From positions 3,876,001 to 3,940,000 of the forward strand of contig NZ_CP102258.1 of assembly GCF_025146565.1 (NCBI RefSeq): DNA of 64,000 bases, written 5' to 3'. Numbering within the stretch: the stretch's first letter is position 1; the number at the start of each line of letters is the position of its first letter. Source of the DNA: Bacteroides eggerthii. Its GTDB lineage: Bacteria > Bacteroidota > Bacteroidia > Bacteroidales > Bacteroidaceae. The notes beneath the pieces are model-generated. The model did no database searches. It saw only the letters and a list, made by a program, of their open reading frames with translations, and was not told the origin of the DNA. Shown one piece after another: positions 1 through 64,000 of this stretch. Position numbers and translations under genes: made by a program.

Positions 1-185
1 ATGCAGGATTGTCGTGCAGCATATATGGCATTGCACATATATGGATGATGCCGCATTCACATCATGCACCACCTGTGGCAGGCAAGCAATACCCCTTACA
101 GGACAATGTTTCAATGTATGCCCTCATGCACTGTGCCAAAAGTAGCGGCTATTTTTGAAACTTCCACCAACATTTCCCCTACCTG

Positions 186-215
186 ACATCAGATGTCGTC
201 AGATGTCATCAAATG
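186..215 (-). repeat. Triple 10-bp repeat, cluster 1
   Basis: Three tandem 10-bp units, read on the minus strand as catttgatga, catctgacga and catctgatgt. The last unit ends 41 nt before an exact -7 box (TACTTTTG at 144-137, minus strand). No TTTG sits at -33, so an activator bound to the repeats is a reasonable inference. The regulated gene would lie left of the window. Three more clusters with the same units occur at 48961, 60020 and 62876. Confidence 0.75.
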
Positions 216-230
216 TCATATCAAGCGCTG

Positions 231-261
231 TTTACCAATCGGTTATCACTGTCTAATTTTG
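231..261 (+). promoter_or_regulatory. Predicted Bacteroidetes promoter for the mob operon
   Basis: The -7 box TAATTTTG (254-261) is an exact TAnnTTTG match, and TTTA (231-234) lies 19 nt upstream as a 3/4 match to the -33 TTTG. The start would be near 268, leaving a leader of about 230 nt before mobA that contains the hairpin and direct repeats. Confidence 0.5.
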
Positions 262-294
262 CAAAATCGGAATCAGACGATGGAAAAGAACTGA

Positions 295-440
295 CTTCGT
301 CGGACCACAGTGCGTCGTGAACGTCGCACAGCAATCCGACGAAGGAGGATTCTCTGTTCAAGCGAACAGAGCAAGTTGTGTTTTCGTCCGACAAAAAGTC
401 TTTTGTCCGACAAAAACAACTAGCCCGGCTAAAAGCCGGG
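295..440. other. Candidate origin of transfer (oriT)
   Basis: A perfect 10-bp inverted repeat (cttcgtcgga 295-304 with tccgacgaag 335-344) is followed by two direct copies of gtccgacaaaaa spaced 19 nt apart and a hairpin cccggc-taaaa-gccggg (424-440). Inverted repeats plus short direct repeats directly upstream of a relaxase operon are typical of oriT regions. The nic site cannot be placed from sequence alone, and the hairpins could instead be leader RNA structures. Confidence 0.4.
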
Positions 441-498
441 AGAATCCGCTCCAAAGTCGCGGATTCCGGAAGAGAAAGAAGTACAAACCCAAAATCTC

Positions 499-927
499 AT
501 GTACATGGAGAAAAAAACTGGAACAAGAACAGGCAGGAAGTCCAAAAGCAATCCGGCAGACCGCAAATACAGTTTCCGCCTGAATGCCGAAGAGAACACA
601 AAATTTGAACAGCTGTTGGCGGAATCCGGAGCGAGAGATCTCACGCTGTTCATTAAGAAATCCATCTTCTCGGGACAGATAAAGGTGGTGAAAATCGACA
701 AGGCGACAATGGACTACTACATCAAACTGACCGAATTCCACAGGCAGTTTCAGGCCGTCGGAAACAACTACAATCAGGTTGTCCGGACCTTGAAGAACAA
801 TTTCGGGGAAAAACGTGCGATGGCACTGCTTTACAGGTTGGAGAAACTGAGCATCGAACTGATGCTTGTCTGTAAAAAAGTCATGGTGCTAACCCAGGAA
901 TACGAGCGGAAATGGTTGCAAAAATAA
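499..927 (+). CDS. mobA: MobA-like relaxosome accessory protein
   Basis: This 142-residue basic protein resembles the small mobilization proteins that precede relaxases on Bacteroidales elements. Such proteins bind oriT and help the relaxase nick it. The N-terminus is rich in Lys and Arg (residues 3-24), followed by a likely ribbon-helix-helix segment (about 24-60) and a helical C-terminal half. Its last 16 bases overlap the relaxase start at 912, so the two are translationally coupled. An alternative ATG lies two codons downstream at 505. The identification rests on size, composition and position; no catalytic residues are expected. Confidence 0.75.
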   Translation: MYMEKKTGTRTGRKSKSNPADRKYSFRLNAEENTKFEQLLAESGARDLTLFIKKSIFSGQIKVVKIDKATMDYYIKLTEFHRQFQAVGNNYNQVVRTLKNNFGEKRAMALLYRLEKLSIELMLVCKKVMVLTQEYERKWLQK

Positions 928-2159
928 GTCACGGAACAAGCCTTTACGGAGCACTTGCCTATAACTACGACAAGGTAACGGCAGGTACCGCCGAGATTCT
1001 TTCGGGCAACCGCATGATTTCCGACAGATTGGGATTGCCCAGTGAGGACATACGTCTGGCATTGCTCTCTTTTGAGAACTACCTGCTGGCAAACCGCAAT
1101 ACGGAGAAGCCCGTCCTGCATATCTCCCTTTCTCCGGCACCGGAAGACCGGCTGACTGATGGGCAATTGGTAGAGTTGGCGGAACGGTATATGCAGAAGA
1201 TGGGCTATGGGAATCAGCCGTACATAGCCTACAAACATGCCGATACCCATAATGCCCACATTCATATCGTCAGTGTCTGTGTGGACGGACAGGGGAAAAA
1301 GATCAGTGATGCCTACGAGCACCGCCGTTCCATGACCGCCTGTCGGGAACTGGAAACGGATTTCGGCCTGCGCAACGGGGCGGACACGGAAAGGCGGAAT
1401 CCGAAAGCGGAACTAAAAAAGGTGGACGCTTCCTTGGGGGATGTCCGCCATCAGGTAGGCAACACCCTTAAAGCCGTACTGGAAAGCTACCGTTTCCAGA
1501 CTTTCGGGGAATACAATGCGCTGCTTTCCACGCTCAACATCGAGGCGAAACAGGTCAGGGGAGAATACAACGGTATACCATATACCGGTATTGTCTATTC
1601 GGTCACGGATGATACCGGCAAGGTGGTCAGCCCGCCGTTCAAGAGTTCCCGATTTGGGAAACGCTTCGGAAATGAACAGTTGGAAAAGCGGATGCTGATG
1701 AACCTGAAAGACCTCAAGGACGGGAAATGGGCACCCTCCATACAGGCGGACATCGTTCGTGCCTTGCGGCAGGCGGATTCACGGAAACGGTTTGTGGAAC
1801 TGCTGGGGCAAAAAAATATTGATGTGGTGTTCCGTGAGAATGAGCGGGGACGTATCTACGGTGTCACCTTCATTGACCACAACCGACGGGAGGTATTCAA
1901 CGGTTCACGCATGGGCAAGGAGTTTTCCGCCAATGTGTTCAACGACTATTTCCAATGGTTGGAAAACATACCCGAAAAGGAACGGGGCGGACATTCCGCT
2001 ACAGAACTTCGGCAGCATCACCGCCACGAATCCGGCAGCACGCTCGAACTGGCGGCGGGCATTCTTTCGATGGAAACCAACCCGCGTGACTATGAGGAGG
2101 AAGCCTTTGCACGCCGCATGAAGAAAAAGAAGAAGACCGGACGCAAACGTGGCATTTAG
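912..2159 (+). CDS. mobB: MobB relaxase (mobilization nuclease)
   Basis: This 415-residue relaxase should nick the ICE at oriT and pilot the strand into the recipient. The metal-binding motif is visible at residues 109-118 (H109, D111, H113, H116, H118, in HADTHNAHIH), with a supporting His at 70 (HISLSP). A Tyr-containing segment near residues 12-19 (LYGALAYNYD) is the likely nucleophile region. This motif order fits the MOBP/MOBV-like relaxases of Bacteroidales. The C-terminus is strongly basic (KKKKKTGRKR). It overlaps mobA by 16 bp and lies 36 bp before the coupling protein gene. Confidence 0.9.
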   Translation: MVAKISHGTSLYGALAYNYDKVTAGTAEILSGNRMISDRLGLPSEDIRLALLSFENYLLANRNTEKPVLHISLSPAPEDRLTDGQLVELAERYMQKMGYGNQPYIAYKHADTHNAHIHIVSVCVDGQGKKISDAYEHRRSMTACRELETDFGLRNGADTERRNPKAELKKVDASLGDVRHQVGNTLKAVLESYRFQTFGEYNALLSTLNIEAKQVRGEYNGIPYTGIVYSVTDDTGKVVSPPFKSSRFGKRFGNEQLEKRMLMNLKDLKDGKWAPSIQADIVRALRQADSRKRFVELLGQKNIDVVFRENERGRIYGVTFIDHNRREVFNGSRMGKEFSANVFNDYFQWLENIPEKERGGHSATELRQHHRHESGSTLELAAGILSMETNPRDYEEEAFARRMKKKKKTGRKRGI

Positions 2160-2195
2160 ACAAAACAAGTATCAACCCATTTATATACAATTCTT

Positions 2196-4226
2196 ATGCA
2201 GCAAGAAGACGATTTGAGGGCGCTTGCCAAGATCATGGAATTTGGCAGGGCCGTGAGTATTTTTCTTTTGGTGGTACACGTCTATGTGTATTGTTATCCG
2301 AGTATCACCGCGTGGAACTTGAACCTTGCGGTGATGGACAGGATTCTGGTGAATTTCAATAATACGACCGGGATTTTCAACTGTATTCTCTGGAGCAAAC
2401 TGTTGGCAGTGCTTCTGCTGGCAGTTTCCTGTCTGGGTACGCACGGGGTCAAAGGTGAAAAGATAACCTGGCCTAAAATTTATGCGGCGCTGGTGGCAGG
2501 ATGCGCACTGTTCTTTCTGAACTGGTGGTTGCTTGAGCTGCCATTGCCACACGCGGCAAATACCGCATTCTATATTTTTACTCTTACGGCAGGCTATCTC
2601 GCCCTGCTGATGTCGGGGCTATGGATGAGCCGCCTTTACAGGCACAACCTCATGGAAGATGTGTTCAATATGGAAAATGAGAGTTTCATGCAGGAAACCC
2701 GACTGATGGAGAATGAGTATTCGGTAAATCTCCCGACGAGATTCTATTATAAAAAACGCTGGAATAACGGATTTGTCAATATTGTCAATATTTTCCGTGC
2801 CTGCATGGTTATCGGAACACCGGGTAGCGGCAAGTCCTATGCGATAGTCAACAGTTACATACGCCAGCTTATAGCCAAGGGCTTTGCGATTTACATCTAC
2901 GATTACAAGTTTGATGACCTGTCCACCATAGCCTATAATTCTTTGTTGAAGAATATGGACAAGTACGAGGTCAAGCCCCGGTTCTATGTCATAAATTTCG
3001 ACGATCCGCGCAGGTCTCACCGATGCAATCCTATCAATCCGGAATTTATGACGGACATTTCCGATGCGTACGAGGCGAGCTATACGATAATGCTCAACCT
3101 CAATCGCACCTGGATTGAAAAGCAGGGTGACTTTTTTGTAGAATCCCCCATCATTCTGCTTGCTGCAATAATCTGGTATTTGAAGATTTACAAGAACGGG
3201 ATTTATTGTACGTTCCCGCATGCGGTGGAATTACTGAACAAGCCTTACTCGGACCTGTTCACCGTCCTGACTTCCTATCCGGAGTTGGAAAACTACCTTT
3301 CTCCTTTCATGGATGCATGGAAAGGAGGGGCGCAGGATCAGCTCCAGGGCCAGATTGCTTCGGCAAAAATCCCCCTTACGCGTATGATTTCCCCACAACT
3401 ATACTGGGTGATGACAGGAAATGATTTTTCGTTGGATATCAATAATCCGAAAGAACCCAAATTACTTTGTGTCGGCAACAATCCGGACAGGCAGAACATC
3501 TATTCGGCTGCACTCGGACTATATAATTCCCGTATTGTCAAACTTATCAACAAGAAAAGACAGCTCAAATGTGCCGTAATCATCGATGAGCTTCCCACCA
3601 TTTATTTCCGGGGGCTTGACAATCTGATTGCAACGGCACGAAGCAACAAGGTGGGCGTACTTTTGGGTTTTCAGGATTTCAGCCAGCTGACCCGCGATTA
3701 TGGTGAAAAGGAGTCCAAGGTTATTCAGAACACGGTAGGAAATATATTCAGCGGGCAGGTGGTCGGAGAAACCGCAAAGACACTTTCTGAACGCTTCGGC
3801 AAGGTGCTCCAGCAGCGTCAGTCCGTTTCCATCAACCGTCAAGATGTTTCCACTTCCATCAACACGCAGCTTGACTCGCTTATCCCGGCATCCAAGATTG
3901 CCAATCTGTCGCAAGGTACATTTGTCGGGGCTGTGGCGGATAATTTTGGCGAGAAGATAGAACAGAAAATATTCCATGCCGAAATTGTTGTGGACCATGC
4001 AGCGGTCAGTGCGGAAGAAAAGGCCTACAGGAAAATCCCTTTCATCAACGAATTCAAGGACAAGGACGGTAATGACATCATGATGCAGCAGATTCAGCGT
4101 AACTACGACCAGATCAAGTCGGACGCACAGGCCATCATCAACGAAGAGATGGACCGTATCAAAAACGATCCGGAGTTATGCAAGCGATTGGGGTTGGATA
4201 ATGAAAAAACATCCAAGAAGGAGTAA
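2196..4226 (+). CDS. mobC: MobC/TraG-type conjugative coupling protein
   Basis: This 676-residue VirD4/TraG-family ATPase links the relaxosome to the conjugative type IV secretion channel. Four hydrophobic segments lie within residues 15-145, so the N-terminus anchors in the inner membrane. Walker A is at about 206-213 (GTPGSGKS) and Walker B at about 461-468 (VIIDELPT), followed by a conserved GFQDFSQL segment. The C-terminus is charged, as expected for substrate contact. It is the last gene of the mob operon and converges on the end of the T6SS operon; a bidirectional hairpin terminator separates them. Confidence 0.9.
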   Translation: MQQEDDLRALAKIMEFGRAVSIFLLVVHVYVYCYPSITAWNLNLAVMDRILVNFNNTTGIFNCILWSKLLAVLLLAVSCLGTHGVKGEKITWPKIYAALVAGCALFFLNWWLLELPLPHAANTAFYIFTLTAGYLALLMSGLWMSRLYRHNLMEDVFNMENESFMQETRLMENEYSVNLPTRFYYKKRWNNGFVNIVNIFRACMVIGTPGSGKSYAIVNSYIRQLIAKGFAIYIYDYKFDDLSTIAYNSLLKNMDKYEVKPRFYVINFDDPRRSHRCNPINPEFMTDISDAYEASYTIMLNLNRTWIEKQGDFFVESPIILLAAIIWYLKIYKNGIYCTFPHAVELLNKPYSDLFTVLTSYPELENYLSPFMDAWKGGAQDQLQGQIASAKIPLTRMISPQLYWVMTGNDFSLDINNPKEPKLLCVGNNPDRQNIYSAALGLYNSRIVKLINKKRQLKCAVIIDELPTIYFRGLDNLIATARSNKVGVLLGFQDFSQLTRDYGEKESKVIQNTVGNIFSGQVVGETAKTLSERFGKVLQQRQSVSINRQDVSTSINTQLDSLIPASKIANLSQGTFVGAVADNFGEKIEQKIFHAEIVVDHAAVSAEEKAYRKIPFINEFKDKDGNDIMMQQIQRNYDQIKSDAQAIINEEMDRIKNDPELCKRLGLDNEKTSKKE

Positions 4227-4260
4227 TCCTTCCTCTCATTAAATATCAAGATGAAGTGTG

Positions 4261-4292
4261 TGTGGGGGATTTTCCCATCAATTTCCCCCACA
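4261..4292. terminator. Bidirectional hairpin between mobC and the T6SS operon
   Basis: A perfect 9-bp stem (tgtggggga 4261-4269 with tcccccaca 4284-4292) lies between convergent genes. It is the only strong structure in the 108-bp gap, so it probably terminates both transcripts. Confidence 0.6.
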
Positions 4293-4334
4293 TATTATCA
4301 GGTCGGAGCTCTGCAATAGGGGTATTCCTTTCAT

Positions 4335-4703
4335 CTACTTCCCGAACTCCACGACAATCTCCGTCATTTCCCCATGTACTCTTCGCACATTCAGCACCCG
4401 TGCAGGAATCCCATGGTTGAAGCAGCATTGGATAAATTCCATTCCAATGAACACTCCTGTATTGTATTCCTCTGTATCGTTCTTCGTGTTTTTGCAGAAA
4501 GTTACGGTTCCTTTCATCTTTTCATTCCTTCTCTTGCGGTATTGCGCTTCCTTTTCAAACATCATAAAGACTTCTCCTCTGACAATCTGCACCTGTTGGC
4601 CTTCGGTTTGTAGGAATTGCAGGTAACTTTCCAGCAGGTCTTCCGGGCATCCGCTATGGGATAGCATGTTTCTTATCCCTTGTATCTGAATTGAATTTTC
4701 CAT
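4335..4703 (-). CDS. Unknown protein, last gene of the T6SS operon
   Basis: This 122-residue protein is not recognised. It has no signal peptide or membrane segment. The central part is basic (EKEAQYRKRRNEKMKG) and the C-terminal third alternates hydrophobic and charged residues (GIPARVLNVRRVHGEMTEIVVEFG), as in a beta-rich fold. It begins 6 bp after the preceding minus-strand gene, so the two are almost certainly co-transcribed with tssR and the M23 cassette. Its base composition matches the core tss genes rather than the AT-rich cassette, which suggests a conserved accessory gene and not an immunity gene. Confidence 0.65.
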   Translation of the reverse strand: MENSIQIQGIRNMLSHSGCPEDLLESYLQFLQTEGQQVQIVRGEVFMMFEKEAQYRKRRNEKMKGTVTFCKNTKNDTEEYNTGVFIGMEFIQCCFNHGIPARVLNVRRVHGEMTEIVVEFGK

Positions 4704-4709
4704 TACTTT

Positions 4710-5519
4710 TTATTTGGCTATGATTATCTTTTTATCCTTGATGACAAGTGTGTCTTTCCCGCCATGATTCGTCAGGCTTACATCTTTCAAGTCAATACGG
4801 CTGTTGGAGATGGAAAACTCCTGATGAATCGTATCGTTCCGCAGGAAGTGGATGTCCTGTTTGTACAGGTTCGGAATGGAAAAGAACAGGGCTATGATTC
4901 CGCCCATGCAGCATATCATCAACAGGGTAAAGGCAACAAACCACCGCTGGTATTTTCTGTCATCCAAAACCTTCACTTCAACTGGTGCAGGCTCTTCGTT
5001 GATTGTTGCCTTTTTCTGGTTGCATATCACGCGGCATCTCAAATTGGGAAATTCATGCAGGCTGAACAGGTCCGGAATCTGTTGCAGGAATTGCAAGTAT
5101 TGTTTGGTTTCCATCTGCACTTCCAGTTCCATAGTTACACGGATGACACTTCGTTTCATTATCTTGGGTTTTCCTATTGCCCCCGTGGGTTTGGCAACAT
5201 TGACAGGACGGATGTCCGATACGCCTGTGTCCACACTCATGGCAAGCTCCACTCCGGTGTTTCCTAAAGAGGGGGAATCCGTAGGATGGGATCCAAAAGA
5301 TGAAGAACTTTCTGCACCTTCATATTCCGCTATCAGGTCTGCTATTTCCCGCACCTCGGTTACTGCCACGTTCTTTGCCTCTGCATTCACAAAGGTTTCT
5401 ACTTTAGCCTTCACCCTGTCGGTCAGAAAGGCTTTTATCTTGTCTTCGCTTTTCTTATGGATAAGGTAGCTCGGATATTTTTTGGTAAAGTTCCGGGCTA
5501 CGTTTTCCATATAGTCCAT
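4710..5519 (-). CDS. Unknown single-pass membrane protein in the T6SS operon
   Basis: The reading frame opens at 5606, but the segment before the Met at 5519 looks like translated leader. From 5519 the protein has 269 residues. It shows a charged N-terminal domain (about 1-60), a Ser/Gly/Pro-rich linker (about 63-115), a soluble segment, and one clear membrane helix (about 190-212, FVAFTLLMICCMGGIIALFF). After it comes a short C-terminal domain, presumably periplasmic, with repeated beta-like stretches. No family is recognised. Position and composition suggest a conserved accessory membrane component of this T6SS, but that is inference. Confidence 0.65.
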   Translation of the reverse strand: MDYMENVARNFTKKYPSYLIHKKSEDKIKAFLTDRVKAKVETFVNAEAKNVAVTEVREIADLIAEYEGAESSSSFGSHPTDSPSLGNTGVELAMSVDTGVSDIRPVNVAKPTGAIGKPKIMKRSVIRVTMELEVQMETKQYLQFLQQIPDLFSLHEFPNLRCRVICNQKKATINEEPAPVEVKVLDDRKYQRWFVAFTLLMICCMGGIIALFFSIPNLYKQDIHFLRNDTIHQEFSISNSRIDLKDVSLTNHGGKDTLVIKDKKIIIAK

Positions 5520-5620
5520 TGTGTAATCATAGTTACAATCAATAGACAAAACAATAGATAGCAATAATGAAAAATGACTATGTTTTGAATAAATATTATC
5601 TACCATGTTATTATATTACC

Positions 5621-6160
5621 TTAGTTTATATTCACCCTTTGTAAAATACGTAAAGGGCATTTAACAACCCCGTATTTTATATTATATGGAATATATTTAT
5701 ATTCATCTGTTATTCTTAAAGTATCAGTGGCATTCATTTGTTCTATATCATGATTAACCAATAAAATTTGCAATTTGCTCTCATCCATTGAACTTATTAT
5801 TGGATAAAAATTAGCAAATATAATATCCGTAATATATGCTATTTTACTTTGATAATCAAATAATAAAAATTGATTTCCATCAGCAGATCCATTATATATA
5901 ACAAAACAATCTATTTTTCTTTTTCCATCGCTAATCTTTTTCCCAAATTCAATGCTACTACCATCTTGTGTCTCTAATTTAAAAATTAGAAAACATTTAT
6001 TCATAGATTTAAAATATAGCTCATAAACTTCTTGGTATTCTTGCATCTCTGTTTCAATAATAAGAGTATCATTTTTTTCACAAATGACTTCTTCAGAGGC
6101 GGAATTTGCTACAAAACAATTGCCAAATACAAAGAAAAAACATAATATTATAACTACCAT
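5621..6160 (-). CDS. Putative periplasmic immunity protein for the M23 effector
   Basis: This 179-residue protein begins with a short hydrophobic signal peptide (about 1-20, VVIILCFFFVFGNCFVANSAS; the Cys at 15 is not in a good lipobox). The mature part would therefore act in the periplasm, where a peptidoglycan hydrolase would do its damage. It overlaps the end of the M23 gene by 7 bp and shares its strong AT bias, unlike the surrounding tss genes. Such immediate downstream overlap is typical of T6SS effector/immunity pairs. No known immunity family is recognised, so the role is inferred from context. Confidence 0.7.
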   Translation of the reverse strand: MVVIILCFFFVFGNCFVANSASEEVICEKNDTLIIETEMQEYQEVYELYFKSMNKCFLIFKLETQDGSSIEFGKKISDGKRKIDCFVIYNGSADGNQFLLFDYQSKIAYITDIIFANFYPIISSMDESKLQILLVNHDIEQMNATDTLRITDEYKYIPYNIKYGVVKCPLRILQRVNIN

Positions 6161-7098
6161 TGTATATTCATTAAAGTTACATTTCCATTATTGTCTATTT
6201 TTTTTACACCAAGATTGCTTTGATTTGGTTTTGATTCATCTTGAGAATAAAACTTAGTTAAAACAACATTATTAGGACTTATTCTTCCTATCAAGCCTAT
6301 TCCCAAATTCGATGAAGTTCTACATTCAAAATGAAGATGTTGATCAGCTCCTTTCATGGATTTTGCATTTCCGGTAATGCCTGTTTTACCAATAATATCT
6401 CCTTTATGAACTATATCCCCTACTTTTACTGTAATTTCTGACAAATGAGCGTAAAATGCATAATAATTACAACGGTCTAATTTTAAAACTAATTGCTTTC
6501 CATAATCTCCTTTTTCAGAATCCACAATTCTATCTACTATACTGTTAGCAACTGCAATTATATTTGTCCCTTGATTTGCATAATAATCAAATCCTTGATG
6601 ATTCTTCGTTGAATTATTTCGAACTTTACCAAATAGATTACTCGCCCTGTTTCGTCTAATTTGCATTTCAACCAAAGGATCACAAAATTGAGACTCTATT
6701 TTTATAGAAGCAATGCAATCATTAAAATAGAAGCCTAAAGTACTTGATACTTCACAACAAAGCCTTACATTTCCCATATTCTTTATTAGAGTGTTATAAT
6801 GTTCATATTTTTCCAAATAAAATTCATAATAGTTCACCTCACTCTGAAAAAAAGAAGGAATCAAATTAACTATAGAATCCTCATTTATGATAATTTTTTC
6901 ATCGGGAACAGATTTAAGATATATTTTCACCATAGCATCATATAAAAATTTTCTACTTATATAAAGTCTTACTTTTGTTCCCCAATATAAACTATCAAAC
7001 TTTCCATTTTCTTGATCGGCCCAATAAGCTTCCATAGACACAGGTCTTAATATGGAATATTTTGTAGAGCCTGCTAAACAACCTTTAACTTTTATCAT
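6154..7098 (-). CDS. M23-family peptidoglycan endopeptidase, T6SS effector
   Basis: This 314-residue protein has no signal peptide, as expected for T6SS cargo. The C-terminal half is a LytM/M23 metallopeptidase domain: the first zinc ligands lie in NHQGFDYYANQGTNIIAVA (HxxxD, about residues 165-169) and the last in HLHFE (about 252-256), with GDIVHKGDIIGKTG between them. M23 enzymes cut peptide cross-links in peptidoglycan. The N-terminal 150 residues are an unfamiliar beta-rich domain, perhaps the loading domain. Its start overlaps the stop of the upstream extended Hcp by 4 bp (ATGA), suggesting that Hcp carries it. AT-rich composition marks the cassette as exchangeable. Confidence 0.85.
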   Translation of the reverse strand: MIKVKGCLAGSTKYSILRPVSMEAYWADQENGKFDSLYWGTKVRLYISRKFLYDAMVKIYLKSVPDEKIIINEDSIVNLIPSFFQSEVNYYEFYLEKYEHYNTLIKNMGNVRLCCEVSSTLGFYFNDCIASIKIESQFCDPLVEMQIRRNRASNLFGKVRNNSTKNHQGFDYYANQGTNIIAVANSIVDRIVDSEKGDYGKQLVLKLDRCNYYAFYAHLSEITVKVGDIVHKGDIIGKTGITGNAKSMKGADQHLHFECRTSSNLGIGLIGRISPNNVVLTKFYSQDESKPNQSNLGVKKIDNNGNVTLMNIQW

Positions 7099-7832
7099 TT
7101 AGATTCTTGTTTTTGGTTTAACTTTACATTTTCAATTTTAACTTCGCCCTGCAAATTAACTTTACCTAACAATTTTATAATTGAACCATCATCATACTCT
7201 ATTTCAAACTTTACAGTTTCACCAGCATTCGCATTTTTAACCTTAGCACATAAGGTTGCTATTCCACTTTCAGGCAATTCTTCAATTCTACGAGTACCCT
7301 CTGCATCCATCCAATACACCTCCACTATTTCCGCTTGCTTTTCCTCTTTCGATTCAGGCGCAATCGAAATAAATGGTTGCTGCGAAATATCCGACACTTT
7401 CCACACCTTCTCCCTAACCTCCAGATTATTCCTTTTGATAATCCCCGGTGACAAATACAGCACCATCATCATCGGAGAGTTTCCTACACTCATATACTCC
7501 TCTATTTTCACACAGAAGCAGTCCCAGAACCGGAAAATATCCACTATTTCCACTTCGTTGTAGATAAAATGGATTTCCCCGTTGTGCATGGCTCCTTCGT
7601 TCAGCCAGTCATAGAAGAACTGTTCTTCACCCTTGCACTCAAACGCAAGCGTAATCAGGTCTCCCTCGACCGGCAGACACTCCCGATTGCCGATTTCCTC
7701 GCATACTTGGATGTGGAGTTGTATGATTTTTCTCAGATTCGGGTCATCATAGTGCCGGATGTGGCACCGATAGTTATAATAGAGTATCGGCACCTCCATT
7801 CCTCTTATTTTCAGAATAGTTTCATAAATCAT
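7095..7832 (-). CDS. Extended Hcp (TssD-like) carrier for the M23 effector
   Basis: Residues 1-150 follow the Hcp pattern of this locus: PVEGDLITLAF, DWLNEGAMHNGEIHF, a Phe-rich strand, and LYLSPGIIK before a conserved Trp. Unlike the 132-148-residue Hcps elsewhere in the window, it has a C-terminal extension (about 165-245) with an Ig-like or beta-sandwich look (YWMDAEGTRRIEELPESG, GETVKFEIEY). Composition changes from core-like to AT-rich near the extension (about 7400 downwards), so the extension may travel with the cassette. The gene overlaps the M23 effector by 4 bp. A role as tube-tip carrier or adaptor for that effector is inferred. Confidence 0.75.
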   Translation of the reverse strand: MIYETILKIRGMEVPILYYNYRCHIRHYDDPNLRKIIQLHIQVCEEIGNRECLPVEGDLITLAFECKGEEQFFYDWLNEGAMHNGEIHFIYNEVEIVDIFRFWDCFCVKIEEYMSVGNSPMMMVLYLSPGIIKRNNLEVREKVWKVSDISQQPFISIAPESKEEKQAEIVEVYWMDAEGTRRIEELPESGIATLCAKVKNANAGETVKFEIEYDDGSIIKLLGKVNLQGEVKIENVKLNQKQESK

Positions 7833-7856
7833 GATAATACAGTTTCAGGTGAATGA

Positions 7857-10349
7857 CTATGGTAATAGGTCACGGCTGATCCAATAGTATGTCTGCCCGT
7901 TGGACTGGAACGGCTTGCCGGCGGCTTCGTCCAGCAGTTTTTTCTTTTCCTTGAAATATTCAATCAGCATGTCCAGCTCCGCATCCGTAATCATTTTCTT
8001 TTTCCGCAAGTCCTTGACACGGTAAACTTCAAAGAAAGGATAGTCGGTCGGGCAGGAGGTAAACCTTTGCAAGGCCTCTGACAGGGGCATTCTCAGGAAA
8101 GTCTTTCTCCCTACCTTGCAAAATCTGTCCCTGTTGCGCTCTGAAAGGAAATGTCTGACCAGTTTTCTCCTTGCACGGCGGGTTGAGGCATATTCCGGTG
8201 CGTTCAGGCTGTCCGTCTTTACACGTACGGTAGATTCTTCGGCATCTGCCTGTAGGTAGTCGTCTGGACAGTCGCAGATATCCACCTTCGCTTGCTTTTT
8301 CTTTTTGACCGCTTCGTATTTATAGTCAACGATCAGCTTGGAGGGTGCTTCCACATACTTTCTCAACCGTTTGAACTCCTCTTCGTTGACAAGCAGATAA
8401 TAGTCCAGTGTGGAGGACAGCGAGTCCGGCAGTACGATTGGCTGTGCAGGCAGGCTCCAGGCAGGTTCGGTATCCGGAAGTACGGATAGCATGGGTTGTA
8501 CCCCCGACTGGCGGATATGGTAATAAGCTGTCATTGTCGAATCTGTCCTATATCGGTGTGTACCCACTTCGTCGAATGCCCTTGCCAGGCTGTTGCTCAG
8601 CAGGGTATTGTCAAACTTCACTTGTATCAGCATGGAATCCACGGCGGTGGTCAGTCCTTCCAGTTCCAGCGATTCGTTCTTTTGCGGAAATACCAGCCAT
8701 CCCTGTGTCATGCTCCGGTTTGGAAAGTCCAAACAATAGGTGTTATGGTTCACCTCCGCATATTCGTTTTCATTTCTGATCTGTTCGGGATATACAATCA
8801 GTTCCCGTTTTTTCCGGCTGACGCGTGGTGCCGAGCAGTCTATCATGTTTCCGATTTGCAGCACGAAGTTGTTGAAGTTGTCCGGTTCTCCTCCGTAGAG
8901 CTGGAAGCCGATCATGCGGCAGTTGTTTTTTACCAGCTTGTTCACCAAGGTGGAGTCTGCCCACTCGCTGTTGAACCCTTTATCGCCGATGACAACCAGG
9001 ATATTGGTTTCATCCGGACATTTGTTGAATTGCTCCACTCCGATCCGAAGGCCGGACCAGCTGCCGAATCGTCCGTATGTAGGCTTCAGTTGCTCGGCAT
9101 TACGTGCTTTGGCGGAAAGGAAATCAAGCAGCTCCATGTAGTCGGGAGTCAGTTTGCAGATGGGGTCTTTCCGGTTGTCCGGTTCATTGAAGGTAAGCAC
9201 GGCACCGAACCTGAAAGAAAAGCTGTCGTCATTCACCAGTTGCGATTGCAGTCCCTGGATGGCATTCACCACGGCTGGAAACCGTTGGATGGTGTTCTCT
9301 TTTCCTTCCAGGACAAACATGAGGTTTATTTTTTGCAGGTCCTTCTCTATCTTGTTTTTGAAAATCCCGTAATAGATTGGATTGCCGTTGACATTCAGCA
9401 CATAGCTTTCCCGTTTGTCGATGACCGGCATCGGAAGCCGGGTCCTGAAGCAGAAGCTCGTGTCATTGTTCCGGTAGGACAGTACCGGGCTGTAGCGGAT
9501 AGCAGGCTGGCTGGCCGAAAGTTGCAATTTCCGCTTCAGGTCGTTGGATGATAGCGGCAAGGTGTCTTTCCGTTCCCTGTCTTTAAAGACGAGCGTGCTG
9601 TCCGGCAGCGAGGTTAGGTCTATATGGAGCTGTTGTTCGGGGGCGGTCAGCAGGCGTCCGTCTATCCATCCGATGACAGCATGCCCTATGCTGTCTGCGT
9701 CAAGCTGCGGTTTGTCTGCCACGAGGGTGCATCCTTTGTCTTCCGATATTTGATAAGGATATACGACACTGTAAAATGGAATCTTGCCAGCCTCTTGTGT
9801 CAGGTCTGTATTTTTGAACAGTTTTACGGAGTCATTGGCAAAATACGTTTTTGGGGTGGCCAATGCCACGCTGTCGTTCAGCATGACCACCTGTTTGTTT
9901 TTGAATCCGGTAACAATGTCGGTAAAGCCGCTCCGGGTCAGCAACAGGTTGTTTTGGTTGATCCATCCGCAGTATTTTGCCTGTTTCCATTCTTTCAGTT
10001 TTCCGTTCTTCAGAATGGTGGGGTCGTATCGTATCAGCCTGAGCCAGTCTCCTTTTCGCTTGATGACGAGAAATGCGTCCATATATTTCACAGACTGCAT
10101 CTCGTTCTTTCCGCTTGGGCTCAGATAGGATGTTCCTGCTTCATTGGCGAAGACAATCCACGGGGTATGTTTGGGCAGTGTCTGGCTGCAGGGAGCCTTT
10201 ACCCCTTCTATGGAATAGTTCCGCATATATTCACGGGGTACATTCTTTATCCGCATAAAACGGTGTACCGGTCCGCAGGATGCCATACAGATGATGCATC
10301 CGCAAATCCATCCTCCTTTTATGAGTGTCGATATGCAATTCTTTTTCAT
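7857..10349 (-). CDS. tssR: TssR, large T6SS envelope lipoprotein
   Basis: This 830-residue protein starts with a signal peptide and lipobox-like site (IICMASC, Cys25), so it should be lipid-anchored in the periplasm. It has SH3-like N-terminal segments (about 60-230), a central VWA-like region (about 335-520, including NLMFVLEGK and NILVVIGDKG) and a long charged C-terminal part. TssR belongs to the TssNQOPR set that replaces the TssJLM membrane complex in Bacteroidota T6SSs. It is placed 3 bp after the PKD-domain gene, in the usual order. Product identity rests on length, lipoprotein signal, VWA-like centre and context. Confidence 0.85.
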   Translation of the reverse strand: MKKNCISTLIKGGWICGCIICMASCGPVHRFMRIKNVPREYMRNYSIEGVKAPCSQTLPKHTPWIVFANEAGTSYLSPSGKNEMQSVKYMDAFLVIKRKGDWLRLIRYDPTILKNGKLKEWKQAKYCGWINQNNLLLTRSGFTDIVTGFKNKQVVMLNDSVALATPKTYFANDSVKLFKNTDLTQEAGKIPFYSVVYPYQISEDKGCTLVADKPQLDADSIGHAVIGWIDGRLLTAPEQQLHIDLTSLPDSTLVFKDRERKDTLPLSSNDLKRKLQLSASQPAIRYSPVLSYRNNDTSFCFRTRLPMPVIDKRESYVLNVNGNPIYYGIFKNKIEKDLQKINLMFVLEGKENTIQRFPAVVNAIQGLQSQLVNDDSFSFRFGAVLTFNEPDNRKDPICKLTPDYMELLDFLSAKARNAEQLKPTYGRFGSWSGLRIGVEQFNKCPDETNILVVIGDKGFNSEWADSTLVNKLVKNNCRMIGFQLYGGEPDNFNNFVLQIGNMIDCSAPRVSRKKRELIVYPEQIRNENEYAEVNHNTYCLDFPNRSMTQGWLVFPQKNESLELEGLTTAVDSMLIQVKFDNTLLSNSLARAFDEVGTHRYRTDSTMTAYYHIRQSGVQPMLSVLPDTEPAWSLPAQPIVLPDSLSSTLDYYLLVNEEEFKRLRKYVEAPSKLIVDYKYEAVKKKKQAKVDICDCPDDYLQADAEESTVRVKTDSLNAPEYASTRRARRKLVRHFLSERNRDRFCKVGRKTFLRMPLSEALQRFTSCPTDYPFFEVYRVKDLRKKKMITDAELDMLIEYFKEKKKLLDEAAGKPFQSNGQTYYWISRDLLP

Positions 10350-10352
10350 GCC

Positions 10353-11261
10353 TCATTTGTTTTTTTGTTCGGAAAAGCGTTCGTGCTGTGTTACCATCAG
10401 CTGCATCACACATTCGTTGTTCAGGTTGTCTCCCATATCGACGAACACCTCGTCTATAAGGGTTTTCCTGCGTGCTATGATTTTCAGTCCTTGGCAATAG
10501 GAATAGAAATCATTCTTCTTGCTGTTGTTGACGGTTACCGCTATGTCCGGATTTCCGCAAAGGTATTTCTTCAGGATATAATTGTAATGGGTATTGAACG
10601 GCTTGCCGTCCACGATGGCTTGCAAGTGTTCACGGATGTCATTGCCGATGATGACAAGCACGTCTGTCGAGTCGTTCTCCGTATATTGGGGAAGGATTTC
10701 AATGGTGTGCCGGACCGGATATTGGGTATTCTCCGTAGTCAGCAGAACCTCGTATATGCCGGGTTCTGTATAGGCGTAGAGTGGGTTCTGCTCCCGCGAA
10801 TCGACAATTCCGGATTCTCCGAACTGCCAGCGCCATTCTTTCGACGGACCGTATCCTTTGAAAGATACGATTTCTCCTTGAAAGGCGGTTGCCGGTGCTT
10901 TCATCCTGACAAGCTCGTCGCTTCCGTAATCATCCCGGCTCCTGTGTACTGTGATGATCTGTTTCCTTTCCAGTCCTCCGTCCACTTGAAGGCGTACTTG
11001 GTAGCGTCCCGGTTTCTTGAACACGTATTCTCCGCTCCGTTCGTGTGATATGTCTCCGTTGCCGAATTCCCAAAGCCAGGAGCGTGCGTTGCGGGTGCTG
11101 TCGGCATAATGGACCGTTTCTCCGGTTTCCACCTCTATGGGGGTCAGTGTCATACGCACGGTGCGGCTGGAAAAGAACAGCCGGATCAGTATGGCGACAA
11201 GGATGCACAGCAGCATGGCTGCGATTACGAACAGAATCTTTCTGGTATAAATTTTTCCCAT
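10353..11261 (-). CDS. tssP: TssP, PKD-domain T6SS membrane protein
   Basis: This 302-residue protein has one N-terminal membrane helix (about 7-29) and a periplasmic part with two PKD-like beta-sandwich repeats (SWLWEFGNGDISHERSGEYVF near 60-80 and WRWQFGESGIVDSREQNPLYAYTEPG near 143-168). The PKD signature W-x-F-G-[DE] is seen twice. A mixed C-terminal domain follows (about 200-302). PKD-domain TssP is one of the Bacteroidota-specific envelope components. One base separates it from the upstream gene, so the operon is tightly packed. The exact letter assignment among TssO, P and Q is from memory of the family. Confidence 0.8.
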   Translation of the reverse strand: MGKIYTRKILFVIAAMLLCILVAILIRLFFSSRTVRMTLTPIEVETGETVHYADSTRNARSWLWEFGNGDISHERSGEYVFKKPGRYQVRLQVDGGLERKQIITVHRSRDDYGSDELVRMKAPATAFQGEIVSFKGYGPSKEWRWQFGESGIVDSREQNPLYAYTEPGIYEVLLTTENTQYPVRHTIEILPQYTENDSTDVLVIIGNDIREHLQAIVDGKPFNTHYNYILKKYLCGNPDIAVTVNNSKKNDFYSYCQGLKIIARRKTLIDEVFVDMGDNLNNECVMQLMVTQHERFSEQKNK

Positions 11262-11262
11262 G

Positions 11263-11775
11263 TCATTTGTTTTTAGTTCCTGAGCGCAAGTCTTCCTCCT
11301 TTTTCTGCAAGCCTATCTCGCACTCCTCCAGATTGGCTTTGAACAGACTTATGTTTTGTCCGATACTCCATAGCTGTTTCCTGTCGGACAGCCACATGGC
11401 ATAAAAGTCGGCAATGTGCATGAACAGCTTGTATCGCTTGTCCCAGCTGTTCCTTTCGTATGTGTTCCGCAGGTTGTTTATCAGATAATGGATGTCGTCT
11501 TCTTCATACTGGGCGTAAACGCCCGGTTCAAATGTTTCTATTTTACGGAACAGGGAGTCCACCGGCAACTGGCTTTCCGCTTGTTCCTGCTGGAAATCCT
11601 TGATGCGGTTCATCTTGATCTTTACGAACTCTTTCTGCTCAAACATCTTGAAATCTGAGTTCCACATGAAAATTACCAGACAACACGCTACGGTTGTCAG
11701 GAAAAAGAACAGGAATACATAGGCATGTCCCATGAATATTTCCCGTTTGTTCATTGTCTTTCTGTTGTTGTCCAT
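11263..11775 (-). CDS. TssO/TssQ-type single-pass T6SS membrane protein
   Basis: This 170-residue protein has a short basic cytoplasmic N-terminus, one membrane helix (about 17-39) and a helical, charged periplasmic domain with likely coiled coils (about 45-170). An alternative Met lies at codon 8. Together with the neighbouring gene of the same shape and the PKD protein, it fits the TssO/TssQ components of the Bacteroidota trans-envelope complex. I cannot say with certainty which of the pair is TssQ; this one is the more likely TssQ by elimination. It lies 11 bp from its upstream neighbour. Confidence 0.7.
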   Translation of the reverse strand: MDNNRKTMNKREIFMGHAYVFLFFFLTTVACCLVIFMWNSDFKMFEQKEFVKIKMNRIKDFQQEQAESQLPVDSLFRKIETFEPGVYAQYEEDDIHYLINNLRNTYERNSWDKRYKLFMHIADFYAMWLSDRKQLWSIGQNISLFKANLEECEIGLQKKEEDLRSGTKNK

Positions 11776-11786
11776 GGCTTTCCGTT

Positions 11787-12290
11787 TTATTGTTTGTTGC
11801 CGCCGGAACCCACATTCAGGTTACGCCTTGTTTTCCAGTTGTCTTGGATGCACTGCATCAGGTCTTTCTTCACCATCTCTTCCTGGATATTCAGCAGACG
11901 GATGGAGTCTTTTACCCCGAGGAAGATGTTGAGGTTTTCCAGCAGCTGCCTGTAAAGCCTGCAATCTTTGGTGTCCATGCCTTGGACATATTTGAGCAGG
12001 TTCATCTTGCGCGTACTGACAACGCTTTGCAGGAGCTTGTCGTTTATTTGCGGTGAAGTGTTCATCAGTTTCATGTACTGGTAGATGGAATCCATGCTGT
12101 TCGACAGGGACAGCTCTTTGGCATAGATATGGTCATATTCCAGTGCCTGCTCCGTGATTCGCTTTACTTCTATGCCGGAGGTTTTCAGGAAACAGGCAAA
12201 GATGCTTACCGCAAGGATGGTGCAGCATGTCAGATAGCCCGCGAATCTCAGATAGGCTTTCCTTACTTCTGTGTTGTTTTTCGGTTTCAT
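11787..12290 (-). CDS. tssO: TssO-like single-pass T6SS membrane protein
   Basis: From Met at 12290 the protein has 167 residues: a basic N-terminus (MKPKNNTEVRKAYLR), one membrane helix (about 16-38, with Cys residues) and a helical periplasmic domain. A longer frame starting at 12377 overlaps the end of tssG and looks wrong. The MKPKN-RRKA-type N-terminus before the helix is what I recall of TssO. It sits between tssG and the second single-pass protein, so these are parts of the membrane platform. Its shape does not resemble TssL or TssM, which are absent from this locus. Confidence 0.75.
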   Translation of the reverse strand: MKPKNNTEVRKAYLRFAGYLTCCTILAVSIFACFLKTSGIEVKRITEQALEYDHIYAKELSLSNSMDSIYQYMKLMNTSPQINDKLLQSVVSTRKMNLLKYVQGMDTKDCRLYRQLLENLNIFLGVKDSIRLLNIQEEMVKKDLMQCIQDNWKTRRNLNVGSGGNKQ

Positions 12291-12309
12291 ATAGGATGAT
12301 GTTTTATAT

Positions 12310-13272
12310 TCATAAATAGGTGCTGATACCCAGATAGGCGCCTTGTTCGGTTGGGGTTCCCAGCCTGAACCGGGCATCTTCCTGCTGGATGATGTAGCGG
12401 ATCTGTATCTCCTTGTCCGAGGGGAGGAACAGTTCTGTCAGCGCATTCAGTATTTTACTGTCGGCGGCGCCGGGAAAGAAGCTTTCCATCCGTCGGGCGG
12501 ACAGGGGACCGATTTCCACCAGCATCTGGTAGGTGCCGTCGGCAAAACTGTTTCCCAGAACCATGTCGTCTCCCAGAATGCAGCTCCCCAATTTGGGAAT
12601 AAGGCAGGGATCCACTTCCACCACGCATTTGTCTCCTCTCTTGATATGCACGGGCACACCGGTCAGAATGGTCATGCACTCGCCGGTTTTGGAAAGGCTC
12701 GCTGTAATCTGTTCCATATAGGCCAGCATATGGACAAGCATGACCGCCAGATGGGTCGGCAGCAATTCCAGTACGGGCCATTGACCGGAAAAGATGCTTA
12801 CGAAATCCGGATGTACGTTCATCTCGTCAATGCGGCGTTCCTTGTTCTGGAAGGCTACCAACATATGGTCCAGGGAGATTTCGAAAGGCTTGAAGAAACG
12901 GCGGGCGAAAAATTCCTCTTCACGGTGGATGCGGATTTCGTCCAGCACCTGTTCCTTCGATATTTTCTCGGACTGGTAAAGGTTCTTGTGGAATATGCCT
13001 TCGGGCAGCTCGTCATAAAGGCTTCTCCTGTTCACATAAAGATACAGATAGTCCGTCAGGTCATAATGGGAATATTCCGGGTGGATGTCATGGATGTCTT
13101 TCGAGAATCCGCGCCGGATGTCTCCCCGTCTGAATATGAGGGTACGCTCTGCATCATACCCGGCTTCTTTCAGTCCGCTGGCCACCACTTCCGCCTTGAA
13201 GTCGGTATCCGGCAGGTTGAATGAATGGGAATGTTCGTCAAACCGTACTATTTTATCTTGTTCTTCCGTCAT
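12310..13272 (-). CDS. tssG: TssG, T6SS baseplate component
   Basis: This is a 320-residue TssG-family protein taken from Met 13272. A longer frame to 13410 would overlap tssK by 118 bp and lacks similarity there. TssG forms the wedge of the baseplate with TssE, TssF and TssK. Supporting features are the length, the central EEEFFARRFFKPFEISLDHM and FVSIFSGQWPVLELLPTHL segments, and the C-terminal ALTELFLPSDKEIQIRYI stretch before a beta-like end. It directly follows tssK, and one-gene spacing to the membrane subunits supports a single transcript. Confidence 0.85.
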   Translation of the reverse strand: MTEEQDKIVRFDEHSHSFNLPDTDFKAEVVASGLKEAGYDAERTLIFRRGDIRRGFSKDIHDIHPEYSHYDLTDYLYLYVNRRSLYDELPEGIFHKNLYQSEKISKEQVLDEIRIHREEEFFARRFFKPFEISLDHMLVAFQNKERRIDEMNVHPDFVSIFSGQWPVLELLPTHLAVMLVHMLAYMEQITASLSKTGECMTILTGVPVHIKRGDKCVVEVDPCLIPKLGSCILGDDMVLGNSFADGTYQMLVEIGPLSARRMESFFPGAADSKILNALTELFLPSDKEIQIRYIIQQEDARFRLGTPTEQGAYLGISTYL

Positions 13273-13292
13273 GTCCGTTCGCTTATAGGGGA

Positions 13293-14453
13293 TTAGTCCA
13301 GTATGTTCCAGCGTGACTCGCTCGATTCTTTCGGTTGTCTGGAGCGTTCGGCGACAACGATGTTTTCCTTGTGCTTGCCGATATATTCCAGACGGCTGAG
13401 GGTTGTCCACAGGTCATTGAACAGGTATAGGAAACGTTCCGCCGTAACCATCAGTTGGCGGATATTGTGGTGGTTGTACAGCAGCCCGCAGTTTTCCCTC
13501 AGCAGGCCTTCGTAGGCACCGGGAGTGATGCCGTTCCATTCGTTGAAGTATTTCAGCAGGTCCTCCTTGTCTTCCTTGTCCATGAAACTCAGGCATACAT
13601 ACAGGCGGTGAGCCAATGTGGAGAATACATTCAGGAAGTGTAGCGGTGAATAGTATTGCCCCTCGTTGCGGAAGGAGAAGTAGATATCGGATATGAACAG
13701 CATGACATGGCGGCACAGCATACCGATGTTGGTGGCCAGGCTGGTCTGTTTTTCTGCATTCTCCACTTTGGCAAGGATGTCAAACGAGGCTTTTTCTATG
13801 GAATCCACAAGTTGCCCGAATTTGGTATAGTAGCCTTTCAGGTCCGGATGGCTGGACATGCTTGTGCATGGCGGGATGAAGTTTCCGTCCACTTCACAGC
13901 GGTTTCCGTTCTTGCGCAGGCGTCCGATCAGCAGAAAGTGTCTTCCCAGCTCGCTTCCGTCGGTCTGTCCGCTCGGCAGCACGCTCAACGCATATTTGGG
14001 TAAGGCATTGGGCTGGCGTGGACTGATTTCCTTCTCGTTCGGAATACCCGAAGGAAGATGTTCGAAAGGGTCTGCCATCAGTATGACATCCCACCGTTTG
14101 TCCTTTTCTTCTTCCTCTTCTGTAGGGATATGGAAACTGGCGGTGAGTTCGTCATCCTCACCGGCATCATAATCTATCAGGTAACCTCCGGAAGTAAGGG
14201 CGTGGCAACGTTTCAGACGGACTTCCAAGGTGCCTGTAACGAGTTCCGTAATGCTGAAATCGCCGGAAACCGGTTCTCCTTTCTTGAATGGCAGGAGTCC
14301 GTAGGTATTGCGGTTCAGATGAAATGACTGGTATTCGCACAACCGGTCCGTAAAGTGGTCTTCCTGTTGGGTGAAATGCCCTTTGTTGACAGGCATTCCG
14401 TCCGCCCAGTTTACCAGCGGATATTTTTTCTTTTGGCTCTGTTTTCCTATCAT
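13293..14453 (-). CDS. tssK: TssK, T6SS baseplate-membrane connector
   Basis: This 386-residue protein carries the TssK signature at its N-terminus (VNWADGMPVNKGHFTQQEDHF, residues 14-34), matching the W-x-EGM-x-x-x-HFQ pattern. TssK trimers connect the baseplate wedges to the membrane complex, which in Bacteroidota is TssNQOPR. The C-terminal head (about 230-386) is helical, as in the family. It is a little shorter than the proteobacterial form of about 440 residues. The stop lies 20 bp before the chosen tssG start. Identification is secure by motif and context. Confidence 0.9.
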   Translation of the reverse strand: MIGKQSQKKKYPLVNWADGMPVNKGHFTQQEDHFTDRLCEYQSFHLNRNTYGLLPFKKGEPVSGDFSITELVTGTLEVRLKRCHALTSGGYLIDYDAGEDDELTASFHIPTEEEEEKDKRWDVILMADPFEHLPSGIPNEKEISPRQPNALPKYALSVLPSGQTDGSELGRHFLLIGRLRKNGNRCEVDGNFIPPCTSMSSHPDLKGYYTKFGQLVDSIEKASFDILAKVENAEKQTSLATNIGMLCRHVMLFISDIYFSFRNEGQYYSPLHFLNVFSTLAHRLYVCLSFMDKEDKEDLLKYFNEWNGITPGAYEGLLRENCGLLYNHHNIRQLMVTAERFLYLFNDLWTTLSRLEYIGKHKENIVVAERSRQPKESSESRWNILD

Positions 14454-14464
14454 AATGTTTCTAT

Positions 14465-15343
14465 TTAATATTCGTTATACTTTATAAGTTCGTTTGCCAC
14501 ACGCTTGGCTATGATTACATCGTGTCTTTTCAGCTTGTTGCCGGCAAGTGTAACGTCGGGGTCTATATAGCGCCGTCTCTTGAAAAAGGACGGTTTGGTA
14601 TAGAATACCCATTCGTAATAGGCTCCTCCTTCATTCTTATATACGATGGGCGAAGACGGTGATTTGAGGTTGCAGTCGTCAATCATGCGCTGGAACCACT
14701 GCCCGAAGATGATATCCTCGGATGCCTTGCCGGTTATGCGTTCCGATGCGGGGTCATCCACCCTGCGGAATATGTCCACATCCATTACGATGCTCCGTTC
14801 ACGGTTGATGTACAAGGTATCCGAGTCATATTCCTCCGAATATTTCCATACTTTATAAATTTCAATGGGTATGTCGAAATAGCTGTTCACCGTTTGGGAA
14901 TACAGGAGTGGAAATGCAAAGGGCAGCAGGCAGGTGGAGGCCCAGATGCCGTACTGGAGTTCGTTGCAGAGGTTGAACACTACGGAAAAGAGTCCGGCTC
15001 CCAGAAGCATGACCGTAACCGTCAGCAGGCATTGGATGCCGAAAGAAGGCATTTCCTTGCTTGATGCGAACACTTTGCGAAGGACGAGCCGGTTGTAATA
15101 TCCGGCAGTCCAGTACAGGATGACCAGCAGGATGTAGGCATAAGGCATGAAGTTATAGTCCATGAATCCGGACAGGCCGGGCAGGGCAAGGATTATGCCG
15201 CACAGCAGCAGATACGCAATCAGTTTTTTGTTGTTGAGCAGCTTGTTCTTGCGTGCGATAAAATAGGCTGCGATTCCGAAAATCACGGTCAGCAGCGGCA
15301 TCAGCAGGTACGATGAAATGAGATGTTGGGTAACTGGGTTCAT
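14465..15343 (-). CDS. tssN: TssN, multi-pass T6SS inner-membrane protein
   Basis: This 292-residue protein has five to six membrane helices in residues 8-165 (among them LLMPLLTVIFGIAAYFIA, LIAYLLLCGIILALPGLSGF, YILLVILYWTAGYY and LLTVTVMLLGAGLFSVVF), followed by a cytoplasmic C-terminal domain of about 120 residues rich in charged groups. This layout is that of TssN, the polytopic Bacteroidota-specific subunit of the trans-envelope complex. It is located between tssF and tssK, 11 bp after tssF, as expected for the core cluster. Confidence 0.85.
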   Translation of the reverse strand: MNPVTQHLISSYLLMPLLTVIFGIAAYFIARKNKLLNNKKLIAYLLLCGIILALPGLSGFMDYNFMPYAYILLVILYWTAGYYNRLVLRKVFASSKEMPSFGIQCLLTVTVMLLGAGLFSVVFNLCNELQYGIWASTCLLPFAFPLLYSQTVNSYFDIPIEIYKVWKYSEEYDSDTLYINRERSIVMDVDIFRRVDDPASERITGKASEDIIFGQWFQRMIDDCNLKSPSSPIVYKNEGGAYYEWVFYTKPSFFKRRRYIDPDVTLAGNKLKRHDVIIAKRVANELIKYNEY

Positions 15344-15354
15344 AAGTATGGTAT

Positions 15355-17199
15355 TTATGCTTTATTGTATTCTATGAATATCCGGTAATTGAATGTGTCC
15401 GGCGAACAGGCCGAGAGTTTGGTACGCAGGTTGTCTTTTATCTGTTTTTCCTGCGAAGGCTCATCCAGTTTCGTTCCAAGAATCAGATGGACTTCTTTGG
15501 TTCGGATCAGTCCTTCGTGCGGCATCGGGCTGATTTCCACCCCGTTCCGGATTTCTGTCCGCACCAGCAGTTCGCCGAGTTCTTTTTTGCAGAAACTGGC
15601 TATGTCGTTCTGTGTCAGGACACGGCCGTGCGAAATGAAGGCGTATTTGTAGATGTCAATCCGTTCTCTGTTTTGGGGGGCTTGTTTCCCACCGTAGGTG
15701 GTACTGACCAGAGCCAGTGTCTTCGGGTCCAGGTAAGTGGTGGCATTGGGGGACAGGTTTACGCCTGCCTGTATCCGGTTTCCTACCTCACAGTTGGTTG
15801 TCCAGTATTTGACGGTAATCTGCCCCTTGCCGGACAGTTCGTCAATCATAAGATAATAAGGTGTTTCCCTGAACTCGTTCATGTTGTCCGCTGTCTGTTT
15901 CATTTGCGCCATCAGTTGCTCCATCTGGATGGTAAGTGCCTGTAGCTTGATGCTTGATACGGCATTGAAGGCATGGGTCTCGTCATCCAGCAGGTCGGAC
16001 AGATAGCCGAGCAGCTCCTTGGCGGAACGGGAGTCGAAACGCTCGCATCCTCCTTTGCGGATGGAGTAGGTTCCATAGCTTTCCGTGGAATCCTTTGCGG
16101 GATAGAGGAGTTCATGGTAGTTCTTTCCGTCAGAGTCCTTCACGCTGTGTACGGACAGAAGGGATTCGTAGCTGCCCGTGCGCAAGGGTATCACCCTGAA
16201 AGTTTCCTCAAGGGTGGTCGTCTGTTCGTGAAGCGTCTTGTTCTCTACAGGCACGATGTTGATGCCGGCATGAAGTTCTTCAAGGACTTCCGCTGTGAAA
16301 TGGGCGGGGAACTGTATTTTCACCCATACCAGCTTGTCCTGCATCTTCTCCAGAACGGCCTCTTTGAAACAGGACCGCAGGGTGTCCGGAAGGTTTTTCC
16401 TGCAGGAACCGTCGAGTGGAAAGGACTGCGATACCTTCAGAAAATGTTTGCTGTAAATATCCATGACTTCCTTGTCTATGACGGACATCACGTCATAGTC
16501 TTGGAAAAAGGCACGGGTTGGTTCTTTCTGTATGGTTGTCTTTTCATGGATTCCCCCTTCCATCACGACTGTTTTCCCTTCTACGGACCATTCCGTACAG
16601 GGGAGCAGGAGCAGATATTCATAGCTTTCCGTAAGGTTGGGAAAATCCAGATAGAAGGAAAAGTCTTCAAGGTCGGAAATGGATTCATCCACCGCCATTC
16701 CTAACCAGACGGTACGCGGAGGCATCCTTGTTTCTGCACGGGCAATCATGGTCTTCTCCAAGGTAGGGGCTATCCGGTAGAGAAGGTCGTCGCAGACCAT
16801 ATATTTCACGTCGGCTTTGTGCAGCAGGGTATCGCAGGCGGGATAAAACGATACACTTCCGGTCGATAGCTTCCGGGTAAGCGAGTCGCTCTCGTAATAC
16901 ATGCCCGATTCCCGGGTTATCAGGTAACACGGTTCTATGGGATAGGCGTGTACGATGCCGTGTGCGGGAAAGGGTGAGGTAAGGATGTCCGGAGTAAGGA
17001 TTCGGGCGGTCTTTTCCAGCAGCCTTGTCTCGATGGCGGTAAAATCCTCTCCCAGCATATATATCTCGTTGGACAATGCTTCCAGCAGGAGCTTGACAAC
17101 CGGGTCGAAGTTTTCCGCCTTTTTTATTCCCCAGAAAGCCGCAGCGTATTTCAGCATACGGTTTCTGATTTGCTCTTTATTGTATTTTTCTGTACTCAT
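15355..17199 (-). CDS. tssF: TssF, T6SS baseplate component
   Basis: This 614-residue TssF protein is recognised by its N-terminal pattern: residues near 15-95 include FWGIKKAENFDPVVKLLLEA, IETRLLEKTARILTPDILTS and FPAHGIVHAYP, matching the TssF consensus around LLEAFA...LTP.LLP..PS.A. Two copies of TssF with one TssG form the baseplate wedge. It is near the usual length of about 600 residues. It is 7 bp downstream of tssE and upstream of tssN, giving the compact order E-F-N-K-G. Confidence 0.9.
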   Translation of the reverse strand: MSTEKYNKEQIRNRMLKYAAAFWGIKKAENFDPVVKLLLEALSNEIYMLGEDFTAIETRLLEKTARILTPDILTSPFPAHGIVHAYPIEPCYLITRESGMYYESDSLTRKLSTGSVSFYPACDTLLHKADVKYMVCDDLLYRIAPTLEKTMIARAETRMPPRTVWLGMAVDESISDLEDFSFYLDFPNLTESYEYLLLLPCTEWSVEGKTVVMEGGIHEKTTIQKEPTRAFFQDYDVMSVIDKEVMDIYSKHFLKVSQSFPLDGSCRKNLPDTLRSCFKEAVLEKMQDKLVWVKIQFPAHFTAEVLEELHAGINIVPVENKTLHEQTTTLEETFRVIPLRTGSYESLLSVHSVKDSDGKNYHELLYPAKDSTESYGTYSIRKGGCERFDSRSAKELLGYLSDLLDDETHAFNAVSSIKLQALTIQMEQLMAQMKQTADNMNEFRETPYYLMIDELSGKGQITVKYWTTNCEVGNRIQAGVNLSPNATTYLDPKTLALVSTTYGGKQAPQNRERIDIYKYAFISHGRVLTQNDIASFCKKELGELLVRTEIRNGVEISPMPHEGLIRTKEVHLILGTKLDEPSQEKQIKDNLRTKLSACSPDTFNYRIFIEYNKA

Positions 17200-17206
17200 A
17201 ATCCTT

Positions 17207-17671
17207 TCATCGGGTTGAAATCGGTCCTAAATAGATTACATAATAGAAACACCGTTTTTCTCCGGTATGTACCAGGGTTCCATATACATATACTTGTACA
17301 CGTTTCTTTACGGCGGGAGCGTCAAATACATTGTCCTGTCGGGTGGTGTCATCAATGATGACACGTACATTTACACCCGTAAGCCGCTTCTCGTGCCGAG
17401 TAATTGCCTTGGTTATATATTCCGAGAATTGTCCTTCCCAACGGGTGTGTGAAACAATGCTTTCAAAGTCGAGAAAAAAGATCTCACAGCCGAACTCCTT
17501 GTCAAAGGCATGTTCGCCGGGAGCCGTACTGATCAGCAGTTCGATAAACTGATCGATGGACTCGATTTCCGAGCAGGATGCAAGACGGCTGTTTTCCACA
17601 TCCTCGCTGAGCAAGGCTTCAAAATCCAGGGGCAATTTGCAAAACTTTGTTTCCATACTTGTCAGTGCCAT
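17207..17671 (-). CDS. tssE: TssE, gp25-like baseplate subunit
   Basis: This 154-residue protein matches the gp25/TssE lysozyme-like baseplate fold: TAPGEHAFDKEFGCEIF (the conserved PGE...D..FG pattern, about 50-66) and, further on, ITRHEKRLTGVNVRVII. TssE starts sheath polymerisation on the baseplate. Its start overlaps the preceding hcp-like gene by 10 bp; using Met6 (17656) instead removes the overlap, and I cannot choose between them. It heads the E-F-N-K-G baseplate block. Confidence 0.85.
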   Translation of the reverse strand: MALTSMETKFCKLPLDFEALLSEDVENSRLASCSEIESIDQFIELLISTAPGEHAFDKEFGCEIFFLDFESIVSHTRWEGQFSEYITKAITRHEKRLTGVNVRVIIDDTTRQDNVFDAPAVKKRVQVYVYGTLVHTGEKRCFYYVIYLGPISTR

Positions 17672-18102
17672 TCGTTTTCAAATTCTTCGTCTATGAACTT
17701 CAGTGTTCTTGCGGCAAACAGAAGGACGATGCTGCTGGAATTGGATATACGGTCAACCTTGCGTTGCAGACGGATGCAGTTCCCATCCACAAAGCGCAAG
17801 GCAAATGCCGCTTGTTGGTCGGGTTGCTCCTTCTGGTAGATCCGTATTTCGCCGTCTTCATGGGAGTGGCTGTATGCGGCCCATCTCAACAGCTCGTCAC
17901 CCGGCATACCGATAAGGGTACAGGTAATGAATCCGCCGTATGCCTCACCTTCAGGCAATCCGTCACGGTCTGTATTCCGCTTGAATTGCAGGTCGAACTC
18001 TTCAATGCTGTATGCCTCATGGCAGACGGACAGCCGCATCACGTAGCGGTCATCCGGCATTGAGGATTTTTTGTTTTTGAACAATGAAGTGAACCAGTTC
18101 AT
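17662..18102 (-). CDS. Hcp (TssD) family tube protein, copy e
   Basis: From Met 18102 this is a 146-residue Hcp-fold protein. It shows the local Hcp signature: LPEGEAYGGFITCTL, then LLRWAAYSHSHEDGEIRIY, and a last strand ending FENEWH. The N-terminus (MNWFTSLFKNKKSS) is a short basic extension not seen in the canonical hcp. A frame start at 18123 would overlap the upstream gene. With several Hcp paralogues in one operon, this one may form a specialised part of the tube, such as the tip or base, or load a particular cargo. That is inference. Confidence 0.75.
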   Translation of the reverse strand: MNWFTSLFKNKKSSMPDDRYVMRLSVCHEAYSIEEFDLQFKRNTDRDGLPEGEAYGGFITCTLIGMPGDELLRWAAYSHSHEDGEIRIYQKEQPDQQAAFALRFVDGNCIRLQRKVDRISNSSSIVLLFAARTLKFIDEEFENEWH

Positions 18103-18104
18103 GA

Positions 18105-18503
18105 TTATAAGTTTAAGTGACACGAATCGCCGGTCTCCATTTCCCGGAAGTGGATGAATAGTGATATACGGCTCTCTTTGGTTGTTGAATGTACGTTGAA
18201 CTCAAGGCATTTTGCTCCCTTGAAACGGATGATCTCTTTGGGAGTACCGGGCAGGCCGGAAGTGTTCATCACCTCTCCGTCCTTCAGGATTCTTGAATTG
18301 AACATCCATTCCAAGAGTTCCTCTGTAGGAAATCCGGCAATGCTTACCCGTATTTTACCGCCGTAGGTCTTTCCGGTTACCTTTCCGTTAGAAGTGGTTT
18401 CTTTCCGGAAGTCATACTCGTAGCCTAGCAGGTCGTATGCCTGCACTTCCTCATGCTCCGAGGGTTCGGCGGTCCAGAACTTGATATACGATTGTGCACT
18501 CAT
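18105..18503 (-). CDS. Hcp (TssD) family tube protein, copy d
   Basis: This 132-residue Hcp-like protein is the same length as the canonical copy at 24040. It keeps the pattern GKTYGGKIRVSIAGFPTEELLEWMF, KDGEVMNTSGLPG and KCLEFNVHST. It lacks the final conserved FxxxW that ends the other copies, finishing instead in CHLNL, so its outer contacts may differ. It lies 14 bp after the 97-residue protein and 2 bp before copy e. No adjoining effector is seen, so it could be a structural variant. Confidence 0.75.
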   Translation of the reverse strand: MSAQSYIKFWTAEPSEHEEVQAYDLLGYEYDFRKETTSNGKVTGKTYGGKIRVSIAGFPTEELLEWMFNSRILKDGEVMNTSGLPGTPKEIIRFKGAKCLEFNVHSTTKESRISLFIHFREMETGDSCHLNL

Positions 18504-18517
18504 ATCCTTATGTTTTT

Positions 18518-18811
18518 TTATTCTTCTTCACTCATCAGATTGGTTTGCAGCATGGTTGTCAGAGTCCGTTCCTCGTTCATGCGTGATTCAACGAACAGTA
18601 CGGTGTCCTGACTGTCCAAATGCTTGCGCACGTAGGTTCGCAGGTAGGCTTTGAATGCCTGTACCTTTGTCCGATATTCCTCTAAAGGGAGGGCGAATAT
18701 ACCTTGTTCTCCCACACGTTCTAATCCATATTTCTCCAGTTCTTCTTCAAAAGACTTTTCTAATTGACCATTAGCTATGATATAAATCACTAATACTTTA
18801 TATTGTCTCAT
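18518..18811 (-). CDS. Small unknown protein with Cas2/VapD-like look
   Basis: This 97-residue protein has the order beta (YKVLVIYII), helix (QLEKSFEEELEKYG), a turn with LERVGEQGIFAL, helix (KVQAFKAYLRTYVRKHL) and beta (DTVLFVES). The order resembles the Cas2/VapD ferredoxin-like fold. The Asp that follows the first strand in active Cas2 is not present (IIANGQ), so nuclease activity is doubtful. No CRISPR array or cas1 is nearby. It lies 14 bp before an hcp copy and after the AT-rich cassette, so a T6SS role is more likely. The fold call is a guess from pattern only. Confidence 0.55.
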   Translation of the reverse strand: MRQYKVLVIYIIANGQLEKSFEEELEKYGLERVGEQGIFALPLEEYRTKVQAFKAYLRTYVRKHLDSQDTVLFVESRMNEERTLTTMLQTNLMSEEE

Positions 18812-18907
18812 AATAATCTATTTAAATATTAACGATATATTGAATAAGGTTTAGAAAATTGATATTCAGAGTCTTTAAATTCTCGTCTTATATGAAATTT
18901 AATCTTA

Positions 18908-19426
18908 TTAGCAACTAATCATAATCCAAACCAATATACACTGCATTGTCAAAGAGAATAAAAATATTCCATAATATAGTGTATATTTTTTATCCGTATT
19001 AAACTTCACAAAAAAAAACTCGTACTTATTTTTTTTAAACAAAAACAAATAGTTCGTAATATATATAACCGCACATATAATCACAAAAAATATACTTAAT
19101 ACCAACATGTTATTGAAAGCCATTTGAATGACATTGACCCTAGTAATTTTATAAATAAGCCAAAATATAAAACTTAAAAAACAAAGTGTATGGGCACAAA
19201 TATAAGAAGTTGAAAATATAATAATCCCAGAATCTATACCTCGTTCATCCACTTCTCGTTTATTCAAAAAAGACACAATATTGTTAATATATTCATTAAG
19301 TCGTAATCTAACTTTTTTGTTTTGCAACCAATATATTGGATTTAGCAATCTATTAAAAAGATAGAACAACAATGTATATGTACAATAAAACATTATATTC
19401 CAATATAAATTAAGCAATGTTTTCAT
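18908..19426 (-). CDS. Putative integral-membrane immunity protein
   Basis: This 172-residue, very AT-rich gene encodes four membrane helices (about 8-28, 70-95, 100-128 and 150-170) joined by short charged loops. Its start overlaps the stop of the glycine-zipper protein by 4 bp (ATGA), giving translational coupling. Four-helix inner-membrane immunity proteins are known to protect against pore-forming colicins and T6SS pore formers, so the two genes form a plausible effector/immunity pair. No family is recognised; function is inferred from context and topology. Confidence 0.7.
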   Translation of the reverse strand: MKTLLNLYWNIMFYCTYTLLFYLFNRLLNPIYWLQNKKVRLRLNEYINNIVSFLNKREVDERGIDSGIIIFSTSYICAHTLCFLSFIFWLIYKITRVNVIQMAFNNMLVLSIFFVIICAVIYITNYLFLFKKNKYEFFFVKFNTDKKYTLYYGIFLFSLTMQCILVWIMISC

Positions 19427-20436
19427 TTTAATATCAAAGAATTTGAAATATCGATAATAATATCTTCTCCCAACTCACCACCCAAATACCCTCCAATAGC
19501 ACTTCCGATAAACCCTCCAATAGCAGCGCCGGCACCGATTCCAATACCAGCAGTAAATAGCCCAGCAACAGTAGCTCCTAAAAACGTTCCTATTTTTGTA
19601 CCTAAATATAAACCAGCAGCCCCTCCAGCCATGCCACCACCAATTTTTAAAATAGTATTTTGGGTATTATCTCCAAATCCTTTATCTTTAGCCAAAGCGT
19701 ACCCTATTTCAAGAGCATTTAATCCATATTCAATAGGTTTTATTGCATTTCCTATTTTCTCCCCGATACGAAAAAGTGAATAAGTCTTAACATATTGATT
19801 ACCATAAAAGATATATCCTGATTGTTTTTCAAAATAAAGTCTCAAATTTTTATTTGAAATTCTAGTTTTTCCTGTTTTAGTCAAACCTTCTGCAAAATTG
19901 CCAACATATCCACACACTTCCTTTGAGTAATCTATAAAACTATCAATCAAAGTATTAGTATCCTTAGTTCCTAAAAGTTTCAATAACTCTATTGACCAAC
20001 GATCAATATAATAGTGATTATATTCATAATTATATGTTTCATTTATATCCTTACTTTTCACTTCAATTTTAATATTGAAATAAGTATCGGATTCATCAGT
20101 AGATATGATAATTTCAGAATCTTTTTTAGGTATCATCAATGGGCCTTCTGGAATATTTAAGACATACATATCTCCTTTTTCTGAAACTAATTTATTTCGA
20201 ATGTCATCAGGTGTCAAATGAAGGCTCTTGATAATTGCCAACAAAGAAGTGTCTATTTGTTGAACTTTTATTGGATTGTATATATATGATGAATTTTCTA
20301 ATATAGCCATCTCCGATGGGATGTTTTCAACATATGCATACCCACACCCAATGACAAATCCTTCATAAGGATATCCTTGGATACAGCTGACCCTAAAGTC
20401 ATCTAACTCCATATATGTTGTTCTATAATTTCCCAT
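19423..20436 (-). CDS. Glycine-zipper candidate pore-forming T6SS effector
   Basis: From Met 20436 this is a 337-residue protein without a signal peptide. A longer frame to 20466 exists, but Met 20436 sits one base after the stop of the upstream hcp copy, which suits coupled translation. The N-terminal 200 residues are a soluble beta-rich domain. Residues about 265-325 form a long Gly/Ala-rich, GxxxG-patterned hydrophobic stretch (such as GGGMAGGAAGLYLG and GAAIGGFIGSAIGGYLGGEL), as in membrane-inserting glycine-zipper toxins. A four-helix membrane protein follows with overlap. Strong AT bias marks it as an exchanged module. A pore-forming role is inferred. Confidence 0.7.
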   Translation of the reverse strand: MGNYRTTYMELDDFRVSCIQGYPYEGFVIGCGYAYVENIPSEMAILENSSYIYNPIKVQQIDTSLLAIIKSLHLTPDDIRNKLVSEKGDMYVLNIPEGPLMIPKKDSEIIISTDESDTYFNIKIEVKSKDINETYNYEYNHYYIDRWSIELLKLLGTKDTNTLIDSFIDYSKEVCGYVGNFAEGLTKTGKTRISNKNLRLYFEKQSGYIFYGNQYVKTYSLFRIGEKIGNAIKPIEYGLNALEIGYALAKDKGFGDNTQNTILKIGGGMAGGAAGLYLGTKIGTFLGATVAGLFTAGIGIGAGAAIGGFIGSAIGGYLGGELGEDIIIDISNSLILK

Positions 20437-20437
20437 A

Positions 20438-20848
20438 TTACACCCATCTATTGTCGAAATCAACACCTTGAACAGTTAATGTTTCTGGAGAAATCGTTAA
20501 TGTTGTAGATAACCCCTGTCCGAAACTGATACTTCTGTGTAGCCTTATGCAATACGCGTTCATAAACGCCACCTCAAATATCACTCCGGACGTTCCGGTC
20601 TTGAACAGAACTGCCCCGTTTTTTTTCACCCACGGTTTCACAGCCCATCCGTAGATGTTGCTTTTCACCGTCTGCGAAAGGGTTATCATGATTCGTCCTC
20701 CACGCACTTCGCCTTCCGGTTGGTTCTTTAGGTTATCTACTGGCTGGTGAAAACCTATCTTGAACTGTTCCACTGCATATTCGTCGCCGTCAACGCTGAA
20801 TATGACATTCACGTTGCTGTCCACTTGCGGAAAATTAAAAAGTCCCAT
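20438..20848 (-). CDS. Hcp (TssD) family tube protein, copy c
   Basis: From Met 20848 (MGLFNFPQVDS) the protein has 136 residues. It shows the local Hcp signature: NQPEGEVRGGRIMITL, IYGWAVKPWVKKNGAVLF, FMNAYCIRLHR, LTISPETLTVQGVDFDNRW. A longer frame to 20884 would overlap copy b. Its stop lies one base before the glycine-zipper effector start, so it is the likely carrier for that effector, in the same way that the extended Hcp at 7095 sits before the M23 effector. The base composition is core-like, so the cassette boundary falls right at its stop. Confidence 0.8.
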   Translation of the reverse strand: MGLFNFPQVDSNVNVIFSVDGDEYAVEQFKIGFHQPVDNLKNQPEGEVRGGRIMITLSQTVKSNIYGWAVKPWVKKNGAVLFKTGTSGVIFEVAFMNAYCIRLHRSISFGQGLSTTLTISPETLTVQGVDFDNRWV

Positions 20849-20861
20849 AACGCTGCTGTTT

Positions 20862-21284
20862 TTAAAACACCCACTGATTTTCAAACTCTTCTGTACCGAA
20901 TGCCAGTTTCTGTGCCTGTACGGTCAGTTTGGTCGCAATATAGCTTTTGCCCTGCCGGATATAGCTGATTTCCATATCCACACAAGTCGCTTTCTCAAAG
21001 AGTATCTTTTCGAGCGTGGAGCCTTGGTTGTCATGAACTACGATGGCTCCGCTCTGGTATTTACGGGCATCCAGCATCCACTGGATCATGTCACGGTTGG
21101 GAAGATGAGGGTAGGTTACATAAAACGTGCCGCCTTTTACCTCGGTCTGTACCTGTCCTTTGATATCTATCCCTTGGGCAAATCCGAATTCGCAGCCGAT
21201 GAGCTGGTAGCTGTCCTTGTACATGTCGGTCAGTGAGGAGGCAGCCAGGTTGCCTATCTTTAAGAATACGGTATATCCAAACAT
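20862..21284 (-). CDS. Hcp (TssD) family tube protein, copy b
   Basis: This 140-residue protein follows the Hcp pattern: QTEVKGGTFYVTYPHLPNRDMIQWMLDARKYQSGAIVVHD, then KATCVDMEISY and a terminal FENQWVF. It is the first gene after tssH in the minus-strand operon, 11 bp downstream. It differs from copy c mostly at the N-terminus and in the outer loops. Several divergent Hcps per locus are known for Bacteroidales T6SSs; whether they form mixed tubes cannot be told from sequence. Confidence 0.8.
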   Translation of the reverse strand: MFGYTVFLKIGNLAASSLTDMYKDSYQLIGCEFGFAQGIDIKGQVQTEVKGGTFYVTYPHLPNRDMIQWMLDARKYQSGAIVVHDNQGSTLEKILFEKATCVDMEISYIRQGKSYIATKLTVQAQKLAFGTEEFENQWVF

Positions 21285-21295
21285 ACGATACTTGA

Positions 21296-23773
21296 TTATT
21301 GGTGAATATTCCAGGTTAATTCATTCTGTTCGTCCAGATCTACCTCCAGACTTTTTCCTTTGCCCAGCTCCTCGTTGATGATAAGCCGTGAAATCGGTCT
21401 GCGCAGATAGTTACGGATTACACCGGCCACTTGGCGGGCACCGTATTTGGGTGTGAATCCTTTGTGTGCAAGCATCTTACGGGCATCATCGGTGATGGTT
21501 ATGCCGATACCCTGCTTGTCCAGAAGTTTTCTGACTCCGTTGAACTGTATGTCGAATATTTTCAGGAGTATGTCTTCGCGGATGGGGGAGAACGGAACGA
21601 TTTCAGACAGGCGTGCCAGAAACTCCGGACGGAAATGCTGCCCCATCACCTCCATGATCTGGGTGGTGGACGGAACATTGCCGGACTCAAGTTGCTTGGT
21701 CAGCCACTCGCTTCCTACATTGGATGTGAACAGCACGATGGAGTTGGAGAAATCTCCTTCCTTGCCCAGACGGTCATGCAGTTTTCCCTCGTCCATGATT
21801 TGCAGGAAAATGTCATATACGGATGGATGCGCTTTCTCTATTTCATCAAAGAGGACAACGGCGTATGGCTGTTGCCGTATTTTATTGACCAGCATGCCGC
21901 CTTCCTCATATCCCACATATCCCGGAGGCGCTCCGTACAGTAGGGCGGCGGAGTGTTCTTCCTTAAACTCGGACATGTCGAATCGAATCATGGATTTCTC
22001 GTCATTGAACAGTGCCTCCGCTAGTGCTTTGGCAAGTTCGGTCTTGCCGGTACCGGTGGGTCCCAGCAGGAAGAAGGAGCCGATGGGCTGTCCCGGCTTG
22101 TTCATGCCGCTACGGGATTCCAGGATGGCATCCGTCAATGTCTTCAGGGCCTGGTCCTGTCCGACGACGCGTCGCCTCAGATAGTCTTCCATATTGAGTA
22201 GCCGTTCCTTTTCTTGCGACTGTATCTTGCCGATAGGGATGCCTGTCTTGCTGGCGACAACGGCGGCTACCTCATAGATACCCACCTCCTCTATTTTCTT
22301 CTCTGCAAATTGGAGGAGGACGTTCAATGCGTTTCTCAGATAGCCGGTCAGTTCTTCATACTCCTGCAATTCATGGATGTCCGCTTCATCGGGTATGACT
22401 CCTAAAAGGATGGGGCTTAATTTGTTGTGCATTACGAAAAGCAGCGTTTTCAGTTCTTCGGTCTTTTCCTGAAGGTCCTTTTCGTCCTTTTCTATTTCAT
22501 CCAGCCCGGACAGCAGGGTCTCCACATTCTTCTTTCCTGTTTCATTGACCATCTTGATGGCGGAGAGCGTCATGTCCAGCAGACCGATGGCGGAATCAGG
22601 CAGACGGCGGTCTTTGATATACCGTTTGGCAAGACGGACACATTCGGCTACGGCTTCGTTGCTGATTCTTACATGATGGTAGTCCACGTATTGTTTCTGC
22701 ACGGAGTGTAGCATCTGGATAGCGGACTTTATGTCCGGTTCGCTTACCTGTATGACCTCGAAACGGCGGCTGAAAGCATGGTCCGGCTCGATGATTTTGC
22801 GGTATTCGTCAATGGTGGTGGCACCGATGACGGTCAGGTCGCCGTGCGACAGTTCGGATTTCAATACATTTCCAGCACCGGTATTTCCTTGCCGGTTGTC
22901 CAGCAATACATGGATTTCGTCAATAAACAGGATTGCATTGTCGATATTCCGCAATTCCTTCAGGATGTTTTTCAGGCGGTCCTCGATTTCCCCCTTGTAG
23001 GTGGCTCCCGCAATCAAGGAAGCGTTGTCCAGCTCAAATACACGGGTCTCTTCCAGAAACGAGGGTACTTTATGGCTGACTATGTCCCAGGCAAGTCCGT
23101 AAACCAGTGCTGTCTTTCCTACTCCGGCATCACCGACAATCAGGACATTGGACTTGCTCCGGCTTCCCAGTATCTCCATGACCATACGGTTTTCACGGTC
23201 GCGGTTGATGACCGGATGCAGCTTGTTGGCCGCATCTTCGGTTAGATCCACACAGTATTTGCCCAAGAAGGAGGATGAGGCGGAAGTCGGGGCATAGGGC
23301 TTCTCCGTAGTGGCGGAAGGACATGCCGGCTGCCCGTTACCTATATATATGGAATGGATATCCTTTTCCAGAATGGGGAAAGACCTGAGCTGGTCGCTGG
23401 AAAAAGCGACACCGGGTTTTGCCAGTGCCAATAGCACACAGATGGGATTGATGTCGAACAGCCCGAACTGGATTCGTGCATCGTCTGCGGCACGGAAAAC
23501 GGCGTCAATCCGTTCCGAAGGCTTGATTTCGGACAACTGGGTGGATTTCGGGCATTGTTCGATATACACGTCCGCCCATTCCTCCAAATAGCCTAAATCC
23601 TTGCCTATACTTATTATAAAATCTCTTAACCCTACATCTTTATGAAGTAGAGCCTTCAACAAATGCGAGGGTGTATAACACTCGTTCGCATTTTCACGAG
23701 CCACTGCAAGTGCTATGTTAAGCGCAATTTTTACAGAATCATCAAGATTGATGAAACCAACTCCTGTTTCCAT
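21296..23773 (-). CDS. tssH: TssH/ClpV, sheath-disassembly AAA+ ATPase
   Basis: From Met 23773 (METGVGFINLDDSVK) this is an 825-residue ClpB/ClpV-type unfoldase; the upstream frame to 23962 is leader. It has a Clp-N domain (about 1-140), a first AAA module with Walker A GDAGVGKT and Walker B ILFIDEIH, and a second module with GPTGTGKTE, VLFDEIEKAHP and a C-terminal D2-small domain. ClpV recycles the contracted TssB/TssC sheath. It is the first gene of the minus-strand operon, behind its own predicted promoter and divergent from hcp. Confidence 0.92.
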   Translation of the reverse strand: METGVGFINLDDSVKIALNIALAVARENANECYTPSHLLKALLHKDVGLRDFIISIGKDLGYLEEWADVYIEQCPKSTQLSEIKPSERIDAVFRAADDARIQFGLFDINPICVLLALAKPGVAFSSDQLRSFPILEKDIHSIYIGNGQPACPSATTEKPYAPTSASSSFLGKYCVDLTEDAANKLHPVINRDRENRMVMEILGSRSKSNVLIVGDAGVGKTALVYGLAWDIVSHKVPSFLEETRVFELDNASLIAGATYKGEIEDRLKNILKELRNIDNAILFIDEIHVLLDNRQGNTGAGNVLKSELSHGDLTVIGATTIDEYRKIIEPDHAFSRRFEVIQVSEPDIKSAIQMLHSVQKQYVDYHHVRISNEAVAECVRLAKRYIKDRRLPDSAIGLLDMTLSAIKMVNETGKKNVETLLSGLDEIEKDEKDLQEKTEELKTLLFVMHNKLSPILLGVIPDEADIHELQEYEELTGYLRNALNVLLQFAEKKIEEVGIYEVAAVVASKTGIPIGKIQSQEKERLLNMEDYLRRRVVGQDQALKTLTDAILESRSGMNKPGQPIGSFFLLGPTGTGKTELAKALAEALFNDEKSMIRFDMSEFKEEHSAALLYGAPPGYVGYEEGGMLVNKIRQQPYAVVLFDEIEKAHPSVYDIFLQIMDEGKLHDRLGKEGDFSNSIVLFTSNVGSEWLTKQLESGNVPSTTQIMEVMGQHFRPEFLARLSEIVPFSPIREDILLKIFDIQFNGVRKLLDKQGIGITITDDARKMLAHKGFTPKYGARQVAGVIRNYLRRPISRLIINEELGKGKSLEVDLDEQNELTWNIHQ

Positions 23774-23809
23774 AATCGTAAGATTTAAAAATTGCGCAGG
23801 AGAACATTG

Positions 23810-23817
23810 CAAATATA
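23810..23817 (-). promoter_or_regulatory. Predicted -7 box for the tssH operon
   Basis: TATATTTG on the minus strand is an exact TAnnTTTG match. The start would fall near 23803, 30 nt before the chosen tssH ATG. The -33 region is weak. A second exact match, TATCTTTG (23967-23960), lies further upstream and would give a long leader of about 180 nt. Confidence 0.5.
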
Positions 23818-23911
23818 AGGCAAAAAAAATAATTCGGCTATTGTTGGCAGTGTTTTTTTTATGCTTATGGGCATATTTTCGGCAAAAACAAGAAAAAATC
23901 ATCAAAAGTTC

Positions 23912-23942
23912 TTTGTAGTTTTCAGAAAATGCCATATATTGG
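23912..23942 (+). promoter_or_regulatory. Predicted promoter for hcp-vgrG-tssBC
   Basis: TTTG (23912-23915), a 19-nt spacer and TATATTGG (23935-23942) match the Bacteroidetes -33/-7 consensus with one -7 mismatch. The start near 23949 would leave a leader of about 90 nt before hcp at 24040. Confidence 0.5.
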
Positions 23943-24039
23943 GCGCAGAAATTGAAGGACAAAGATAGGACTGTAGCAGGCCTCCTTTGACCGGATATTT
24001 CAAAATCAACTTATTTTTTTAATTTAAAACTTTGAGAAT

Positions 24040-24438
24040 ATGGCATTTAAAGCGTCATTTAAGTTTTCGGACTCAAGAGAGTTTGATGTACTGACCTGGA
24101 GAGTTAAGTTCAATCGTGATGTGGACCCCAAAGGCCGTCCGGCATCTGACATTTATGGTGGCACAATCTATGTGGAAATCGAATCAACTCCCGATACCAT
24201 TGTGCTGGATAAGATGTTCAAGCAGTACCAGCCCGTAAACGGAAACATCGTCTTCAAGAAAGCGGATGAAGATGCCAAAATGAAGGAATTGGTGTTCGAA
24301 AATGGTTATGTGGTGGATTACGAAGAGGCACTGAATGTGGCTAACCCTTATCCGATGACAATCAAGTTCGCCATTTCTGCACAGACCGTGAAGATGGACG
24401 AGGCTACATTTGTACAGGATTGGCCGGAAAACAACTAA
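24040..24438 (+). CDS. tssD: Hcp (TssD), canonical T6SS tube subunit
   Basis: This 132-residue protein is the canonical Hcp of the locus, whose hexameric rings form the inner tube. It shows the family pattern: GRPASDIYGGTIYVEIESTP, LDKMFKQYQPVNGNIVF, LVFENGYVVDYEEALN, MTIKFAISAQTVKMDEATFVQDW. It is first in the plus-strand operon with its own promoter and a hairpin right after its stop, an arrangement that would give it more transcript than the genes downstream. This suits the most abundant T6SS component. No extension or odd residue is seen. Confidence 0.9.
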   Translation: MAFKASFKFSDSREFDVLTWRVKFNRDVDPKGRPASDIYGGTIYVEIESTPDTIVLDKMFKQYQPVNGNIVFKKADEDAKMKELVFENGYVVDYEEALNVANPYPMTIKFAISAQTVKMDEATFVQDWPENN

Positions 24439-24464
24439 TGGTTGTTTCCTAATCAAAGTTTTAA

Positions 24465-24501
24465 GGTGCCGGAATATACCAATTCCGGTTATTTCGGCAC
24501 C
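24465..24501 (+). terminator. Hairpin after hcp, probable partial terminator
   Basis: A perfect 7-bp outer stem (ggtgccg 24465-24471 with cggcacc 24495-24501) with an inner ccggaa/ttccgg pairing is followed by aaaaaaca. It lies in the 117-bp gap between hcp and vgrG. It could raise hcp mRNA relative to vgrG by partial termination or 3'-end protection. Confidence 0.5.
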
Positions 24502-24555
24502 AAAAAACATACCGACCAGTCGGATTATTTATTTAAAATCATAGTTTAAGATAGT

Positions 24556-26364
24556 ATGGGAGCAAGTTTTCTGAATTTGGTGACTACTAAAGTAACCGTG
24601 AAAGGAGAAGAACAGAAATTCGTTTCACTGCATCTCCGTCAGGGTTTCAACCGGCATCACACCTTTACTGTGGTGGTGAATTATCTGTCGCCTAACAATA
24701 CGTTCCAACAGACCCCGGAAAAATTCATCGGCTACATCGGGGAAACTGCCAGCATTTCATTTGTCCATAGGCAGACGGGTGAAAGTTATGACTTCGAGGG
24801 AATCATCACTCAAGTGGAAATGGTTGGAAGCATGGGCGAGACAGGCGGAGTGGCCATTCACGGAACAAGCCCTACGATACTGTATGAGAACAACAGGACA
24901 CTCGACTCTTGGATGGATCAGTCCCTCTCTACCATAATAAAGGAGGCGACGCAGGAGTATGGAAAGGTCAATCTGGTTTCCAATCCCAAGTATGCGGCGC
25001 CCATACCCTACATGGCGCAGTATAACGAGAGTGTCTTTGACTTTATGAATCGCCTTTCGGCTCTTTATGGGGAGTGGTTCTATTATGACGGAACGAAAGT
25101 GTATTTCGGCAAGCCTGACAGGGACAATACGGAGAAGATTGTTTATGACATGGATTTGGAGGAAGTACGTCTGGTTGCCAATCTGGTACCGGGTAAATCC
25201 GCAAGATACGATTATGTAGCGCAGGAGAACAAACAGCATAATGCGGATACGCCTGCCAAACCGGATGGCATGAACGACCTTCAGTCTATTGCACACAGCT
25301 GCTCTGAGAAGGCATATACCGCAAAAACAACCTCGGCTGCCGACCCCCATGTAACGGACAAGGCGGAACTGGACGAACAGATGAGGATTGTAAAGAATGC
25401 GTCTGGTGCCAATCTTCTGAACATCAAAGGCATAGGAAAGACTTGCCGGATAAGGATTGGTGAAATCATCGATGTTTCTTTCCCCGACAGGATGAAACTG
25501 CCTCCTTTAGGCAAGTTCCGTATTGTCGGGATTGAGCATGAGGTATGCCGTGACGGACATTACTCCAATAGTTTTGTCGGTGTGCCGGACAGTACGGTAC
25601 ATATTCCTGTTCCCGATGCGAAGCGGCCGTTGGCGTTGCCGGAACTGGCTACGGTGAAGGAAAACAACGACGACAAGGGACAGGGACGTGTGAAAGTGGC
25701 TTTCGACTGGCAGAAAAACGGCAAGACAACCAATTGGATCAGGGTGCAGACTCCTAATGCGGGAGTAAGTGGTGCGGTTCCCAAAAATCGCGGATGGGTA
25801 TTTGTTCCGGAAGTCGGCGATCAGGTTATGGTAAGCTACGAGCATGGCAACCCGGACCGCCCCTATGTTACGGGGTCGGTGTTCCATTCCGGTTCAGGTA
25901 AAGGAGGGGACAAGGACAACAAGGTCAAGAGCATTATCACACGCAGCGGCAATGCCATCGTTTTCGATGATGAGACGGGAAGCATCGTTATTACCGACCA
26001 GACGGGAAAACAGCTGATCATGTTGGATGGCACGGATGCCATTACCGTCATGGCGAAAAAGAGCATTACCCTTACCAACGAGGCGGAATCGGTCATCGTA
26101 ATGGATGATAAGTCGATAGGCTTGCAGGCCGATACCATTGCTCTCGAAGGCAGGAAAAGTGTAACATTGCTGTCCGGCAACGAATGTATGGTACTCAGCA
26201 GCGAAAAGAGTATAATTAGCAGCAGCGGTACCAATATCAAACAGGAAGCGACAAAGGATTACGATGTTGCTGCAAAGAACGGAACGGTCAACGGTGTAAA
26301 TCTGATGATAGAGGGAAAGGGAAACGTAACGGTTTCGGGAGGAATAGTAAAGTTTAACTCATAA
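24556..26364 (+). CDS. tssI: TssI/VgrG, T6SS spike protein
   Basis: This 602-residue VgrG forms the spike trimer at the tube tip. The gp27-like base occupies about residues 1-340 (including YNESVFDFMNRLSALYGEWFYYDG, the usual QYxES..dFl.Rl...eG.yy pattern). An OB-fold gp5 domain follows (about 350-450, WIRVQTPNAG, PEVGDQVMVSYEHGNPDRPYVTGSVFH). A repeated beta-helix end (about 465-600) shows short periodic strands such as GSIVITDQTGKQLIML and AITVMAKKSITL. No C-terminal effector domain is fused, so cargo must ride on PAAR-Rhs or Hcp. Confidence 0.92.
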   Translation: MGASFLNLVTTKVTVKGEEQKFVSLHLRQGFNRHHTFTVVVNYLSPNNTFQQTPEKFIGYIGETASISFVHRQTGESYDFEGIITQVEMVGSMGETGGVAIHGTSPTILYENNRTLDSWMDQSLSTIIKEATQEYGKVNLVSNPKYAAPIPYMAQYNESVFDFMNRLSALYGEWFYYDGTKVYFGKPDRDNTEKIVYDMDLEEVRLVANLVPGKSARYDYVAQENKQHNADTPAKPDGMNDLQSIAHSCSEKAYTAKTTSAADPHVTDKAELDEQMRIVKNASGANLLNIKGIGKTCRIRIGEIIDVSFPDRMKLPPLGKFRIVGIEHEVCRDGHYSNSFVGVPDSTVHIPVPDAKRPLALPELATVKENNDDKGQGRVKVAFDWQKNGKTTNWIRVQTPNAGVSGAVPKNRGWVFVPEVGDQVMVSYEHGNPDRPYVTGSVFHSGSGKGGDKDNKVKSIITRSGNAIVFDDETGSIVITDQTGKQLIMLDGTDAITVMAKKSITLTNEAESVIVMDDKSIGLQADTIALEGRKSVTLLSGNECMVLSSEKSIISSSGTNIKQEATKDYDVAAKNGTVNGVNLMIEGKGNVTVSGGIVKFNS

Positions 26365-26375
26365 TTCGGTTGGCT

Positions 26376-27734
26376 ATGGGAGCATCTGCATCTGTGATAC
26401 AGGAATATTACAAAGCGGTCGATTACTGGGCGGACATAGTCGGCAACAAGGACTGGAAACTGTCTGTATGGATTGTCGGGCAGAACGATGTGGACTTGGT
26501 AGACAGGTTTCTGGAAATAGAACGTTCTCCGGTAGGGCAGTTCGATGACATATTCTTTCGTTTTGATACGCCGTACAGGGGGGATGACGAGGAATACACT
26601 GAACAGCTCTGGCAGGAATATGCGGGTTGGTTTTCAGAAAAGGTTGAGGAGAAGTATGATATTCTCAGGGCTCTGAGGCACGACGGGTTGCTGAAGGAAG
26701 AATACATTCCTGATGTGTCGGTTGAGCATACGGCGGGCAACTTGTGGAGAGAGATGTTGCGTTTCAAGGCATGTATCTCCCGGTTGGATGATGCCTTTTT
26801 CTGTCTGTACTTTCCTCCGGAACAGGAAAGGGGGTATTCCCGGACAGGATGGTTCGGCAATGTGCTGAAAGAAGGTGTCCCGCAGGGAATCCGGATGACA
26901 ACCATTGACTTGAAAAAGAACAGGAGTATCCGATTGGGTGAGTCTCGGGAAGTGGTTTGCATACGCCCGCGGTTCGATATGGCGGCGGCTTTGCATAACC
27001 GGATGGCACGGTCGGATAGCGGTAACGACCTGATTGCACCTGAAAATCGGTTCAAGCAGCAGGTTACGGTTGTCATGGATTCTACACAAAAGCAGGATTG
27101 GAAATTATTGGACAGGGAAATCCGAAAACTGTTGGATATTGCACAGGAAATAAAGGATACGAATATCCGGATTTCCGCTCTGCTTATCGCATCCGAGGCA
27201 TGTTATGCTATCAGGGAATATAAGCATAGCATGAAATACAGCGACGAAACCGTCCGGGAGGCGGAAAAGGCGATGCAGGGCGGTGAAACGGCAGGATATA
27301 GTTATTGGAAAATGGCTGTTTCCATGAAAGCGGCCATTCTGACAGCCGGGAAAAAACGGGAGGAAGCGGTTGCCTTGTATGACATGATGGCTAAAAAAGC
27401 CGTCATGCAAAAGGACCCTTATTATGTCATGGAAGGCTATCGCATGTGTGGTTTCCTGCGCTATGAGGATGGAAAGATGGAACAGGCTTTCGAATATTTT
27501 TTGCTTGCCCTGGCAGGCGGCAGCTACCTTTCTGCCGAAATCAGGCGGAGTTCCACGTTCGTTTATGCGGCGTATCTGGCTCTTCATACGGGAAGGTTGG
27601 TTCGTGCTCCGATTGATGTCGGGATATTGGAACGGCAGCTCTGCGAATGGATTGGGGAGGATTGGAAGGAACTGGTGGACAATCCGGATATGCAGCAGGC
27701 GAAGGCCAGAAGAAGGGGAAGTTTTTTCAGTTGA
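26376..27734 (+). CDS. Conserved T6SS protein with TPR-like helices, possible adaptor
   Basis: Taken from the ATG at 26376 (a TTG lies two codons earlier), this is a 452-residue cytoplasmic protein. The first half is mixed with many aromatic residues (QEYYKAVDYWADIVG, EQLWQEYAGWF). The second half (about 250-420) is helical with TPR-like repeats (ALLIASEACYAIREYKHSMKYSDETVREAEKAM, REEAVALYDMMAKKAV, GKMEQAFEYFLLAL). It sits 11 bp after vgrG and before tssB. Genes in this position often load cargo onto VgrG, and the TPR-like part would suit protein binding. This is inference; I do not recognise the family by name. Confidence 0.7.
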   Translation: MGASASVIQEYYKAVDYWADIVGNKDWKLSVWIVGQNDVDLVDRFLEIERSPVGQFDDIFFRFDTPYRGDDEEYTEQLWQEYAGWFSEKVEEKYDILRALRHDGLLKEEYIPDVSVEHTAGNLWREMLRFKACISRLDDAFFCLYFPPEQERGYSRTGWFGNVLKEGVPQGIRMTTIDLKKNRSIRLGESREVVCIRPRFDMAAALHNRMARSDSGNDLIAPENRFKQQVTVVMDSTQKQDWKLLDREIRKLLDIAQEIKDTNIRISALLIASEACYAIREYKHSMKYSDETVREAEKAMQGGETAGYSYWKMAVSMKAAILTAGKKREEAVALYDMMAKKAVMQKDPYYVMEGYRMCGFLRYEDGKMEQAFEYFLLALAGGSYLSAEIRRSSTFVYAAYLALHTGRLVRAPIDVGILERQLCEWIGEDWKELVDNPDMQQAKARRRGSFFS

Positions 27735-27779
27735 GCGAGATTTAATTAATATATATTTTAAATTTAAAATTGAATAAGT

Positions 27780-28253
27780 ATGGATCTTGGTAATTATGGA
27801 ATCGGCGGAAACGAAGTGAAGATTGACGCTTCCGAAGGTATTGCGGAAATTCCACAAAATCGAACCTTATTGGTGGAACAGCTGACGAAGGATGAGGCGG
27901 TGGCTCCCGAAGTGGTTGCAGGTCTGACCAACATTGACGAAGTCTTTGCACATTTCCGGCCGGAAATAGATATCGAGTTCGCGGATGCGGACGGTGCTCC
28001 CGTAGAGGAAAATTTCCGTTTCCACAATGTCGGTGATTTTTCTGTCAAGAAAATGACGGAGCAGAGTTCATTCTTGTCCGGCCTGAATGCGGAAAAGCAG
28101 TTTGCGGACAGGATGGAGAAGTCGTTGCGTTCCAACAAGGTGCTGCAACGGGTGCTGGAAAATCCGGAGACACGTGGAGCGTTTGTCAATGCGATTTCTG
28201 CCATTTTGGACGATTTGAAGAACAATGAGAAGTCTAACTCCACTAATGAATGA
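27780..28253 (+). CDS. tssB: TssB, small sheath subunit
   Basis: This 157-residue TssB/VipA-type protein partners with TssC to build the contractile sheath. Typical segments are IAEIPQNRTLLVEQLT, NIDEVFAHFRPEIDIEF and the NVGDFSVKKMTEQSSFLSGLNAEK region that precedes the C-terminal helix. It lies 45 bp after the TPR-like gene and overlaps the possible early start of tssC. The length matches Bacteroidota TssB. No anomalies are seen. Confidence 0.9.
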   Translation: MDLGNYGIGGNEVKIDASEGIAEIPQNRTLLVEQLTKDEAVAPEVVAGLTNIDEVFAHFRPEIDIEFADADGAPVEENFRFHNVGDFSVKKMTEQSSFLSGLNAEKQFADRMEKSLRSNKVLQRVLENPETRGAFVNAISAILDDLKNNEKSNSTNE

Positions 28254-28258
28254 TAGTT

Positions 28259-29626
28259 ATGAGCGAACAGAATACACAAAGAGAAGCAGCCGTACAGCAG
28301 CAACAGGCTGTGGCGCAGTCCAGAAATCTGAACGCTGAATTGCAGATTCTGGCTAAGTTTGGCGGTTTCAATGTCTTGGAATCTTCCGTGGACGGCATAC
28401 AGAACATGAATCCGGAGCGTAAGGCACGGCGGAACATATTCCTTTCCGACCCTGAACGGGCGGCTGAGCGCAAGGAGCTGGAAAAACGGCTTGAGATGTG
28501 GGTCGATATGTTGAAAGGCAACAAATCCATCAGCGAGATGGTGGAGCTGTGCCAGAAGAAGTCTGCGGCGGTGTCCGGTCTGCTATCCCAGAACCAGCTG
28601 AAAGCGGTGGAAGAGGTCAGGCAGTTGGAGAAGTCCTACCGCACGGTCATGCTCTTCTACAAGAATACGGATTCCGACAAGATCAAGAATATCTCCATTG
28701 TGAACGCTTCGATGAGCCAGCTTACCGATTTGGACAACTCCTTCTTTATCGATGCCATTGCAAACGAGCTTCGTGCGAATTATGACCGTTTGGACTTGCG
28801 TACCAACTATTCCCTGCTGGTTATCCCGGGATATTTGGGTTCCAACAAGGTTGTTGAAAAATGGGCAAAGATTGCGCATGACAACAAGGTGATGATTTAC
28901 ACGGATTTCGCTGATCTGGAAAAACCGGATGATGTCATTGAAATGTTCTTTGATTCCAATCTTTCGGGAGGCGATGTGTACAAGTCCAACGTATGTATGA
29001 CCTGCAACTATCTGGTAGGACGGGGACGCTATGCAGAACTGGGCGAAACCGAAGACTTGCTGATTCCTCCTTCTGCGGCATTGGCCGGCAGTGTGTACAA
29101 GACGGTAATGGCACAGGTTACCGCCGGTAAGAAGTATGGTTCCATGAGCGAAGTGGACGGGGTTGCCTTCAATCTGAAAAAAAGCGAGATTTCCGAAATC
29201 GAGAAGATTGGCCTGATTCCGATGGTGAAGGAATACGGCAAGGTGATGGCTTTCTCTGCCAAGACATTGTTCAATGGGGACAACTTGGGATTGCAGACCT
29301 ATTCCGTAGTCCGTGTGTTCGATTGGGTAACGAAAGTGCTGATGGATTTCCTCAACCGCCGTGCCTTTGAGAACTGGAACAGCAAGGCGGAAAGGGATTT
29401 GCGTGGTCAGATCAGCAAGTTTTTGGATAGCATACAGGGTCCCGGACGCTTGATTGAGAAATTCAAGATTCTTCGTTTCGAGCGCGATCCGAAGCAGAAA
29501 GACCGTATTTTCCTCGACATTCACCTGACTCCTTATTTCCCGGCAAAGAGTTTTGTCATCAAGTTGGAAGGTACAAAAGGGGATGACGAGAACGACTGGA
29601 ACAGCGACTATGCACAGGATGCATAG
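28259..29626 (+). CDS. tssC: TssC, large sheath subunit
   Basis: This is a 455-residue TssC/VipB-type protein from ATG 28259; an earlier ATG at 28250 overlaps the tssB stop and is also possible. After a Gln/Ala-rich N-terminus it shows the middle domain patterns YFLSDPERAAERKELEKRLEMW, SLLVIPGYLGSNKVVEKWAKIA, and toward the end WVTKVLMDFLNRRAFENWN and IFLDIHLTPYFPAKSFVIKLEG, which are characteristic of the sheath fold. It follows tssB directly. A hairpin after its stop may lower read-through into the rhs gene. Confidence 0.9.
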   Translation: MSEQNTQREAAVQQQQAVAQSRNLNAELQILAKFGGFNVLESSVDGIQNMNPERKARRNIFLSDPERAAERKELEKRLEMWVDMLKGNKSISEMVELCQKKSAAVSGLLSQNQLKAVEEVRQLEKSYRTVMLFYKNTDSDKIKNISIVNASMSQLTDLDNSFFIDAIANELRANYDRLDLRTNYSLLVIPGYLGSNKVVEKWAKIAHDNKVMIYTDFADLEKPDDVIEMFFDSNLSGGDVYKSNVCMTCNYLVGRGRYAELGETEDLLIPPSAALAGSVYKTVMAQVTAGKKYGSMSEVDGVAFNLKKSEISEIEKIGLIPMVKEYGKVMAFSAKTLFNGDNLGLQTYSVVRVFDWVTKVLMDFLNRRAFENWNSKAERDLRGQISKFLDSIQGPGRLIEKFKILRFERDPKQKDRIFLDIHLTPYFPAKSFVIKLEGTKGDDENDWNSDYAQDA

Positions 29627-29641
29627 GTAAGTCCTTGCAGG

Positions 29642-29686
29642 GACAGCCGGAGTGTGCCGGTTGGAACACCCGGTTGTCTCTTTTTC
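29642..29686 (+). terminator. Imperfect hairpin between tssC and rhs
   Basis: An imperfect inverted repeat (gacagccgg with ccggttgtc and inner agtgt/acacc) is followed by a T-rich run (tctttttc). It could reduce transcription of the rhs toxin relative to the sheath genes. Confidence 0.4.
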
Positions 29687-29707
29687 ACATTCTAAAAAAT
29701 TCTCACC

Positions 29708-32700
29708 ATGTCAGATGTGTTCAAGAATATAGCTGACGCCGCCGGTAGCAGCAGCGTCAGACGGGGTTTTGCCGACCTTTTTTCAGCCTCCAAGGCGGCT
29801 TTGGACGAGATTCAGGCGGGTCTGGGCGGAATCCTTCCTTCCATGCCGGGTATGCCTGTCGCCAAGTTCGGCGACCTGTCCATCGGGATAGACATGCATC
29901 CTACCGTTACCCCTCCCTCTCCCATCATGCCTGTGCCTCATGTAGGCAAGGTGTACGACCTCATGGCAGACCTCATGGCCGGCATGGCGGCTGCCATGCC
30001 GTCTGCGGCTGATGGAGTGGCCGGAGTGGCGTGCAACATCCTCAAGAGCATGGCTCCGTCGGTCAAGGTTCATAACCAGTGGATTGCGCAGGCAGGTATC
30101 GGCATCGTGCATCTGCCGGCATTTGTATTGCATCCGGCTCCGTTGGTCAGCGGTATGTCCGAGTCGGAGATGTGGATGGGCAGTTCCACTGTCCTGGCGG
30201 ACGGTGCGCCCTGTTCCTCCCTCACACATCCGGCACTCTCATGCAACATTGTGGGAATACCGACGATTCCCCGCAAGGGGAAGCCCAGGAAGGTGAGCAA
30301 GGCCCTGCTTGCCCCCACTTCCATGCTCTCCACCATCACATCCGTAGGAAATCCCGTGATTGTGGGAGGACCGCCTACCATTGATGTGTTTGCGCTGGCG
30401 ATGAAACTGGGGCTGAAAGGATTGTCAAAGTTCGGAAAAAAAATATCCCATCTGCTGCATGGATTGATAGACAAGGCGGGATTGAATCCCCGGCTTGCCA
30501 GGATTCTCAAGAAAACAGCTTGCATCATATTCGGTGAGCCGGTGGACGCTGCTACGGGCAGGGTCTATCACACCAATGTGGACTTCGAGCTTCCGGGTCC
30601 GATTCCCGTCGTATGGGAACGTACCTATTACAGTGATGCCGCCGTGGACGGTCCGTTGGGATACAATTGGCACCACAGCTACAATCTGGGAATACGGCAG
30701 CTGGAGGAAGGGGCGTTCGCATTCCGTCATGCTGACGGACGGGAGTCCTTCCTGCCTGCGCTGAAACTTGGAGAATCCCATTTTGACCGCAGGGAACAGC
30801 TGGCATGGACACTCGATGACCGGGGTTACATGCTTACGGACATCCGGGGGTTGCAATACCGTTTTGACGGTCCTGAAAACCGCTCCGGTTACCGCATGGT
30901 ATCGGGCATTTCCACGAAGGACGGATTCCGGATCCGCTTCGAATACGCTTCGGGGGGAAGGCTGGCAGGAATCATATCCTCACGGGGAGAATTCCTGAAG
31001 GTGGAAACCGACGAGTCGGGACGGGTACTCTGCGTATCCGTACATCAGGACGGTGAGGAGGTGAAGCTGGTCCGTTACCGTTACGATGACCGGGGCGACA
31101 TGGTGGAAACCATTGACGCGTTGGATGTCAGCAAGCATTTCGTCTATTCCGGCGGACACCTGCTGGTACAGCTTACCAACCAAGGGGGCATGTCCTTCCA
31201 TTGGGAATATGAAGGTAAGGGAGAGAATGCCCGCTGTGTGCATACATGGGGCGATGGAGGCGTGATGGAATATTTCATCCGTTACGGCAAGGGATATACC
31301 CATATCCGTAACGGGGAAAATGCCGAAACCGAATATTATTACGGTGAGGACAAACTCATCTACAAGATAGTGGATGCCAACGGGGGAATTACCCGCCGCC
31401 AGTACAACAGCTTTCAAGAGCTGGAGGTCACGGTCAACCCCGAAGGCTACACCCATAAGACTTCCTACAACGAATTCGGCCAGCCGGTCCGGATAACGGA
31501 CGAGAACGGCGAGGACACCTTTCTGGACTACGACGGCAACCGCAACCTCGTCTCGCTCTACACTCCGGGCGGAAAGAGGCTTTCATGGGACTATGACGGA
31601 CTGGACCGCGTCGTCAGCCGGACCACACCGGGCGGAGAGACAGTGAAATATGCCTACGAGGGAGGCGTGTTGCGTACCATAACGGACGGACAGGGCCGGG
31701 TTTACACGCTCACGTTCAACGACAGGTACGACCTGGAGCTGCTGCAGTTCCCCAACGGGCTGTTCCGCCGGTGGGAGTACGACGGCAGGGGAAGGCTTGT
31801 GCAGGCGGTGGATGTGAAAGGCAATGTTACCCGTTATGCCTACGACCGTGCGGACAACCTGGTACGGCTGGAAGAACCGGACGGCAACGTGCACCGGTTT
31901 GAGTACGATGCCATGGGGAACATGGTACATGCCAGCGACAACATCCGCGAGGTCAGGTTCACCTATGGGGCACTGGGAGTACTGAAAAGCCGCGAGCAGG
32001 AACGGCACCACATCACCTTCGGCTACAACAGCGAGTTGCAGCTCCGGCGCATCGGCAACGAGGCGGGCGACAACTATTTCTTCGAGCTGGACGGGCTGGG
32101 ACTGGTCGTTACGGAAACCGGCTTCGACGGTATGCGGCGTGAGTACGAGCGCGACGGTGCGGGCCGTGTCACCCGTGTGAACCGTCCCGGAGGAAAATGG
32201 ACGGAATACCAGTATGATGGACTGGACAATATCCTGAAGGAGGAACAGTATGACGGGGAGGTCTCCCTCTACACGTACGACAAGGACGGCATGCTTGTCA
32301 AGGCGAAGAACAGCGAGAACCTGCTGGAGTTCACCCGTGACAGGAAGACGGGACTGGTTACCGAGGAAAGGCAGGGAGAATACACCGTCAGCCGTACCTA
32401 TGACGGCGAAGGCAGCTGTACCCGCATCACCAGCAGTCTGGGAGCGGACATCCGTCATACCTATGACCGAGAGGGTAATTTGCAGACCATGCAGGCGGGC
32501 GAAGGCTGGCAGGCATCATGGGTGCGTGACAACACGGGATTGGAGGTGCAGCGCACCTTCTCCGGTGGCGTAACAGTCTGCACCGAGCGCGACTGTTTCG
32601 GGCGCGAGGTGCGCAAGTCGGTTCGGTCGGGAGGCATCGAGCGTGGAGCATACCGCTATGAGTGGGGGATTGCCAACCGACTGCTTTCTAAGGAGAACGA

Positions 32701-33976
32701 GCTGACGGGAACGGTCATGCGCTACGACTATGACCGTTTCGACTTCCTCATCCGGCAGGAAATTACCCAGGGTTCGGAAACGGACGTGATTTACCGCGTA
32801 CCGGACTTCGTGGGCAACCTCTTCGGGACTCCGGACAGGAAGGACCGCAAATACGGTGCCGGGGGAAGACTGCTGGAGGACCCGGATTGTTTCTATCACT
32901 ACGATGATGAAGGGAACCTCATTTTCCGTGAGTTCAAACGGTTGCAGGAAACGGGCGTAAGGTACGATCGCAAGCGCATGGAGAAGGAGCGCGGCGTCCG
33001 CTGTCTAGCTACAGGTACGGGATGGCTCTACGAGTGGAGTTCCAATGGTATGCTAAAGAAGGTTATACGTCCGGACGGAAGACCGGTGGAGTTCCGCTAC
33101 GATGCGCTGGGACGCCGCACCGCCAAGCAATATCTCAGTAAGGTCACACGCTGGGTGTGGGACGGAAACGTGCCTTTACATGAGTGGAGCTACAAAATTC
33201 CCGATATGCAGCCGGATAAGGAAGAAAACGTTCCGTCAAAAGAGCCGACAGAGAATATTACCACCTGGGTATTTGAAGCAGGCACATTTGTACCAATGGC
33301 GAAGATACAGCATGGCAAGCAATATTCCATCGTGTCTGACTATTTGGGAACACCCATCCAGATGTTCGACGAACATGGAAATAAGACATGGGACTGTATA
33401 CTGGATATTTATGGGGAAATTGCAACTTTTTTTGAAGGACATTCTTTGAATGAGTGTCCGTTCAGGTATCAGGGGCAGTATGAGGATGAAGAAACAAATC
33501 TATACTACAACCGTTTCCGTTATTACTCTCCTAAAACAGGAAGCTATCTGTTGCAAGACCCAATTGGTTTAGTCGGAAACAATCCAACTCTTTATGGATA
33601 TGTTTATGACACCAATAGTTGGTTAGACCCATTTGGACTTACAGCCGAAATATATAAATTGGTTGCAACAAAGAGCGGTTATTATGATGTGTATGAATGG
33701 GGAAGCGATACCCCTGTTGGTAAAACGTGGTTAAATGAAGGCGATATTTGGAAAATAGGAGAAACCGCAGATTTCAGAAGAAGGAAAAACGGCTCAGAAA
33801 TTCAAAACAGATATAGCAAAAAATGGTTAGATAATAACAAATTAGATTATCAACCATTACAGCGTTCTCCAAATAAATCTGCAAAACCTTCTTTCCAAAA
33901 TTTTGAAACAAGCCGTATAAAGAAGTTTGAAAAACGATTTGGTAAAAAGCCAGCAGGTAATAAATGTTATCATTGA
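29708..33976 (+). CDS. PAAR-Rhs effector with GIY-YIG-like nuclease toxin
   Basis: This 1422-residue polymorphic toxin has a PAAR-like N-terminal spike tip (about 75-210, with metal-site-like VHNQWI, VLHPAPLV and TSLTHPAL-type segments), a long Rhs/YD-repeat barrel (about 280-1250, dozens of YD[RGA]-containing repeats) and the Rhs-associated core end (YNRFRYYSPKTGSYL, DPIGL at 1284-1288, DPFGL at 1307-1311). Cleavage near there would free a 111-residue C-terminal toxin. That tip carries GDIWKIGETADFRRR and ETSRIKKFEKRFGKKPAGN, resembling GIY-YIG (Tox-URI) nucleases, so DNA cutting is likely. Codon use turns AT-rich from about 33470, the exchange point. Confidence 0.85.
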   Translation: MSDVFKNIADAAGSSSVRRGFADLFSASKAALDEIQAGLGGILPSMPGMPVAKFGDLSIGIDMHPTVTPPSPIMPVPHVGKVYDLMADLMAGMAAAMPSAADGVAGVACNILKSMAPSVKVHNQWIAQAGIGIVHLPAFVLHPAPLVSGMSESEMWMGSSTVLADGAPCSSLTHPALSCNIVGIPTIPRKGKPRKVSKALLAPTSMLSTITSVGNPVIVGGPPTIDVFALAMKLGLKGLSKFGKKISHLLHGLIDKAGLNPRLARILKKTACIIFGEPVDAATGRVYHTNVDFELPGPIPVVWERTYYSDAAVDGPLGYNWHHSYNLGIRQLEEGAFAFRHADGRESFLPALKLGESHFDRREQLAWTLDDRGYMLTDIRGLQYRFDGPENRSGYRMVSGISTKDGFRIRFEYASGGRLAGIISSRGEFLKVETDESGRVLCVSVHQDGEEVKLVRYRYDDRGDMVETIDALDVSKHFVYSGGHLLVQLTNQGGMSFHWEYEGKGENARCVHTWGDGGVMEYFIRYGKGYTHIRNGENAETEYYYGEDKLIYKIVDANGGITRRQYNSFQELEVTVNPEGYTHKTSYNEFGQPVRITDENGEDTFLDYDGNRNLVSLYTPGGKRLSWDYDGLDRVVSRTTPGGETVKYAYEGGVLRTITDGQGRVYTLTFNDRYDLELLQFPNGLFRRWEYDGRGRLVQAVDVKGNVTRYAYDRADNLVRLEEPDGNVHRFEYDAMGNMVHASDNIREVRFTYGALGVLKSREQERHHITFGYNSELQLRRIGNEAGDNYFFELDGLGLVVTETGFDGMRREYERDGAGRVTRVNRPGGKWTEYQYDGLDNILKEEQYDGEVSLYTYDKDGMLVKAKNSENLLEFTRDRKTGLVTEERQGEYTVSRTYDGEGSCTRITSSLGADIRHTYDREGNLQTMQAGEGWQASWVRDNTGLEVQRTFSGGVTVCTERDCFGREVRKSVRSGGIERGAYRYEWGIANRLLSKENELTGTVMRYDYDRFDFLIRQEITQGSETDVIYRVPDFVGNLFGTPDRKDRKYGAGGRLLEDPDCFYHYDDEGNLIFREFKRLQETGVRYDRKRMEKERGVRCLATGTGWLYEWSSNGMLKKVIRPDGRPVEFRYDALGRRTAKQYLSKVTRWVWDGNVPLHEWSYKIPDMQPDKEENVPSKEPTENITTWVFEAGTFVPMAKIQHGKQYSIVSDYLGTPIQMFDEHGNKTWDCILDIYGEIATFFEGHSLNECPFRYQGQYEDEETNLYYNRFRYYSPKTGSYLLQDPIGLVGNNPTLYGYVYDTNSWLDPFGLTAEIYKLVATKSGYYDVYEWGSDTPVGKTWLNEGDIWKIGETADFRRRKNGSEIQNRYSKKWLDNNKLDYQPLQRSPNKSAKPSFQNFETSRIKKFEKRFGKKPAGNKCYH

Positions 33977-33978
33977 TT

Positions 33979-34605
33979 ATGGAAAGAATAAGAGTAGTTT
34001 CAGACTCTCCAGGTTATATCAAAGTTCGCGAAATTAGTAAAGAACTTAGGAGTTTCACTAAAATTATTGAAGATAAATATAATCAAATTGATTTTGATTT
34101 TCTGTTTTGCTTTAGAGCATTGTATAGTACAATGGGGATTAACTCCAAAGTCCGATTTGATAAAGGAGATAACACATTAGGAATGGATTTGATAATGTCT
34201 TTAGATGAATTTAACCCTTACAAGACTAATGTGGCAATGCAACGGCTAATTATGGGGAAACATTTATTTCCTTTTTTTGCAGAGAACATAAAAAAATATA
34301 AAAGTAAATTGCCAAATTTAAAGTCGATAGCAGAAGACTTAACAGAGGATATGCGTTTATTTTTGATAGATAATCTTTGGTTACCAGATGACAATGGCAA
34401 TTTAAAGTTATCAGTAATAGAAACTGTATCTTATGAGAAAGCTATGGCTTTGCTTGGAAATCCGATACGAAAAAAATTCACTAACATGGAAAATGGACAA
34501 AAAATACAAGATTTGCTTTGGGAGATAGATAAAGAAACAAAAATATTAGCTCAATATAAACTGATAGATAAGATTTGGATACTTCAAAAGTATAAAATAG
34601 AATAG
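33979..34605 (+). CDS. Putative cytoplasmic immunity protein for the Rhs toxin
   Basis: From ATG 33979 (2 bp after the rhs stop; an earlier ATG at 33964 overlaps rhs) this is a 208-residue, AT-rich, mostly helical soluble protein with no signal peptide. A cytoplasmic location fits protection against a nuclease toxin. Its composition matches the rhs toxin tip and not the rhs core, so the tip and this gene probably moved together. No known immunity family is recognised; the role is inferred from position. Confidence 0.7.
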   Translation: MERIRVVSDSPGYIKVREISKELRSFTKIIEDKYNQIDFDFLFCFRALYSTMGINSKVRFDKGDNTLGMDLIMSLDEFNPYKTNVAMQRLIMGKHLFPFFAENIKKYKSKLPNLKSIAEDLTEDMRLFLIDNLWLPDDNGNLKLSVIETVSYEKAMALLGNPIRKKFTNMENGQKIQDLLWEIDKETKILAQYKLIDKIWILQKYKIE

Positions 34606-34645
34606 CAATTCACTATGCCATAAAAAATAATTAACCTCTTACATT

Positions 34646-36919
34646 ATGGATATTTTTTCTAAAGAAATTATTATACCTATAACGGCAGCCATACTGGGCA
34701 TTGCCGTTCCCTTGTTAATTGGAGTTATTCAGCGGATAGACGATAAATATGAATCTACCCGCCTGATACAACTCTTTATGAACGAAAGAAGCACAAAGCA
34801 TTTTCTTGGCTTGCTCGCTATTACCATATTTTTACTGTTCTATCAATTGGTCGCTCCACCTAACTATTTTGATTTCGGAGTTCTTACAAAGTGCATAGAT
34901 TATTCTGCCATTATTCTCGCGACAATATTCTGTGTACTGCTAACATTCAGTATATTTATGATTTTCAGGCTTATCTATATTTATAATGTGCCTGAAAAAC
35001 TGCAAAAGCATCTAATCAAGAGGAACGATATTCCACGAAATACCAGAAAGGCATGGTTCGAACTTTTTATTGCCATGCTCAAACAGAACAACGTGGATGT
35101 ATTGCGCGATTGTTTTCAAGAATTGTATAATTGGACCATGTCTTTACGTGAAGGAAGACAATGGACGGTAATGGAATATCCGCCGGAGTTATACGAAGGC
35201 ATTATCTCTATCAATGAACAGCTGTGTATGCAACAAAAGGAGGCGGTTTCCATCAAAAACGGCAATGACATAGTCAATGTAATGCTTGATGGAGTGCAGT
35301 TCACCATAATGCATCAGAATACCTACCGTACAATCTGGACTTGTTTGAACCAGCAATTGTTTTACAAACGCAGTGAATGGATTATCAAATATTGGAATGC
35401 AGCCAATTCTCTTCTGCTTCTTCACCTTGCAGATTTCCAACTTAATGAGCGCATATATGTCTCCTATACCCCATCTGGACAAGCTGTTGCCGATAGTAAA
35501 ATGGTTGAGCTAAGGCAAAAAGAGCGGAAAGAATTTAAGGAGTTCCATATCGCATTGGGGGGACTTTTGCTGTTTAGAAAGGAGCACGAACTTTTAAATC
35601 AAATATTGTATTACACTAATAGCCAACCACCTCATTATGTTCTGATTCCAGGATCGCTGGCTGAAATTATTCCACTGTATATGAACTTGCTCTCATTCAG
35701 CCCCGATTCAATGTACAAATACGAGCAAAAATATCCATTTTTTGGTCTTCAGGCTGGCGTACGCAACAATAGCATCATCAATGGCTGGATACAGAAATAC
35801 TTGTATATCCTAATGTTACGTCTGGCAACACTTAACCGCACCTATGTTTACGAGGATTTTTATTCACTGCCGGCTCTTCCTGAATCCTTGTCCGAAAAGA
35901 ACGAATGGCTGGAAAATGTTCCTATTATCCTGAAACAGATTGAGCAGAATTCCATTCCATTGGAAGACATCACAACAATACTGCCATTGGATCAGTCGCG
36001 CATATACAGGGCTAAACATAAGCTGAAGAATGCACTGGAGTCCCTTTCCAATTCGCTTACTTCAGCAATACAACATCAAAAAGTTACTCAACAGCTGTCT
36101 GAAGATGAAATTCAGGATTTTTACCAAATAGCATCAGATAGTATTGGCAGAGAAATGAAGTGGATTACAGAAGTATCTGTCATAACTGATGATGAGTACA
36201 AAAGCTGTAACAAGTTCAATTGTGTCGGAAGAATACGTCAGCTGATGCCGGCAGAGGCATTCTGTACGGATAAAACAATAGGATATGTCAATTTTAAGGA
36301 GTCTTTCAGTGCTGCTACACTATACTCTTTCAAAAACTGCTGGCTCCGAAGCTTCCAGTATCAGCCTAAAAGTGAATATAGGGTTTTTCCGGAAAATCTT
36401 GACAAAGTCTTCCAGACTTTAAGATTGACCGACAAACAGATAATCATCGGATTCCACTTCAACTGGTACAATGCTTATCCTCAGAATTTACGGAAGGAAA
36501 ACGAGTATAAGTTCAAATCCCCTGACAACAGATTGTTGTATAGTCTGCCTGGAGATCATACAGTCGAATTTACAAATACTGTGATTATTCTCAACAAGTC
36601 AGACCTGCCCAAACTGAAATTACTTGATCCGCCTTCCACACTAAAGGACAAGTTTCATTTGAAATGTATCAATAAACAATACAAGTTATATGCCTCTGTA
36701 ATCAAATTATCCGAAAACGAACCTCTTCTGAATGAATATATCAGTTCGGGAGCATACTTGGAAAAAGAATTGAAACAGATGGCATTGGTTTGTACAGAGC
36801 TGGACGCACAGATACTATGGAAGCAGAAAATACCTGTTGTCATGATTAAGGTGCTCGACCGCTTTATTGACAGCGGCAATGAAAATCTTTCCGAAATCCG
36901 TCCGTTCAATGCCGACTGA
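34646..36919 (+). CDS. Unknown large protein with N-terminal membrane helices
   Basis: This 757-residue protein is not recognised. It has three N-terminal hydrophobic helices (about 7-25, 50-68 and 85-110) followed by some 640 residues that should be cytoplasmic and largely helical, with Tyr/Phe-rich stretches. No nucleotide-binding, nuclease or TIR motif is apparent. It lies 40 bp after the Rhs immunity gene and could be read from the same transcript. It also borders the ATPase/nuclease pair, so it may be cargo with a defence role or part of an older effector cassette; there is no direct evidence for either. Confidence 0.6.
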   Translation: MDIFSKEIIIPITAAILGIAVPLLIGVIQRIDDKYESTRLIQLFMNERSTKHFLGLLAITIFLLFYQLVAPPNYFDFGVLTKCIDYSAIILATIFCVLLTFSIFMIFRLIYIYNVPEKLQKHLIKRNDIPRNTRKAWFELFIAMLKQNNVDVLRDCFQELYNWTMSLREGRQWTVMEYPPELYEGIISINEQLCMQQKEAVSIKNGNDIVNVMLDGVQFTIMHQNTYRTIWTCLNQQLFYKRSEWIIKYWNAANSLLLLHLADFQLNERIYVSYTPSGQAVADSKMVELRQKERKEFKEFHIALGGLLLFRKEHELLNQILYYTNSQPPHYVLIPGSLAEIIPLYMNLLSFSPDSMYKYEQKYPFFGLQAGVRNNSIINGWIQKYLYILMLRLATLNRTYVYEDFYSLPALPESLSEKNEWLENVPIILKQIEQNSIPLEDITTILPLDQSRIYRAKHKLKNALESLSNSLTSAIQHQKVTQQLSEDEIQDFYQIASDSIGREMKWITEVSVITDDEYKSCNKFNCVGRIRQLMPAEAFCTDKTIGYVNFKESFSAATLYSFKNCWLRSFQYQPKSEYRVFPENLDKVFQTLRLTDKQIIIGFHFNWYNAYPQNLRKENEYKFKSPDNRLLYSLPGDHTVEFTNTVIILNKSDLPKLKLLDPPSTLKDKFHLKCINKQYKLYASVIKLSENEPLLNEYISSGAYLEKELKQMALVCTELDAQILWKQKIPVVMIKVLDRFIDSGNENLSEIRPFNAD

Positions 36920-37048
36920 TACATATTCGGATATCAGATTGACACTTCTGACTATTAGAAAGCCATCATAAAACATACAGGTTAAAATTTGGAAAAACAA
37001 AGAATTGGGAAGACCTCTATGTTCACAGCAAATGAAACACAACATTCA

Positions 37049-37080
37049 TTAGGTCGTCTCATTTAGAAACACTATCTTTG
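37049..37080 (+). promoter_or_regulatory. Predicted promoter for the ATPase/nuclease pair
   Basis: TTAG (37049-37052), a 20-nt spacer and TATCTTTG (37073-37080) match the Bacteroidetes consensus, exactly at -7 and three of four at -33. The start near 37087 is just before ATG 37104, so the pair forms its own transcription unit. Confidence 0.55.
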
Positions 37081-37103
37081 CCGTAAGTCTATAAAATAAC
37101 CAT

Positions 37104-38336
37104 ATGAGTAGAATCAAGATTAAAAACTTCGGTCCGTTGAAAGAAACAGCATCTGTAACGGACGGATGGATAGATATAAAGAAAGTAACCGTTTTTACGG
37201 GTAACCAGGGTAGCGGTAAAAGTACGGTTGCCAAACTGGTTTCCACCTTTACATGGATGGAGAAGGTCTTGACACGGGGTGATTTCAAGGAGAAAGAATT
37301 TACCGCCTCCAAGTTCAAGAACAAGTATTGCGGTTACCATCGTATTTCCAATTATTTCATAAAGGAACAGACTGAGATTTTCTACGAAGGGGATTCTTAC
37401 AAGTTTACCTACACGAAGCAAGGCGAACTTGTCATGGAAAAGAATGAGAATGCATTGGACAGCTATGCCCTTCCTCAAATCATGTATGTTCCTGCCGAAC
37501 GGAATTTCATCAGCATGGTCAACAAACCGGATCTGATTAAGGATTTGCCGGATGCCTTGCTAGGTTTTCTTACGGAATATGACAAAGCCAAACAACGCAT
37601 TAAGAGTAGTCTGGAACTGCCTATCAATCATGCTCAACTGGAATATAACAAACAAAATGACATTGTTTATGTCAAAGGTGAGGACTATAAGGTGAAGTTG
37701 ATGGAAGCGTCCAGCGGATTCCAATCCATCGTACCGCTTTATTTGGTTTCTTTACATTTGTCCGAATCTGTAAAAAGTCAGGCGAATAGTGCCCAGAAGA
37801 TGAGCAGCGATGAAGCGAAACGCTTCGAAGCGGAAGTTGCGAATATATGGAACACACCGAACCTTACAGACGAGCAACGGAGGATTGCCCTTTCAGCCGT
37901 TTCTGCCAGATTCAACAAATCGGCATTTGTCAACATTGTAGAAGAACCGGAACAAAACCTTTATCCGGAATCGCAATGGATGATAATGAAACAGTTGCTG
38001 GCTTTTAACAATGCTTTGGAAACAAACCGTTTGGTGGTTACAACACATAGCCCATACCTTATTAATAGCCTGACCGTCGCTGTCAAAGCCGGTATGCTGT
38101 TGACTGTAGATAATCTTTCCTGTGAGGTACAAGAAAGGATAAATGCTATTTATCCCATAGAAGCTGCCATACACCCTGACGAAATCGCTATTTACGAGTT
38201 CAACGAGATAGAAGGGACGGTAACAGTACTGGACACATATCATGGGCTTCCTTCCGATGAGAACTTCCTCAACAGGATGCTGGAGAGAACAAACGAAGAT
38301 TTTGCCGATTTATTGGAAATACAACAGGAATTATGA
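37104..38336 (+). CDS. AAA (ABC-like) ATPase of a probable defence pair
   Basis: This 410-residue protein belongs to the AAA_15/AAA_21 group of ABC/SMC-like ATPases without a coiled coil. It begins IKIKNFGPLKE, then Walker A (TGNQGSGKST, about 32-41), an ABC signature-like ASSGFQS (about 198-204), Walker B (FVNIVEEPEQNLYP, about 273-286) and the H-loop (VVTTHSPYLINSL, about 310-322). No TOPRIM domain is fused, unlike OLD nucleases. Such ATPases commonly pair with a nuclease in phage-defence modules. Its stop overlaps the next gene's start (ATGA). The target or trigger is unknown. Confidence 0.85.
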   Translation: MSRIKIKNFGPLKETASVTDGWIDIKKVTVFTGNQGSGKSTVAKLVSTFTWMEKVLTRGDFKEKEFTASKFKNKYCGYHRISNYFIKEQTEIFYEGDSYKFTYTKQGELVMEKNENALDSYALPQIMYVPAERNFISMVNKPDLIKDLPDALLGFLTEYDKAKQRIKSSLELPINHAQLEYNKQNDIVYVKGEDYKVKLMEASSGFQSIVPLYLVSLHLSESVKSQANSAQKMSSDEAKRFEAEVANIWNTPNLTDEQRRIALSAVSARFNKSAFVNIVEEPEQNLYPESQWMIMKQLLAFNNALETNRLVVTTHSPYLINSLTVAVKAGMLLTVDNLSCEVQERINAIYPIEAAIHPDEIAIYEFNEIEGTVTVLDTYHGLPSDENFLNRMLERTNEDFADLLEIQQEL

Positions 38337-38836
38337 TTGACTTCTTCCCGACACAACATATATCATCATCAAACAGACGCAAATTCGGTATATGCGACCG
38401 GCCGGCTCCTGCTGCTGAAAAAGCATATATTGCAGAAAAACAGGGTCAGGATTGGATTGCGGCGGTGGATAATTATCCTCAGGTAAAGGTGAATTTCGTA
38501 CCGGTTGACCATTGCATTGAACTGCGCAGGGCGGACGGGAGTATGGACAACCGCTGCGACGGCTGCCTGTTTTATAGAGATACGATCATATTTGTAGAGT
38601 TGAAGCAAAGAAAAGGCAAGGGTAATCAATGGATAAAAGACGGCGAACAGCAGTTGCGTTCTACCATTGGTTATTTTGAACAACAGGAAGAGGCACGGAA
38701 TTTTCCCATAAAAAAAGCCTACATAGCCAATAGTGAAAAACCTTTGTTCAGAACCGGTCAGGCAGTACGTATGGAACGCTTTTTCTCGGAAACAAACTAT
38801 ATACTGAGAATCGAGAACAGAATAAATATTGAATAA
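38333..38836 (+). CDS. Small PD-(D/E)XK-like nuclease candidate
   Basis: This 167-residue protein is translated in a 4-bp overlap with the ATPase gene. Residues about 70-105 have the order Asp (NRCDGCLFY), then EXK on a strand (IIFVELKQRKG), followed by GEQQLRSTIGYF. That is the PD-(D/E)XK nuclease arrangement of D...ExK plus a helix with Gln. The N-terminal CDRPAP segment is unusual. It probably supplies the nuclease activity to the ATPase. A known two-gene system of exactly this pairing is not recognised, so both activity and defence role are inferred. Confidence 0.7.
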   Translation: MIDFFPTQHISSSNRRKFGICDRPAPAAEKAYIAEKQGQDWIAAVDNYPQVKVNFVPVDHCIELRRADGSMDNRCDGCLFYRDTIIFVELKQRKGKGNQWIKDGEQQLRSTIGYFEQQEEARNFPIKKAYIANSEKPLFRTGQAVRMERFFSETNYILRIENRINIE

Positions 38837-38896
38837 TTGGTTGACCCTGCAGTGATTTTCGGCGAAAAACGGAACTCCGGTACGAAACTTGATGCC

Positions 38897-38904
38897 TACA
38901 TTTG
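38897..38904 (+). promoter_or_regulatory. Predicted -7 box before the 326-residue gene
   Basis: TACATTTG is an exact TAnnTTTG match 40 nt upstream of ATG 38944. No clear -33 TTTG is seen. It suggests that the next gene can be transcribed separately from the ATPase/nuclease pair. Confidence 0.4.
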
Positions 38905-38943
38905 CACTGTTAACAAAATGTTTCACTTAAAACCTGTTGATTT

Positions 38944-39924
38944 ATGGACTATATCCAAAAGATTAAGTTGCTGAACGAGTTGATGCTCAATGCAACACCG
39001 CAAAATGTAGATTTCACACCGCAAAACGGCAATTATTGTGTGGCACTGATAGCTACGCGGCCTGTTCACACTTGGGGATACCAAAAGCGTAACTTCAAGA
39101 TTAAGGGACGGTTGGAAGAAGGCAAGACGGTCTCTGCCGATTTGATAGCGGAAAATGAAATGCTTTTTGGTGTGGAAAACCTGCCTTACGTGGCCCACGA
39201 GGGTGACCGTACCCCTATCTTCAAGATAATTCGTGCTTCCATTTTCTGTGCATATGCGGGGTTGCAGCTTACAGACCTGCATCTGGGGATGCGGAAGATT
39301 GCCTGGTCAGATTATCCTTTCAAGAGACCGGATAAGGAAGAACAGGCAAAAGCGGAAATCAGATTTATGAAACGTCTGGCATCGGTAATGACTGTTCCGG
39401 ATCATTGTGTGGTAGGACGTTCTGTGGTAACCCATCTCACTTCCACCCGTTTGCGGGATGTTATGCTGTACAACAAGGAGTACGAACCGTCCTTATATGG
39501 AAAGATAAAGGATTCAATAGAATCCTTATCTCCCTTTATTCCGGCAAAGGACCATGCCGATAATGTGGTTCCCGATGTATTTGTTTCGCAACAGGATTGG
39601 GAAAATCCTCGTGACACTTATGAACATCAGGTTATCATACTCAATGCCAAAAGCAAAAAGAAAGAACAGTTCTGGTGGGATTACCTGAAACTCAATATTT
39701 TCCTAAGCGATTTGGAGTATTATTTCGGCTACTATATTTTGATGAACCGTTGGCAGATTCCGATGATTCAGAGGTGGATTGCCGAGTATCGCGAAAAAGG
39801 TTTCTTCGAGTCCCAGCGTGCGAAGGATTATCTTCTGTTCTATTTGAAAGCCGGAGAAAAGACACCGGTTCGTGTTTTAAACTCACAGGGGGTGCAGGTT
39901 AAGATGAAGATGCCTTCAAGATAA
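38944..39924 (+). CDS. Unknown cytoplasmic protein
   Basis: This 326-residue protein is not recognised. It is soluble with no signal peptide. Visible segments are a beta-rich start (NYCVALIATRPVHTWGYQKRNFKIKGRL), a central helical part (QAKAEIRFMKRLASVM) and a C-terminal stretch rich in aromatic residues (EQFWWDYLKLNIFLSDLEYYFGYYILMNRWQIPMIQRW). Composition is core-like, not AT-rich. It lies 107 bp after the nuclease-like gene and ends about 200 bp before the insertion sequence. It may belong to the ATPase module or to ICE cargo. Confidence 0.6.
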   Translation: MDYIQKIKLLNELMLNATPQNVDFTPQNGNYCVALIATRPVHTWGYQKRNFKIKGRLEEGKTVSADLIAENEMLFGVENLPYVAHEGDRTPIFKIIRASIFCAYAGLQLTDLHLGMRKIAWSDYPFKRPDKEEQAKAEIRFMKRLASVMTVPDHCVVGRSVVTHLTSTRLRDVMLYNKEYEPSLYGKIKDSIESLSPFIPAKDHADNVVPDVFVSQQDWENPRDTYEHQVIILNAKSKKKEQFWWDYLKLNIFLSDLEYYFGYYILMNRWQIPMIQRWIAEYREKGFFESQRAKDYLLFYLKAGEKTPVRVLNSQGVQVKMKMPSR

Positions 39925-40003
39925 GCCGGTAACATAATGTTTCTCATAGGGAAAAGCGGATTATGTATATTTCATAGGGACATTCATTAAATATTACAAA
40001 ATC

Positions 40004-40050
40004 AGCCAACTAATTCATACACAAATTATTGCGAATTAGTTGGCTTTTTT
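40004..40050 (+). terminator. Strong rho-independent terminator
   Basis: A perfect 13-bp stem (agccaactaattc 40004-40016 with gaattagttggct 40033-40045) with a 16-nt loop is followed by six T residues. It lies 80 bp after the unknown gene and shields the transposase from read-through. Confidence 0.75.
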
Positions 40051-40063
40051 GTATCTTTAGGTA

Positions 40064-40102
40064 TTCCCCCGAAAATAAGGTTTGACGGCCAAAACGGGGG
40101 AA
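40064..40102 (+). promoter_or_regulatory. Hairpin in the transposase leader
   Basis: Perfect 8-bp arms (ttcccccg 40064-40071 and cgggggaa 40095-40102) end 20 bp before the transposase ATG. Such leader hairpins in insertion sequences often block translation from transcripts that enter from outside. Confidence 0.4.
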
Positions 40103-40121
40103 ATATCCAAACTAATAAGAT

Positions 40122-41480
40122 ATGGCAAAGATAGTGAATATTTCAGAAATTCACCCTACTTTGGGTTTTACAGAATTTGATATTCTGGAAAAATACCGCA
40201 AGAGTTTTAATGAGAGTGAGCTTGGCAAGCTTCATTCAGTCTTTCCGTTTGAATGTATGGCAAAAGCCGCAGGCCTGTCGGCCCGGCGCCTGGGACGCAG
40301 GAACAGATTCAGTCCTTCCGCAAAGATCGCCCTTATGGTCCTGAAGGCATACACCGGATTCTCCGACAGGCAACTGGTGGAACATCTGAACGGGAACATA
40401 CACTACCAGATTTTCTGTGGAATTATGATTCCCCCGTCCCTTCCCATAACCAACTTCAAGATAATCAGTGCCATCCGTAATGAGATAGCATCCCGCCTTG
40501 ACATTGATTCTTTCCAGGAGCTCCTGGCTTCACACTGGAAACCTTATCTTGATAACCTTCACGTCTGCATGACCGATGCCACATGCTATGAAAGCCACAT
40601 GCGTTTTCCTACGGACATGAAACTCCTTTGGGAAAGCCTCGAATGGCTCTACAGGCATATATGCCGGCATTGCAGGGAGCTGGGCATAAGGCGTCCGCGC
40701 AACAAATACAGGAATGTGGCGGAATCCTATCTGTCCTACTGCAAGAAAAGAAAGAGGAGAGCTTCAAGGACAAGAATGCTTAAGCGCCGTATGATCAAGC
40801 TTCTTGAAAAGCTCCTCAGTCAAAGGGATGGGATCCATAGCGAGTACGGTGCTTTACTCCGATATACCCAGGATTATCATAAGCGTCTTTCCATCATCAG
40901 AAAGGTGCTTGTACAAGAAAAGGAAATGTTTGAAGGGCGGAAAGTCAGTGACCGCATCGTCAGCATTGACCGTCATTATGTACGTCCCATCGTCAGAGGC
41001 AAGGAAACCAAGTCCGTCGAGTTTGGTGCAAAGGTCAATAATATACAGATAGACGGCATATCGTTCATAGAACACCTCTCGTTCAAGGCATTCAATGAGG
41101 GTATACGCTTGAAGGACTGTATCCGTATGCAGCAGAAGCTTATGAATGTAAGGGTAAGATGTGTGGCTGCCGATTCCATATATGCCAATAATGCCAACAG
41201 AAAGTTCTGTACAAAATATGGGATATCCACATCCTTTGTGCGCAAGGGAAGGGCGGCCAAAGATGAGCCTTTGAGGAAGGTGCTTAGAAGCGAACTCTCA
41301 AAAGAAAGGGCAACACGGCTTGAAGGAAGCTTCGGCACTCAAAAGCAACATTACTCGCTCTCAAGGATAAAGGCCGGAAACAGGAAGACGGAAATACTGT
41401 GGATTTTCTTTGGAATACATACGGCAAATGCCATACTGATGATAGAAAAAATCAGAAACAAAACAGCTAAAGCAGCATGA
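40122..41480 (+). mobile_element. IS5-superfamily-like insertion sequence transposase
   Basis: This 452-residue DDE transposase has an N-terminal DUF772-like domain (about 45-110, FSPSAKIALMVLKAYTGFSDRQLVEHL) and acidic residues in CMTDATCYESH (first D), CVAADSIYANN (second D) and RLEGSFGTQKQHYS (E). The domain layout resembles IS5/IS1182-type elements; I cannot settle the family without a search. The frame is intact. I did not find convincing terminal inverted repeats or a target duplication, so the exact ends of the insertion are open. Confidence 0.75.
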
Positions 41481-41585
41481 TATGATTTTACTCACAGAAT
41501 CAGAAGAGGTCATCAGACTTCTTCCGGAACGTCATGTCCTGTCGGATAGAATTATGTGAGAAAGCACGGAAAAATGGCAATAAGA

Positions 41586-41636
41586 ATGGCATATGAAGTG
41601 GTCATGCCCTATCATCTTCATATGCCATCTTATTTT
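41586..41636 (+). terminator. Rho-independent terminator after the IS
   Basis: A perfect 13-bp stem (atggcatatgaag 41586-41598 with cttcatatgccat 41616-41628) is followed by cttatttttt. It should end transposase transcripts before the tetR region. Confidence 0.7.
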
Positions 41637-41706
41637 TTAGAGACATTTACTGAATATCCCTTCATAGGCATTTCTTTGCCGATAGAATGCATAATTGGCC
41701 TTTCCC

Positions 41707-41737
41707 TTTGTTTTTATGGTATATATTTATACTTTTG
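41707..41737 (+). promoter_or_regulatory. Consensus promoter upstream of the first tetR
   Basis: TTTG (41707-41710), 19 nt, TACTTTTG (41730-41737): both boxes match exactly. The start near 41744 falls on a palindrome, and the leader to tetR would be about 360 nt, long enough for a small RNA or leader control. Confidence 0.65.
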
Positions 41738-41743
41738 CCGTAA

Positions 41744-41771
41744 AAAATACCATCCGGTCGGTATTTTTTAG
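41744..41771. promoter_or_regulatory. Operator-like palindrome at the tetR-region promoter
   Basis: Imperfect 28-bp palindrome: ten outer bases of each arm pair (aaaaaatacc with ggtatttttt), and the right half contains ggtcggta, like the rteA-region operator. It sits on the predicted start site, where a bound repressor would block transcription. Confidence 0.5.
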
Positions 41772-41883
41772 GGATATGGCGGAACAGGGATAGAATCCGG
41801 TTGCCGGAAGATGGAATAACAAAGACATAGAGGAACATCTCTGTTTTGAAATTCCACTTTCTGTTTGGGTTCCTCTATGCCGA

Positions 41884-41905
41884 ACAAACCGACTAATCGG
41901 CTTAT
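41884..41905. promoter_or_regulatory. Second operator-like palindrome before tetR
   Basis: Arms around aaaccgac-ta-atcggctt match the core of the large palindrome at 44750-44789 (aaaccgac-tg-gtcggttt) with two changes. The shared core suggests the same TetR protein can bind both places. Confidence 0.5.
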
Positions 41906-42074
41906 TTGAAGACAAATATAAGCAAAAAATAATATATGTATAAGAAAAAAAAGAAAAAGGCATCGTTGGCATTTATTTCATAAACTGGTATGTATGGTCA
42001 TAAATGATTTAATGGTAATTGGGTAGGACATATTTAATTATACTAAAAATGAACGTGTTTTCACTCAAAAGACC

Positions 42075-42082
42075 TACTTTTG
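42075..42082 (+). promoter_or_regulatory. -7 box that decides the tetR start
   Basis: TACTTTTG is an exact match, and transcription would begin near 42089. An ATG at 42084 would then lie upstream of the transcript start, so the ATG at 42105 is the better translation start. No good -33 box is seen. Confidence 0.5.
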
Positions 42083-42104
42083 TATGATACTAAAAAACAA
42101 GGTT

Positions 42105-42725
42105 ATGAAAGGAGTAAAAGGCTCAGAAACAAAAAGATTAATCAGGGAAGCTGCATACAAACAGTTTCTGACAAAAGATTACAACACGGTTCCCCTGAAG
42201 GAGATAGAAAAAAGTCTGAATTTATCAAGAGGATGTATGTCATATCATTATCCAAGCAAGCAAGAACTGTTTATTGATGTGATTGATTTTTACATTTTTC
42301 ACAAACAAGATGCCAAAAATAAGTTCAAGGACATTTCTCACACCTCTCTGCTTGAATTTATTGATTATTACATAAAGAAGGTGGAGGAAACGATGAATGC
42401 AATGAGGATCTATCTCATAGAAAAAGAGAAGACCAATATTACACGTGCATATCTTAACTTGATTTTGCAGGCAGAATATTTCTATCCGGGATTTAACGAG
42501 GCTTTCAACGAAATAACAAATAAGGAGATTAAATTATGGGAAAGAATATTTGTGAAGGCTGTTGAAACAAAAGAAATAAGATCCGATGTTAATCCTTCTA
42601 CATTGGCTTTGACATTTCGAATCCTGCTGTTTGGAAAATGTTTTCAGGATGCATTGGTGAATGGATTGCGAATAGAAGAACTGAAAGTAGTTCTTTATAA
42701 TCAATATGAACTAATTAAAAATTGA
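42105..42725 (+). CDS. TetR-family regulator 1
   Basis: This 206-residue TetR-like repressor has an N-terminal HTH (about 4-55: TKRLIREAAYKQFLTKDYNTVPLKEIEKSLNLSRGCMSYHYPSKQELF), including the typical YHYPSKQEL end, and a helical ligand-binding domain (about 60-206). An earlier ATG at 42084 is unlikely because it overlaps the -7 box. It lies 4 bp before the KAS III gene, so both share a transcript. Operator-like palindromes upstream and at the rteA-like promoter are its candidate targets. The ligand may be a product of the adjoining KAS III enzyme; this is inference. Confidence 0.85.
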   Translation: MKGVKGSETKRLIREAAYKQFLTKDYNTVPLKEIEKSLNLSRGCMSYHYPSKQELFIDVIDFYIFHKQDAKNKFKDISHTSLLEFIDYYIKKVEETMNAMRIYLIEKEKTNITRAYLNLILQAEYFYPGFNEAFNEITNKEIKLWERIFVKAVETKEIRSDVNPSTLALTFRILLFGKCFQDALVNGLRIEELKVVLYNQYELIKN

Positions 42726-42729
42726 ACTA

Positions 42730-43869
42730 ATGAAGAAAGATGTTTTTATTACTGGGCTTGCAAGCTTCTTTCCGAACTCTCCTGTTTCCAATGATGAAAT
42801 GGAAGAGTTCTTGGGACTCATTTCTGGAAAACATTCCAAAGTGCAACGGATAGTTTTAAAGCAAAATGGAATTAAACGGCGATACTATGCCTTAAACAAA
42901 AATCAAGAAATCACACATACAAATGCAGAAATGGCGATGCTGGCTATACGTAAGTTGCTGGCATTGACCAATAAGAGCCAAAAGGACATTGAGTTGCTTG
43001 CTTGTGCTACTGCGACCCCTGATCAGATTCTGCCTTCTCATGCGTCTATGGTACATGGGCTTTGGGAAGAACCTGTTGAAATATTCTCTTCTGCTGGAGT
43101 TTGTCTGTCTTGTCTGCAAGCTCTGAAAATAGCTTATTTGAGCATAGCTGCATCAGAAAAACAGAATGCAATATGCAGCACATCTGAATTGGTGTCAGCA
43201 ATGCTTTTATCCAAAAACTTCGATATCGAATATGAAAGATGCTGCAATTTGGGCACCAATCCATATATGGCTTTGGAAAAGGACTTCCTGCGCTTTATGT
43301 TAAGCGATGGTGCGAGTTGTGCATTATTGGAAAATCATCCGGGAGAAAAGGGCGTATCTTTAAAGATTGAATGGATAGAAATGGATTCATATGCCAATGA
43401 AACCCCTACCTGTATGTTTGCCGGAGCTGTCCGGAGGGAGGACGGTGAACTGAAAAGCTGGAAATCTTTTGAAAGTCAGGAATTGGTCGATGAGTCCCTT
43501 ATGGTTATTAAACAGGACATTAAACTTTTAGGGACGAAGTTGATGCCGTTATGGATTAGACATATTAAATCATGTCTGAATAAACATGGCATGACTCCTG
43601 ACGATGTGGATTATGTAATACCTCACTCTTCGTCAATGGTTATTTATGGTAATCTCATTGAAGCGATGAAAAACGAGAGTTTTGAATTGTACAAACGAGA
43701 GTGGTTTACCAATCTTACCTGGGTGGGAAATATCGGATCGTCAGCAATACTGGCTGCCTTGGATGAGTTCTGTTCTACCCGTAAACTCAAATCCGGTGAA
43801 AAAATACTGCTGCTTGTCCCTGAAAGCGGACGCTTTTCTTATGGAACAGTGCTATTAAGTGTCGTATAA
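42730..43869 (+). CDS. Beta-ketoacyl synthase III (FabH-like)
   Basis: This 379-residue thiolase-fold enzyme has the KAS III triad: Cys125 (AGVCLSCLQAL), His299 (VIPHSSS) and Asn334 (WVGNIGSSA). Such enzymes condense an acyl-CoA with malonyl-ACP or another acyl acceptor. It is longer than housekeeping FabH (about 320 residues) and has an ITGLASFFPNSPVSNDEMEEFLG start like the KAS III proteins of secondary metabolism. It is between two TetR genes and before an RteA/RteB-like pair. A role in making a small signal molecule is inferred, since no ACP or other synthase is nearby. Confidence 0.85.
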   Translation: MKKDVFITGLASFFPNSPVSNDEMEEFLGLISGKHSKVQRIVLKQNGIKRRYYALNKNQEITHTNAEMAMLAIRKLLALTNKSQKDIELLACATATPDQILPSHASMVHGLWEEPVEIFSSAGVCLSCLQALKIAYLSIAASEKQNAICSTSELVSAMLLSKNFDIEYERCCNLGTNPYMALEKDFLRFMLSDGASCALLENHPGEKGVSLKIEWIEMDSYANETPTCMFAGAVRREDGELKSWKSFESQELVDESLMVIKQDIKLLGTKLMPLWIRHIKSCLNKHGMTPDDVDYVIPHSSSMVIYGNLIEAMKNESFELYKREWFTNLTWVGNIGSSAILAALDEFCSTRKLKSGEKILLLVPESGRFSYGTVLLSVV

Positions 43870-43870
43870 A

Positions 43871-43902
43871 TTTGGAAATAAACGATAAATAACGTATTTT
43901 TG
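43871..43902 (+). promoter_or_regulatory. Consensus promoter for the second tetR
   Basis: TTTG (43871-43874), 20 nt, TATTTTTG (43895-43902), both boxes exact. The start near 43909 leaves a structured leader of about 195 nt before ATG 44106. Confidence 0.7.
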
Positions 43903-43952
43903 CGCTGTTAAAACGACATAGTATAGTATCATATATCATCTTCCAAACGAAA

Positions 43953-44049
43953 AGTGGAAAATTTCAAAGAGACAAGATGGAATATGACAGCTTGCGCTAT
44001 ATTAAAATATATAGCACAGGTGCGTCACTTCGTCTCTAGGTATTCCACT
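43953..44049 (+). other. Nested inverted repeats in the tetR2 leader
   Basis: Three nested pairings are seen: agtggaa (43953-43959) with ttccact (44043-44049), agagac (43968-43973) with gtctct (44032-44037), and gctatat (43996-44002) with atatagc (44009-44015). The RNA could fold into one long stem that ends 12 nt before a possible early start codon at 44061. It may be a leader regulator or a stand-alone RNA. Confidence 0.45.
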
Positions 44050-44105
44050 ACCATGTTTGGATGTTGATTGCGTCTATGCTATTTTTTTATAATATAGGCA
44101 GTAGG

Positions 44106-44630
44106 ATGGACCCGAATTTGAAACAGCGGATTATAGAGGAGGCATACAGGTTATTCATCACAAAAGGAATGAAGCAGACCTCATTCTGTGATGTGGCTGT
44201 TGCCGTGCATAAATCCAAAGGGGCTGTCATACACTACTTTCCTTCCAAAAAGAAACTGATTGATGCGGTTGTCAGAATGCGTTTTTTCCCCGACTCGCAG
44301 ATTTCTTGTGAAATGTATTCTTTGGCTGACAAGGATTGGAATGAGTTTTTAAGGCAATACAGGAATCCGATAGAACGGGTGATAAACAGTTTTCCCGAAC
44401 ATCTGAATGGCAATCTCCTGATATGTTATATGCAGTTTGTTTCCTCCGCCCATGAATATATGGACGAATTTCCACAAATGTATCAGCAACTTCTTGTCCG
44501 GGAACAGGACTTTCTTTCCAATGTGGCTTATGGTCATAAAATAAGTTTGAAGGATGCCAAGGCGTTCAGCAGACAGGCATTGAACACTTCTATTGGTAAG
44601 ACTTTCTTGGGGATGTTCTCAGAAATTTAG
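44106..44630 (+). CDS. TetR-family regulator 2
   Basis: From ATG 44106 (MDPNLKQRIIEEAYRLF) this is a 174-residue TetR-like protein; an earlier in-frame ATG at 44061 would add 15 hydrophobic residues that do not belong to the fold. The HTH (about 3-52) ends with VIHYFPSKKKLIDAVV. The C-terminal domain is helical and short for the family. It lies between the KAS III gene and the large palindrome at the rteA-like promoter, 120 bp downstream of its stop, so it is the nearest candidate to bind there. Confidence 0.8.
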   Translation: MDPNLKQRIIEEAYRLFITKGMKQTSFCDVAVAVHKSKGAVIHYFPSKKKLIDAVVRMRFFPDSQISCEMYSLADKDWNEFLRQYRNPIERVINSFPEHLNGNLLICYMQFVSSAHEYMDEFPQMYQQLLVREQDFLSNVAYGHKISLKDAKAFSRQALNTSIGKTFLGMFSEI

Positions 44631-44746
44631 GTCCGCATTCCTTTCCTTTTCTTCCCTTTCAGTTCATTCCGTTGTCTTTTAGACTGATAAATGATAAAAC
44701 TTTACTTGCTGGAACCTGTTTTTTTTCATTATTCTTGGAAAAGGCT

Positions 44747-44754
44747 TATCTTTG
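44747..44754 (+). promoter_or_regulatory. -7 box of the rteA-like gene
   Basis: TATCTTTG is an exact TAnnTTTG match whose last five bases lie inside the left arm of the palindrome (44750-44789). No clear -33 TTTG is present. A protein on the palindrome would cover the -7 box and the start site near 44761. Confidence 0.6.
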
Positions 44755-44789
44755 CAAAATAAACCGACTGGTCGGTTTATTTTGCAAAG
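44750..44789. promoter_or_regulatory. Perfect 2 x 19-bp palindromic operator
   Basis: Left arm CTTTGCAAAATAAACCGAC (44750-44768), two-base centre tg, and the exact inverse in 44771-44789. Chance alone would not give 19 matched bases. The site overlaps the -7 box and start of the rteA-like gene, the position of a repressor operator, and shares the aaaccgac/gtcggttt core with sites near the first tetR. Confidence 0.8.
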
Positions 44790-44826
44790 AATTTTAATAG
44801 AATATAATGAATTAAAAAGTGAATAA

Positions 44827-47166
44827 TTGGAAAGTAGGAATAAATTGTTGAAATCTTTGCGCCTGCAACCGCTTCTTGCCAAAATAGCGGTAGGATATAT
44901 GGCCAAGATTGTAGTTATAAGTGGTATTGCTTACGTTGGCATCTGCGAATGGAAAGAGACTAAGGCCAGGGAAATGGAAGTACGGATGATTAACCGGAAA
45001 AAGCATGAGATAAATGATATATATGTGAAAATGCTCAGGCTTTCTTTCTTCTGTGAAACCTTTATGGAGTGGAGTGAGCAGGATTTTTTATTATTTCAGA
45101 AACAGAGACGGCACATTGACAGCCTGTTGTGTAGCTTGAGGTACTCCTCTTCCGGCTCACATACAGACAGCATCCGTAATTTGTGGAGAGCCAAGGAGCG
45201 GTATATGCGGGAAATCATATATTGGGTACACAGGCAGGAGGAAGCCGACCGGGAAATTGCAGCGCAAATTCCGGCCATTGCCAAACAGAGTGAACGGGAA
45301 AATGCCCCCAAAGGGGGATTCCTGAAGAGGTTGTTCGCAAAACGCCACAAGGCGGATACTCCTTCTGCCGCCTCCATGCTTCATGAACTTAACCGGAGCG
45401 TGGTTGGCAGACAGCAGGCGTATGCCCGGAAGCTGGCAGAACGGACGGACAGCTTGGATAGGATGAACAGAAGGCTGAACGTGCAGTTGCGGCAGATGAT
45501 TGAGAATATGGATGGAACGGTACAAGCGGAATTGAAGAGACAGGAAGAAGAAGTTGCGGAAGCCGGGAAACGGTCATTTGCCACGGTCATCGGTCTGACG
45601 GCATTCATGGTTTTGCTGCTGATATGGTCCTATATGGTGATACACCGGGACATGATGCGTATAAACCGTTATAAAAAAAGGCTGGAAGGCACAGTCCGTC
45701 AGTTGGAGCAGACCGTTCTTGAAAACGAGGAACTGATTGAGGCAAGAAAGAAAATCATGCTGGCCGTAACCCATGACTTGCGTGCGCCGCTTGCTTCTAT
45801 CAGCAGCTATGCGGAATTGCTTTCCACGGAAAGAGAAGTGTCGAAGTGCAGGGAATACAGCCGGAACATACGGCAGGTGGCGAGACACATGTCTTCCATG
45901 CTGAATTCCCTGTTGGGATTTTTCCGGTTGGAGAGTGGCGGGGAAAAGGCCGTTCCTGTCCCGTTCAGGTTATGTTCCGTCACCGAGATTTTGGAAACGG
46001 ATTTTATGCCGCTGGCGGCAGGAAAAAACCTTTTGCTGAACGTGCTGAGTGCCGGAGATGCGGTTGTTATAGGAGATAGGGACAGGATAATACAGATAGG
46101 AAGCAACTTGTTGTCCAATGCAATCAAGTTTACGGAGCGGGGAAGTGTAACGGTTCGCACACAATTTGACCAGGGCGTATTGACGCTTATCGTGGAAGAT
46201 ACCGGCACCGGAATGGACGATGAGGAGCAGACACGCATTTTCACTGCATTCGAGAGGCTTCCCAATGCGATTGCGGAAGAAGGGGTCGGACTGGGACTTT
46301 CAATAGTAAAAGGTCTGGTCGGATTGTTGGACGGCAGGATTGAAGTGGCAAGCCGGAAAGGGGTGGGCAGCCGGTTCACTGTCTGTCTTCCTTTGGCTGT
46401 GGCAGAGGAAGCGACGGCGGAGAGCGGCAGGAGCCGGATTTCCGTACGGTCCTATACGGTACTGGTATTGGACAATGACACCGTTTTGCTGGCGGCAATC
46501 AGGGAAATGTTTGCGTATCACGGGGTGGCTTGCACGGTATGTGAGAACACGCGTGATCTGATGGAGCATGTCCGCAGCCGTAGTTATGACCTTTTGATTA
46601 CGGATTTGAAAATGCCCCGGACAAACGGATTCGAGGTGTTGAAGCTCCTGCGCATGGCCAATGTGGGAAATTCACGGAGCATTCCGGTTATCGCGAGTAC
46701 CGCATCGGGAAACTGCGATACGGGGGATTTGTATGCGGCAGGGTTTTCGGGCTGTTTGAAAAAGCCGTTTTCCGCCGAAGAACTTTTGCAGGTATGTACG
46801 GAATGTCTGGGAAGTGAAAGGCAGTCTGAACAAATAGACCTCGATGCCCTGCTGAAATATGGGAACAGGAGGAAGATGCTGGATACCCTGATTCGGGAGA
46901 CCAGGAAGGATATGGAGGCTATGGCTGAATGTGCAGAAAAGAATGATCATGAGGCACTGAAAGAATGGATACATCATCTGACAGGCTCATGGGAGATCAT
47001 TCATGCCGGCAAGCCGCTGCGTGAGTTGTTCGCACTGCTTCAGGATTCGGGAGAGTTTTCTGTGGACGAGTTCGGGCGGACTGTACAGCAGGTATTGGAA
47101 AAAGGAAAAGAAATAATATGTTTGGCACAACAGGCTAAGAAAGCTTATGAGAGTAATTGTTGTTGA
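44827..47166 (+). CDS. rteA: RteA-like hybrid histidine kinase
   Basis: This 779-residue sensor starts at TTG 44827; the next ATG (44899) would cut into the first membrane helix. Order: membrane helix (about 22-42), a helical sensor part with coiled coils (to about 250), second membrane helix (about 253-277), HisKA with H316 (VTHDLRAPLASIS), HATPase (DRIIQIGSNLLSNAIKF, GTGMD, GVGLGLSIVKGL), a receiver domain with D593 (LLITDLKMPR) and a C-terminal HPt with H716 (HHLTGSW). Together with the overlapping sigma-54 regulator this matches RteA/RteB of CTnDOT-type elements, which start excision and transfer. The signal is unknown. Confidence 0.85.
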   Translation: MESRNKLLKSLRLQPLLAKIAVGYMAKIVVISGIAYVGICEWKETKAREMEVRMINRKKHEINDIYVKMLRLSFFCETFMEWSEQDFLLFQKQRRHIDSLLCSLRYSSSGSHTDSIRNLWRAKERYMREIIYWVHRQEEADREIAAQIPAIAKQSERENAPKGGFLKRLFAKRHKADTPSAASMLHELNRSVVGRQQAYARKLAERTDSLDRMNRRLNVQLRQMIENMDGTVQAELKRQEEEVAEAGKRSFATVIGLTAFMVLLLIWSYMVIHRDMMRINRYKKRLEGTVRQLEQTVLENEELIEARKKIMLAVTHDLRAPLASISSYAELLSTEREVSKCREYSRNIRQVARHMSSMLNSLLGFFRLESGGEKAVPVPFRLCSVTEILETDFMPLAAGKNLLLNVLSAGDAVVIGDRDRIIQIGSNLLSNAIKFTERGSVTVRTQFDQGVLTLIVEDTGTGMDDEEQTRIFTAFERLPNAIAEEGVGLGLSIVKGLVGLLDGRIEVASRKGVGSRFTVCLPLAVAEEATAESGRSRISVRSYTVLVLDNDTVLLAAIREMFAYHGVACTVCENTRDLMEHVRSRSYDLLITDLKMPRTNGFEVLKLLRMANVGNSRSIPVIASTASGNCDTGDLYAAGFSGCLKKPFSAEELLQVCTECLGSERQSEQIDLDALLKYGNRRKMLDTLIRETRKDMEAMAECAEKNDHEALKEWIHHLTGSWEIIHAGKPLRELFALLQDSGEFSVDEFGRTVQQVLEKGKEIICLAQQAKKAYESNCC

Positions 47167-48466
47167 GGACAATGTCTTGTTCTGTAATTATATCTGCAAT
47201 TTTTTGCAGAAGGCGGATTTGGATACTGTAAGGACTTACAGGCTGGCACAGGCTAAGAAGGTCATTGGGACATCCGTCCGTGAGGATGACATCGTATTGG
47301 CGGATTTAAGATTGCCTGACGGGGAAAGTACCACGCTGTTGCAGTGGATGAGGGAGAACGGCTATATGCACCCGTTCATCATGATGACTAATTATGAAGA
47401 GATACATTCTGCGGTTCATACCATGAAGCTGGGTGCGGAAGATTATATCCTCAAACCGCTGGTTGAAACCAGGCTGCTGCCCGTAATCAAAAAAATAAGG
47501 ACGGTGAACGAGGCTTTCACCAAGGTAATCTATGAACGCAAAAGCACCCCTTTTTGCGAGTTGAACCGGTACATTCACATGGTAGCGCCGACGGATATGA
47601 CGGTACTGATATTGGGAAGCACCGGAACGGGAAAGGAACACCTGGCAAAAAAGATTCACAGGCAGAGCCTCAGATCCGGCAAGCCGTATGTAACGGTCGA
47701 TTGCGGCAGTTTGTCCAAAGAGCTGGCACCTTCCGCCTTTTTCGGCCATGTCAAGGGGGCGTTTACCGGAGCCACAGAGGAAAAGGCAGGATATTTTCAG
47801 GAAGCGCAGGGAGGCACCCTGTTCATGGATGAGGTGGAGAACCTTTCGATAGAAACGCAGCGGATGCTGTTGCGTGCCATGGAGGAACGGCGATATCGTC
47901 CGGTAGGCGGACAACGGGACAGGCTGATGGATGTGCGCATCATTGCGGCCACCAATGAGGATTTGCAGGAGGCTGTTGCGGAAAAGCGTTTCCGGAAGGA
48001 CCTGCTTTATCGCTTTCAGGATTTTACCATCACCGTACCTGCATTGCATAATTGCCTGGAGGATATACTGCCTTTGGCGGATTTTTTCCGGGAGCAATCT
48101 TGCGGGTTGCTCCGGAAAGAGGTCTTGGATTTTGACGAACCGGCAAAGAAGATGCTGCTGGGATACAGTTGGCCGGGAAATGTACGGGAACTGAAGCAGG
48201 TCATTCATGCGGCGGTATTGATATGCAAAGGAAAACTGATTACCCCCAATTCCTTACGGCTCCAATATACGGGAGAGTCCGTTTCTGACCCCATGGGGAA
48301 AGAGAAGATAGACAAGTGTTTGCAGAAAGATGAAAGAAGAAACATAGAACAGATCAAGACGGCTCTTTCCATCTCTAAAGGGAACCTGACACAGGCAGCG
48401 GCCTTGTTGGGAATCAGCCGCCCGACCCTTTACAAGAGAATGAGCCTGCACGGAATTTCCAGATAG
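47147..48466 (+). CDS. rteB: RteB-like sigma-54-dependent response regulator
   Basis: This 439-residue NtrC-type activator overlaps the kinase gene by 20 bp. Receiver: acidic EDN near 7-9 and phospho-acceptor D53 (LADLRLPDGE). AAA+ domain: Walker A GSTGTGKE, the sigma-54 contact loop GAFTGA (about 204-209), Walker B TLFMDEVEN and the R-finger region. The C-terminal Fis-type HTH is GNLTQAAALLGISRPTLYKRM (about 412-432). In CTnDOT, RteB turns on rteC and so excision; here no rteC-like gene is recognised, so downstream targets are open. Confidence 0.88.
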   Translation: MRVIVVEDNVLFCNYICNFLQKADLDTVRTYRLAQAKKVIGTSVREDDIVLADLRLPDGESTTLLQWMRENGYMHPFIMMTNYEEIHSAVHTMKLGAEDYILKPLVETRLLPVIKKIRTVNEAFTKVIYERKSTPFCELNRYIHMVAPTDMTVLILGSTGTGKEHLAKKIHRQSLRSGKPYVTVDCGSLSKELAPSAFFGHVKGAFTGATEEKAGYFQEAQGGTLFMDEVENLSIETQRMLLRAMEERRYRPVGGQRDRLMDVRIIAATNEDLQEAVAEKRFRKDLLYRFQDFTITVPALHNCLEDILPLADFFREQSCGLLRKEVLDFDEPAKKMLLGYSWPGNVRELKQVIHAAVLICKGKLITPNSLRLQYTGESVSDPMGKEKIDKCLQKDERRNIEQIKTALSISKGNLTQAAALLGISRPTLYKRMSLHGISR

Positions 48467-48502
48467 GTTTGTTTGCGATACAGTTTTCCCCTCATCAAAG
48501 GA

Positions 48503-48619
48503 AAATCGAATTTGTCTTGCCGGCCGCATTTGCCGAATCTTTTCGTGGAAATTTTCCTTGCGGCTTCGCCGTGGAAAATTTTCACGAAAAAGAATGCGGC
48601 GGCAATCCAGATTCGATTT
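48503..48619. repeat. Large inverted repeat, hairpin A
   Basis: Outer arms aaatcgaat (48503-48511) and attcgattt (48611-48619), middle arms gccgcatt/aatgcggc, and an inner near-perfect 18-bp stem (48540-48557 with 48572-48589, one mismatch) closed by ggcttcgcc. It lies 37 bp after rteB and could be a strong terminator or processing signal. Hairpins B and C have the same plan, though not the same bases. Confidence 0.65.
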
Positions 48620-48960
48620 GAAAAACGATTACAGGGGCAAACTGCGACCGACGTGACGCATGGATAAAGGATATGGGCTGCTTGAAGAGGCCGTGTTTCA
48701 TAATCCATGAAATTCCACATATCCAGCCGGAATACAGGTCTTATGAAAGTCTTGCTGTAAAAAAGCGGAAGGCATGAGAAGACAGGGGGCTTCAGCTCCC
48801 TCTGTTCTGCATGGTTTTCTTTCCTGTCCGCCTGCTCTTTTTCTGGTGTCGGATGCGCAGGCTTTTTCCCTTCTGCCTCACGTATCTTCTCTCTTTCCGT
48901 TCATTCACTTCCCCTCTTCTCCGTTCACGGTTTAGCCGTTGGAAACAGTCGTGTTTATGA

Positions 48961-48990
48961 CATCTGATGACATTTGATGACATCTGATGA
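48961..48990 (+). repeat. Triple 10-bp repeat, cluster 2
   Basis: Three tandem units (catctgatga, catttgatga, catctgatga), then a part unit (cac). They end exactly 40 nt before an exact -7 box, TACCTTTG (49031-49038), which has no TTTG at -33. The layout suggests an activator that contacts RNA polymerase from about -85 to -55 at the operon of the DUF4099 gene. Confidence 0.8.
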
Positions 48991-49030
48991 CACCTTTTTG
49001 AAAATCAGCATATTATTTGGAAATACCCCA

Positions 49031-49038
49031 TACCTTTG
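49031..49038 (+). promoter_or_regulatory. -7 box of the DUF3945-topoisomerase operon
   Basis: TACCTTTG is an exact match. The transcript would start near 49045, so a TTG start at 49036 is ruled out and ATG 49078 is chosen for the first gene. Confidence 0.6.
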
Positions 49039-49077
49039 AAGCGTCAAAGCAATTCATTAACCCCTAAAAGAAAAGGT

Positions 49078-50916
49078 ATGGCACAAGAAAAGACCCCGAA
49101 CGAAAAGCCCAAACGGACTCGGAAGCCGAAGGCCGGAAGTGATGCTCTCCCGGTGGAACAGATTACGGAATTGATGCTGGTTCATAACAAGAACGATCCG
49201 AAATTCGGAGTACAGGCTGTCAGTGAAATTGACAAGGACGGAAAAGCGAAGACGGTTCCGGCGGACGAGAAGAATGAAAACTCATTCCTGAAATTCGACA
49301 AGAATTCGAGTATTCTCGAAAACTTCATCAAGAATTTTTGGAGCCAGCTCAAGGAACCTACCCATTTCCGCCTGCTCCGCATGACCTACCACGACTACAA
49401 GGTGAACAAGCAGGCCATCAGGGATTTGTCGGAGGGAAAGCAGACGGATGCGGTGAAAGAGTTCCTCAAACGCTACGAAATCCGTCCGAGAGAAAACAAG
49501 AAGGAACAAAGTGTAAACCAAAAAGAAACAACAGCTATGGCAGACAAAGAGACACAACCGCAGGAACCCCTGCAACAGAGCGAAGTACAGCAGGCGGCAC
49601 AGCAACAGCAGCAGCCCCAGGCTCAACAGGCAGCGCAGGAGTCGCAAGGACCGCGTTACCGGTATAATGAGAACATGGTCAACTGGGAGGAGTTGGAAAA
49701 GGTCGGAATCTCAAAGGCTTCGCTGGAACAGCAGGGACTCCTTGATTCCATGCTGAAGGGCTACAAGACCAACAAACTGGTGCCCCTGACCATCCATCTT
49801 TCCGGTTTGCTGACAGCCAAACTGGATGCAAGGCTCTCACTCATCCCGCAACAGGACGGACAGGTGGGACTTGCCATTCACGGCATACGCAAGGAACCGC
49901 AGTTGGAACGTCCTTATTTCGGGTTTAACTTTAACGAGGAGGACAAGAAGAACCTGCGTGAGACCGGCAACATGGGGCGTGTGGCGGAACTCAATCTGCG
50001 CGGAAGTGAATATACCCCCTGTCTGATTTCCATCGACAAGAGCACCAACGAGCTGGTTGCCGTCCGTCAGGAGCACGTTTACATCCCGCAGGAAGTGAGC
50101 GGGGTCAAACTTACCGCAGAGGAAATCAGGCTGCTGAAGGAGGGACAGCCTGTCAAAGTGGAGGGCATGACTTCCAAAGCGGGCAAGGAATTCGATGCCA
50201 CACTCCAGTACAGTGCCGAGCGCAGGGGACTGGAATTCATCTTTCCGAAAAACCAGATTTTCAACGAACGTTCCATCGGAGGCGTGCCTCTCTCGCCCAC
50301 CCAGATAAAAATGCTCAGCGAAGGACATACCATTCTGGTGGAAGACATGAAGTTCAGGAACAGGAATGACACCTTCTCGTCCTTTGTAACGATAGACAAG
50401 GTAACGGGGCGCCCGAACTACACGCGGCACAATCCGGAAACCGGAGAGATTTATATTCCAAAGGAAATCTGCAACGTGCAGCTGACTGCCGAAGACAGGG
50501 AAACCCTGCGCAAGGGACAGCCGGTCTATCTGGAAAACATGATCGGGCGCAACGGGGAGGAATTCTCCTCGTTCGTCAAGCTGGATATGAATACCGGCAG
50601 GACGATGTATTCACGCACGCCGAACGGATTCAACGAGCAGCAGGCACCGCGTATTCCGGCGGAGGTTTACGGGCACGTGTTCACGGCACAGGAAAAAGCG
50701 AACCTCCAGGATGGCAAGACTTTGCTTGTCGAAGGGCTGAAAAACAACGGGCAGACCTTCAGTTCCTACCTGAAAGTCAATCCCTATTCCGGGCAGTTGC
50801 AGTATTTTCAGGAAAATCCGGACATCCGCAGGGACACTTCCCGCCGTGCCACACAGACGGAAACCGCACAGGGACAGCAGCAGGAGCAGAAGAAGGGTGC
50901 ATCGCAGGCGGTATAG
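49078..50916 (+). CDS. DUF4099/DUF3945 repeat protein
   Basis: This 612-residue protein is typical of Bacteroidales conjugative elements. Order: basic start (KPKRTRKPK), a helical domain (about 25-140), a Gln/Ala-rich linker (about 155-195), a DUF4099 domain (about 200-275, NWEELEKVGISKASLEQQGLLDSMLKGYKTNKLVPL) and four DUF3945-like repeats (about 280-585), each with a pattern such as LTAEEIRLLKEGQPVKVEGM. The function of these domains is not established. It is first in an operon with a stand-alone DUF4099 protein and the topoisomerase, and it is headed by the 10-bp repeat cluster. Confidence 0.8.
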   Translation: MAQEKTPNEKPKRTRKPKAGSDALPVEQITELMLVHNKNDPKFGVQAVSEIDKDGKAKTVPADEKNENSFLKFDKNSSILENFIKNFWSQLKEPTHFRLLRMTYHDYKVNKQAIRDLSEGKQTDAVKEFLKRYEIRPRENKKEQSVNQKETTAMADKETQPQEPLQQSEVQQAAQQQQQPQAQQAAQESQGPRYRYNENMVNWEELEKVGISKASLEQQGLLDSMLKGYKTNKLVPLTIHLSGLLTAKLDARLSLIPQQDGQVGLAIHGIRKEPQLERPYFGFNFNEEDKKNLRETGNMGRVAELNLRGSEYTPCLISIDKSTNELVAVRQEHVYIPQEVSGVKLTAEEIRLLKEGQPVKVEGMTSKAGKEFDATLQYSAERRGLEFIFPKNQIFNERSIGGVPLSPTQIKMLSEGHTILVEDMKFRNRNDTFSSFVTIDKVTGRPNYTRHNPETGEIYIPKEICNVQLTAEDRETLRKGQPVYLENMIGRNGEEFSSFVKLDMNTGRTMYSRTPNGFNEQQAPRIPAEVYGHVFTAQEKANLQDGKTLLVEGLKNNGQTFSSYLKVNPYSGQLQYFQENPDIRRDTSRRATQTETAQGQQQEQKKGASQAV

Positions 50917-50970
50917 ACCTGCTCGGAGAGAAACAGAATCAATCATACAAACCTAAAAAAAACGAATCGT

Positions 50971-51246
50971 ATGAATACGGATCAGAATACCCGTCATATT
51001 TATAAGACGGAAGATATCGACTGGGACGGTCTGAAGGCCGCAGGTATCAGTAAGAAACAACTGGAAGCGGAAGGCAACATGGAACTGTTGCTGCAAGGAA
51101 AGGAAACGGGCATCGTTCCGCTGAAACTCCATATTTCGGTCCTCAGCCTGACAATGGATGCCACGCTGAAGCTGGTACCCGACGGCAACGGCAGGCCGGT
51201 TATGGAAATAAACGGTCTCCGTCAGAAGGAGGAGGCGGCAGTTTGA
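50971..51246 (+). CDS. Stand-alone DUF4099 protein
   Basis: This 91-residue protein repeats the DUF4099 domain of the gene before it: IDWDGLKAAGISKKQLEAEGNMELLLQGKETGIVPLKLHISV, aligned with WEELEKVGISKASLEQQGLLDSMLKGYKTNKLVPLTIHLSG upstream. It ends with GNGRPVMEINGLRQ, again like the longer protein. A duplication of that domain is the simplest origin. It lies 54 bp downstream and 72 bp before the topoisomerase ATG, so it is probably co-transcribed. Function is unknown. Confidence 0.75.
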   Translation: MNTDQNTRHIYKTEDIDWDGLKAAGISKKQLEAEGNMELLLQGKETGIVPLKLHISVLSLTMDATLKLVPDGNGRPVMEINGLRQKEEAAV

Positions 51247-51318
51247 CCGGGAAACAATAAGTATAACTCACGTTCCGTGCCGTTCCTGACGGTACGGAAC
51301 ATCAAAAGGAAAAAGAAT

Positions 51319-53091
51319 ATGATAGCGATAGTGACTGACAAGCCCAATGTGGGCAGAGAGATAGCAAGGGTTTTGGGAGCTGACAGAAAAGAGAACGGAT
51401 ATATGAGCGGAAACGGATACATGGTAACATGGACATACGGCAACATGCTTTCCCTGGCGATGCCGAAAGATACCGGTACGGCATGGGTGGAGCGGGAGAA
51501 CTTCCCCCTGCTGCCGCCTCCTTTTCTGACGGTACGGCATGTAAAGACGGACACGGGATGGAATCCCGACATCAATGCGGTGCTCCAGTTGAAGGTGATA
51601 GCCGGGGTGTTCGATGCGTGTGACACCATTGTTGCGGCAACCGACGCTTCCCGCGAGGGGGAAATGCTGTTCCGGTATCTTTATCGTTTTTTGGGATGCA
51701 GGAAACCTTGCCTCCGCCTGTGGATCTCCTCCTTGACGGACGAAGCCATTGCCAAAGGAATGGAAAACCTTCGTCCTTGCAGCCTGTTCGACAACTTGTT
51801 TTTGGCGGCAGACAGCCGCAACAAGGCCGACTGGCTTCTTGGAGTCAATTCGAGCTATGCCGTCTGCAAGGCGGTCGGTTTCGGGAACAACTCGCTTGGA
51901 AGGGTACAGACCCCTGTATTGGCAGCGATAAGCGGACGGTACAGGGAAAGGGAAAATCACATTCCCGCAGACAGCTGGCCCGTATTCGTCAGCCTCTGCA
52001 AGAACGGGAAGATAATAAAGATGCGGCATGTGGAAGATTTCTGCAACCGCCGGGATGCCCTGGAACTTTACGAGGACTGCAAGGCGGCAGGATATGCCCG
52101 TATCACGGCAGTCAGCAGCCGGACTGAGGAAATCACCGCACCTGCCCTTTATAACCTGACCGGGCTTCAGAAGGATGCGAACCGTTACCATAACCTGACA
52201 GCCATACGGGTGCAGGAAATTACCCAAAGCCTGTACGAGAAAAAACTGATCTCCTGCCCGCGCACTTCCAGCCGTCTGCTGCCCGGAGACATGTATGACA
52301 TGTTGCCTCCGGTTATGGAAAAGCTGCTGTCCGGCAAGGAATTCCGCCAATATGCCGGTATGATCGACCTTGCTGCAAGGAAAGGCGTAACCGGAAATCA
52401 GGACACGGCGGAGCATCATGCCATTGTCATCACCGGCATACAGCCGGGGGAACTGGACAGGGAGGAAAGGCTGGTTTACACCCTTGTTGTCGGCAGGATG
52501 CTTGAAACGTTCATGCCGCCCTGCAAGGTGGAATATACGACGGTTGAAGCGGTCTGTGCCGCACGCAAGTTCCGAATCCGTACATACCGTATTCTGGAAA
52601 CGGGGTGGCTCGGTATCTTTCAGAGGGAACGGCTTGTCGCGGAAGACAACGACCTCTGTCCCGTACCCCCTGAACTTTTTCGGGAGGAGAAACTGCCGGT
52701 AACGGGATGCAGTCTTATACACAGGAAATCGCTGCCCGCTGCCCCTTATACGGATGAGGAACTGGCAGACTATATGGACAAGACCGGTCTGGGAACCGCA
52801 TCCACGCGCACGAATATCATCCGTACGCTTCTGGAGCGTAAATATATCCGGTATTCGGGCAAATACATTATCCCGACCCCGAAAGGTCTTCTTTTATATG
52901 AAACGGTACGCGGAATGAAAGTGGCTGACTCCTCCCTCACCTCCGGCTGGGAAGCGGAGCTAGCACGGATTGAACGGGGAGAACTCACACAGAAAGAATT
53001 CCTGGATGGTGTATTGGAAACGGTAAATGAGGTTACCGGTGAGATTTTCCGGAAACTTTCGGAAGATGAACGGCCGCATGGTTCCATATAG
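51319..53091 (+). CDS. topB: Type IA topoisomerase homologue lacking the catalytic Tyr
   Basis: From ATG 51319 this is a 590-residue TopB-like protein; a GTG frame start at 51277 adds nothing of the fold. The Toprim region reads VTDKPNVGREIARVLG (the usual catalytic Glu is Asp) and ATDASREGE (the second Asp of DxDxE is Ser). The motif that should hold the nucleophilic Tyr, normally ITYPR[ST], reads LISCPRTSS, with Cys at residue 313 (codon 52255-52257). The rest, including the GxGTxSTR-like GLGTASTRTNII and the VRGMKV end, is intact. It may have lost strand cleavage and keep only DNA binding. Confidence 0.8.
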   Translation: MIAIVTDKPNVGREIARVLGADRKENGYMSGNGYMVTWTYGNMLSLAMPKDTGTAWVERENFPLLPPPFLTVRHVKTDTGWNPDINAVLQLKVIAGVFDACDTIVAATDASREGEMLFRYLYRFLGCRKPCLRLWISSLTDEAIAKGMENLRPCSLFDNLFLAADSRNKADWLLGVNSSYAVCKAVGFGNNSLGRVQTPVLAAISGRYRERENHIPADSWPVFVSLCKNGKIIKMRHVEDFCNRRDALELYEDCKAAGYARITAVSSRTEEITAPALYNLTGLQKDANRYHNLTAIRVQEITQSLYEKKLISCPRTSSRLLPGDMYDMLPPVMEKLLSGKEFRQYAGMIDLAARKGVTGNQDTAEHHAIVITGIQPGELDREERLVYTLVVGRMLETFMPPCKVEYTTVEAVCAARKFRIRTYRILETGWLGIFQRERLVAEDNDLCPVPPELFREEKLPVTGCSLIHRKSLPAAPYTDEELADYMDKTGLGTASTRTNIIRTLLERKYIRYSGKYIIPTPKGLLLYETVRGMKVADSSLTSGWEAELARIERGELTQKEFLDGVLETVNEVTGEIFRKLSEDERPHGSI

Positions 53092-53388
53092 ACGGCTGGG
53101 CGGAAGGTACGGAACAGAAGAGGTGCAGACTGGGGTCTGTGCCTCTTTTTTTATATATGTACAAGATACGTTTTTCCGCTTTTAAGCGGCAAAGGTCTTG
53201 GATTGCCTCGTTTTTGCCGCAAGGCGGCCCCTTTCAGGGGCTGGTCGGCTAAAAGAAAATCATCCTCGCTTCGCTGCGGTATTTTCTTTTGCCAAGCCTT
53301 GCGCAAAAAGGCAATCCAAGGGCCGGAGGCCTATAAAATCGGGAAAACATATCCCGATGGGATTATTCATTCTTAAAAATTTAAAGAC
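53092..53388. other. Intergenic region before the PRTRC genes
   Basis: This 297-bp gap contains only hairpin B (53197-53320) and a short pairing tcggga/tcccga near 53340-53357. An open frame across it (53198-53392) is made of the hairpin arms and is not supported. Confidence 0.6.
53197..53320. repeat. Large inverted repeat, hairpin B
   Basis: Outer arms cttggattgcc (53197-53207) and ggcaatccaag (53310-53320), middle gcaaggc/gccttgc, inner aaaagaaaat (53251-53260) and attttctttt (53281-53290), with catcctcgcttcgctgcggt at the top. The core from gcaaggc to gccttgc is nearly identical to hairpin C at 60843-61000. Confidence 0.7.
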
Positions 53389-53601
53389 ATGAAACTGAAA
53401 TTCATCGAAAACATCTGCAGGCAAGTGGTCGCACTGGTTCTGCTTACGGGAATATGCCTGCTTTACTGCAAGGGCGTCATTCCCGTGTATCTGTCTGTCC
53501 TGTTCCTTATGTCCGGAACACTGGTCCGTCTCGCCTTCAGGACATTCACCTTTGTCTTGAAAACAATCCTTGTCCTGATTGTCATGGGCATGCTTGTATA
53601 A
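53389..53601 (+). CDS. Small membrane protein before the PRTRC cassette
   Basis: This 70-residue protein is made almost wholly of two or three hydrophobic helices (about 10-27, 29-42 and 53-70), with a short basic N-terminus (MKLKFIENICR). No family is recognised. It is 18 bp before the next small gene and is in line with the PRTRC operon. Small membrane proteins of this kind are common in Bacteroidales conjugative regions. It could be a membrane anchor or an entry-exclusion type protein; nothing in the sequence decides this. Confidence 0.6.
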   Translation: MKLKFIENICRQVVALVLLTGICLLYCKGVIPVYLSVLFLMSGTLVRLAFRTFTFVLKTILVLIVMGMLV

Positions 53602-53619
53602 CCATCAAATGCAGAAGAT

Positions 53620-53829
53620 ATGAGAACTTACACATTTACATCCTCGGCTCCGGTCATGCCGGCTGCATGGCCTGCCACAAACCGGACAACACCTGTCAAA
53701 AGACAGCCTCCCTGTACGACAGACGGGCCCAGACGTATCGGCTACTATCTGGAACCGTTGAAAGGCATCGCCTCGAATCCGGACAGGCAGAGAATCCTGA
53801 AGGATTTTTTCAAGGAAACTTATGTATAA
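53620..53829 (+). CDS. Small unknown protein
   Basis: This 69-residue soluble protein has a Pro/Thr-rich first half (SSAPVMPAAWPATNRTTPVKRQPPC) and a charged helical end (NPDRQRILKDFFKETYV). The reading frame, spacing (18 bp before, 19 bp after) and codon use are consistent with a gene of this operon. It contains two Cys-free halves with a single Cys in the middle. No family is recognised. Its disordered first half and short tail helix suggest a binding peptide, but that is a guess. Confidence 0.5.
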   Translation: MRTYTFTSSAPVMPAAWPATNRTTPVKRQPPCTTDGPRRIGYYLEPLKGIASNPDRQRILKDFFKETYV

Positions 53830-53848
53830 CATTTTAAATTTTACCATT

Positions 53849-54823
53849 ATGTTTTTTCAAGCAATCAACCAAATGATTACGACAGGCACAGACCTGAGTA
53901 TCAACATCAGACGGGTAAACGACAATCTGACGGTAGCCGTCGTTCCCAGACGGTCGGGAGTAAAGGCCGGAGAACGCATTGTCCCGCTCATCCTGAACGG
54001 TACGCCGGAAGAACTGGATGCAGGATTCCTGCAGGCTGTCGGTGCACCCGTACAGAAAGCGCAAGGTATCCTTACCAACCTGGAATCGTTCGAGAAGCAG
54101 GCAGAGCAGGCGGTTTCACAAAGCAAAACCTCCAAGCCTACGGTGGAAAAGGAGTCCAAGGAAGCCCGTGAAAAACGGGAAAAGATGGAAAAACTGTTGA
54201 AGAAAGCTGAGGATGCCACGGCAGGAAAGCATTATTCCGAAGCATTGACCTGGTTCAGGCAGGCTAAGGTACTGGCACAGCCGGACAAACAGGCGGACAT
54301 TGACAAAAAAATGGCGGAAGTGCAGAAGAAGGCATCCGAGGGAAGTCTGTTCGACATGGTACAGCCGCCGGTAACTGCTCCACAGCCATCCTTGCAGCAA
54401 TCGGCTCCACAATCGATGGCAGCCCCGACGCCACAATACCGGAGCGGAGAGCAAGTTCCGATGTTCATGCCCGAACAGCCTGCCCCGGCTCCGCAACCCG
54501 TTGCACAGCCGCAAGTCCAGCCCGTACAATATAGGCAACCTGCACCGCAACCGGTTCCTCAGCAGGCTGCTCCACAACCGCAAGACATCCAGTTCCATCA
54601 ACCGGTACAGGTGCCGCAACCGCAATTGGCGGACAATCGCTGGATGCAACAACCGGCTCCGTCACAGTATGCAACGGTGCAGGAGGCTGCAATGTATAAC
54701 TTCGACAAGGATTACGAGGATGACCGGGAGCTGCTCAGGGAGGACCCTTATGCGGAATATCCGGACTTTCCGAAGGAATGCCGCATGACGGATATGGCAC
54801 AAATGGATATGGTATATTGTTAA
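53849..54823 (+). CDS. PRTRC system protein E-like
   Basis: From ATG 53849 (MFFQAINQMI) this is a 324-residue protein with an N-terminal beta-rich domain (about 1-80, DLSINIRRVNDNLTVAVVP, IVPLILNGTPEELDAGFL), a charged coiled-coil middle (about 85-165, with a TPR-like AEDATAGKHYSEALTWFRQAK), a long Gln/Pro/Ala-rich disordered stretch (about 175-285) and an acidic end. The N-terminal pattern matches PRTRC_E. The disordered part may act as a scaffold for the E1/E2-like partners downstream. It is 21 bp before the ubiquitin-like gene. Confidence 0.75.
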   Translation: MFFQAINQMITTGTDLSINIRRVNDNLTVAVVPRRSGVKAGERIVPLILNGTPEELDAGFLQAVGAPVQKAQGILTNLESFEKQAEQAVSQSKTSKPTVEKESKEAREKREKMEKLLKKAEDATAGKHYSEALTWFRQAKVLAQPDKQADIDKKMAEVQKKASEGSLFDMVQPPVTAPQPSLQQSAPQSMAAPTPQYRSGEQVPMFMPEQPAPAPQPVAQPQVQPVQYRQPAPQPVPQQAAPQPQDIQFHQPVQVPQPQLADNRWMQQPAPSQYATVQEAAMYNFDKDYEDDRELLREDPYAEYPDFPKECRMTDMAQMDMVYC

Positions 54824-54844
54824 ACCCTATAAAAGAAAAATAAT

Positions 54845-55066
54845 ATGGCACTTGAAATCAAAGGATTGCAGAGAGTATTCAAATTCAAGAAGGACTCTAT
54901 GGAGCTCGTGTTGGATGATCCGAACAGCGAACTGTCCGTAAACGAGGTGATGGACTTCTATTCCATGACCTACCCTGAACTGACCACGGCAACGGTATAT
55001 GGTCCTGAGTGGGAGGACGACAAGGCGGTTTACCGCTTCAAGACAACCATCGGAGTGAAAGGGTAA
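54845..55066 (+). CDS. PRTRC protein C, ubiquitin-like
   Basis: This 73-residue protein matches PRTRC_C (prokaryotic ubiquitin-like family): RVFKFKKDSMELVLDDPNSELSVNEVMDFYSMTYPELTTATVYGPEW, with the characteristic YPELTTA. The predicted fold is a beta-grasp. The chain ends ...TTIGVKG, with Gly as the very last residue, as needed for a mature ubiquitin-like modifier that an E1 would activate without prior trimming. E2-like and ThiF/E1-like proteins are encoded downstream in the same operon. Conjugation to a target has not been shown for this family. Confidence 0.85.
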   Translation: MALEIKGLQRVFKFKKDSMELVLDDPNSELSVNEVMDFYSMTYPELTTATVYGPEWEDDKAVYRFKTTIGVKG

Positions 55067-55100
55067 GCGGTATGAACAAGAAAAAAAAGGATAAGGAAAC

Positions 55101-56210
55101 ATGCAGACAGCTTTCAGAACAAGCCAAGGATGGACTGGCACGGCTGATTATTCTCTCAGTAAGTTCGTCCCACATCCGAAGGGGAACCTCGGAACGGAAA
55201 AGAAGGATACTTCCGCCACCGGGAAGCACAATGCTTTTCTGACCGGTAGAATCACACCCCTTGCACCGGATTATTGGCATCAGGATATGGATAATGATTC
55301 TCCGATCAATCTCACGACTCCGGAAAATTTTGACTATCTCTACCGGTCGGCATCAAGATATGCGGAACTTATGGGCATAAAACTCCCTTTCCGATACAGG
55401 AAAGGGGGGTGCCCCCGCCTGAATATTACCGAGTTGTACAGAGTTATGGAAGAGTGTGTACCGGAGTGTATCAATCTGGAAAAGAAAAGCGGAAGGCTGC
55501 ATTTCTGTCTGTTCCGCCATCACGACTGGCCGGAACCTGCTTTGTTCTGGATTCCGGTTGATTTTACGGAACGGCTTCCGGCACCATTGAAGGACATTGT
55601 CAGGGAGTTCATCCGGCAATTTGTCCGGCATCACGGGCTGTACGATGTTACCGAGACATTTTATTATGACTTTGCCATAGAAGAGCTGGAAGACTGGGGA
55701 AACCGGGATTCCGATGCTTCCCCGAAGGAAATCAGGGCGAACAGACGGCTGGCGGATTCCTATCAGTCTGGAAAACGGATGAAAGCACTCAGACGGATGT
55801 CGGGCAAACCGTTCTGCAAGTCTTTGGAAGAGGCTGTGCGGAATTACCGGACAAAAAAGGAAAAAGAGCTGAAGCTGTTGGAACTGATAGAGGACGGCAT
55901 GGCATTGATTACTCCGGAAAGCCCGGTCCTGACAGGCTACCAGTACGATTGGGCTTATGAAGAGGAATGCGATTTTCCCCCGGTGGGAATGGAAAGCCAG
56001 GTCATGCTGGTCTATTCTACTGGTGATACACTGGCGGAGTGTGTCAAGGAGTATATGAATTCGGACTACCGGGAGGTCTATGCCCTTACTCCGGTCACTT
56101 ACAAGCTACTGACACCGGAAACAGACTGTCTTTTTCAGATGGATGACTATCCGGAAAGGCTTTCCAGATGGTTGGTGCGTTTTACAGACTATATTGATGA
56201 CAACTTTTAA
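55101..56210 (+). CDS. PRTRC system protein F-like
   Basis: This 369-residue protein lies between the PRTRC C and B genes, which is the place of PRTRC_F. It is soluble, mixed in structure, and shows ENFDYLYRSASRYAELMGIKLPFRYR near 75-100, FWIPVDFTERLPAPLKDIVREFIRQFVRHHGL near 150-180 and a C-terminal region with DTLAECVKEYMNSDYREVYALTPVTYKLL. No catalytic motif is evident. The family assignment is by context and overall pattern; function is unknown. Confidence 0.65.
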   Translation: MQTAFRTSQGWTGTADYSLSKFVPHPKGNLGTEKKDTSATGKHNAFLTGRITPLAPDYWHQDMDNDSPINLTTPENFDYLYRSASRYAELMGIKLPFRYRKGGCPRLNITELYRVMEECVPECINLEKKSGRLHFCLFRHHDWPEPALFWIPVDFTERLPAPLKDIVREFIRQFVRHHGLYDVTETFYYDFAIEELEDWGNRDSDASPKEIRANRRLADSYQSGKRMKALRRMSGKPFCKSLEEAVRNYRTKKEKELKLLELIEDGMALITPESPVLTGYQYDWAYEEECDFPPVGMESQVMLVYSTGDTLAECVKEYMNSDYREVYALTPVTYKLLTPETDCLFQMDDYPERLSRWLVRFTDYIDDNF

Positions 56211-56220
56211 AACGAATGAA

Positions 56221-56922
56221 ATGAATGAACTGACTAAGAAACTTCAACAGGTGATGGTTCCCAAAGCGGCACTGATTGCTTACGAATACAGTGATGGCCG
56301 CTATGGACACGGGACATATTATCTCGAACTGCATCCGATCAACGACAGAGGCCGGATGGAGGCTGCCGTCCCCGTTACGTATGAATTTATGGACTCCCTT
56401 GTGGAATACTATACGGATAACCGGCAGGATGTACCGCATGGGAAAATCCCCGCCAATATGCTGTGGTGCGATACACGCAAGGGACACGAGAGGTACATCT
56501 GGTACAATCCTCCGGGAAAACGGCAGATGTTCTTTTCCGAAAGGCTGAATATTCCGGACGGGACATTCCATGTACCCGGTGTCATTTACAGGGTTTCCGG
56601 TGACAGACTGGAAATTTTTGCCTATAAGGGAGAAGCACCGGCAGAAGACAGCCCGCTTTTCCTTGCCCCGTTTTTCAATGTAACGGGAAGCAGTGTCTGT
56701 CTGGGAAATGCCTCGTTGACTCCTCCGGAAAACATGACTTTCTCAAAACTCCTTGAGCATTGGGAAAAACGCTTCTGGCTCAGTGAATTTTCCCATTTGG
56801 GAGGAAGCAGGAACCCCACCGAAAGCAATCTGGTTTCGGTGACGGAAAAGGCACGGACCAATCCGTTTGACTATAACGAATTGAAACCTATGGACAGACA
56901 ACTTAAAGACTTATTGGTATGA
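56221..56922 (+). CDS. PRTRC protein B, E2-like
   Basis: From ATG 56221 this is a 233-residue protein of the PRTRC_B / Prok-E2_D group, a circularly related E2-like fold. Typical segments: YEYSDGRYGHGTYYLELHPIN, VTYEFMDSLVEYY, MLWCDTRKGHERYIWYNPP and LFLAPFFNVTGSSVCLGNA. Cys160 in the last segment is the natural candidate for a thioester-forming residue. It overlaps the ThiF gene by 4 bp (ATGA), a sign of tight coupling to its E1-like partner. The family has no proven activity. Confidence 0.8.
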   Translation: MNELTKKLQQVMVPKAALIAYEYSDGRYGHGTYYLELHPINDRGRMEAAVPVTYEFMDSLVEYYTDNRQDVPHGKIPANMLWCDTRKGHERYIWYNPPGKRQMFFSERLNIPDGTFHVPGVIYRVSGDRLEIFAYKGEAPAEDSPLFLAPFFNVTGSSVCLGNASLTPPENMTFSKLLEHWEKRFWLSEFSHLGGSRNPTESNLVSVTEKARTNPFDYNELKPMDRQLKDLLV

Positions 56923-57698
56923 AAAAGATTCATTATACAGACAGATACCTGCTCAATCCCCACCATCCCGTAACCGTTTTCGTAATCGGTGCGGGCGGAA
57001 CCGGATCGCAGGTGGCCACCAATCTGGCAAGAATGAGTATCGCATTGCAGGCACTCGGACATCCGGGCCTGCACGTGACGGTTTTTGACCCCGATACTGT
57101 CACGGAAGCGAATATCGGACGCCAGTTGTTCAGCGAATCCGAGCTCGGACTGAACAAGGCGGTGGCACTTGTAACCCGTATCAACCGCTTTTTCGGCTTT
57201 TCATGGGAGGCAAAAAGGCAATGCTATCCGTCAGGAACATCAGATTCCGTTTTGGCGAATATCATCATCACCTGCACGGATACCACCCGTTCACGGACCG
57301 GTCTGTGGCGTTTTTTGAAAAAGCATAGGGAACGTTCATACGATGACGAGAAATCACCGATATACTGGATGGATTTCGGCAATGCTCAGACCACCGGACA
57401 AGTACTGATAGGAAATGTCAAAAGCAAGATACCGCAGCCCTCCTCCATTGAATACCTGCCTATACCCAAGATGAACGTCATAACGGAGGAAGTCCCTTAT
57501 TCCACCATCAGGGAGAAGGATTCGGGACCGAGCTGCTCGCTGACGGAGGCATTGCAAAAGCAGGATCTCTTCATCAATTCCATGTTGGCACAAATCGGAT
57601 GCGACGTCCTGTGGCGCATGCTCAGGGAAGGAAGAACGTTCTACCGGGGAGCCTATCTCAATCTTGACACGTTACGGGTAAACCCCATCCCGGTATAG
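56919..57698 (+). CDS. PRTRC ThiF-family E1-like protein
   Basis: This 259-residue protein has the ThiF/E1 adenylation fold: GAGGTGSQVATNLARM (nucleotide loop, about 26-40), VTVFDPDTVTEANIGRQLF (the Asp and Arg that bind ATP, about 57-75) and NKAVALVTRIN, then IITCTDTTRSR with a Cys. No CxxC zinc site is present. E1-like proteins adenylate the C-terminal Gly of a ubiquitin-like partner, here PRTRC C. It ends the operon, followed by a strong bidirectional terminator. Confidence 0.85.
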   Translation: MKKIHYTDRYLLNPHHPVTVFVIGAGGTGSQVATNLARMSIALQALGHPGLHVTVFDPDTVTEANIGRQLFSESELGLNKAVALVTRINRFFGFSWEAKRQCYPSGTSDSVLANIIITCTDTTRSRTGLWRFLKKHRERSYDDEKSPIYWMDFGNAQTTGQVLIGNVKSKIPQPSSIEYLPIPKMNVITEEVPYSTIREKDSGPSCSLTEALQKQDLFINSMLAQIGCDVLWRMLREGRTFYRGAYLNLDTLRVNPIPV

Positions 57699-57703
57699 AA
57701 CAC

Positions 57704-57756
57704 AAACGTCAGTTTCTCCTGATACATAAAACGATGTATAGGAGAAACTGACGTTT
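57704..57756. terminator. Long bidirectional terminator after the PRTRC operon
   Basis: Perfect 17-bp arms (aaacgtcagtttctcct 57704-57720 and its inverse at 57740-57756) extend inward by gatacat/atgtata with one mismatch. It lies between convergent genes and should end both transcripts. Confidence 0.8.
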
Positions 57757-57778
57757 TGGAACACTCCTGCCATGCGGT

Positions 57779-58483
57779 TTAATATTTCAGCCGTACGGCA
57801 TTTGCCACTCCCTTTTCCGTCATGACCAGCTCATACCGGTCCAACTTTTCATAAAGTTTGCCCAATGTCTTGCATCCATATCTCCTGACCTTGAATTTGG
57901 GCATCATTTTTTTCAATGCACCGCCGATCAGTGAAAGGGAAACCTCTTCTTTGCCGTCAGCCGCCTGCTCAAAAGCCTTGTCGAAATACTCCATATCCCT
58001 TCGGATAAAAAATTCGGGAGTGTTCTCCTCTGCCTTGCTTTCCTTCCGGTCGGCATACAGGAATACGGAACAGGACCGTACCAATGACACCGGGGTCTTT
58101 CCTTCCCCATATCCCAGCACTTTCACCCCGGCTTCCCGTATCCGTTGGGCAAGCAGGCTGTAATCACCGTCACTGGCCACCAGGCAGAAACAGTCCACCT
58201 GCCCGTCCCGAAGAATATCCATCGCATCTATGACCAGTGCAATGTCCGTCGTGTTCTTTCCGGGAACATGGGAGGAAGCTTGTACAAGCCTGAATCCATG
58301 CTCCCTGGCACTTTCCTTCCATGCGGAAAGCGCTTTCCTCGTCCAGTCTCCATAAATTCGTCTCACAACGGCATCCCCGTAACGGGAAACAAAGCCCATT
58401 ATATCTTCCATCCTCTCAAAGGATGCGTTATCCCCGTCAATAAGGACTGCAACGGTATATCTTGAATTGGCATTTGTCTTCAT
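57779..58483 (-). CDS. NYN-domain nuclease with LOTUS/OST-HTH domain
   Basis: This 234-residue protein has a NYN (LabA-like PIN) domain: VAVLIDGDNAS (first Asp pair), NTTDIALVIDAMDIL and CLVASDGDYSLLAQRIREAG (acidic residues). A C-terminal OST-HTH/LOTUS domain follows (about 175-234, VSLSLIGGALKKMMPKFKVRRYGCKTLGKLYEKLDRYELV). NYN proteins are RNases, and LOTUS domains bind RNA, so it may process or silence RNA, possibly phage or plasmid RNA. It is transcribed with the HTH gene at 58506, 22 bp upstream. Confidence 0.85.
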   Translation of the reverse strand: MKTNANSRYTVAVLIDGDNASFERMEDIMGFVSRYGDAVVRRIYGDWTRKALSAWKESAREHGFRLVQASSHVPGKNTTDIALVIDAMDILRDGQVDCFCLVASDGDYSLLAQRIREAGVKVLGYGEGKTPVSLVRSCSVFLYADRKESKAEENTPEFFIRRDMEYFDKAFEQAADGKEEVSLSLIGGALKKMMPKFKVRRYGCKTLGKLYEKLDRYELVMTEKGVANAVRLKY

Positions 58484-58505
58484 AACAACTGTTTATGAAA
58501 CAAAG

Positions 58506-58832
58506 TTAGCATAACTTTCCCATGTTGGTATTCCCGCCCTTATCTTTTTTCCCACGTTTCTGTAAAAACTCCTGTATTTCCGAGCTTCTGTAGAAGTTTT
58601 TCCCGTTATCGTCCGTCTGGTAATAACGGATCAGCCCTTTTTCCCTGTAACGGGCGACTGTCCGCAATGACACGTTTAGCAGTTTGGCAATGTCATAGTT
58701 GTCCAAAAGCTCGTCTCCGTTCAGGCAGTCCTTCACGCGTCCCATCCTGTCCAGTTTCTTTTCTATACGGTCAAAACCTTCCACTATGGTCATTATCATT
58801 TTTTCAAGCACTTCATTGTCTATATACATCAT
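58506..58832 (-). CDS. MerR-type HTH protein
   Basis: This 108-residue protein has a helical, coiled-coil-like start (MIMTIVEGFDRIEKKLDRM) and a C-terminal HTH_17 (excisionase-like) domain: LLDNYDIAKLLNVSLRTVARYREKGLIRYYQTDDNGKNFYRSSEIQEFLQKRG. Such small proteins act as excisionase/recombination directionality factors or as regulators in Bacteroidales elements. An alternative start is one codon in. Two further proteins of this domain type lie at 60112 and 60402. Confidence 0.8.
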   Translation of the reverse strand: MMYIDNEVLEKMIMTIVEGFDRIEKKLDRMGRVKDCLNGDELLDNYDIAKLLNVSLRTVARYREKGLIRYYQTDDNGKNFYRSSEIQEFLQKRGKKDKGGNTNMGKLC

Positions 58833-59070
58833 GGCAATTTTCTCCTGTCTTTTTAAAGGTTATTACTGGAATACCCTTTTCTTGTGCGCACTTTCAAGAG
58901 TATATGCCATGTTCAGTGAAAAATGTATGCCACATTATCCGTTTATATTGGATAAGAAATTGTATAACACTGCAAATCAATAAAATACAGATATAAAAAT
59001 AGTATAGGGGAAATTGAAATGTAAAAATTCGAGGTGTAAAATTGTAAAATCCGAATGTAAACTTTACAAT
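58833..59070. other. Intergenic region with TGTAAA hexamers
   Basis: No gene is seen in these 238 AT-rich bp. Four TGTAAA (59020, 59035, 59043 and 59056) and two TTTACA (59063 and 59070) hexamers occur within 56 bp, including the perfect palindrome TGTAAA-C-TTTACA at 59056-59068. They lie upstream of the HTH gene on the minus strand and may be its binding sites. Confidence 0.5.
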
Positions 59071-59901
59071 TTACAGGTCGTCAGACCTTCTCCAGATCAG
59101 GACTGATAGATGGCGTTTCCATACCAGGCGTTTTACTTTTGCCGGCGAAGGCATCTGAAAGGTACGGGCAAGAAATACAGCACCTTCCACTTTGGCACCG
59201 GCCCTTTCCAGATTATGGGCGTATTCCATCAGGCTGGCTCCGCTGGTCAGCAAATCATCGACAATCACCACGCGCTTTCCGTACAGATCGTTTGACATCA
59301 TATAGTTGGCGGTATTTATTTCAGAGCGTTTTTCTGAGGCATGTTTACACTCCCTGCTTTCCGTAATGCATATTAAATCCAGTCCTGAACGGACATAGCC
59401 ATGCGTTTCCAGAAAACTGGCAATACCTGAGAAACGTCTGTAATAGCGGTCTGATGTGCTGCACGGCATAAACATGGCAGTAATATCCTCATCAGTGGAA
59501 AGAAGCAGGAATGCTTGTGAAAAATATTCCGTACAGCTGTCTTTTCCATCCTTGAAATCATATACTTTTTGCACGAATGCCAACTGGTCATCACAAAGCC
59601 AGCTTTCAAAGCGTTTGGGAAAATAATAGCCGGCAAACACGCAGCGAATGCTCCCGAATGAGAACAATCGCAACGGACGGACTTTATCAAACAGCTCAGG
59701 ACAAGTCAGCGCATATAGCAGCGGTGCATGAGGATTTCCTGCTATGATGGCTTGACGTAGCGGTTTCTCCCTGTCTTCCCGCTCATCGTAGGCTGCTGCA
59801 TATTGGCATAGCACCTTGCCGCACTTTTTTCTCCAGTATTGTCCGTATATCCAGAGAACGATAGCCGCTAGTAATAATGTTGCATTGATTATCAGTTCCA
59901 T
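59071..59901 (-). CDS. Membrane-anchored phosphoribosyltransferase-like protein
   Basis: From Met 59901 (MELIINATLLLAAIVLW) this is a 276-residue protein; the longer frame to 60003 runs through the promoter region. One N-terminal membrane helix (about 3-19) precedes a cytoplasmic domain. The PRPP-binding motif is clear: VVIVDDLLTSGAS (about 222-234), the VVVDD.xTTG.S.. signature of type I phosphoribosyltransferases such as ComF. The middle region (about 60-150) is unique and has several Cys. A base-handling enzyme tied to the membrane is unusual; substrate unknown. Confidence 0.75.
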   Translation of the reverse strand: MELIINATLLLAAIVLWIYGQYWRKKCGKVLCQYAAAYDEREDREKPLRQAIIAGNPHAPLLYALTCPELFDKVRPLRLFSFGSIRCVFAGYYFPKRFESWLCDDQLAFVQKVYDFKDGKDSCTEYFSQAFLLLSTDEDITAMFMPCSTSDRYYRRFSGIASFLETHGYVRSGLDLICITESRECKHASEKRSEINTANYMMSNDLYGKRVVIVDDLLTSGASLMEYAHNLERAGAKVEGAVFLARTFQMPSPAKVKRLVWKRHLSVLIWRRSDDL

Positions 59902-60019
59902 ATTTCCTGTTTTTTTATTTTCGGACAGATTGTCCGAGATAAAAATACTGTTTTTCCGGTAAAGAAACAGACTTTTAGCCATTCTTTTACTTTGCTTCCC
60001 CAAACAGAGCGGTCTCTGA

Positions 60020-60049
60020 CATCTGATGACATCTGATGCCGTTTGATGA
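60020..60049 (+). repeat. Triple 10-bp repeat, cluster 3
   Basis: Three tandem units (catctgatga, catctgatgc, cgtttgatga), then catcc. The last ends 30 nt before TATTTTCG (60080-60087), a one-mismatch -7 box for the HTH gene at 60112. The spacing is one helical turn less than in clusters 1 and 2. Confidence 0.75.
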
Positions 60050-60111
60050 CATCCTTTTGCCCACGACTTTTACTTCCCGTATTTTCGTGCCGGACAAAAA
60101 AAGCAGAGTTT

Positions 60112-60405
60112 ATGGAGTTTGTATGTATCGAAGCTAAGGCATTCATGGAAATGAATGAGGCTTTGGAAGCCGTTGAAAAGAAAATGCGTGAAACATGCGG
60201 AGGAGGCATCTGTAGTATGGATGACTGGATTGACAATCAGGAAGCGTGTATGCTTATGAATGTCTCGCCCCGAAAGCTGTTGCAACTTCGGAGAAGCAGG
60301 ATTATCCCTTACAGCCATATAGACCGCAAGGTATATTACAGGCGTCAGGATATTATACGTTATTTGGAAAACAGTATTCACCATGTAACCCCCGAATCCT
60401 TATGA
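60112..60405 (+). CDS. HTH_17-type DNA-binding protein
   Basis: From ATG 60112 (MEFVCIEAKAFMEM) this is a 97-residue protein with a helical start and a MerR/excisionase-like HTH: DNQEACMLMNVSPRKLLQLRRSRIIPYSHIDRKVYYRRQDIIRYL. The earlier ATG at 60043 overlaps the repeat cluster and is unlikely. Its stop overlaps the next gene's start (ATGA). Proteins of this type in pairs are standard in Bacteroidales ICEs, where they help excision or regulate neighbouring genes. Confidence 0.8.
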   Translation: MEFVCIEAKAFMEMNEALEAVEKKMRETCGGGICSMDDWIDNQEACMLMNVSPRKLLQLRRSRIIPYSHIDRKVYYRRQDIIRYLENSIHHVTPESL

Positions 60406-60704
60406 CTCAATTCATACTGACCAAAGAAAGCCCTGAGATTATACGTTTTTTTCGGAACATAAGCACCCTGTCCAAAATGCTGGATGACCAGGAGAAAAAC
60501 TTTCGTCCGGTTCTGAACGGAGAGCGTTACATTACCGACAGCGAGTTGGCGGAGAAATTAAAGCTGACACGAAGGACGCTGGCTGATTACAGAATGAACG
60601 GCAGGCTGCCCTATTACAAAGTAGGAGGCAAACTTTTATATAAGGAAAAGGACATTCTGGTTCTGTTGGAAAAAAACAGGGTGGAAACATTTGATCATTG
60701 GTAA
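60402..60704 (+). CDS. HTH_17-type DNA-binding protein, second of pair
   Basis: This 100-residue protein begins in a 4-bp overlap with its partner. It has a helical N-terminus (SPEIIRFFRNISTLSKMLDDQ) and an excisionase-like HTH: ITDSELAEKLKLTRRTLADYRMNGRLPYYKVGGKLLYKEKDILVLLEKN. It most resembles the first protein of the pair and the one at 58506 in domain type. Excisionase or regulator function is expected from the family; no integrase is in the window. Confidence 0.8.
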   Translation: MTQFILTKESPEIIRFFRNISTLSKMLDDQEKNFRPVLNGERYITDSELAEKLKLTRRTLADYRMNGRLPYYKVGGKLLYKEKDILVLLEKNRVETFDHW

Positions 60705-61052
60705 TACCCGTTTCCAAGTATCACGACATAAACATAAGAAAGTCATGGAAACGATAAAAAGAGAGGGTTTCATGGCTTTCTTATTACAGAACCGGCAGAT
60801 TATAAGTTTTTTTATTTTGGAATCATATATCGGTCAGCATTTCTATTTCTTACATGTAAAGGTAGCCTTTTGCTTCTGATGCGCAAGGCGGTCCTTCGGA
60901 CTGGTTGGCTGAAAAAATCATCCTCGCTTCGCTGCGGTATTTTTTCGCCAAGCCTTGCACTATCAGAGCAAAAGACAAATGTCTGACATGTAAGAGATAG
61001 AAATACCGGCTTTGCCAAAGCCGGAAATGTTTAATCACAAAATAAGAAAATT
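60705..61052. other. Intergenic region with hairpin C
   Basis: No gene is supported in this 348-bp stretch. A 44-codon frame at 60745-60879 runs into the hairpin arm. It contains hairpin C and a GC stem ccggcttt/aaagccgg (61006-61024) before the next gene. Confidence 0.55.
60843..61000. repeat. Large inverted repeat, hairpin C
   Basis: Outer arms ctatttcttacatgt (60843-60857) and acatgtaagagatag (60986-61000) pair with one mismatch. The inner core from gcaaggcgg to cgccaagccttgc, with tcatcctcgcttcgctgcggta at the top, is nearly the same as hairpin B. The repeated core in two places shows a mobile or conserved element. Confidence 0.7.
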
Positions 61053-61832
61053 ATGATTCAGACAACAAACAAGTATAGCAAAGAAACTTTCATCCGCCTG
61101 AACTACTGGTATGATCGGATACACGGACTTGTACAGGAAGATATAGATAAAGTGAATACCATGGTGGAACACATCGAAAAGACACGCTCTGACCGGTATC
61201 CACGGACAGGAGACAACCTGTTCTTTGTTTCCGGTTATGGTGAGCGTTCCCGGCTGTTCTTTATAGATGCCGTATATGGAGATAACATTATACTCCGGGA
61301 TTTTTCCCGTGTTCCATTCGTGTCCCGTGACAAAGAGGGTATCAAATGCGATATGCATGGCGGTGAGTGTCTGTTGGTAAAGGCAGGCGATGTAAGGTTC
61401 AAGGCATGGACTACCGGCCGTTTCAAGCATTGGGGGCATTACGGGGCATGTGAAAACGGGGAGGTTTACTACGATGCGAAAATAGCCCTGTGGGAGTGTG
61501 GCGCACCTGAACAGCCGGAAAGCCGGGAATGGTTCAAAATCCATATCCGCAAAAACACCCGGCCGAGCGAGGATATGTACGTCGGAGAAATATCCTGTAA
61601 GGATGAGGATGGACTCAAACAGTTTGTCAACGACCATGAAGGTACCATATTCGCAGAAGAGGATTCTCAGGAAATGGTCATGCTGTGTTTCAGGCATTCC
61701 GACATGAGGATTTCCCCGGAAGAATGGGAAAAGATGGATTGTCCGGTATCCATGCGTGAGATATACGGACAAATGCATGAAGTAAAGATTGTAAAAGACC
61801 ATAAAACGCATCTGACCACATTCTACTATTAA
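61053..61832 (+). CDS. DUF4121-like conjugative-element protein
   Basis: This 259-residue protein begins 28 bp after a GC hairpin. It is soluble and rich in aromatic and charged residues: FIRLNYWYDRIHGLVQEDI, YGERSRLFFIDAVYGDNIILRDFSRVPFVSRD, GRFKHWGHYGACENGEVYYD and a C-terminal MVMLCFRHSDMRISPEEWEKM. I associate this pattern with the DUF4121 proteins of Bacteroidales mobile elements, though not with certainty. No catalytic motif is evident and its role is unknown. Confidence 0.6.
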   Translation: MIQTTNKYSKETFIRLNYWYDRIHGLVQEDIDKVNTMVEHIEKTRSDRYPRTGDNLFFVSGYGERSRLFFIDAVYGDNIILRDFSRVPFVSRDKEGIKCDMHGGECLLVKAGDVRFKAWTTGRFKHWGHYGACENGEVYYDAKIALWECGAPEQPESREWFKIHIRKNTRPSEDMYVGEISCKDEDGLKQFVNDHEGTIFAEEDSQEMVMLCFRHSDMRISPEEWEKMDCPVSMREIYGQMHEVKIVKDHKTHLTTFYY

Positions 61833-61932
61833 CATAGTATCACCACATGAAAAATCACCCTTGTTTTCTTCTGCCACATATGACAGGAAGGAAACAAGGG
61901 TATATCATCAGGCAGTCTTTTCAATACATCTA

Positions 61933-62796
61933 TTAGATATGGAGCAGATTGTTCTTCCTGCACAAATATTCATTCAGATCCTTATATCCGGAATATTCAT
62001 GCGAAAAATCGCATATACGGATTCCGTATTTGTCCTTTAATGCCTGCACCGCATTTTTCCCGGCGGTATCATTATCCAGACAGCAACGGATGCCGTCATA
62101 TTGTGAAAGGAAAGAAAAAGCCTTCTGTAAGTTACTGACAGAATTCAACACTATATAATCCCCCTCTTCCAAAGATGGAAAAGCCGGTCTGAAAGACAGA
62201 AAATCCATAAACCCCTCAAAAATATAGCAAATCCTGCTTTCCGGCGTGCTAATGATGCGACTGATGTCCTTGGGAGCAATACAAGCCTTGAAATACCTGT
62301 TCCTGATTTCGTACCCTCCGGAAATATTAGGGAAAGCGATGGCAAAATAATTCTTCCCATTCCGTTTAAAATGAGCTTCCCTGCATATTTTTCGGGCAGT
62401 TTCCAGATCGATGCACCGTTCCTTCAGATAAGTAAGCAGTATCCGGTTGGCAAGAGGAATGATTTTCAGATCTTGAAAGGCGAGATATGCCTTTTCAAAC
62501 GGACAGGAAACAGTAACCGGTTTCAGTACGGCTCTTTTATCCCCAATACACTGTAGTACATAACCTATATCTTGTGTCCGATAAATCTCCTTGGCCAACG
62601 TTATAATGTCCCCTCCCTTCCCCAGACCGAAATCATACCACAATTCCTTATGGAGGTCAACCTTGAAAGAGGCCTCCTTTTCCGTCCTGAAGGGCGATTT
62701 GTACCATACGCTGTTCCCACGCTGTATTACCGGTTCGTATCCGAATCCGGCTAAAAAATCAACAAGTCTGATGTTCTTTGCTTCTTGTATGTTCAT
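61933..62796 (-). CDS. Primase-like Toprim protein with lost zinc ribbon
   Basis: This 287-residue protein has the CHC2-Toprim layout of DnaG-like primases from mobile elements. The zinc-ribbon region reads YKSPFRTEKEASFKVDLHKELWYDFGLGKGGDIITL, where the usual Cys of CPFH and CFGCG are Ser and Leu, so zinc is unlikely to be held. Toprim residues: IFEGFMDFLSF (Glu) and CLDNDTAGKNAVQ (DxD). It may prime the transferred strand. The third cluster-type promoter with 10-bp repeats lies upstream (62876-62905). Confidence 0.8.
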   Translation of the reverse strand: MNIQEAKNIRLVDFLAGFGYEPVIQRGNSVWYKSPFRTEKEASFKVDLHKELWYDFGLGKGGDIITLAKEIYRTQDIGYVLQCIGDKRAVLKPVTVSCPFEKAYLAFQDLKIIPLANRILLTYLKERCIDLETARKICREAHFKRNGKNYFAIAFPNISGGYEIRNRYFKACIAPKDISRIISTPESRICYIFEGFMDFLSFRPAFPSLEEGDYIVLNSVSNLQKAFSFLSQYDGIRCCLDNDTAGKNAVQALKDKYGIRICDFSHEYSGYKDLNEYLCRKNNLLHI

Positions 62797-62875
62797 GGCA
62801 TCTCATTTTCATGGATTAGTTCACTATTAATACACGACAAAGAACCGCTTTATATCCGAAACATAAAAAGCAGTG

Positions 62876-62905
62876 TCATCAGATGTCATTAAAAGTCATC
62901 AGATG
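62876..62905 (-). repeat. Triple 10-bp repeat, cluster 4
   Basis: Read on the minus strand: catctgatga, cttttaatga, catctgatga, then cac. The middle unit is worn. The last unit ends 30 nt before GTTCTTTG (62845-62838), a two-mismatch -7 box of the primase-like gene. The layout equals cluster 3. Confidence 0.7.
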
Positions 62906-63083
62906 ACATCCTGTATATCCTTTTTACATGAATGGCTCAAAAAAACTTTTCTGTTTTGGCATGCACACCTCCTTCATGCAACAATGCCGCAAAGTATGAT
63001 AAAGGCATGAATTATAAGTAAAACAAAACTGTACAAAATAATATTTATGGAGAAGTTATGACATTCTGAATAGTATCTGTATA

Positions 63084-63115
63084 TTTGTAGAATCCAATAA
63101 CACATAATATATTTG
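63084..63115 (+). promoter_or_regulatory. Full-consensus promoter of the last gene
   Basis: TTTG (63084-63087), 20 nt, TATATTTG (63108-63115), both boxes exact. The start near 63122 leaves a leader of about 150 nt before ATG 63276. Confidence 0.65.
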
Positions 63116-63275
63116 AATGGTATAATCTGTAGACATTATATCGAATAAGGTTTTAGGATATTGATAACCAATAGCCCTGTTTCTTTTCTGTATAAACTCT
63201 ATATTTTAATACAATGGAAATTTAAAAACTGTTGACTGCCGCTTTACTATAAACTATTAATTTAAAAAAGTATTT

Positions 63276-63917
63276 ATGAACAACATGAAAGATTTGATTG
63301 CGTTATTTGACAACCACAAGATTTATGATACGGATATATGGACAAATGTCCTTATTCTATTGGTGTTTACAGATTTGTATTTAGGTGTGTGTTGTCCCCA
63401 AAAAGAACCTGGAATTACGTTTCAGGATTTAACTCTAATAAACCTGATTCCATTCGTAATATTAGGTATTGTCTGTATTTGGACTGTGAAATTTTTTACT
63501 TGTATCCTCTTTGCATTATGTACACTAGCAGTACCCTTAATTGGGAAATATATTTTTCTATTTAAGGATGAAGAAGTTTCGATATTTATGTTGAAAGAAT
63601 ATGCAATGAAAACCAATAATACTGTGATTGCACAAATTGTAAGCGATATAGAGATACAAAAATCAAGAAAGGTAAAGAGTGCTTTAGGAAAGGTGGGAGC
63701 CATAATCTTATGTTTAGTAGATCTCTTTGCAGGTGCTTTCATGCCCAAGTCAGTTCCAAACTTTTTGGCGCCTAGTGAAATAGTCGTCATTTGTATTTTT
63801 GCTCTTTTAGTGCTTTTGGTTTATTCATGCAAAATAAAGATTCAAGGGGTATATCTTTCTAATGATTTGCGAAGCAAAATTTCCAACTTTAAAGTCAACA
63901 CCCCAAACAATAAATAA
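63276..63917 (+). CDS. Unknown four-helix membrane protein
   Basis: This 213-residue, AT-rich protein has hydrophobic helices at about 20-38 (DIWTNVLILLVFTDLYLGVC), 53-85, 140-160 (KVGAIILCLVDLFAGAFM) and 165-190 (EIVVICIFALLVLLVY). A charged loop of about 50 residues lies in the middle (KDEEVSIFMLKEYAMKTNN). No family is recognised. Its composition is lower in GC than the conjugation genes, so it may be acquired cargo. It has its own consensus promoter and nothing downstream within the window. Confidence 0.6.
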   Translation: MNNMKDLIALFDNHKIYDTDIWTNVLILLVFTDLYLGVCCPQKEPGITFQDLTLINLIPFVILGIVCIWTVKFFTCILFALCTLAVPLIGKYIFLFKDEEVSIFMLKEYAMKTNNTVIAQIVSDIEIQKSRKVKSALGKVGAIILCLVDLFAGAFMPKSVPNFLAPSEIVVICIFALLVLLVYSCKIKIQGVYLSNDLRSKISNFKVNTPNNK

Positions 63918-64000
63918 ATTCTTAATGCATTTAATTTAGCACATGTTTTTATTTTTTTCTCTTGTTGAAAACTATAATTAAAAGGAATGAAAATATTTGC

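Follow-up and report, generated by a model that had tools for sequence, protein, structure and literature searches.

A conserved triple 10-bp repeat at five promoters of a Bacteroidales ICE, a putative operator of an element-encoded activator

The excisionases of the Bacteroidales element CTnDOT have been described as activators of its transfer genes (PMC9956884), and Xis2d is reported to bind the mob-tra interval of this element. The HTH_17 excisionase RdfS of ICEMlSymR7A, an oligomeric winged-helix protein, is reported to form filaments, to act on ICE promoters and to regulate its own expression (PMC11963761). BldC, a small MerR-like winged-helix protein, reportedly binds direct repeats in a head-to-tail arrangement, with a footprint at -50 to -80 of whiI (PMC5859096). 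The Apl protein of phage 186 functions both as an excisionase and as a transcription regulator on direct repeats one turn apart, and three adjacent operators were reported to be required for its efficient binding in vitro (PMC7498355). ICEs that carry a T6SS are widely spread among gut Bacteroidales species (PMC8102008), and the passages of that report considered here describe no transfer-control circuit for these elements.

In a T6SS-carrying ICE of Bacteroides eggerthii, we found a 10-bp word repeated three times in tandem upstream of five operons; this repeat system is real and conserved. Like CTnDOT, the element is a Bacteroidales ICE that encodes HTH_17 proteins along with DUF3945 and topoisomerase genes, and one of its repeat arrays (array 1, below) is located in the mob-parA interval, the counterpart of the mob-tra interval reportedly bound by Xis2d. 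The same genome carries a second ICE, of the CTnDOT type (C1:~368000-416000; L235-L237), with four HTH genes, DUF3945- and TopB-like genes, RteA/RteB and an RteC-family gene at 393561, and a further RteC-family gene is present at C1:1799134, far from both ICEs. In this CTnDOT-type element, the layout of which is that of the CTnDOT genes named Xis2c, Xis2d and Exc, as well as in CTn214, the HTH, DUF3945 and topB genes form one block, whereas in the array-bearing ICE, the HTH pair lies apart from DUF3945-topB and an array precedes each of the two; furthermore, the RteC-family gene of the CTnDOT-type element has no counterpart in the array-bearing one. RdfS is similar to the candidate regulators discussed below in being an HTH_17 winged-helix protein, but its sites have no reported consensus and it represses its own promoter (PMC11963761), whereas here a strict word occurs in three copies at five promoters, with fixed spacing, and the array at the candidate regulator's own promoter is read as a means of feedback activation. 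The likeness to BldC lies in the small winged-helix protein and the direct repeats, although BldC serves Streptomyces as a chromosomally encoded regulator of development and has low identity to the proteins considered here, and here two small HTH proteins occur together (PMC5859096). Apl represses two phage promoters (PMC7498355), whereas the layout of this ICE points to activation of five operons. The system would work like the excisionase-type ICE activators, and its strict triple operator, two phased positions and five promoters make up a variant that we did not find described; among the papers listed by literature searches for the repeat, by topic and by its letters, there was no report of it.

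The DNA stretch analyzed here in full (64,000 nucleotides; hereafter, the window), C1:3876001-3940000 of the B. eggerthii genome, holds most of one Bacteroidales ICE with T6SS genes. The transfer genes in the window encode MobC_2, a relaxase and a coupling protein, and the T6SS genes encode TssR, TssD, TssC, a ClpV-like ATPase and a VgrG-like protein; also present are RteA/RteB-like genes, a DUF3945-topoisomerase operon, PRTRC genes, three HTH_17 genes and a primase-like gene. Directly to the left of the window are the tra operon (TraE/DUF4134, TraG, TraM, TraQ) and ParA-DUF3408. Two TetR-family regulators are encoded between the T6SS genes and RteA (window positions 42084-42725 and 44061-44630), with no array nearby.

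A first-pass annotation of the window had described four clusters of three 10-bp units, each followed by a -7 box, and all four were found where it had placed them, with scores (matches of 30 against (CATCTGATGA)x3) of 27, 29, 27 and 27; the gaps that it gave between the last unit and the box, 41, 40, 30 and 30 nt, and its count of mismatches in the boxes (none, none, one and two) are likewise correct. Array 1 (186..215, minus strand, 27/30) lies upstream of the parA-DUF3408 operon, and its exact -7 box TACTTTTG is at 137..144 on the same strand, at gap 41 (class B, that is, gap 40/41). The target gene that had been surmised beyond the left edge of the window does exist and can now be named as ParA (C1:3874988-3875749), followed by DUF3408. 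The parA leader, of ~390 nt from the -7 box to the ParA start (window 1-137 plus L011 17750-18137), contains many short TGCATTGCA-like repeats and might function in partition or as a leader RNA. Array 2 (48961..48990, plus strand, 29/30) precedes the DUF3945-topB-PRTRC operon, with the exact box TACCTTTG at 49031..49038 (plus strand; class B), and its gap of 40 is kept in relatives. All on the plus strand, the genes behind array 2 encode a DUF3945/DUF4099 protein, the first of the operon (49072..50916; PF13101, PF13351, PF13342), a second DUF4099 protein (50971..51246; PF13351), a type IA topoisomerase that is TopB/Exc-like (51277..53091; PF01131, PF01751) and, presumably within the same operon, PRTRC-type proteins (PRTRC_E, E2-D, ThiF and unknowns; 53454..57698; PF19556, PF14460, PF00899).

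Array 3 (60020..60049, plus strand, 27/30) lies upstream of the HTH pair and is followed on the same strand by the -7 box TATTTTCG (60080..60087; one mismatch, gap 30, class A, that is, gap 30/31); several relatives have an exact box here, at gap 30 or 31. The earlier statement that no site has a good -33 TTTG does not apply to this promoter, where TTTG occupies 60056..60059 (plus strand), 20 nt before the -7 box, a place that is conserved. Array 4 (62876..62905, minus strand, 27/30) lies upstream of the gene for a Toprim/CHC2 primase-like protein (61933..62796, minus strand; PF13155, PF01807); its class A box, GTTCTTTG at 62838..62845 (minus strand, gap 30), is non-canonical, with two mismatches, but conserved, with identical letters in all six elements that have this promoter. 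The primase-like gene is followed by one for an unknown protein (61035..61877, minus strand) with no Pfam match, which likely belongs to the same operon, the order of the two genes being kept in several elements.

The count of four clusters turned out to be one short: a genome scan identified a fifth cluster 5.1 kb to the left of the window, 80 bp ahead of the start of TraE (DUF4134), with a score of 29/30 and an exact TATCTTTG box at gap 31. This site had not been seen in the first pass and obeys the gap rule formulated there, so that it represents an independent success of the rule. Arrays thus precede five sets of genes in this element: traE-tra, parA-DUF3408, DUF3945-topB-PRTRC, the HTH pair and the primase-like gene. 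In a scan of the genome for two units with at most two mismatches, the 18 matches fell in five places only (one match for the reversed-pattern control), and the top score in 100 first-order Markov windows was 22/30, against 27-29 for the arrays of the window. A chance origin of the repeats is rejected on the basis of the Markov windows and of the scans of the family and the order, with their reversed-pattern controls, described below.

The anatomy of the arrays was derived from 30 element stretches that yielded 63 arrays at a threshold of 22/30 (25 for the element in the window), arrays within 40-100 nt of a stretch end being left out; these were reduced to 31 non-redundant arrays (more than 20% difference over 90 bp), many of which are homologous promoters of related elements and so not fully independent. 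The conserved block consists of 35 bp, TGA(CATCTGATGA)x3CA, with flanks that are nearly flat except for a TTTG-like peak just downstream. Position 5 of the unit is T in 92 of the 93 units and position 9 is G in all 93, which helps to fix the orientation of an array. All 31 are direct repeats one DNA turn apart, and would be operators of the BldC/Xis type if the HTH_17 proteins of the element bind them.

Within the 72 positions after each of the 31 arrays, we found 21 exact boxes of the form TAnnTTTG, which together with TTTG is the published Bacteroides promoter consensus (PMC7366714). All 21 are on the strand of the array, and all are found at gaps of 30 (8 boxes), 31 (5), 40 (5) or 41 (3), where shuffled sequences led us to expect 0.07 exact boxes, with a maximum of 1 in 500 shuffles. 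Six of the remaining ten arrays have a one-mismatch box at 30 or 31, and the last four have only two-mismatch boxes at 30 or 31, three of these being primase promoters that share the box GTTCTTTG. Array and box have kept their distance even as the sequence between them drifted. The two gap classes one helical turn apart, which the first-pass annotation had read from four sites, are thus borne out by every exact box, and its notion of a fixed helix face and an activator-like position is supported by these classes and by the parA promoter, where the gap is 41 in most elements and 30 in one Parabacteroides faecalis element, a one-turn swap within one promoter class. The several monomers that it envisaged on the DNA would match the three units of an array. 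The classes also differ in the -33 region. In class A, TTTG is found exactly 6 nt past the array in 9 of 23 cases (0.3 expected), that is, 20-21 nt before the -7 box, so that these promoters often possess a -33 element, whereas in class B, TTTG at 6 nt past the array (2 of 8) is too distant from the box, and TTTG at 20-21 nt before the box occurs in only one of the 8.

Units within an element seem to drift in concert (permutation p = 0.0002 for eight elements, with near-copies left out), a signal that unequal overall drift rates of the elements can mimic. In B. fluxus, there is an excess at unit position 10 (7/12 vs 11/87, p = 0.001), which was picked post hoc.

The arrays are not confined to B. 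eggerthii. With three units and at most three mismatches, 4 of 201 genomes of the family matched, that of B. eggerthii included (reversed pattern, 0), and with at most two mismatches, 1 of 393 genomes of the order did, namely B. eggerthii itself (0 of the 392 others; reversed pattern, 0). An exact scan of named genomes with a degenerate pattern gave 50 stretches, of which 30 are outside the Bacteroidales and 20 belong to 11 Bacteroidales species or MAGs, and it was the latter that the analysis of relatives took in. All 11 of these genomes contain the three-unit pattern with at most three mismatches (57 matches, including two that are the same array in a shifted register; control, 0). Arrays occur in 11 named Bacteroidales species other than B. 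eggerthii, and in five of these, a single element has the complete set of five sites: P. vulgatus ATCC 8482, which carries two such elements, B. timonensis, B. rodentium and P. massiliensis, all with the same target genes, and B. stercorirosoris, with five sites by pattern only. B. fluxus has four sites, and its primase-like gene sits inside the tra region without an array; the other array-bearing genomes have partial sets, mostly on separate contigs. Arrays scoring at least 19/30 precede 9 of the 30 HTHb loci examined, which are part of many more HTHb matches, and 4 of 30 TraE loci. The other 26 TraE loci are not a fair absence: in the one element mapped among them, traE comes after parA-type genes that have its orientation. 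Thus, the scan of related elements that had been proposed with the regulon finds the set recurring before the same genes with the gaps kept, and on whether relatives lose the repeats yet keep the promoters, the outcome favors the regulon, for this ICE clade.

Several further occurrences were noted. P. massiliensis carries a remnant (G204 C1:2987800-2989700) in which the HTH pair and its array face a ParA fragment with DUF3408, seemingly two parts of an element fused. In two viral contigs (L086 4215-4640 and L084 1-100), a similar 10-bp word (CATCTGACGA, CACCTGATGT) forms tandem arrays of far greater length, and in Alicyclobacillus and Streptomyces records (L073 5580-5668 and L076 3936-3994), the degenerate pattern is part of longer tandem arrays.

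A protein that binds the arrays would most likely be found among the HTH_17 proteins of the element. HTHb (60112..60405, plus strand) and its partner HTHc (60402..60704, plus strand), both candidate binders, and the divergent HTHa (58506..58832, minus strand), the alternative candidate, all score above the cut-off for PF12728 (HTH_17), and HTHc also matches TIGR01764 (excise), below the cut-off. Of the 8 elements in which the stretch covered spans both tra and the HTH region, 7 have the HTHb-HTHc pair directly after an array; B. clarus departs from this, with unrelated long ORFs at the place of the pair (G205 C7:473942-480877). Among 20 distinct HTHb loci with an array score of at least 21, the distance from the array end to the HTHb start is 59-64 bp in 16, 78 in two and 185 in two. 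Seven loci, in stretches of 16-40 kb, have the array and the pair, with no HTHa detectable by profile search and no match to TraE, TraG, TraM or TraQ; two of these (G186 and G200) have weak arrays (21-22/30) and no box within one mismatch, and in another (B. caecigallinarum, contig C115), the HTHb and HTHc genes are 8 kb apart, each with an array of its own, with exact boxes at gaps 30 and 40. In a 41-kb circle of P. distasonis, an array also precedes the pair, and its box, at gap 30, has one mismatch. When the presence of an array was mapped on a tree of 49 HTHb homologues, 4 changes were required, compared to 15.3 for shuffled labels, with few forks resolved and with near-copies helping this count. 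No HTHb was found in a Prevotella MAG, which speaks against the pair as the binder.

The predicted structure of HTHb is a winged helix with pLDDT block means of 92-94 over residues 41-80, in a model built from four aligned sequences only, and its nearest Foldseek matches, with modest scores, are RdfS (the top match), BldC and Xis excisionases. The model of HTHc is weaker, and BldC is also among its matches. As modelled, the winged-helix fold resembles that of BldC, RdfS or Xis. A comparison of specificity residues in array-bearing proteins flagged, among the columns listed, none in HTHb and two in HTHc, with nothing decisive. On these grounds, we consider the triple repeat to be a putative operator of an element-encoded activator of five operons, most likely bound by the HTH_17 pair at 60112-60704, and assign this reading a probability of roughly 0.6.

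The same protein family provides the first alternative, in which the arrays are bound not by the pair but by HTHa, the likely counterpart of CTnDOT Xis2c/Xis2d; here the description of the CTnDOT excisionases as activators of transfer genes (PMC9956884) becomes directly relevant. HTHa is present in all 8 elements that were covered over both tra and the HTH region. Among them is the element of B. clarus, which keeps arrays at tra, parA and topo, together with HTHa, and has no HTHb, an arrangement that counts against the pair as the binder. We nevertheless regard binding by HTHa as unlikely, given the seven array-plus-pair loci in which 16-40 kb contain no HTHa detectable by profile search. Another candidate within the element, put forward in the first-pass annotation along with the HTH proteins, is RteB, an NtrC-type response regulator. 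Its gene and that of RteA are present in the element, adjoining array 2 in three elements, and the regulatory hierarchy of CTnDOT places RteA/RteB over RteC and over the genes for excision and transfer. The RteB of the window, however, is 51.6% identical to that of the array-less CTnDOT-type element in the same genome and only 41-42% identical to those of the array-bearing elements of P. vulgatus (two elements), B. rodentium and B. fluxus, and the stand-alone array-pair loci contain no RteB in the stretches covered. Moreover, sites of enhancer-type activators are usually unlike direct repeats spaced by one turn beside a -33/-7 promoter. Thus, by the identity comparisons, RteB is an unlikely binder, so much so that we would attach very little weight to it, and of the two kinds of candidates initially named, an HTH protein of the element stays the better one. 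RteC was also considered as the binder and rejected, both PF09357 matches in the genome (C1:393561 and C1:1799134) being outside this element.

The two other alternatives concern what the arrays do. Omega of pSM19035 binds a partition site and also regulates promoters, and the arrays could, by analogy, be centromere-like sites bound by DUF3408 or ParA partners that control the promoters as well, consistent with one array heading ParA-DUF3408 and with the spread of five arrays over the element. This reading does not account well for the gap to the -7 box, fixed at 30/31/40/41, nor for the stand-alone array-pair loci, which have no ParA/DUF3408 in the stretches covered, with two of the genomes (G186 and G200) lacking any ParA match at E <= 1e-10; furthermore, the DUF3408 proteins of remote array-bearing elements are 27-48% identical to that of the window, not much closer than the CTnDOT type (26%). 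Overall, the arrays do not track ParA/ParB-like genes, which weakens the centromere reading to the point where we hold it to be scarcely credible. Alternatively, the arrays might be operators through which a repressor silences the element until its release induces it, a possibility that the reported behavior of RdfS at its own promoter and of Apl, a repressor, would seem to favor. The arrays, however, lie farther up than -33 and do not overlap the core promoter, and their two distances are in phase with the helix; this location and the scarcity of a -33 TTTG in class B (one of 8 promoters) point the other way, and we consider repression improbable.

If the HTH_17 pair is indeed the activator, the block TGA(CATCTGATGA)x3CA would be filled by HTHb and/or HTHc monomers in head-to-tail order, one for each helical turn. 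With the proteins in place, the array would be positioned just upstream of the -33 region in class A (gap 30/31) or one turn farther in class B (40/41), and since the two positions are one turn apart, it would present the same face to RNA polymerase and might contact it from either of them. Five transfer and DNA-handling operons would then rise together, and the array at the promoter of the pair itself would provide positive feedback, potentially making the decision to transfer switch-like; RteA/RteB could act above the HTH pair. The first-pass annotation had envisaged a regulon that synchronizes DNA processing; the idea of one regulon stands, but this scope appears too narrow because the tra operon is included, so that the regulon would govern genes of the mating apparatus besides DNA processing.

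There are indications that a similar arrangement extends to other elements with different words. Upstream of HTHb homologues that lack a CATCTGATGA array of at least 21/30, there is an excess of the 10-bp period (mean z 1.0 for 21 non-redundant promoters; other periods, -0.38 to 0.19), and in several homologues from outside the clade, the word differs but the period of 10 bp and the gaps are retained. A generic test, requiring CAnnnGnTGm x3 at 15/20 or more and a box with at most one mismatch at gap 29-32 or 39-42, was positive for 12 of 34 non-redundant HTHb and parA promoters, a count to be read in the light of the generic word being partly taken from some of the same sequences and of most boxes having one mismatch; when the gap windows were shifted by five or fifteen, it was positive for 0 and 1 of the 34, respectively. 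Relatives of this ICE clade account for two of the 12 (L161 and L317), and the other 10 are from outside it. In the CTnDOT-type element of B. eggerthii, the mob-parA interval, which corresponds to the mob-tra interval reportedly bound by Xis2d, contains a weak candidate array (period-10 z 2.8). A plain period test of 15 non-redundant parA promoters (20 fetched) gave a mean z of 1.69 for period 10 and was not specific, periods 8 and 12 being higher (2.48 and 2.68), so that it carries no weight by itself and the generic test with the box is the better of the two; a de novo scan (at least 70%) of other operons of small elements for arrays of a second word found scattered repeats, none with that word. 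We treat the degenerate layout in other elements as a lead. The broader proposal, that Bacteroidales elements share a grammar of three 10-bp units placed 30/40 nt from the -7 box and read by HTH_17 pairs, with clade-private words (CATCTGATGA in this clade and CAnnnGCTGC-like ones in other elements) and no cross-talk, is tentative, and we lean somewhat against it.

With the arrays, the operons of the regulon can be recognized by a short and specific sequence, which also points to the likely regulators and makes the circuit testable. If the degenerate form in other elements holds, the grammar would help to explain excisionase-type activation of transfer genes throughout the group, and how ICEs that share a cell are kept from activating one another. 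If, moreover, the words are truly private to their clades, several ICEs in one cell, as is the case in B. eggerthii itself, would each be switched on separately.
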